NCBI GenBank assembly: GCA_028290165.1
Contig: JAQGKJ010000064.1
Span: 1-8,877 of the forward strand
Length of the DNA: 8,877 nucleotides
From: Bradyrhizobium sp.
GTDB lineage: Bacteria > Pseudomonadota > Alphaproteobacteria > Rhizobiales > Xanthobacteraceae
Direction of reading: 5' to 3'
Shown in pieces: positions 1-8,877 of the stretch (positions are counted from its first letter, which is position 1; each line of letters opens with the position of its first letter). A program made the position numbers and the translations under genes. A model generated the notes under the pieces. It made no database searches, had not been told where the DNA came from, and saw nothing but the letters and a program-made list of their open reading frames with translations.

Positions 1-43
1 GGGAAAGGTTCAATGGCAGCAGGTCTGAGCCGGCTGAAGCGGC

Positions 44-676
44 TTAACTTTTTCGTCTGTTGGAGGGTGGCGAGTCTTTCAGCCTCGCCATCACGCCGAG
101 CCGTATCACCTCTGCGAGCTGACGCAATCCCAGCCGCTCCATCATGCGCGCGCGATGCACCTCGACCGTCCGCACGCTAATCCCAAGATCGTAGGCGATC
201 AACTTGTTGGGTCGGCCGGCCAGCAGTCCGTCCAGAACGTCGCGTTCACGCGTGCTCAGAGTTGCGACCCGCCGGACTGCGTCGGCAAAATCGAGGTTGT
301 GATCGGCCTCCTTCAGAAATGCCGCCTCGATCGACCCAATCAAGGCATCATCGCTGTATGGCTTTTCGAGGAAATCGGTTGCACCGGCCTTCATTGCGCG
401 AACGGCCGTTTGAATATCTCCCTGACCGGTGACGACGATGACGGCGAGGTCGTTCCTCATCTTGAGAAGTTGGGTCTGGACATCAAGTCCACTCATGACA
501 GGCAAGCGGACATCCAGCAGAACGCAACCGGCCTTGAATGTTTTTGCCGCCGCCAGAAACGCGTGCGGATGATCGAAGGTGACCGGCTTGAAGTTCGCCG
601 AACTCAGCAAGCGTTCCAGCGAACGAAGGACGGCTGCGTCGTCGTCCAGCACATAGACGGTTCGTTCACCTACCAT
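44..676 (-). CDS. FixJ/NarL-family response regulator
   Basis: This is a 210-residue two-component response regulator, expected to be a cytoplasmic DNA-binding transcription factor switched by phosphorylation. The N-terminal receiver domain (about residues 5-120) has the acidic cluster D11-D13, phospho-acceptor D55 in LLDVRLP, T83 in VVTGQGD and K105 in FLEKPY. A LuxR-type helix-turn-helix follows (about 137-200), with LSTRERDVLDGLLAG and ISVRTVEVHRARMMERLG. This is the FixJ/NwsB/StyR layout. The start overlaps the end of the upstream histidine kinase by 11 bp and has a GGAGG ribosome-binding site at 682-686, five bases before the ATG, which suggests translational coupling. The partner is almost certainly that kinase. 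The family is clear. It is a FixJ paralogue rather than FixJ itself, because the kinase lacks a recognisable FixL haem domain. Its target genes are unknown; the nearby stress operons are candidates. Confidence 0.93.
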   Translation of the reverse strand: MVGERTVYVLDDDAAVLRSLERLLSSANFKPVTFDHPHAFLAAAKTFKAGCVLLDVRLPVMSGLDVQTQLLKMRNDLAVIVVTGQGDIQTAVRAMKAGATDFLEKPYSDDALIGSIEAAFLKEADHNLDFADAVRRVATLSTRERDVLDGLLAGRPNKLIAYDLGISVRTVEVHRARMMERLGLRQLAEVIRLGVMARLKDSPPSNRRKS

Positions 677-2384
677 CTAGTCCTCCACTTGACGGCAGGG
701 TAAAGCGAAAAATCGTGCCGCCTCGAGGATTCGGCCCCGCTCTCAATTGGCCGCCATGCGCTTCGATAATCGAGCGCGAGATCGACAGTCCCAGCCCCAT
801 GCCGTCGCGCTTGGTTGAAACGAATGGCTCAAACAATCGGCCGGCAATCTCGCCGGGAATTCCGGGACCCATATCGGCGATCGCAATCTCGATGTTACCG
901 TCGCCGAGAGTCCGACTCGCCAACGTGACTTCCCGCAAGCCTTGATTGGCCATCGCCTCAAACGCATTGCGAATGAGATTGACGATAACTTGCTGGATTT
1001 GAACGCGGTTAACCAAAACAGCCTGGGCGCGGTCGTCGAATTCAAATTTGAGACGTACCGTCAGTGGAGCGATGCTGCTCAATGCGAGGGCGCCTGCTTC
1101 CTCCATCATCGAAGGAAGTACTTCTACTCGTCTTTCCGTCTCGTCCCGGGTCAGGAATTGACGGAGGCTGCGAACGATTTCGCTCGCGCGCAGCGCCTGC
1201 TCGGCGGCTTCGTTGGTGACTTCCCGCGCGATTTGAAGATTGTCGCGATCGCCGCGGGTGAGCAGCCGCTTCGCGGCGTTGACCGAATTGACGACCGCCG
1301 TCAGCGGCTGGTTGAGTTCGTGCGCAAGGGCGGCGGCCATCTGGCCGGCGGCGGTCAGACGCGCCGCATGAAAAAGCTCGTTCTGCAATGTCTGGAAGCG
1401 CAGATCGGCTTGCGCGCGTTCGAGCTTCTCCGCGACCAGGTGTTTGTTGGCGTCGGCCAATTCGGATGTTCGTTCCTCGACGCGTCGTTCCAGGCTCTCG
1501 TTGAGGTGACGCAGTGCCGCTTCCGAATTCTTCTGCTCGCGGAGATCGCGGCTGACGGTAGCGACGTTCATCGGCTCGCCGGTGCGCGGATCGTCGATCC
1601 TGAAGCAATCGAGCAGGAAGGGTATCGGTATCCCGGATCCGAAATGCCTCAGTTCGAGTTCTCCTCTCCATCGGCCGGTACGGAGCACCAGAGGCCAGAT
1701 CTCGTGCCGTACGGCCTTTTGGTACTGCAGCGAAACGAAATCGAGCACGTGAAGTCGCAATGCGTCGTCGAGACCGTCAAGTCCCACCAATTCCAGACCT
1801 GCCGGATTGACATATTGAACCTGTCCGGTGAGCGAGGCGATGCCGACGAAATCGGTCGTTCGCTGCACCAGCACTGTGAACCTTCTTTTCTCGGCGTCTC
1901 CGAGCCAGTGCTGGAACGCAATCGCCGCCTGGTTGGCCCCGGTATTCAGCAGCAGCCGCTCGGTTCGGGTCGGAAAAGCGTCCCGGATGGAACCTGCGGC
2001 AAGTGTGGCGTCGCCCCCGAACCCGATCGGCGCGGTCACGACGTGCAGGTCGCGGCCGCCGGACGTGTCGGCAACGACAAATTCCTGTCCGCTGCCGAGG
2101 GTTGCTTTTTCATGCTGCAGCATCATCCGCACGCGTTTGAGGTCCGCAAGGTCCAGCTTTGGACTGCTCCGAGCGAGATCCGTGGCGAGCCCGTCGCCAT
2201 GGCCGGGGAGTGCGATGAAAACGAAATCGGCCTCAAGCATTGAGATCAGCGCGGCGACGATGCTGCTCCCGATCTGACGTATGTCATAATTTTGCCATGC
2301 AGCCGGAAGCGCCGAAAGGGCCACGAGATCGCGGATGCAACGTTGCAAGTCCTGAGAATTTGCAAACGGCTCAGTCCACGGCAT
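666..2384 (-). CDS. GAF-PAS sensor histidine kinase (FixL/NwsA-like)
   Basis: This 572-residue sensor kinase probably phosphorylates the response regulator whose gene overlaps its 3' end. The domain order, judged by eye, is a GAF-like region (about 10-160), a PAS domain (about 168-285, with GIASLTGQVQYVNPAGLELVG), a coiled-coil linker (about 285-340), a HisKA domain with the H-box AALAHELNQPLTAV (phospho-acceptor H355) and an HATPase. The HATPase shows the N-box NLIRNAFEAM (N473), the G1 box DMGPGIP (504-510), FEPFVSTK, and the G2 box GMGLGLSISR. No hydrophobic membrane spans are evident, so it is probably cytosolic. The kinase core resembles the FixL/DctB group. I did not recognise the haem-ligand histidine context of FixL in the PAS domain, so the signal is unknown. 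The ATG at 2384 has only a weak AAGG-type ribosome site. The 167-bp spacer in front holds repeats and palindromes described separately. Confidence 0.92.
   Translation of the reverse strand: MPWTEPFANSQDLQRCIRDLVALSALPAAWQNYDIRQIGSSIVAALISMLEADFVFIALPGHGDGLATDLARSSPKLDLADLKRVRMMLQHEKATLGSGQEFVVADTSGGRDLHVVTAPIGFGGDATLAAGSIRDAFPTRTERLLLNTGANQAAIAFQHWLGDAEKRRFTVLVQRTTDFVGIASLTGQVQYVNPAGLELVGLDGLDDALRLHVLDFVSLQYQKAVRHEIWPLVLRTGRWRGELELRHFGSGIPIPFLLDCFRIDDPRTGEPMNVATVSRDLREQKNSEAALRHLNESLERRVEERTSELADANKHLVAEKLERAQADLRFQTLQNELFHAARLTAAGQMAAALAHELNQPLTAVVNSVNAAKRLLTRGDRDNLQIAREVTNEAAEQALRASEIVRSLRQFLTRDETERRVEVLPSMMEEAGALALSSIAPLTVRLKFEFDDRAQAVLVNRVQIQQVIVNLIRNAFEAMANQGLREVTLASRTLGDGNIEIAIADMGPGIPGEIAGRLFEPFVSTKRDGMGLGLSISRSIIEAHGGQLRAGPNPRGGTIFRFTLPSSGGLDGR
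682..686 (-). promoter_or_regulatory. ribosome-binding site of the response regulator
   Basis: GGAGG on the minus strand, five bases before the ATG at 676 and inside the last codons of the histidine kinase gene. It fixes the response regulator start and indicates translational coupling of the pair. Confidence 0.8.
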
Positions 2385-2445
2385 GGCCTGCGCCTTGGGT
2401 TAGTTTTGCGGCGGCCCGCGTGAATTTGATACCCGTCTTCAGGGG

Positions 2446-2464
2446 TTGGCAACGCCAAATTGGC
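2446..2464. promoter_or_regulatory. interlocking TTGGC/GCCAA palindromes before the kinase gene
   Basis: Three five-base half-sites alternate here: TTGGC-AAC-GCCAA-A-TTGGC. They form two overlapping perfect inverted repeats (TTGGC N3 GCCAA and GCCAA N1 TTGGC). The block lies about 62-80 bp upstream of the histidine kinase ATG, a usual place for an operator. No known regulator is assigned. It is not a FixK box, since the TTG and CAA elements are one base too close together. Dimer binding by an unknown regulator is an inference. Confidence 0.4.
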
Positions 2465-2520
2465 CTCTGCCGCGTGGTAAATGGCCGTTCGCCTTAAAAA
2501 TCGCTTACCGCGAGTCCACG

Positions 2521-2574
2521 GATATCGTGCCAATCACGGGTATCGTGACAATCAGAGATATCGTGGCTTTCGCG
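2521..2574. repeat. three 18-bp tandem repeat units
   Basis: Three consecutive 18-base units are visible: GATATCGTGCCAATCACG (2521-2538), GGTATCGTGACAATCAGA (2539-2556) and GATATCGTGGCTTTCGCG (2557-2574). All share the core TATCGTG, and the first two also share CAATCA. The third unit and the end of the second lie within the last codons of the 77-codon ORF; the rest is spacer upstream of the histidine kinase gene. The even spacing of just under two helical turns suits repeated protein binding, but a neutral tandem duplication is equally possible. Confidence 0.6.
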
Positions 2575-2785
2575 CGGGGCGCGCAATCGTTTTTCGCTTG
2601 GGAGCGCCGACGCGAGCGAAGGCGACCCAAGCAGGGGGATCGCTCGCAGGAAAGGTCTCGATCAGGCTCTCGTCGAGTTCATCGGATGTAATGGTTTGAG
2701 TTTCCGCCGTCTGGTTTTGCTGCAAAGGCCGGCCGTGCGTTTGCCCGGCCTTTTTGTTTCGATGGCGCAAAGGCCTGGACGTCAT
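2552..2785 (-). CDS. small conserved rhizobial protein (ETFPASDPPAW motif)
   Basis: This is an ORF of up to 77 residues with no known function. The conserved part is residues 35-53, containing DELDESLIETFPASDPPAW, a signature I recognise from short hypothetical proteins of Bradyrhizobium and relatives. The C-terminus is basic (KRK, RPARKPR). The reading frame after the motif ends within the 18-bp repeats. The start is uncertain: the ATG at 2785 follows the hdeD stop by 11 bp with a poor ribosome site, and the first third of the frame runs through a terminator-like hairpin at 2724-2753. The real protein may begin later, just before the conserved motif, possibly at a rare codon such as the ATT before TSDELDE. 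It may share the hdeD transcript. The family call rests on the motif alone. Confidence 0.6.
   Translation of the reverse strand: MTSRPLRHRNKKAGQTHGRPLQQNQTAETQTITSDELDESLIETFPASDPPAWVAFARVGAPKRKTIARPARKPRYL
2724..2753. terminator. terminator-like hairpin downstream of hdeD
   Basis: A perfect 9-bp stem, AAAGGCCGG paired with CCGGCCTTT, encloses a 12-base loop. The plus-strand side continues to a run of five T (2751-2755) and TTTGTTTC-type sequence; the minus-strand side has only three T. It lies 44 bp beyond the hdeD stop, the right place to end that transcript, although its U-tract is better for plus-strand transcription and no plus-strand gene is seen here. It falls inside the N-terminal part of the 77-codon ORF, which casts doubt on that ORF's start. 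Confidence 0.5.
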
Positions 2786-2796
2786 CGGCGGTCAAC

Positions 2797-3414
2797 CTAA
2801 GCGGCTCTTCCGACTACGGTGGGATTGACCTGTTCGTGCTGCCGCGAGCGCAGCTTGAAAGAGAAGATGACCAGCGCGATGCCAAAGACCAGTGCGTAGG
2901 CGCCCAGCCACCAGGTGAGCACAACGGCTCCGATCAACGGTGCGATAATAAGCAGTACGCCAAAGGCAAGCGACAACAGCCCGCCCAGGATCAGCCACCA
3001 CCGGCCATGGTCCATGTTCAAGCGGAAACCCGCAGCCGTTATCAGCCCGCCGGTCACGATCGCCCAGGCGGCGATCAGCCAGACGAACGCAACAACGGTA
3101 AGGCCCGGCCAGAGGAAGGCGGCAATGCCGACGGCGATATTGAGTAGTCCTTCGAATATCAGGACGCCCCAGCGGTCTTCCTTGCGGCGGATGGCGCGCA
3201 CAGCCGAGATAATGCCGACGACGCCGTCGACCAGCATGTAGGCGGAGAACAGGATCACCAGCGACAGTATCGTTGCGCCGGGAAAGATCAGCGCGATGCA
3301 TCCGAAGATGATGCCGAATATGCCTCGCAGCAGAAATAGCCACCAGTTTTGAATGAGCGTCTCTCCAACATTGTATCGAGCGTCAGAGGCGGAATTCATT
3401 GTGGTGTTAGCCAT
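2797..3414 (-). CDS. hdeD: HdeD family acid-resistance membrane protein (DUF308)
   Basis: This 205-residue integral membrane protein has six predicted hydrophobic helices, roughly at residues 25-44, 48-68, 82-102, 106-128, 138-159 and 163-187. They include NWWLFLLRGIFGIIFG, GVLIFEGLLNIAVGIAAFLWPG and WWLILGGLLSLAFGVLLIIAP. The repeated pattern of LRG or LEG followed by an FG or VG-IAAFLWPG segment is characteristic of HdeD/DUF308, a family linked to acid and general stress tolerance in enterobacteria, where the mechanism is not settled. Length is close to E. coli HdeD. The ATG is supported by GGGAG at 3421-3425, six bases upstream. A FixK/FNR-like box with a correctly spaced -10 element lies in the leader region, so microaerobic induction is likely. 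No enzymatic role is suggested. Using the symbol hdeD marks the family, not proven orthology. Confidence 0.88.
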   Translation of the reverse strand: MANTTMNSASDARYNVGETLIQNWWLFLLRGIFGIIFGCIALIFPGATILSLVILFSAYMLVDGVVGIISAVRAIRRKEDRWGVLIFEGLLNIAVGIAAFLWPGLTVVAFVWLIAAWAIVTGGLITAAGFRLNMDHGRWWLILGGLLSLAFGVLLIIAPLIGAVVLTWWLGAYALVFGIALVIFSFKLRSRQHEQVNPTVVGRAA

Positions 3415-3482
3415 GATTTGCTCCCATCAGCGACCCGGTCTTTGGCCTGCTTGAATCACTGCTGCGTTTGCAGCGCGAGCCC

Positions 3483-3488
3483 ATTTAG
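3483..3488 (-). promoter_or_regulatory. -10-like hexamer for hdeD
   Basis: Read on the minus strand the hexamer is CTAAAT, matching the last three bases of TATAAT. It lies exactly 22 bp downstream of the FixK-like box at 3511-3524. That spacing puts the box at about -41.5 and the start of transcription near 3476, with an untranslated leader of about 60 bases before hdeD. It is a position-based assignment. Confidence 0.45.
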
Positions 3489-3510
3489 TTCACGGGCAAC
3501 AGTGCGGACG

Positions 3511-3524
3511 TTGATGCCTGTCAA
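3511..3524 (-). promoter_or_regulatory. FixK/FNR-like box upstream of hdeD
   Basis: The sequence TTGATGCCTGTCAA fits the FNR/FixK consensus TTGAT-N4-RTCAA and the Bradyrhizobium FixK2 pattern TTGA-N6-TCAA, as a near-perfect palindrome. It is about 97-110 bp upstream of the hdeD ATG in a 208-bp spacer and has no gene other than hdeD to serve. Its sequence differs by one base from the box before hsp20. CRP/FNR-type regulators bind such sites as dimers and activate from about -41.5, which fits the downstream -10 hexamer. Confidence 0.7.
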
Positions 3525-3622
3525 CAATGCGGCGCCTTTCCGGCGTGGGTGGCACTCCAGAGGAGTTCCGGCCGGGCGTCCGGCGACGGTCAGCCCTACT
3601 CGCGATCAGCTATCGTGCGCGA

Positions 3623-4636
3623 CTACAGTTCGTGCGCCGCAAGGACGATTTTACCGACAACATGACCCTCGGCGAGGCGTTCGTGCGCCTTGTGGGCCTG
3701 GGCGAGGGGATAGCATTCGGCGATTGGAACCTTGAGCTTCGCACCTTGCACCGCCGCGTTGAGGCGCTCGAATTCGCGAACCCCGGAGATGCCGTCATAG
3801 CGGATCAGCTTCATGCCGCGCCGTTTCTTCGGGGCAGGCTCGACGCCGTTCGGGTGTGCGACCCGGCCGCCATGCCGAAGCGCGTTCAGGCATAGCTCCA
3901 GCGCGTCGCCGCCGGCGAGCGCAAGTACGGCGTCGACGCCGTCGGGCGCGAAGCGGCGCGCCTGATCGTCGATATCGGGGCGCTTGCCATCGACAACCAT
4001 ATGCGCACCCATCTCCCGAACTAGTTCCATGCCATCCCTGCCGGAGGCGGTGGCAAACACCCGCGCGCCGCGATATCTCGCAAATTGCACGGCGAGGGTC
4101 CCCACGCCGCCCGAGGCGCCATGAATGATGATGGTTTCGCCCTTTTTCAAACCGAGCGCGTCGTCGATGCCCTGCAGCGCCGTCAACCCCGTGATGGGGA
4201 TCGCGCCGGCATGCCGCAGATCAAGTCGTCTGGGGATCGGCGCGGCCTTGTCGGCGGGCACCACCACGTATTCCGCGTAAAAGCCGCCCTTTGGGTTCTG
4301 CCAGTTGTAGGAATAGACTTCATCGCCGACTTTCAGCCGCCGCACCCGCGAGCCGACGGCTGCGACGACGCCAGCGCCGTCGAAGCCGAGAACCATGGGG
4401 AAATGCGGTTGGCGGGGAGCAAAATATCCTTCCCGGACGTCGGCGTCCCATCGGCCAACACCCGCGGTATCGACCGCGATCAGCACTTCGCCTGCGTCCA
4501 CGGCCGGGATCGGCAGGGCGTGAGGGGTGATCACCTCGGGTCCGCCGAAGCGGTCGATGGCGGCGGCGAACATGGTGCGCGGCACATGCAGCGCGTGATG
4601 CCTGGCGGTGACGAAATTGCGGGTGCGATCGAGCAT
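3623..4636 (-). CDS. zinc-independent quinone oxidoreductase-like protein (MDR family)
   Basis: This 337-residue cytosolic oxidoreductase of the medium-chain dehydrogenase/reductase superfamily has the form of NADPH:quinone reductase (zeta-crystallin type). The N-terminal GroES-like catalytic domain includes FGGPEVI, GFDGAGVVAAVG (84-95) and KVGDEVYSY. The Rossmann domain carries the nucleotide-binding motif HGASGGVGT (172-180). The cysteine ligands of catalytic and structural zinc are absent, which separates it from zinc alcohol dehydrogenases. The substrate cannot be read from sequence: a quinone or reactive enone is the usual guess. The ATG at 4636 is preferred because CGAGG is centred near 4647 at 8-base spacing; the family-typical start MFAAAIDRFGG at 4573 has no ribosome site, so there is an unusual 21-residue N-terminal extension. 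It follows lon by 115 bp with no promoter I can recognise, so it is probably co-transcribed. Confidence 0.88.
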   Translation of the reverse strand: MLDRTRNFVTARHHALHVPRTMFAAAIDRFGGPEVITPHALPIPAVDAGEVLIAVDTAGVGRWDADVREGYFAPRQPHFPMVLGFDGAGVVAAVGSRVRRLKVGDEVYSYNWQNPKGGFYAEYVVVPADKAAPIPRRLDLRHAGAIPITGLTALQGIDDALGLKKGETIIIHGASGGVGTLAVQFARYRGARVFATASGRDGMELVREMGAHMVVDGKRPDIDDQARRFAPDGVDAVLALAGGDALELCLNALRHGGRVAHPNGVEPAPKKRRGMKLIRYDGISGVREFERLNAAVQGAKLKVPIAECYPLAQAHKAHERLAEGHVVGKIVLAAHEL

Positions 4637-4677
4637 GGCAATAACCTCGTGGCAGGTTTTTCATCTCCTTGAACGAG

Positions 4678-4695
4678 AGCGCCGGCCGCGGCGCT
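4678..4695. other. GC-rich hairpin between lon and the quinone reductase gene
   Basis: A perfect 7-bp stem with a 4-base loop: AGCGCCG-GCCG-CGGCGCT. It lies about 56 bp past the lon stop. The minus-strand sequence after it is CTCGTTCAAGG, without a T-run, so it is a poor intrinsic terminator. It could stabilise the lon mRNA end or attenuate read-through to the next gene; this is an inference from position. Confidence 0.4.
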
Positions 4696-4751
4696 GACGT
4701 CGGTCAATTTCGCGGATCAATTGCATCACTCCGGTCCGGCCCCCACGCCGG

Positions 4752-7190
<2,439 letters not shown>

Positions 7191-7212
7191 CGGTGCGCTT
7201 GTCCATGAGGGG

Positions 7213-7611
7213 CTATTTGACGAACTTCAGCGTAAGACATCCATTGGCAAGTTCCGATTGAGCGAGTTGCAGACGCCCCGCCGGAATGGCGATCCGGCGT
7301 TCGAACTTGCCGTAGGGGATTTCGAGACGATGAACGCGGCCACCGCGCGGGATCGCGCTCGGACGCAATCCCACCACTGAGACCCCGTCCTCTTCGACGA
7401 CGACCTTCACGGCGTCCCGGTCGACGCCGGGAAGCGCGACAGTGATCAGGACCTCGGAATCGGTCGCGGTAATGTCGACGGGCGGCTCCCAGCTCAACTC
7501 CTGGATAGGCGCGGCCACCGGCCGGATGAACTGGCGATGCAGCTGCTCGGCGCGGTCGATCATCTCGCAGGCCCTGGTCCACATCAGAGTTCTTGGATCG
7601 ACCGCGGCCAT
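7213..7611 (-). CDS. Hsp20 / alpha-crystallin family small heat-shock protein
   Basis: This 132-residue small heat-shock protein is expected to be an ATP-independent holdase that keeps unfolding proteins soluble. The alpha-crystallin domain covers about residues 43-130: WEPPVDITATDSEVLITVALPGVDRD, GLRPSA, and the late conserved stretch ELANGCLTLKF (the A-x-x-x-n-G-v-L motif). The protein ends two residues after that strand (LKFVK), so the C-terminal extension with the IxI oligomer-contact motif is missing. The start at 7611 is chosen because AGGGG (7621-7625) sits nine bases upstream; the ATG at 7620, three codons earlier, would touch that ribosome site. It heads the operon hsp20-lon, an apparent chaperone-protease pair, and is preceded by a strong FixK-like promoter arrangement. 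Confidence 0.92.
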   Translation of the reverse strand: MAAVDPRTLMWTRACEMIDRAEQLHRQFIRPVAAPIQELSWEPPVDITATDSEVLITVALPGVDRDAVKVVVEEDGVSVVGLRPSAIPRGGRVHRLEIPYGKFERRIAIPAGRLQLAQSELANGCLTLKFVK

Positions 7612-7714
7612 GACTTTCATCCCCTGTGCCGACGCGAAAACATCCCCATGCGGCAGGCGTTTGACGTCTGGTCCGATGCCGCTGGAGCTGATGTAGCGTT
7701 CGTTGTTCCAGGCA

Positions 7715-7720
7715 ATCCTA
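7715..7720 (-). promoter_or_regulatory. -10-like hexamer for hsp20-lon
   Basis: On the minus strand the hexamer is TAGGAT, four of six matches to TATAAT. It starts exactly 22 bp after the FixK-like box at 7743-7756, which gives the class II (-41.5) activator geometry and a predicted transcription start near 7708, about 97 bases before the hsp20 start. Confidence 0.55.
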
Positions 7721-7742
7721 TGATGGCGCAGGTCGCATCACC

Positions 7743-7756
7743 TTGATGGCTGTCAA
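7743..7756 (-). promoter_or_regulatory. FixK/FNR-like box upstream of hsp20-lon
   Basis: TTGATGGCTGTCAA fits the FixK/FNR consensus TTGAT-N4-RTCAA and differs by one base from the hdeD box. It covers the stop codon of the truncated usp ORF and is the only strong palindrome in the spacer before hsp20. A -10 hexamer follows at 22 bp. The sequence is directly visible; FixK or FNR as the binding protein is inferred from the consensus. Confidence 0.75.
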
Positions 7757-7992
7757 TCCCTCGTCCGAGAAGACGCCTCGATAGCGTCGCCGGCCTCCTT
7801 GGCGGCGTCCAGCCATTTGGTGACCTGATCGGCGCCGGCGCCATTGAACCCGTCCGGGATCACCGGCGGCAACAGGATGAAGAACAGCCCGGTGACATGA
7901 CTGTCGAAGGTGTCCGCGATCTGGTTGACGGCGGCCAGCCGCACGTCGTCTCCCGATGTGCCGTCCAGCCGAACCATGACGTTCTTGATCAT
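7753..7992 (-). pseudogene. truncated universal stress protein, N-terminal fragment
   Basis: This 79-residue ORF begins like a rhizobial universal stress protein: MIKNVMVRLDGTSGDDVRLAAVNQIADTF-type sequence, then SHVTGLFF. This covers the first beta strand, helix and second strand of a Usp domain. A normal Usp domain is about 140-150 residues and many relatives have two, but the frame stops after EAGDAIEASSRTRD. The 132 bp beyond the stop do not encode the missing half in any frame, so it is a deletion rather than a simple frameshift. In particular the ATP-binding G-x2-G-x9-G motif is absent. The ATG at 7992 has a good ribosome site (AAGGTGAG, 7999-8006), better than the GTG at 8016. It lies 42 bp after the upstream gene, probably in one transcript. 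A short functional protein cannot be excluded. Confidence 0.7.
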
Positions 7993-8034
7993 GGCGATCT
8001 CACCTTCAGGCAGCACGCAACAGCGGTCAACGGA

Positions 8035-8484
8035 TCACACCTTGACTTCGAGCTCGAACGATTTGATCAGCGCCATCGACAGCACCACCGGATCGACCGA
8101 AATGACGCGGAATGTGTGAAGCTTGCTGGCCTGCCCGCTGATCGAGACATACTCGCCCGGCAAGAAGGCGTGTTCGCCGAACCTGTAGCCGGCTTCCTTG
8201 TCATCATCCTCGTCGGGATTGTAGTCGAAAACCCAGCGTGCACGCTCGGCGCCGCCGGGCTTGTGGATGAGACGGCCGACCTCGTCGTCCTCTCCCTCCC
8301 AAAAGCGCCGAACCCGGCAGTAGTTACGATACCTCCTCCAGAGCACGGGATCGATATGCCCGTCGGGATCAAGCGGCGCAATGAAATCATATCCGTGACG
8401 CGAGGAGCCATCGGGAAACTCCCGGGAGCGGGCAAGATTCAGCAGGATGCGGTTGAGGTCAATCAGTTCAGTCAGCGCTTGCAT
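8035..8484 (-). CDS. conserved protein of unknown function
   Basis: This 149-residue, acidic, soluble protein has no transmembrane segment or signal peptide. I do not recognise a named domain, but it resembles hypothetical proteins I have seen beside stress genes in Bradyrhizobium relatives. Visible features are an N-terminal helix (TELIDLNRILLNLARSREF), a central RHGYDFIAPLDPDGHIDPVLW segment, the charged CRVRRFWEGEDDEVG, an RWVFDYNPDEDDDKEAGYRF acidic patch, and a C-terminal beta-rich part (GEYVSISG, LHTFRVISVDPV). The start is uncertain. The ATG at 8484 is chosen because the conserved-looking sequence begins there; 8538 (ATG) and 8592 (TTG) are also in frame but have no convincing ribosome site. 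It probably heads an operon with the truncated usp ORF. A FixK-like box lies 114-127 bp upstream. Confidence 0.75.
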   Translation of the reverse strand: MQALTELIDLNRILLNLARSREFPDGSSRHGYDFIAPLDPDGHIDPVLWRRYRNYCRVRRFWEGEDDEVGRLIHKPGGAERARWVFDYNPDEDDDKEAGYRFGEHAFLPGEYVSISGQASKLHTFRVISVDPVVLSMALIKSFELEVKV

Positions 8485-8564
8485 GGTGCGGTCTCGAATA
8501 CCGATTGGAGCAACTAAGCCTGGATCGGCCGGAAACATAATGATGGTTGTCAAGGTGATGCGTT

Positions 8565-8588
8565 TTAATTGCCAAGTTAATGGCCAAG
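8565..8588. repeat. two 12-bp direct repeats beside a FixK-like box
   Basis: TTAATTGCCAAG (8565-8576) is followed directly by TTAATGGCCAAG (8577-8588), eleven of twelve identical. The core GCCAAG recurs partly at 8589-8593. The pair starts ten bases from the FixK-like box and lies where the -10 to -35 region of a minus-strand promoter would be, so it may be a second operator. The GCCAA half-site is also present in the palindromes before the histidine kinase gene. Confidence 0.5.
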
Positions 8589-8597
8589 CCAAGCTTG

Positions 8598-8611
8598 TTG
8601 ATCGCCATCAA
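8598..8611. promoter_or_regulatory. FixK/FNR box in divergent spacer
   Basis: TTGATCGCCATCAA is a perfect inverted repeat (TTGAT-N4-ATCAA), identical to the classical FNR/FixK consensus. It lies between the minus-strand unknown-usp unit and the plus-strand AI-2E-like gene. At class II spacing neither direction has a convincing -10 hexamer (TTGGCA on minus, TCCGCT on plus; GGCAAT at 24 bp on minus is slightly better), so which gene it serves is open. Confidence 0.7.
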
Positions 8612-8660
8612 CGCGCCCAGATGCAGTGGAGCCTCCGCTGCGGGCCGACGACGTGACGGG

Positions 8661-8877
8661 ATGAGTGTGTCGGCGCGACCAGGGATCGGACCAACCATGC
8701 TGCGCCATTCGGGACTCGTGCCAAACAATGACGGGAGGGCGCTTCGGCCTTCCGAGAAAGCGGCGTTGCCTTTCGATTCACGGGCGAGGACGGTCGCGCG
8801 AACTGCGCTGGCGATCCTGGTTGTGCTGCTGGCGGCCTGGGTGGCGCGCGATTTTCTGGTGGCGCTGACCTGGGCCG
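8661..8877 (+). CDS. AI-2E/PerM-family membrane transporter, N-terminal part
   Basis: An open frame runs from the ATG at 8661 to the window end without a stop (72 codons and one base), so the gene is cut. A polar N-terminal tail of about 46 residues leads into a hydrophobic helix, ALAILVVLLAAWVARDFLVA, ending LTWA. That motif, a first transmembrane pair with VARDFLVALTWA, matches the start of AI-2E/PerM family proteins of rhizobia, which are membrane proteins of eight or so helices linked to export of small molecules. The start is uncertain: 8661 has GACGGG directly before it, while ATG 8697 has AGGGATCGGA at a looser spacing. It is the only plus-strand gene and diverges from the stress cluster, with the FixK-like box at 8598-8611 between them. 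The family call rests on one helix and could be wrong. Confidence 0.6.
   Translation, partial: MSVSARPGIGPTMLRHSGLVPNNDGRALRPSEKAALPFDSRARTVARTALAILVVLLAAWVARDFLVALTWA

Follow-up and report, generated by a model that had tools for sequence, protein, structure and literature searches.

The closest described systems concern genes regulated by FixK- and FNR-type proteins. In B. diazoefficiens the targets of FixK2 include hspC2, groEL5, a universal stress protein (USP) gene and dnaJ; hspC2, which encodes an Hsp20, has a putative FixK2 box and is expressed at a 111.5-fold lower level in a fixK2 mutant (PMC9104804). The small heat-shock gene rlv_1399 of R. leguminosarum is dependent on FnrN, has an anaerobox and is induced under microaerobic conditions (PMC11784457). 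As FixK2- and FnrN-dependent Hsp20 genes have been published, oxygen-linked control of an Hsp20 gene is therefore not new. The predicted sites of FNR, DNR and FixK are virtually identical in Alphaproteobacteria, and a table of predicted members of the DNR/FixK/FNR regulons contains USPs and a zinc alcohol dehydrogenase (PMC2908626). USPs and an Hsp20 protein also appear in the microoxia tables of PMC6515984, in which the whole word 'lon' is absent. In Burkholderia cenocepacia the low-oxygen-activated (lxa) locus, whose ~50 genes include those for six universal stress proteins and one alpha-crystallin protein, is up-regulated at low oxygen (PMC6127331, PMC9104464).

The DNA analysed here (the window, meaning the whole stretch of 8,877 nucleotides from a Bradyrhizobium sp.) and the related loci resemble FixLJ-FixK2 of B. 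diazoefficiens in having a FixJ-like regulator, a FixL-like kinase core and a candidate FixK-like activator, with TTGA-N6-TCAA boxes before stress genes that include an Hsp20. Unlike in that system, the kinase is below the FixL cut-off and matches in the catalytic part only, the FixK-like proteins form a separate clade, the N6 preference is another one, a different element precedes the fixK-like gene and the boxes are packed in one region. This box-dense region is labelled the 'island' below, a label that refers to box density and carries no claim of horizontal transfer. With rlv_1399 the locus shares a small heat-shock gene with an anaerobox; the activator there is FnrN, however, and the passages of PMC11784457 drawn on contain no Lon operon. 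The lxa locus is, by its published description, a comparable block of low-oxygen genes, but it belongs to another class and its control is discussed via BCAM0049 (FixK/Anr-like), which lies outside BCAM0275-0323. The hFixL-FxkR-FixKf cascade of Rhizobiaceae (PMC4999443) gives one lineage a second way, parallel to the first, of reaching a FixK-like protein, as is proposed here; there FxkR uses GTTACA-N4-GTTACA and FixKf is near FnrN, whereas the present loci have a FixJ-like regulator and a protein that groups beside FixK. In the open-licence PMC literature, covered mostly as titles and the starts of abstracts, no account was found in Bradyrhizobium of the island, the FixK-like clade, a separate cascade or a Lon operon under it.

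On the minus strand of the window the box TTGACAGCCATCAA (7756-7743) is followed after exactly 22 bp by TAGGAT (7720-7715), upstream of hsp20-lon; on the plus strand the same site, 7743-7756, reads TTGATGGCTGTCAA, with the pattern TTGA-N6-TCAA. The first-pass annotation had given the box in plus and TAGGAT in minus orientation, which is harmless because TTGA/TCAA is palindromic, and the arrangement it described before hsp20 is present and is kept in relatives. In class II promoters the box is centred at -41.5, and arithmetic from that centre predicts a transcription start at 7708, in agreement with the start near 7708 proposed earlier. With a 14-bp palindrome at about -41.5 and 22 bp before a -10 hexamer, the site is, as judged from the DNA, a class II CRP/FNR-type promoter of the hsp20-lon operon, and the 22-bp spacing of the two genes suggests that they are probably co-transcribed. 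Exact TTGA-N6-TCAA occurs four times in the window, against a mean of 0.099 in dinucleotide shuffles, and 0 of 2000 shuffles reached four. The features are collected in Table 1.

Table 1 Features of the window; the main genes are on the minus strand, and the gene at the right end is divergent
Feature	Coordinates	Strand	Remarks
Possible 3' tail of a convergent gene	1..47	+	14 codons, ERFNGSRSEPAEAA stop; frame 3
FixJ-like response regulator	44..676	-	
Sensor histidine kinase	666..2384	-	N-terminal weak, low-confidence GAF-like similarity; PAS; FixL-like kinase core
HdeD/DUF308 membrane protein	2797..3414	-	
Exact box upstream of HdeD-family gene	3511..3524	-	CTAAAT at gap 22
Zinc-type alcohol dehydrogenase	3623..4636	-	
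One-mismatch box upstream of alcohol dehydrogenase	4694-4707		Without -10-like hexamer at 22 bp
lon, LonA-type protease	4752..7190	-	22 bp after hsp20, same strand
Exact box inside lon	5212		Without -10-like hexamer at 22 bp
hsp20, small heat-shock protein, PF00011	7213..7620	-	Alternative start ATG at 7611, seen in the sequence
-10 hexamer TAGGAT	7715..7720	-	22 bp past box; TANGNT in 11/11 promoters; gap-22 peak
CRP/FNR-type box TTGACAGCCATCAA	7743..7756	-	Predicted -48 to -35 of hsp20-lon promoter; exact in 10/10 orthologous places
Universal stress protein (USP) gene remnant	7753..8016	-	~630 bp shorter than in L090
Gene X	8035..8484	-	Adjoins USP gene in several relatives
Exact box between gene X and divergent AI-2E-type gene	8598..8611	.	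Same place in L090, L091 and L096

The possible tail at 1..47 agrees in position and strand with the fixK-like gene of relatives; 43 bases of the window lie beyond the regulator stop. The boxes at 5212 and 4694 were taken as chance occurrences for want of a -10-like hexamer at 22 bp. An exact box lies within 200 bp upstream of HdeD at four of the six Bradyrhizobium loci that have HdeD and at three of the four remote loci. Gene X gave no match in Pfam or NCBIfam. In the USP remnant the join precedes the box by 7-19 bp, and the shortened frame reaches its stop inside the box, which is itself kept.

An ortholog search of 242 genomes of G203's genus found Hsp20 at E 1e-30 or better in 12 genomes, at 13 places. 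At ten of these (nine genomes) the Hsp20 identity is 64-80%; the named protein matches at 79-80% identity are from Bradyrhizobium, evidently the genus of the nine carrier genomes. All ten orthologous places have hsp20 and then lon, the exact box upstream of hsp20, the 22-bp gap and T-A-N-G-N-T. When the window is counted, the hexamer is TAGGNT in 10 of 11 promoters and TACGCT in L097. Across these 11 promoters, from orthologs that are few and mutually related, mean pairwise identity reaches 87% for the box and 85% for the hexamer, falls to 56% for the gap and is only 31% over the 40 bp upstream. The GGT directly past the box is invariant in all 11.

At the three further places in the genus (45-48% identity) an exact box was found 231 bp upstream of the matched start in L100 and none nearby in L101 and L102, and none of 38 remoter hsp20 loci (L013-L021, L027-L055) has one within ~330 bp upstream. 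The remote loci rule out the box as a general feature of hsp20-lon and, together with L101 and L102, make it therefore a trait of this lineage and not of hsp20-lon as such. Other genome samples gave only relatives below ~52% identity, or none at the threshold: 134 of 299 genomes matched at E 0.001 (best identity 48%), 48 of 198 at 1e-20, 1 of 5 at 1e-22, 8 of 43 at 1e-28 and 0 of 347 at 1e-33. Fourteen plasmid records held an Hsp20 relative, every one below 60% identity. For HdeD, 12 of 385 genomes matched at 1e-25.

The usual heat-shock route through a ROSE thermometer had been discounted in the first-pass annotation, and this was borne out. No Rfam family, ROSE included, reached the gathering score in the window, the fold of the predicted hsp20 leader is no more stable than that of shuffled sequences (z -0.67), and among 20 hsp20 loci the sole match at gathering score was a tRNA in L005. 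An RNA thermometer was thus rejected on the basis of the Rfam scans and the ordinary leader fold.

The density of boxes was followed in the carriers, and most of the island counts come from one genome, G1358. There, 200 kb at 490-690 kb hold 51 exact TTGA-N6-TCAA sites compared with five in 320 kb of the same genome (16 distant blocks). The boxes are concentrated at 506-690 kb, ~183 kb (L158-L167), and 40 shuffles of 490-710 kb gave a mean of 2.8 exact boxes and a maximum of 8. The neighbourhoods of other CRP/FNR genes had been tried as neutral background; they were biased, with 22 exact boxes in 80 kb, and were replaced by the 16 distant blocks. The fetched stretches of the nine carriers contain about 18-27 exact boxes per 100 kb (17.6 in G1353). 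G+C averages 0.605 across ten island blocks, compared with 0.632 for the controls, and no tRNA was found in the 11 blocks scanned of the G1358 stretch.

A more specific pattern, TTGAYGNNCRTCAA, is clustered in the same way: 20 of its 22 sites in the G1358 genome are within 506,044-689,419, and 10 of 12 in G1394 are on two contigs (six and four), the first of which carries hsp20-lon. In G1353 four of six lie within 38 kb and in G1242 three of seven within 23 kb; hsp20-lon is part of each of these stretches. Two genomes without an hsp20 ortholog have three sites each, and the reversed pattern occurs 0-1 times per genome. None of the four exact boxes of the window matches TTGAYGNNCRTCAA fully.

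Genes were called by a simple ORF rule, so that borders are approximate; 48 were listed beside boxes and the products of 20 were scanned against Pfam. Among them were a USP, a Clp-family AAA+ ATPase, two Oxidored_FMN enzymes, an aldehyde dehydrogenase, a 6-phosphogluconate-dehydrogenase-type NAD protein, two PRC-barrel and two [2Fe-2S] proteins, an erythromycin-esterase-family protein, MMPL, HlyD, MFS and AI-2E transport proteins, a baeRF protein, a rhomboid protein and a CRP/FNR regulator. Two of the 20 had no Pfam match.

The spacing seen at hsp20-lon recurs across the region. In three genomes TANNNT stands at gap 22 in 11 of 66 box-gene pairs, some of which are orthologs across genomes and not independent, and in no more than three at each of the other gaps between 0 and 49. 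Taken by itself, G1358 has 8 of 40 pairs at gap 22, a count that 0 of 5000 base shuffles equalled. Hexamers with at least four of six matches to TATAAT number 15 at gap 22 and no more than five at other gaps. The remaining 55 of the 66 pairs are without TANNNT at 22 bp; many boxes therefore have a weaker -10 or another geometry, or serve the opposite gene.

A CRP/FNR protein profile was run on the fetched stretches of the nine carriers. Eight of them contain intact FixK-like proteins, one or two each, and none was found in the 34 kb fetched of G1345. A broken island fixK-like copy lies near 540.4 kb of G1358 (L160). The closest solved structure to the island FixK-like protein is FixK2 (4I2O), at 98 bits compared with 349 bits for L139, the FixK2 ortholog of G1358. 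Against the NCBI FixK cut-off of 300 bits the island protein scores 126, and the FixK2 ortholog is likewise under it at 230 bits. FnrN, AadR, FixK and FixKf are named groups in PMC4999443. In a tree of 32 proteins, in which the program flags long branches, the 11 intact island proteins form one clade (100/99) and, with four remote proteins (L104, L106, L108 and L109), a clade with support 100/99; this sits beside ten proteins including L139 (join 98/92).

The recognition helix is SVETVCR in all 11 island proteins as against TLETVSR in FixK2, and the cysteine in place of serine could make DNA binding subject to a redox switch as well. No shared N-terminal cysteine cluster was seen by eye in the CRP/FNR proteins of the island stretches; the one cysteine-rich stretch belongs to the L173 frame, within its over-long start, and the other proteins lack it.

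The boxes also differ. The island box tends to TTGACGGCCGTCAA, whereas the classical one is TTGAYCNNGRTCAA. Unconditioned intergenic boxes at 490-710 kb of G1358 follow TTGA-C(70%)-G(63%)-N2-C-G-TCAA, with G at position 6 in 63% of half-sites; among the 26 published FixK2 boxes considered, position 6 is C in 21 and G in four. Sites of the classical form fall inside the island in 1 of 11 cases in G1358, 0 of 24 (60 kb fetched) in G1242 and 0 of 8 (two box-rich contigs) in G1394, the three genomes that this comparison covers. The box at 7743-7756 conforms to the FixK2 regulon consensus TTGA/C-N6-T/GCAA, in which N6 is variable (PMC9104804). In these three genomes, however, island-type and TTGAYC-type boxes lie almost wholly in separate regions, a preference that is not a strict FixK2 rule.

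The response regulator of the window has FixJ as its best match, at 211 bits, below the NCBI cut-off of 255. The kinase scores 281 bits against FixL, for which the cut-off is 850, over residues 317-565 only, and FixL is the best match of its core, the PDB matches to FixL chimaeras spanning residues 321-566; the similarity to FixL is thus confined to the catalytic part, residues 317-566. The haem-PAS motif was not seen by eye in the kinase. An AlphaFold model of its sensor was poor (mean pLDDT 59, seven sequences), and Foldseek gave phytochromes as the best matches and GAF domains next, all at low query TM-score; no ligand is therefore claimed. As the kinase matches FixL only in the catalytic part, low oxygen is a candidate signal, and the link to symbiotic life drawn in the first-pass annotation is conjectural.

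In relatives the fixK-like and regulator genes lie tail to tail, separated by 9 bp in L096 and by 35 bp in G1242. TACGTA or TAAGTA is found upstream of 10 of the 11 island fixK-like genes, 93-158 bp before starts that were taken by script, that of G1265 being unsure; upstream of the 11th stands TAGGTA. Two of the four remote fixK-like genes have TACGTA or TAAGTA upstream, and the FixK2-group genes L139 and L155 have no TANGTA within 300 bp. One of the two FixJ SELEX motifs is GTAMGTAG (PMC4999443). The longer element TACGTA-N3-7-TACG occurs at four places in 220 kb of G1358, two of them before intact fixK-like genes, one before a second kinase gene and one ~300 bp before HdeD, and in 0 of 20 control blocks.

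It seems likely, with a probability of roughly 0.65, that a dedicated FixK-like protein, and not FixK2 itself, activates hsp20-lon within a parallel stress cascade of the FixLJ-FixK type. This reading builds on what the sequence shows: a conserved arrangement of box, spacing and -10, a particular set of genes, a clade of regulators in relatives and a TACGTA element. From these we infer the signal, the direction of the cascade and the pairing of protein with site. The kinase would sense stress, probably low oxygen or else a change in redox or energy state linked to it, and phosphorylate the FixJ-like regulator, which would turn on the fixK-like gene via the TACGTA-type operator. Going by the relatives, the window's own genome would have this gene beside the FixL/FixJ-like pair, just past the window's left end. 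A dimer of the FixK-like protein would then bind TTGAC/T-N4-A/GTCAA boxes centred at -41.5 and recruit RNA polymerase to many promoters within a single stress island. Counting against a dedicated regulator are the absence from the window of a fixK-like gene beyond the possible tail, the incomplete match of its boxes to TTGAYGNNCRTCAA, the 55 of 66 pairs without TANNNT, the lack of the regulator in the G1345 stretch, the dense boxes near other CRP/FNR genes as well (22 exact ones in 80 kb), the two of six loci at which HdeD has no box and the two of four remote fixK-like genes without TACGTA.

The site had been described in the first-pass annotation as a FixK-type class II promoter bound by FixK2 or FNR. 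The class II CRP/FNR-type promoter before hsp20-lon stands; these two activators are doubtful because the box-dense DNA of the carriers has its own FixK-like clade and a different box preference. Direct activation by FixK2, through FixLJ and oxygen and as part of the ordinary FixK2 regulon, is unlikely, although the boxes of that regulon (TTGA/C-N6-T/GCAA) include TTGACCTGCGTCAA and TTGATCTGCATCAA and hspC2, with its putative box, falls 111.5-fold in the fixK2 mutant (PMC9104804). G1358 does have a clear FixK2 ortholog, which could bind island boxes given the variable N6 that FixK2 tolerates and the four of 26 published boxes with G at position 6. What such an assignment leaves unaccounted for, besides the carriers' own clade, is that TTGAYCNNGRTCAA is nearly absent from the box-dense DNA (1/11, 0/24 and 0/8) while the other type is concentrated there.

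The near identity of FNR, DNR and FixK sites in Alphaproteobacteria (PMC2908626) and the FnrN dependence of rlv_1399, with its anaerobox (PMC11784457), would also suit an iron-sulphur protein of the FNR type (FnrN/AadR) that senses oxygen directly. By eye, however, the island CRP/FNR proteins have no N-terminal cysteine cluster in common, the L173 stretch being unique to an over-long start, and use of these boxes by such a protein is very improbable. That exact boxes are missing from all 38 remote hsp20 loci, and present at only one (L100) of the three other places in the genus, is what would be expected if the box were a chance match or co-inherited DNA and hsp20-lon were transcribed from a heat-shock or housekeeping promoter; but an identity of 85-87% in box and -10 against 31% in the 40 bp upstream, an excess of exact sites over shuffles and the failure to find a thermometer RNA make this scarcely credible.

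Beyond control of hsp20-lon by a dedicated FixK-like protein, a wider proposal is put tentatively, at somewhat short of even odds: Bradyrhizobium and some other Alphaproteobacteria may share a self-contained stress island with its own kinase, FixJ-like and FixK-like proteins and operators at both steps, insulated from FixLJ-FixK2 and forming a portable, dormancy-type regulon. If so, these bacteria would run two circuits of the FixLJ-FixK type in parallel, each with its own DNA code, and the second would include protein quality control through Hsp20, Lon and the Clp-family ATPase. The pair would offer a direct test of how insulation arises between duplicated regulatory cascades, and in rhizobia the island would be the counterpart of persistence programmes such as DosR and lxa.

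Some components of this set (HdeD, a regulator or kinase-regulator pair, a fixK-like gene and boxes) recur at the remote alphaproteobacterial loci L104, L106, L108 and L109, hinting that the module moves or is old. At 571017-574123 of G1358 (L162), as read from the frames, a second kinase and two receiver-type response-regulator frames stand behind another TACGTA-N5-TACG; FixJ-like regulators may therefore control each other.
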